Shown here: positions 1 to 7,491 of the stretch, piece after piece | How the letters are laid out: the number at the start of each line of letters is the position of its first letter | How positions within the stretch are numbered: the first letter of the stretch is position 1 | Source: a bacterium | GTDB taxonomy: Bacteria; NPL-UPA2; JAGMAN01 | Length of the DNA: 7,491 bases | Assembly (NCBI GenBank): GCA_023130215.1 | Contig: JAGMAN010000098.1 | Coordinates: 1-7,491 of the forward strand | Direction of reading: 5' to 3' | The notes under the pieces: generated by a model | Database searches by the model: none | What the model was told of the DNA's origin: nothing | The model's input: only the letters and a program-made list of their open reading frames with translations | Position numbers and translations under genes: made by a program

Positions 1-14
1 TCTTTTTTCTCCAT
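1..14 (-). CDS. 5' end of a further operon gene, partial (runs off the window)
   Basis: The minus strand carries AGGAGG at 27-22, then seven bases, then ATG at 14-12, followed by in-frame codons for Glu-Lys-Lys up to the window edge. The ribosome binding site is the best in the left operon and lies 16 nt after the trpG/pabA stop, so a translated gene almost certainly starts here. Only four codons are visible, so the product cannot be read. Partners of a glutamine amidotransferase of this type are often the synthase component I (TrpE or PabB) or an aminodeoxychorismate lyase. That is inference from context only. Confidence 0.55.
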
Positions 15-30
15 CTTCTCTCCTCCTTGT

Positions 31-594
31 CTACATTTTCAGAAAATTAGCTAAGAGTTGCTTGCCCACCTTGGTCAGAACGGATTCTGGATGGAACTGT
101 ACTCCCCAGAGGGGAAAATGGTCATGCACTATCCCCATTATCTCCTTCTCTTTCGTCTCGGCTACGATCTGGAAGCAGCCAGGCAGGCTCTCCCTCTTCA
201 CAATTAAGGAATGGTAACGGGTAGCTACAAATGGATTTTCTAAATCCTTGTAAATTGTCTCTCCATTATGATGGATAAGGGAAGTCTTCCCGTGCATAAG
301 CCGATCGGCCCTGACGATCTCTCCACCAAAGCTGTCCGCAATACACTGATGACCGAGGCAAACTCCAAGTATAGGAACCTTACCGGCAAATGTCTTTACC
401 AGCTCATTGGAGATACCAGCTTGAGGAGGTCCACCTGGCCCGGGTGAGATAACTATCCTTTCCGGTTTCATCCTCTTAATTCTCTCAATGCCAATCTTGT
501 CGTTACGACGGACACAGAGCTTGGCGCCTAGTTCCCCTAAGTATTGGACTAAATTGTAAGTAAAAGAATCATAGTTGTCAATGATAAGAATCAT
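31..594 (-). CDS. trpG: Anthranilate / aminodeoxychorismate synthase glutamine amidotransferase subunit (TrpG/PabA)
   Basis: This is a class I glutamine amidotransferase of 187 aa, the normal length for a stand-alone TrpG/PabA. It hydrolyses glutamine and passes ammonia to the chromorismate-using synthase component I (chorismate is the acceptor) for tryptophan or folate synthesis in the cytoplasm. The N-terminal IDNYDSFTYN signature, the oxyanion-region motif SPGPGGP (50-56), the nucleophile Cys79 in GVCLGHQ, and His168 with Glu170 in GVQFHPES complete the catalytic triad. MHGKTS near 100 is also typical. The ATG lies two bases after the stop of the SIS gene, so translation is probably coupled. 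TrpG and PabA cannot be told apart by sequence at this level, and many bacteria use one protein for both. The truncated next gene would decide. Confidence 0.92.
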   Translation of the reverse strand: MILIIDNYDSFTYNLVQYLGELGAKLCVRRNDKIGIERIKRMKPERIVISPGPGGPPQAGISNELVKTFAGKVPILGVCLGHQCIADSFGGEIVRADRLMHGKTSLIHHNGETIYKDLENPFVATRYHSLIVKRESLPGCFQIVAETKEKEIMGIVHDHFPLWGVQFHPESVLTKVGKQLLANFLKM

Positions 595-596
595 TA

Positions 597-1184
597 TTAC
601 TCTCTTCCAGCCTTCTTTCCCAGGCTCCCTCCCGGGTGAAAGCGAGCAAAATCTTTTCTCTTAAATCCCCTTTTGTCAAGAATGACCATAGCCAGGGCAT
701 CTCCCATAGCTAAAGCGGCAGTAGTGCTGGCCGTAGGAGCCAGTCCAAGAGGACAAGCCTCCTTCTCTACTCCAACATCCAAAATGACATGGCTACTCTT
801 AGCTATGGTAGAATTCACTTTCCCGGTAAAGGCAATTAGCTTAGCTCCTATCTCCTTAATAAAGGGAAGGAGTTCATTTATCTCATCCGTCTCCCCGCTA
901 TTGGAAATGGCTAAGACTATATCGTCCTTAGTCACCATTCCCAAATCACCGTGTCTTCCTTCTACCGGGTGCAAAAACAAAGAGGGAGTTCCGGTGCTGG
1001 ACAGGGTAGCGGCAATCTTTCGCCCAATGTGACCGGATTTCCCCACCCCGGTAACCACCACCTTTCCCTTGCTCCTCAGGATCATCTCTACCGCCTGAGA
1101 AAATCTTTCATCAACTCGGTCAACGAGGGCCGCAACCGCTTCTGATTCTATTCTAAGAACTTCCTTAGCTCGCTCAATGACCAC
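597..1184 (-). CDS. kdsD: SIS-domain arabinose-5-phosphate isomerase, short form without CBS domains
   Basis: This is a sugar isomerase (SIS) domain protein of 195 aa in the KdsD/GutQ/KpsF family, which interconverts ribulose 5-phosphate and arabinose 5-phosphate, the Kdo precursor. Visible motifs are VTGVGKSG with Lys49, LHPVEGRHGDLG with His72 and His78, SNSGET with Glu98, VEKEACPLGLAPT (139-151) and FHPGGSLG with His183. These match the positions of catalytic residues in the family. Well-known KdsD enzymes are about 330 aa with two C-terminal CBS domains. Here the protein stops just after HPGGSLGKK, at the domain boundary, and the TAA is followed at once by the next ATG, so this looks like a true short form and not a frameshift. 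SIS-only isomerases are known. The start is GTG, eight bases after AGGAGG and directly after the TAA of the upstream gene. Confidence 0.87.
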   Translation of the reverse strand: MVIERAKEVLRIESEAVAALVDRVDERFSQAVEMILRSKGKVVVTGVGKSGHIGRKIAATLSSTGTPSLFLHPVEGRHGDLGMVTKDDIVLAISNSGETDEINELLPFIKEIGAKLIAFTGKVNSTIAKSSHVILDVGVEKEACPLGLAPTASTTAALAMGDALAMVILDKRGFKRKDFARFHPGGSLGKKAGRE

Positions 1185-1201
1185 TTAAGGAGCCTCCTTA
1201 A
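1185..1201. promoter_or_regulatory. Perfect palindrome containing the SIS-gene ribosome binding site and the upstream stop codon
   Basis: TTAAGGAG-C-CTCCTTAA is a perfect 8-bp inverted repeat around one central base (1193). On the minus strand its first half holds most of the AGGAGG of the SIS gene, and its second half holds the TAA (1187-1185) of the aldolase gene and abuts the GTG start. In mRNA it can form a seven-pair hairpin with a three-base loop that would hide the ribosome binding site. A ribosome finishing the upstream gene would melt it, which is a simple way to couple translation. The palindrome is seen directly; the coupling is inferred. Confidence 0.5.
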
Positions 1202-2147
1202 TAAGACGGTACTCGGTAAGAAGATAGCGAATTCTCCTCTCTTCCGCTCTCTCAATAGGAGTTGTGCCCTCAACTACTCTGCTGGACTTGATGATTCCCA
1301 TATACTTTAAGGCCGTCTTGATAATGGCGGGTGGGTTAGAATTGTAGGCTTGAGAGAAAAGTTTCAATTTCTCCCCTACCTCCCATAGATGGCGACAGTA
1401 ATCTGGATCTTCCTTCTCAGGATCGTGGGGATTCAAGGACGAGCTTACCACCTTGCTCCAATCCTTCGGTAATATATTTACCCCTCCCGAGACGACTCCC
1501 CCGGAAGCCGGGCTATTGAGGAAATTTAGTTCATCCCCATCATAGAGGACAAAGTCTTTCCTTTCTCGAACTGCCCGCAGGTAGTTAAGGCTGCGCCTGG
1601 CCTCACCGCTATGCTTCAGGCCAACTATCTGAGTGTTGCCGGATAAGCGTTTCAAAACATTTGTCCTCAGATTCCTTCTCTTCAAATGCTTCTTAAGCTT
1701 GGCAATTAAGCCCGGGTTGTTATATAAGATGAAGCCAAGTTCAGTCAGCTCTCCTAATTTCTGGTAGTGGTCACCGAGTCCCCGATTGCTGTGGTACCAA
1801 AGGGGACAATCGAAGAGGAAAAGCTCTCCCTGGTAACTCAAACCCTTCCTCATCTTCTCCACTTGAATGATATTTTCGGCTGTCTCCTCAGGGCTATTTC
1901 CAGTAATTCCTAAGAGGAGCGCAGTTCTACCTCTCACTATCTCCATAGCTGACCTTATTAGCTTCAATTTCCGCTCACTGTCAAGGAGAAATCCTTCCCC
2001 AATAAAACTGGTCCCGGTGAGGAAGCCATGGACATAGTTTATAGTATAATTGATGAGGCTTTTTAGGCTCTCTTTATCTATGTTTCCCTCATCATCTAAG
2101 GGTGTTACCAGGACTTCGATTAAACCTCTCGGCGGAAGAGTGTTCAT
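1185..2147 (-). CDS. DapA/NanA-superfamily pyruvate-dependent aldolase, substrate unknown
   Basis: This is a 320-aa protein of the dihydrodipicolinate synthase / N-acetylneuraminate lyase family, which forms a Schiff base between lysine and pyruvate in a TIM barrel. The likely Schiff-base lysine is Lys178 in IVGLKHS and the family tyrosine is Tyr142 in LYNNPG. The pyruvate-binding loop reads GTSFIGEG (45-52) where DapA usually has GTTGE, and the usual PYYNKPTQEG stretch is replaced by CPLWYHSNRG (114-123). It is also some 20-30 aa longer than typical DapA. It is therefore probably not the lysine-pathway DapA but a keto-sugar-acid or related aldolase. The ATG overlaps the stop of an upstream remnant by four bases (ATGA), with a GAGG eight to nine bases before it. 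The arabinose-5-phosphate isomerase gene follows with no gap, which suggests sugar-acid chemistry. Confidence 0.85.
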   Translation of the reverse strand: MNTLPPRGLIEVLVTPLDDEGNIDKESLKSLINYTINYVHGFLTGTSFIGEGFLLDSERKLKLIRSAMEIVRGRTALLLGITGNSPEETAENIIQVEKMRKGLSYQGELFLFDCPLWYHSNRGLGDHYQKLGELTELGFILYNNPGLIAKLKKHLKRRNLRTNVLKRLSGNTQIVGLKHSGEARRSLNYLRAVRERKDFVLYDGDELNFLNSPASGGVVSGGVNILPKDWSKVVSSSLNPHDPEKEDPDYCRHLWEVGEKLKLFSQAYNSNPPAIIKTALKYMGIIKSSRVVEGTTPIERAEERRIRYLLTEYRLIKEAP

Positions 2148-2320
2148 ATTTCTGCCTCTAATATAGCATATACTCCTTTCATCTCCAAGACTTCTTTTGC
2201 TAAAACCTTTCCTTCTATGTCAACTAAAACTACTTTAGAAAGTGTCAAAGCAGGAAAGTTACAAGCTCCTACCATTTTGGCAAGACTGGGAACAATGCAA
2301 TCAGGGCAACGGTGAAAACA
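2144..2320 (-). pseudogene. 3' remnant of a gene preceding the aldolase gene
   Basis: An open frame of 58 codons ends in TGA at 2146-2144, overlapping the aldolase ATG by four bases, the normal junction for co-translated operon genes. The peptide begins CFHRCPDC, continues through IVPSLAKMVG and ends YAILEAEI. The composition (Val/Leu/Lys-rich with VVLVDIEGKV) looks coded. Reading upstream, a TGA at 2323-2321 closes the frame, and no start codon with a ribosome binding site is present. The only ATG (2275-2273) would give 43 aa and lacks a Shine-Dalgarno sequence. I read it as the tail of a longer gene cut away when the cassette array arrived. The CX3CX2C spacing resembles an iron-sulfur or radical-SAM cluster motif, but the family is not recognised. 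Confidence 0.5.
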
Positions 2321-2368
2321 TCAAGTTGGATTGGAACCGAACTGAGAAGGTGTTTTACAATTGCTCTC

Positions 2369-2425
2369 TCCTAACACTGGAACTCACCCGCCAAAAAGCG
2401 CCAGCTTTTTGATCGGGTGTTAGGC
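2369..2425 (-). repeat. Irregular attC-like recombination site ending cassette 2; possible terminator hairpin
   Basis: In the gene direction the site begins GCCTAAC (2425-2419) and ends GTTAGGA (2375-2369), matching R''/R' cores except for the final base. The R boxes are complementary over six pairs. Between them lie nested stems ACCCG/CGGGT (2386-2390 with 2414-2418) and AAAAAGC/GCTTTTT (2393-2399 with 2404-2410) around a GCCA loop. The left side has ten extra bases (2376-2385) with no counterpart, so the geometry is not canonical. An alternative R'' at TGATAAC (2433-2427) would be more symmetric. The stop codon of the 73-aa gene lies inside the site, as is common in cassettes. The GC-tipped hairpin with its T run could also terminate transcription. 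Confidence 0.55.
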
Positions 2426-2641
2426 CGTTATCAGTTCCAACTTTTCTTTCGTGGCAGAGGGTAATCGTAAAGGAGCAAAATAGTCTGCCGGATATAGATA
2501 ATCCTCGCCAGATTCATCTATGACCCTCATCTGATGATGTCTCTCAGCTCCTTTATCAGCCAACACCTCGTATATCTTTCTCATCTCCAATGATGCTTTG
2601 TAGCCACGATTATCAACACATAGCATAAAATGTTTTTCCAT
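2420..2641 (-). CDS. Small hypothetical protein, second gene of cassette 2
   Basis: This is a 73-aa acidic-to-neutral soluble protein with no signal peptide or membrane segment. The N-terminal part reads MLCVDNRGY followed by LEMRKIYEVL (about residues 19-28). The centre has the distinctive run RVIDESGEDYLYPADYF (39-55), then a proline/leucine stretch and a short C-terminal helix ending LELITA. I recall similar small proteins with a Lys-Ile-Tyr-x-Val-Leu strand and an ESGEDYLYP block in diverse bacteria, without a named function; I did not verify this. The ribosome binding site is AGGAGG at 2652-2647, five bases before the ATG. The upstream 76-aa gene ends 11 nt before this ATG, so the two form a unit. 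Its TAA lies inside the attC-like site. A toxin-antitoxin role is possible but unproven. Confidence 0.72.
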   Translation of the reverse strand: MEKHFMLCVDNRGYKASLEMRKIYEVLADKGAERHHQMRVIDESGEDYLYPADYFAPLRLPSATKEKLELITA

Positions 2642-2652
2642 TGCTGCCTCCT

Positions 2653-2883
2653 CTATAGGTATCTTTTAATCTTCAATTCTTTCTTCCCTATACCATAACC
2701 TTCATACCAATGCAGTTCCGCTTCAATAAGTGTACCATCTTCCAGTTCTACTTGGCAAATCCCCTTTAATTTCCGCCATTTTGTTCGCCCGTAAATCTTG
2801 TTCAATCGATTTAGATTCTTTATTCCATGCCCGACGGCAATAGTTTCAACCTCCCGAGCCTTTCCTTTTACTTTGAAATGCAT
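2653..2883 (-). CDS. Small basic hypothetical protein, first gene of cassette 2
   Basis: This is a 76-aa lysine/arginine-rich protein. Its segments are FKVKGKAREVETIAVG (3-18), a helix-like LNRLNKIYG (24-32), then WRKLKGICQVELEDGTLIEA (36-55) and ELHWYEGYGIGKKELKIKRYL (56-76). The pattern suggests a small beta-barrel or beta-hairpin fold that may bind nucleic acid or a partner, but I do not recognise a named family. The ATG at 2883 directly follows AAAGG, which leaves almost no spacing for that Shine-Dalgarno sequence, so initiation is unusual. A six-codon frame (ATG at 2907-2905, TAA at 2889-2887) ends just before it. The gene is paired with the 73-aa gene downstream, which points to a two-component module such as toxin-antitoxin. 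That last point is inference. Confidence 0.72.
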   Translation of the reverse strand: MHFKVKGKAREVETIAVGHGIKNLNRLNKIYGRTKWRKLKGICQVELEDGTLIEAELHWYEGYGIGKKELKIKRYL

Positions 2884-2921
2884 CCTTTAAATCTTACCTT
2901 TTTCCATGAATTATTTAATCG

Positions 2922-2994
2922 GCCTAACGATCAAGCTCACTGGATTTCACGGAGCAGCAGCGGAGTGAAATTCCAGTGGAGCGCCTTGTTATGC
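2922..2994 (-). repeat. attC recombination site of cassette 1, canonical architecture
   Basis: Read in gene direction, the 73-bp site starts with R'' GCATAAC (2994-2988) and ends with R' GTTAGGC (2928-2922). Between them are two imperfectly paired spacers of five and six bases and a long stem. On the plus strand, 2935-2938 pairs with 2979-2982, 2939-2943 with 2973-2977, and 2944-2950 with 2965-2971, giving 16 pairs. Exactly two bases, T2972 and G2978, are left extrahelical on the right arm. A T and a G bulged in the bottom strand are hallmarks of attC sites and set strand choice by integron integrases. The plus strand is the expected bottom strand for minus-strand cassette genes. The tip (2951-2964) is largely unpaired. 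Confidence 0.87.
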
Positions 2995-3361
2995 ACTACT
3001 CCTCAAAAACCTCCTCGGCCAGATCAAAACTCGGAGTATGAACCAAAAGCAACTTGGCGACTGCTACAGTTTTATTTTCGTAGCTAAACCGCGCTCCCCG
3101 GCGAATGATACACGCGTCACCAGTAGAAAGGTCTACAACCTGATTATCAACGATGAAACTAAGTCTGCCGTCGATGACATAGTAGTACTTGTCCGATCTC
3201 TTGGACCACGCTCGTTTGTGTCGAGTACCCGCAGGAACCGTGATCTCTGCCATGGATGAGCTGCCATCCCTCTCGGCGGTATAATCGCGTATTTCAAGAC
3301 CACCGAATTCAACCACCTTCAAGGATTCACGTCCTATCTTCATATTCATTCCTGTGCATAA
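2928..3361 (-). mobile_element. Integron-type gene cassette 1 (cupin)
   Basis: This 434-bp unit starts TTATGC at 3361, just after the G of the core site at 3362-3356, and ends at the G of the attC R' box at 2928. It holds a single gene that begins 18 nt in, and its stop codon is one base from the attC R'' box. That is the typical compact one-gene cassette. It is first in the array, next to the promoter at 3425-3454, and so the best placed for expression. Confidence 0.7.
2996..3343 (-). CDS. Single-domain cupin protein with incomplete metal-binding motifs
   Basis: This is a cupin-fold beta-barrel protein of 115 aa counted from the ATG at 3343, chosen because AGGA lies six bases upstream. An ATG at 3349 and a TTG at 3364 are in frame but poorer. 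Motif 1 is visible as VPAGTRHKRAWSKRSDKYY with VIDG (about 36-59), and motif 2 as GDACIIRRGARFSYEN (75-90). In metal cupins motif 1 has HxH plus a Glu and motif 2 a His. Here only His42 is clear, Lys/Arg/Asp occupy other positions, and Phe86 replaces the motif 2 His, so a normal metal centre is unlikely. The protein may bind a small ligand or a sugar derivative, or be a sensor. No signal peptide is seen. It is the sole gene of cassette 1 and its TAG lies one base from the attC. Confidence 0.85.
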   Translation of the reverse strand: MKIGRESLKVVEFGGLEIRDYTAERDGSSSMAEITVPAGTRHKRAWSKRSDKYYYVIDGRLSFIVDNQVVDLSTGDACIIRRGARFSYENKTVAVAKLLLVHTPSFDLAEEVFEE

Positions 3362-3362
3362 C
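3356..3362 (-). other. Upstream core recombination site at the head of the cassette array (attI or relic attC boundary)
   Basis: GTTATGC on the minus strand is identical to the reverse complement of the R'' box of the attC at 2922-2994 and fits a GTT-type core site. It marks the 5' limit of cassette 1. The 60 nt upstream show no paired stem like an attC. A second GTTAGAA lies at 3402-3396, which loosely recalls the repeated core-like sequences of attI sites. No integrase gene is adjacent, so attI identity is tentative. Confidence 0.5.
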
Positions 3363-3424
3363 AATTAATATACACAATGCATTTTTCTGAGTGTCTTCTA
3401 ACTATTTCAGTTAAAGCTATGGCA

Positions 3425-3454
3425 ACTGTAGCATATTCTCACCCTTTTTGTCAA
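3425..3454 (-). promoter_or_regulatory. Sigma70-type promoter reading into the cassette array
   Basis: On the minus strand TTGACA (3454-3449) is a perfect -35 box, followed after 18 nt by TACAGT (3430-3425), which matches four of six bases of TATAAT. Transcription would start near 3418 and enter cassette 1 about 55 nt later. The position corresponds to the cassette promoter (Pc) of an integron platform. It is the only strong promoter I see upstream of the cassettes and of the left operon. Confidence 0.55.
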
Positions 3455-3954
3455 TAAAAAAACATAAAAATGTTGGAAATGGGAAGAGACATCGTAACCC
3501 TCCTCTGGGGTTGAAGAAGTTAGTTTGTTTTGGGGAAAGAACTTGGATTAGACTTGAGGAAGTTGTAAAGAAGCCTCGTTTACAGCGTGAGCAGTACTGC
3601 AGCGAAGCAGCACTGCCTCTGGCGGTGTTTCACCGTAAAGAAAAAAGTGGTACGCGGCGCAAAAAAGAAAAAGCGGCTGGTAACGATAGAGCAAACAAGA
3701 GAAGTCCAGGCAGGGAAATCAAGGTTGTGGATTTTTCATTAGATGGCATAAGGGTAAGGAAATGGTGGGAGAAAGAGAATTGGGCAATGGTAACTGATCC
3801 TGAGAATCCTTTTGGAGACTTAACAAGAGAACAGAAGCTTAGAGTTACAGAGCTCCTCAAAGGGAGGGGTATAAAGGTATTAGAAAATGCCTCCAGGGCT
3901 AAATTGGAGGCACTCTTAAAACAAAAAAGTGGACACATGGGCCTAAAAGGCTAA
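3448..3954 (+). CDS. Hypothetical basic protein, start uncertain
   Basis: An open frame of up to 168 codons runs on the plus strand, opposite to all other genes. The C-terminal half looks coded: KVVDFSLDGIRVRKWW, then VTDPENPFGDLTREQKL (about 116-132) and helices VTELLKGRGIKVL and RAKLEALLKQK, a helix-turn-helix or SAP-like pattern. The middle (about 66-88) is a low-complexity Lys/Arg/Glu stretch. The N-terminal part is doubtful. The TTG at 3448 has no ribosome binding site and overlaps the -35 box of the opposite promoter, and TTG at 3508 or GTG near 3724 are alternatives. It could be a 5'-broken gene. I do not recognise a family. It converges on the DUF4432 gene, and its hairpin-rich segment (3591-3635) is odd for coding DNA. 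Confidence 0.4.
   Translation: MSIKKHKNVGNGKRHRNPPLGLKKLVCFGERTWIRLEEVVKKPRLQREQYCSEAALPLAVFHRKEKSGTRRKKEKAAGNDRANKRSPGREIKVVDFSLDGIRVRKWWEKENWAMVTDPENPFGDLTREQKLRVTELLKGRGIKVLENASRAKLEALLKQKSGHMGLKG
3591..3635. repeat. Two tandem hairpins inside the plus-strand open frame
   Basis: GCAGTACTGC (3591-3600) pairs with GCAGCACTGC (3607-3616), nine of ten pairs around a six-base loop AGCGAA. Six bases later CGGTG (3623-3627) pairs perfectly with CACCG (3631-3635) around TTT. The block is GC-rich in an otherwise AT-rich stretch. It may be a small inserted palindromic element, an RNA structure, or chance. No copies occur elsewhere in the window. Confidence 0.4.
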
Positions 3955-3955
3955 A

Positions 3956-4057
3956 ATGACCTTTGTGCCAAAGAAAGGAGGTCATACACATGTGCTCAGG
4001 GATATGTCCAGTATGACCAAAAGCCCGCTGGATCAGATCTACGCCAACAAACAATAG
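3956..4057 (+). CDS. Possible 33-codon micro-ORF after the hypothetical gene
   Basis: An ATG at 3956 lies one base after the TAA of the upstream frame. AAAAGG sits five bases before it, and the frame runs 33 codons to TAG at 4055. The peptide starts MTFVPKKGGHTH and ends LDQIYANKQ, without membrane character. The tight spacing suggests translational coupling. Another reading frame in the same stretch has a better ribosome binding site (AGGAGG 3976-3981) but stops after eight codons. ATGACC (3956-3961) and GGTCAT (3980-3985), with CTTTG/CAAAG inside, could fold into a hairpin over this region. It is too short for firm support. Confidence 0.25.
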   Translation: MTFVPKKGGHTHVLRDMSSMTKSPLDQIYANKQ

Positions 4058-4147
4058 GCTGAAAGAATTTCAGGAGTATACCTGATTTTCCTCAAAGACG
4101 GCTCATGTCTCTGGTCTTCTCCCATCTCGGGTAAGGTAATCAGCTTT
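4058..4147. other. Short intergenic stretch between convergent genes
   Basis: This stretch follows the DUF4432 stop (minus strand) and faces the plus-strand frame. I see no convincing intrinsic terminator: only a weak CCC/GGG hairpin (CCCATCTCGGG near 4122-4132) without a T run. No RNA gene or repeat is visible. Confidence 0.4.
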
Positions 4148-5326
4148 TTATCTCTTGAATGCATCATTTATTGCTTCTTCTAACTTTATCACTCTTTCTC
4201 CATCCAGAGCACCTATTTCTACTGTCCTTGATATTTTCTGCCCCGGGGATAAAACCCTTAACTCCTCCCTCTTATTGTTCCGGTCATCAGGGAATGAGTT
4301 AGCTGGCTCAATGGCGGCTGTATACCATATTGGTTCATCCTGATTTCCGTCAAATTGCCATCCTCCATACTGCTGCCATAATGTCACTTTACTATAATCG
4401 GATATTCTATGGGCAACAAAACCACCCAGTGACCTGTCCCCCGTCATCATCATCTGAACGGTAACATCAGATTCCCCCTCGCAGGATGAGGAGATACCAT
4501 CAACTGCTCCCTTAATTGGCTTGGGTTCAATAAAATAACACCTTTCCTGGAAAAACTCAGCTGTTGGTGCTGGAACCTCCAAGGCTTCTTTTAGATATTT
4601 TTTTGCTTCTTCGTCCCTTGCCTTTAGTTCTCCGCTACAGACATACCTTGACCCTTCCCATAGAAGGTCGCTACCAAACTGTATGTGGTGGCCATCGTCA
4701 AAAATTTGAGGTCTTTTAGAAATATTATCAGTAGTATCCGCTCTTAAAAGGGAATTACGCATATAACCTGTGCTAATCTCTGTAGTCCGTCTAAATTGGG
4801 CTTCTCCTTTATACAGGACGGGAACCATACCAGCCACTTCTATTTTTGAACTTTCAATCTCAATAAGAATACTATCCATATCTGTCAGGGAATAGGAGTT
4901 CCTATCGTGTAAAGTCAGTTTTTCTCCCGTTTGTTCATCAACACAAGGTGCACCAAAATGTTTGGGGCCAACCATTGTATCCATAGCATAAAATCCTCTT
5001 AGCCATCCTAATCCCTCAACGTTTTCTCCATTAACATGCACAAAGGCTTCCTGCAAATTAACATTTTCTGGATGTAAAAGAAAAGAGAGCTCTCTTCTCC
5101 ACCCGATTTTTTTGTTCTTATACCACATATTTCCAATGTCCATTCCCCTCTGAAATAAGATTGTGTATTGTAGGAAGCCATTATTTACTGTTAGAATATC
5201 CATTGATGACCCAAACGGGTCATTAACAAAAGTCCTATATAGGAACCCTGTTTGAGGTGCTTTATCATTTAGCTCCTTTAGATTTGTTCTGCCTTGTTTT
5301 AATTCTTTATATGCTATCTGAGCCAT
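4148..5326 (-). CDS. DUF4432 / aldose-1-epimerase-like protein
   Basis: This is a 392-aa cytoplasmic protein of the galactose-mutarotase-like beta-sandwich superfamily, DUF4432 type. Family landmarks are the FQRGMDIG strand (58-65), GWLRGF (107-112), the LTLHDRNS segment (137-144) where relatives have LHGR, the GHHIQFGSDLLWEG region (212-225) where relatives have a YHxNxG motif, and the C-terminal AAIEPANSFPDDR (337-349) with LSPGQK (359-364), matching the EPxTNxP and PGE region. Such proteins are thought to bind or epimerise sugars, often in carbohydrate catabolism operons, and the substrate here is unknown. The ATG is seven bases after AGGAGG (AAAGGAGG). It lies 48 nt after cobD in the same direction and may be transcribed with it, although a role in cobalamin synthesis is not expected. 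Confidence 0.85.
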   Translation of the reverse strand: MAQIAYKELKQGRTNLKELNDKAPQTGFLYRTFVNDPFGSSMDILTVNNGFLQYTILFQRGMDIGNMWYKNKKIGWRRELSFLLHPENVNLQEAFVHVNGENVEGLGWLRGFYAMDTMVGPKHFGAPCVDEQTGEKLTLHDRNSYSLTDMDSILIEIESSKIEVAGMVPVLYKGEAQFRRTTEISTGYMRNSLLRADTTDNISKRPQIFDDGHHIQFGSDLLWEGSRYVCSGELKARDEEAKKYLKEALEVPAPTAEFFQERCYFIEPKPIKGAVDGISSSCEGESDVTVQMMMTGDRSLGGFVAHRISDYSKVTLWQQYGGWQFDGNQDEPIWYTAAIEPANSFPDDRNNKREELRVLSPGQKISRTVEIGALDGERVIKLEEAINDAFKR

Positions 5327-5374
5327 TTTTCAGCCTCCTTTCAGGGTTAAATTTCTAACCTACCACTAACTGTA

Positions 5375-6448
5375 CTAACCAGCAATTTCCTTCAGGGCCT
5401 TAATTAAACAGAGATTTTCGCTGCGCCTCTTAACTGCCAGGCGAATGAATCGGTCATTAAGGCAGCGGAATGAGGAGCAGTCCCTGATGAGAATTCCCTT
5501 GTGGAGAAGAGCCTTCCTGAGCTGAGTTGAAGAAATATTTTTTAAGCGGCATAAAATGAAGTTAGTGCAAGATTTATAAGGAGTTAGATTACCTATCTCC
5601 ATAAGTTGCTTGAGCATCCAGTTGCCTTCCTTATTAACAAATTTCTTAGTTCTTCTTATATGCTGTCTATCCCTGAAAGCCTCTATTGCGGCCATCTGTC
5701 CTAAGTGATTCACTGACCAGGGCTCCTGGTGAAGAAGAAGCTCTTTAACTACTTTTCTTTGGGCTATGGCATAGCCAACTCGAAGGCCGGGAAGCGCAAA
5801 CAATTTTGTAAATGATCTAAGGACAATCAGGTTGGGGTATTTTGTTGCCTCCCTGATGAGCGTCTGCTCTTCCTCGTTCAGGAGAAAATCAATGAAAACC
5901 TCATCCAAAACAATGGTTGCCTTTCTCCTTTCCGCTTCCCTGACCAATTTGAGAAGTTCTGGCTTTGGAGTCAACTGCCCGGTTGGATTATTTGGATTGC
6001 ACACAAAGACGATCTGGTCTCTTTTGAGCCTGGGGATGAGTCGGTCAATCTTCAGTCGAAACTCCTCCTTCTCCCTTATTCTGGGAAAAATAACTTTTGC
6101 GCCAGCCTTAACTGCGACTATCTCATATTCACTGAAGGTAGGAGAGGGAATAAGGACACTTTTCGGACCCAGCACCTGTGTGAGCAGATAAATTAACTGC
6201 GCCGTTCCATTGCCAACGATGATATCCTTAACGTGAATCTTGTGGTGATCAGCAATAGCTCTTCTTAACTCTAAACAGTCAGGGTCTGGATAATGAACAA
6301 CCTTATCAATATTATCCCGAATGGCTGCTTCTGCCTTTGCAGAAATCCCGATGGGATTTATATTAGCACTGAAGTCAATTATCTCCTCTAAAGGCAATCT
6401 CTGCCTGCGAGCAAGTTCCCAAACATTGCCACCATGAACCTGGCTCAT
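5375..6448 (-). CDS. cobD: L-threonine-O-3-phosphate decarboxylase, PLP-dependent (CobD of Salmonella naming)
   Basis: This is a class II, HisC-like aminotransferase-fold enzyme of 357 aa that decarboxylates threonine phosphate to (R)-1-amino-2-propanol phosphate, the linker of the cobalamin nucleotide loop. The HGGN start (5-8) and DFSANINPIG (25-34) are hallmarks separating this family from HisC. Others are VGNGTAQLIY (78-87), CNPNNPTG (150-157), LDEVFIDF (181-188), the PLP lysine Lys215 in RSFTKLFALPGLRVGY with Arg223, and a C-terminal IRDCSSF and FIRLAVK for phosphate and carboxylate binding. Length is normal. No C-terminal Cys-rich extension is present. The ATG is four bases after the cbiB stop; GAGG is very close to it (about three bases), so coupling to cbiB translation is likely. 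The product is the direct substrate of CbiB, which supports the call. Confidence 0.92.
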   Translation of the reverse strand: MSQVHGGNVWELARRQRLPLEEIIDFSANINPIGISAKAEAAIRDNIDKVVHYPDPDCLELRRAIADHHKIHVKDIIVGNGTAQLIYLLTQVLGPKSVLIPSPTFSEYEIVAVKAGAKVIFPRIREKEEFRLKIDRLIPRLKRDQIVFVCNPNNPTGQLTPKPELLKLVREAERRKATIVLDEVFIDFLLNEEEQTLIREATKYPNLIVLRSFTKLFALPGLRVGYAIAQRKVVKELLLHQEPWSVNHLGQMAAIEAFRDRQHIRRTKKFVNKEGNWMLKQLMEIGNLTPYKSCTNFILCRLKNISSTQLRKALLHKGILIRDCSSFRCLNDRFIRLAVKRRSENLCLIKALKEIAG

Positions 6449-6452
6449 TTCC

Positions 6453-7388
6453 TCAAACCACCATCAAGATTAATCTCAAGGTAACACCCAGAATAACCAT
6501 TAAGAAGGAAGTTAGATACATCAATTGAGTGGCTTCTCTTATATGATGCCGTGAAATTTCCTCTTCTGAATTGCCTAAGAAGGGCTTTTGAGAAAGTTGA
6601 CCCTGATAATAGCTCATTCCCCCCAACTGGATTCCTAAGGCCCCTGCTACGGCTGCCTCCGGGATGGCGCTATTGGGACTTGGGTGTTTCTCACCATCTC
6701 GCCACCTAATCCGCCAACACTCCTTTGCTCTATTCCTAAGCAGCCAGGCGGCGGCAGGGATGAGCAGCCCAGTTAAGCGGGCGGGAACGAAGTTAGCTAT
6801 ATCATCTAACTTAGCAGAAGCCCAGCCGAAGTCAACATACATCTTATTCTTGTAGCCGACCATGGAATCTAATGTGTTAATTGCCTTATAGGTAAGAGCC
6901 AGGACTGGACCTCCTAATATAAGGTAAAATAAGGGAGCCACTGCCCCATCTACAGTATTCTCAGCCACTGTCTCCACTGTGGCCCGAACGACCTCTTTCT
7001 GAGAGAGATTTTTCGTATCCCTTCCCACTAAATGGGAAAGCTCCCCCCTAGCCTCCCCAAGGTCACTATCATCAAGCGCCTGATAAACTCGCAGAGCTCC
7101 ATCTCTAAGGCTTTTTATGGATAAGGCAAAATAGCCAAGGAGGATAGCAAACAAGGTTCCAAGATGAATGAAATAGGCAATTTTAAGAAAAAGATAGGAG
7201 ACAGCGACAGTTCCTGAAAGGATAATAATGGTCAGGACAATTCCCCCAACCTTTTCATCCCGCAGATGTTTCCTCAGTAATTTTTCAAAGTATTCAATTG
7301 CCTTCCCTATCCCAACCACCGGATGGAGAATCCATTTAGGGTCACCAAAGACAAGATCCAGCAGGTACGACCAGATAAAAGTCAGCAT
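6453..7388 (-). CDS. cbiB: Adenosylcobinamide-phosphate synthase CbiB
   Basis: This is an integral membrane enzyme of 311 aa that joins aminopropanol phosphate to adenosylcobyric acid, giving adenosylcobinamide phosphate. Conserved signatures are DLVFGDPKWILHPV (11-24), HLVGRDTKNLS (119-129), RATVETVAENTVDG (135-148), YKAINTLDSMVGYKN (167-181), DGEKHPSPNSAIPEAA (231-246) and GIQLGGMSYYQG (252-263). Hydrophobic segments near 49-70, 76-90, 150-168, 202-217 and 290-310 fit the family topology. The ATG lies just before the conserved N-terminal motif, and only a weak Shine-Dalgarno sequence is seen (TTTGA). It is the first gene of the cobalamin unit behind a strong promoter, with cobD directly downstream. 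It is complete and without anomalies. Confidence 0.95.
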   Translation of the reverse strand: MLTFIWSYLLDLVFGDPKWILHPVVGIGKAIEYFEKLLRKHLRDEKVGGIVLTIIILSGTVAVSYLFLKIAYFIHLGTLFAILLGYFALSIKSLRDGALRVYQALDDSDLGEARGELSHLVGRDTKNLSQKEVVRATVETVAENTVDGAVAPLFYLILGGPVLALTYKAINTLDSMVGYKNKMYVDFGWASAKLDDIANFVPARLTGLLIPAAAWLLRNRAKECWRIRWRDGEKHPSPNSAIPEAAVAGALGIQLGGMSYYQGQLSQKPFLGNSEEEISRHHIREATQLMYLTSFLMVILGVTLRLILMVV

Positions 7389-7423
7389 TTCAAATTAAAA
7401 AGTTAGCTTATTATGACACCCTA

Positions 7424-7452
7424 ATTCTACTACTACAAGTGGAGATTGTCAA
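7424..7452 (-). promoter_or_regulatory. Sigma70-type promoter of the cbiB-cobD operon
   Basis: On the minus strand TTGACA (7452-7447) and TAGAAT (7429-7424, five of six matches) are separated by the optimal 17 nt. Transcription would start near 7417, giving a leader of about 30 nt before the cbiB ATG. That is too short for a cobalamin riboswitch. A second TTGACA lies 22 bp upstream (7474-7469) without a good -10 partner; it may be part of an operator or chance. Confidence 0.65.
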
Positions 7453-7491
7453 TTCTTCAAAACTGGTGTGTCAAGACGAAATAGAAATGTC

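Follow-up and report, generated by a model that had tools for sequence, protein, structure and literature searches.

We find that the DNA described here almost certainly carries, in the chromosome of its host, a small array of two integron cassettes lacking an integrase of its own and joined to an attI-like head. Such an array is a CALIN, defined by two or more attC sites spaced by less than 4 kb in the absence of intI (PMC9024848, PMC9668308). The analyzed stretch, called the window throughout, has 7,491 nucleotides and makes up an entire contig (G000:C135) of a 1.01-Mb MAG, fragmented into 136 contigs and 90% complete, from a bacterium of the candidate phylum NPL-UPA2. Nine NPL-UPA2 genomes served for comparison within the phylum. 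Integron cassettes are now placed in a candidate phylum whose genomes measure only about 1 Mb; a literature search found no paper treating NPL-UPA2 and integrons together, and integrons go unmentioned in the first NPL-UPA2 genome paper. Coordinates of all features are collected in Table 1.

Table 1. Features of the cassette array and its surroundings (window positions)
Feature	Position	Strand	Remarks
Distal chromosomal flank, kept in sister species	2237..2368	-	blastn 94% to G007 over window 2237-2419
Cassette 2 (two small genes and attC2), core to core	2375..2927	-	start GTTAGGCCG complements R'' CGGCCTAAC, 9/9 nt
attC2, terminal, irregular (R''-L'' spacer missing)	2369..2425	-	R2 29.4 bits, E 2.9e-6; orthologous to terminal attC of G007:C117
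o73, 73-aa acidic protein (pI 5.9), immunity/antitoxin candidate	2420..2641	-	SH3-like model; stop codon inside R''
o76, 76-aa basic protein (pI 9.8), toxin candidate	2653..2883	-	related to C-terminal domain of phage MuF proteins
Cassette 1 (cupin gene and attC1), core to core	2928..3361	-	start GTTATGCAC complements R'' GTGCATAAC, 9/9 nt
attC1	2922..2994	-	canonical attC with extrahelical bases; R2 60.2 bits, E 1.1e-14
Cupin_2 protein, 116 aa	2996..3346	-	PF07883, E 2.9e-11
attI-like head GTATATTAATTG^TTATGC	3356..3373	-	crossover inferred at 3362/3361; motif shared with G000:C84, G007, G005, G004, G003
Promoter-like site, candidate Pc (TTGACA, 18 nt, TACAGT, preceding TG)	3425..3454	-	points into array; 10/12 consensus match

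A preliminary description of the window, made from its letters, had claimed three minus-strand core sites, one full attC fold and one irregular fold, and all of these stand. The core sites are GTTATGC (3362-3356), GTTAGGC (2928-2922) and GTTAGGA (2375-2369). With regard to the parts of an attC (R/L stems, spacers, extrahelical bases), attC1 is canonical, and the label of irregular is right for attC2 because its R''-L'' spacer is missing. The folding of attC2 is strong (z -4.8); owing to its irregular structure, it may be a poor substrate. The two sites lie 553 nt apart. Both score in a covariance-model search, a check that the same description had proposed; it was run with R2, a model made in this analysis from 15 attC sites that all lie outside the window, on other contigs and in other genomes. 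On the correct strand of the window R2 matched only these two sites (the opposite strand gives weaker echoes); it recovered four attC at a positive-control locus and found no match in about 90 kb of other housekeeping contigs. An Rfam scan of the window returned sub-threshold chance matches only. The stem of the 15 sites covaries: double-sided changes occur at 14 of its 21 pairs, as good a result being reached in 0 of 500 shuffles. Such changes number 48 against 18 in the shuffles, 88% of stem cells are paired against 74%, and shifting the partner by a single column makes the signal collapse.

The R'' box of an integron cassette is complementary to the first bases of that same cassette. Both cassettes of the window follow this rule, each R'' pairing with its own GTTRRRY start over 9/9 nt, after which the pairing ends. 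Among eight cassettes with both ends identified, positions 5-9 match in 36 of 40 cases, compared with 18.9 when partners are swapped (p 6e-5), and complementarity to the own start ends at position 8 or 9. When 8-mers were tested unselected, 11 of 39 usable attC entries (attC2 being counted under both possible R'' boxes) had their own complement upstream, mostly at cassette distance; swapped partners gave a mean of 1.5 and a maximum of 6. For attC2, complementarity to the start favours R'' at 2425-2419, though R2 prefers an alternative R'' at 2433. With the former box the R''-L'' spacer is zero, and the spacer of the sister-species orthologue measures only 2 nt. The genes run in one direction and end at or inside the sites, as had been noted, the cupin stop lying just ahead of R'' and that of the last ORF within R''.

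The content of the locus varies between relatives. In a sister species of the same genus (G007:C117), the distal flank and terminal attC are shared (94% over 183 nt, blastn, window 2237-2419) and the dapA-like neighbor is 89% identical. Its upstream cargo is a GNAT gene plus one more ORF; both have an attC behind them, and there is a third attC ahead of the two. Since the flank is shared but adjoins different genes, the cargo changed and the surrounding chromosome stayed; gene swapping by this system has occurred in the lineage. The own genome holds at least three further attC-bearing cassette loci (C84, C85, C60). An integron reading would have been called into question, according to the preliminary description, by relatives with the same genes at the same place and no site variation, together with a genome devoid of other attC sites, and the opposite was found on both counts. 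The comparison concerns the left flank only, because the right one (DUF4432) has no DNA match in either same-genus genome, where CobD was not found either, and the G006 assembly breaks at the array. Upstream of the dapA-like gene, both species have a common remnant which by eye resembles the start of a FGGY-type sugar kinase (window 2160-2236; L016 2433-2560).

Across the phylum, attC matches occur in most of the nine genomes, counted with models built in this analysis. Cassette cargo includes a MazF/PemK-like toxin, ParE with its antitoxin, a HicB-like antitoxin, a CopG-type antitoxin and GNAT enzymes. Several details of these arrays are worth recording. In the C84 array (L076, around 4790-4810), the attC of the first cassette is collapsed: just 5 nt separate R'' from R' (GCCTAACAATGCGTTAGGC), which gives the impression of a deleted hairpin. 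A MITE-like inverted repeat (GAGGCTGTAGAAAAA) lies beside cassette GTT cores in C84 and C60 (L076 3168-3298; L078 about 6200) and is present also in G007:C126.

The head of the array is not unique to the window. Exact copies of fourteen bases of it, GTATATTAATTGTT, with A as the next base, are found at seven places in five genomes (two each in G000 and G005, one each in G003, G004 and G007), and a variant of the motif is found at G007:C160. With up to two mismatches, the head pattern gives ten matches versus three for the reversed control. Two heads, both in G000 (C135 and C84), lead into attC-verified arrays; several others are near contig ends or before genes without detected attC, and no head motif was found adjoining any intI. 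The heads of G000:C84 (L193) and G007:C160 (L197) are orthologous and adjoin pcnB. Up to the G of G^TT, these two loci share 95-99% identity over 600 nt; beyond it they are unrelated (45% over the available 51 nt). Divergence right after G^TT is the expected trace of different cassettes inserted at attI, and we suggest that the head is a putative working attI. A cassette array of G008:C1 is also near pcnB (protein 57% identical). Where an inward promoter had been claimed at the head, a promoter-like site is present at 3454-3425, but the region holds no more such sites than shuffles do. Promoter-like matches are found upstream of several other heads as well. The head may come with a promoter.

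Two further sequences occur close to the head. A palindromic dispersed repeat (GCAGTACTGC...GCAGCACTGC...GTTTCACCGT) at 3580-3639, inside the unexplained ORF 3448-3954, is abundant in G006 and G007; the own genome has a few copies. The stretch 3467-3577 has matches of 73-83% identity in G003, G004 and G007, the last being intergenic (G007:C163).

No tyrosine recombinase gene was found in the window, in keeping with the first reading of its letters, and tblastn with the IntI of G003 revealed no relict of intI there. In the rest of the own genome, searched for intI as had been advised, recombinases amount to two Xer-type (XerC/XerD-like) genes and a few small fragments, none of them over the TIGR02249 cut-off. 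With no integrase in the element or elsewhere in this 90% complete genome, we do not class the array as a complete integron. The only intact IntI among the nine phylum genomes is that of G003 (410 aa, 409 bits; L019, G003:C41, 10926-12158). It has an N-terminal extension of roughly 95 residues, and an attC-like element with a cassette-like gene lies just past the 3' end of its gene, not at the 5' end. In G004:C13 (L087, 8402-8596, minus strand; 7316-7385), an IntI relict of 65 C-terminal residues, 89% identical to the IntI of G003, is located about 1 kb from an attC. Loss of an integrase with cassettes left behind is therefore observed in the phylum. The preliminary description had left it open whether the array is a detached cluster or one whose integrase was lost. 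We favor integrase loss or action in trans, because the phylum has both an intact intI and a truncated one beside cassettes, and the array keeps its attI-like head.

How probable are other explanations of the array? It might be a complete integron whose intI sits on an unassembled piece or on another contig of the same cell. The array does possess an attI-like head, MAG contigs break at or near arrays (G006:C15, G007:C117, G007:C160, G007:C111), and intI could be missing from the own assembly because that is fragmented and 90% complete. Against this, the head side of the window continues for 4 kb into the DUF4432 gene and cobalamin genes without intI, and no intI over the cut-off was found in three genomes of the genus (90, 81 and 69% complete) or in two of the same order (93 and 94%). 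The chance of missing the gene in all three genus genomes is about 0.6% if each has one and the losses are independent, an independence which fragmented assemblies weaken. We consider this explanation unlikely. Far less probable is that the mobile modules were moved at dif-like heads by host XerC/XerD, in the manner of pdif modules, instead of by IntI. XerC/XerD-like genes are present and intI is absent in the own genome, and the head (ACTTCGTATAT-TAATTG-TTRTGC) loosely resembles the left arm and center of dif; yet the phylum has an IntI and a relict of one, and attC sites form the module ends, whereas pdif modules have no attC but dif-like XerC/XerD sites at both ends. A search with the dif pattern was no richer than its reversed control, and the dif-like reading of the head was dropped. 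The poorest candidate, which we regard as extremely improbable, is that dispersed palindromic repeats or terminators flank small genes by chance and are not integron sites at all. The attC2 core CAAAAAGC-TGGC-GCTTTTTG is repeated in several genomes, and the repeat at 3580-3639 is a truly dispersed palindrome. Chance flanking is contradicted by complementarity of R'' to its own cassette start, by stem covariation, in which structure is conserved over sequence, and by the different genes between the sites of the sister species. Nor was a terminator-like site found in the region, and the gene pair of cassette 2 forms a cassette also in intI-bearing genomes (G094, and G069 with a partial intI).

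The integrase-less cassette array, our preferred reading, would work like other integron cassettes, as far as sequence can tell. Each cassette is a promoterless gene unit with an attC at its end. The bottom strand of attC would fold into a hairpin, as in known integrons; an integrase would cut the site and link it to G^TT of the head or of another attC. Cassettes would come and go as circles. Those in the window were presumably placed by an IntI that has since been lost from the lineage or that acted in trans from another cell.

Both cargo units had been described as of unknown function. One of them encodes a cupin, and the second is a mobile module of two genes, related to C-terminal domains of phage MuF proteins. 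The o76-o73 tandem pair exists also in bacterial genomes of other families, and in G094 and G069, genomes of two other families, attC sites flank it on both sides. Two integron integrases of G094 are over the cut-off, and G069 has a partial match (238.7 bits). Plasmids were considered as carriers of the cargo and rejected, as they gave just one o76 match (Thiodictyon plasmid, 55%) and one weak cupin match. In phage contigs of IMG/VR, MuF-type proteins end in the o76 domain, with 1-12 residues left after it; PF04233 (Phage_Mu_F) was detected in three of them (L122, L124, L133). Directly after the o76 domain, several phages have an ORF with the DESGEDY motif of o73. The phages L122, L124, L133 and L168-L188 show an uncharacterized C-terminal domain family of MuF/portal-MuF proteins that is homologous to o76 and often followed by the DESGEDY SH3-like ORF. 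A search of a phage collection with the phage-type o76 domain gave no match. The AF2 model of o76 (pLDDT 95) consists of a helix and a four-strand sheet, and that of o73 is SH3-like. No significant PDB match emerged from the structure search with o76: the best VIA hit (nickase 7jta, Z 4.9) is tied with unrelated folds, and RelE/colicin-type (BECR) folds are absent among the matches listed. By sequence, neither protein matched a solved structure significantly. No named family in Pfam, NCBIfam, PHROG or PADLOC corresponds to o76, and searches with o73 gave only weak matches to PHROGs of unknown function.

Temperate phages have a polymorphic toxin family, the MuF proteins, whose genes are followed by a small ORF for immunity (Jamet et al. 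2017, PMC5576092). The position of o76 as the last domain of MuF-type proteins, with an o73-like ORF next to it in several phages, reproduces this layout, and other cassettes of the phylum bear toxin-antitoxin genes. Cassette 2 is thus probably a toxin-immunity or toxin-antitoxin-type pair. That it is instead a housekeeping or structural pair we regard as quite possible, if somewhat doubtful: proteins of cassette 2 match no known toxin family, fold comparisons of o76 are weak, and o73-like SH3 proteins exist also in phages without a detected o76 partner. The cargo pair would connect C-terminal domains of phage MuF proteins with addiction-type modules on cassettes.

We tentatively propose a more general picture, in which the phylum would possess a distributed integron system. 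Each genome would have several short arrays, all preceded by a separate copy of a conserved promoter-plus-attI platform (GTATATTAATTG^TT) without an adjoining integrase, and a rare or lost integrase would serve them from a distance; o76-o73 would represent a new toxin-immunity family common to cassettes and phage MuF proteins. Because the attI-like heads are repeated, it becomes testable whether one integrase can serve many platforms in trans. Moreover, since the phylum offers an integrase that is intact, another that is decayed, and arrays without any, a single lineage allows study of how an integron becomes a CALIN.

Several known systems invite comparison. Sedentary chromosomal integrons of Vibrio carry toxin-antitoxin cassettes and have attC that are related within a lineage. 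NPL-UPA2 cassettes share both properties; they differ in forming several small scattered arrays and not one long array, and, in the genome studied here, in having no integrase. The MuF polymorphic toxins (PMC5576092) resemble cassette 2 in that Phage_Mu_F proteins end with the o76 domain and a small ORF comes next, whereas the cassette o76, a candidate toxin, stands alone without the MuF delivery part. In archaea, integrons and attC clusters of uncultured lineages, mostly CALINs, were described from MAGs (Ghaly et al. 2022, PMC9668308). The array presented here likewise belongs to an uncultured lineage, but to a bacterial candidate phylum with a typical attC family of its own (core CACTGCACCYGACCAAAAAGC) and with heads common to several genomes. 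Finally, it agrees with CALINs (PMC9024848) in its attC sites spaced by less than 4 kb, its cassettes of one direction and the absence of intI, and it departs from them by retaining an attI-like head and a candidate promoter, which recur before other genes of the phylum.
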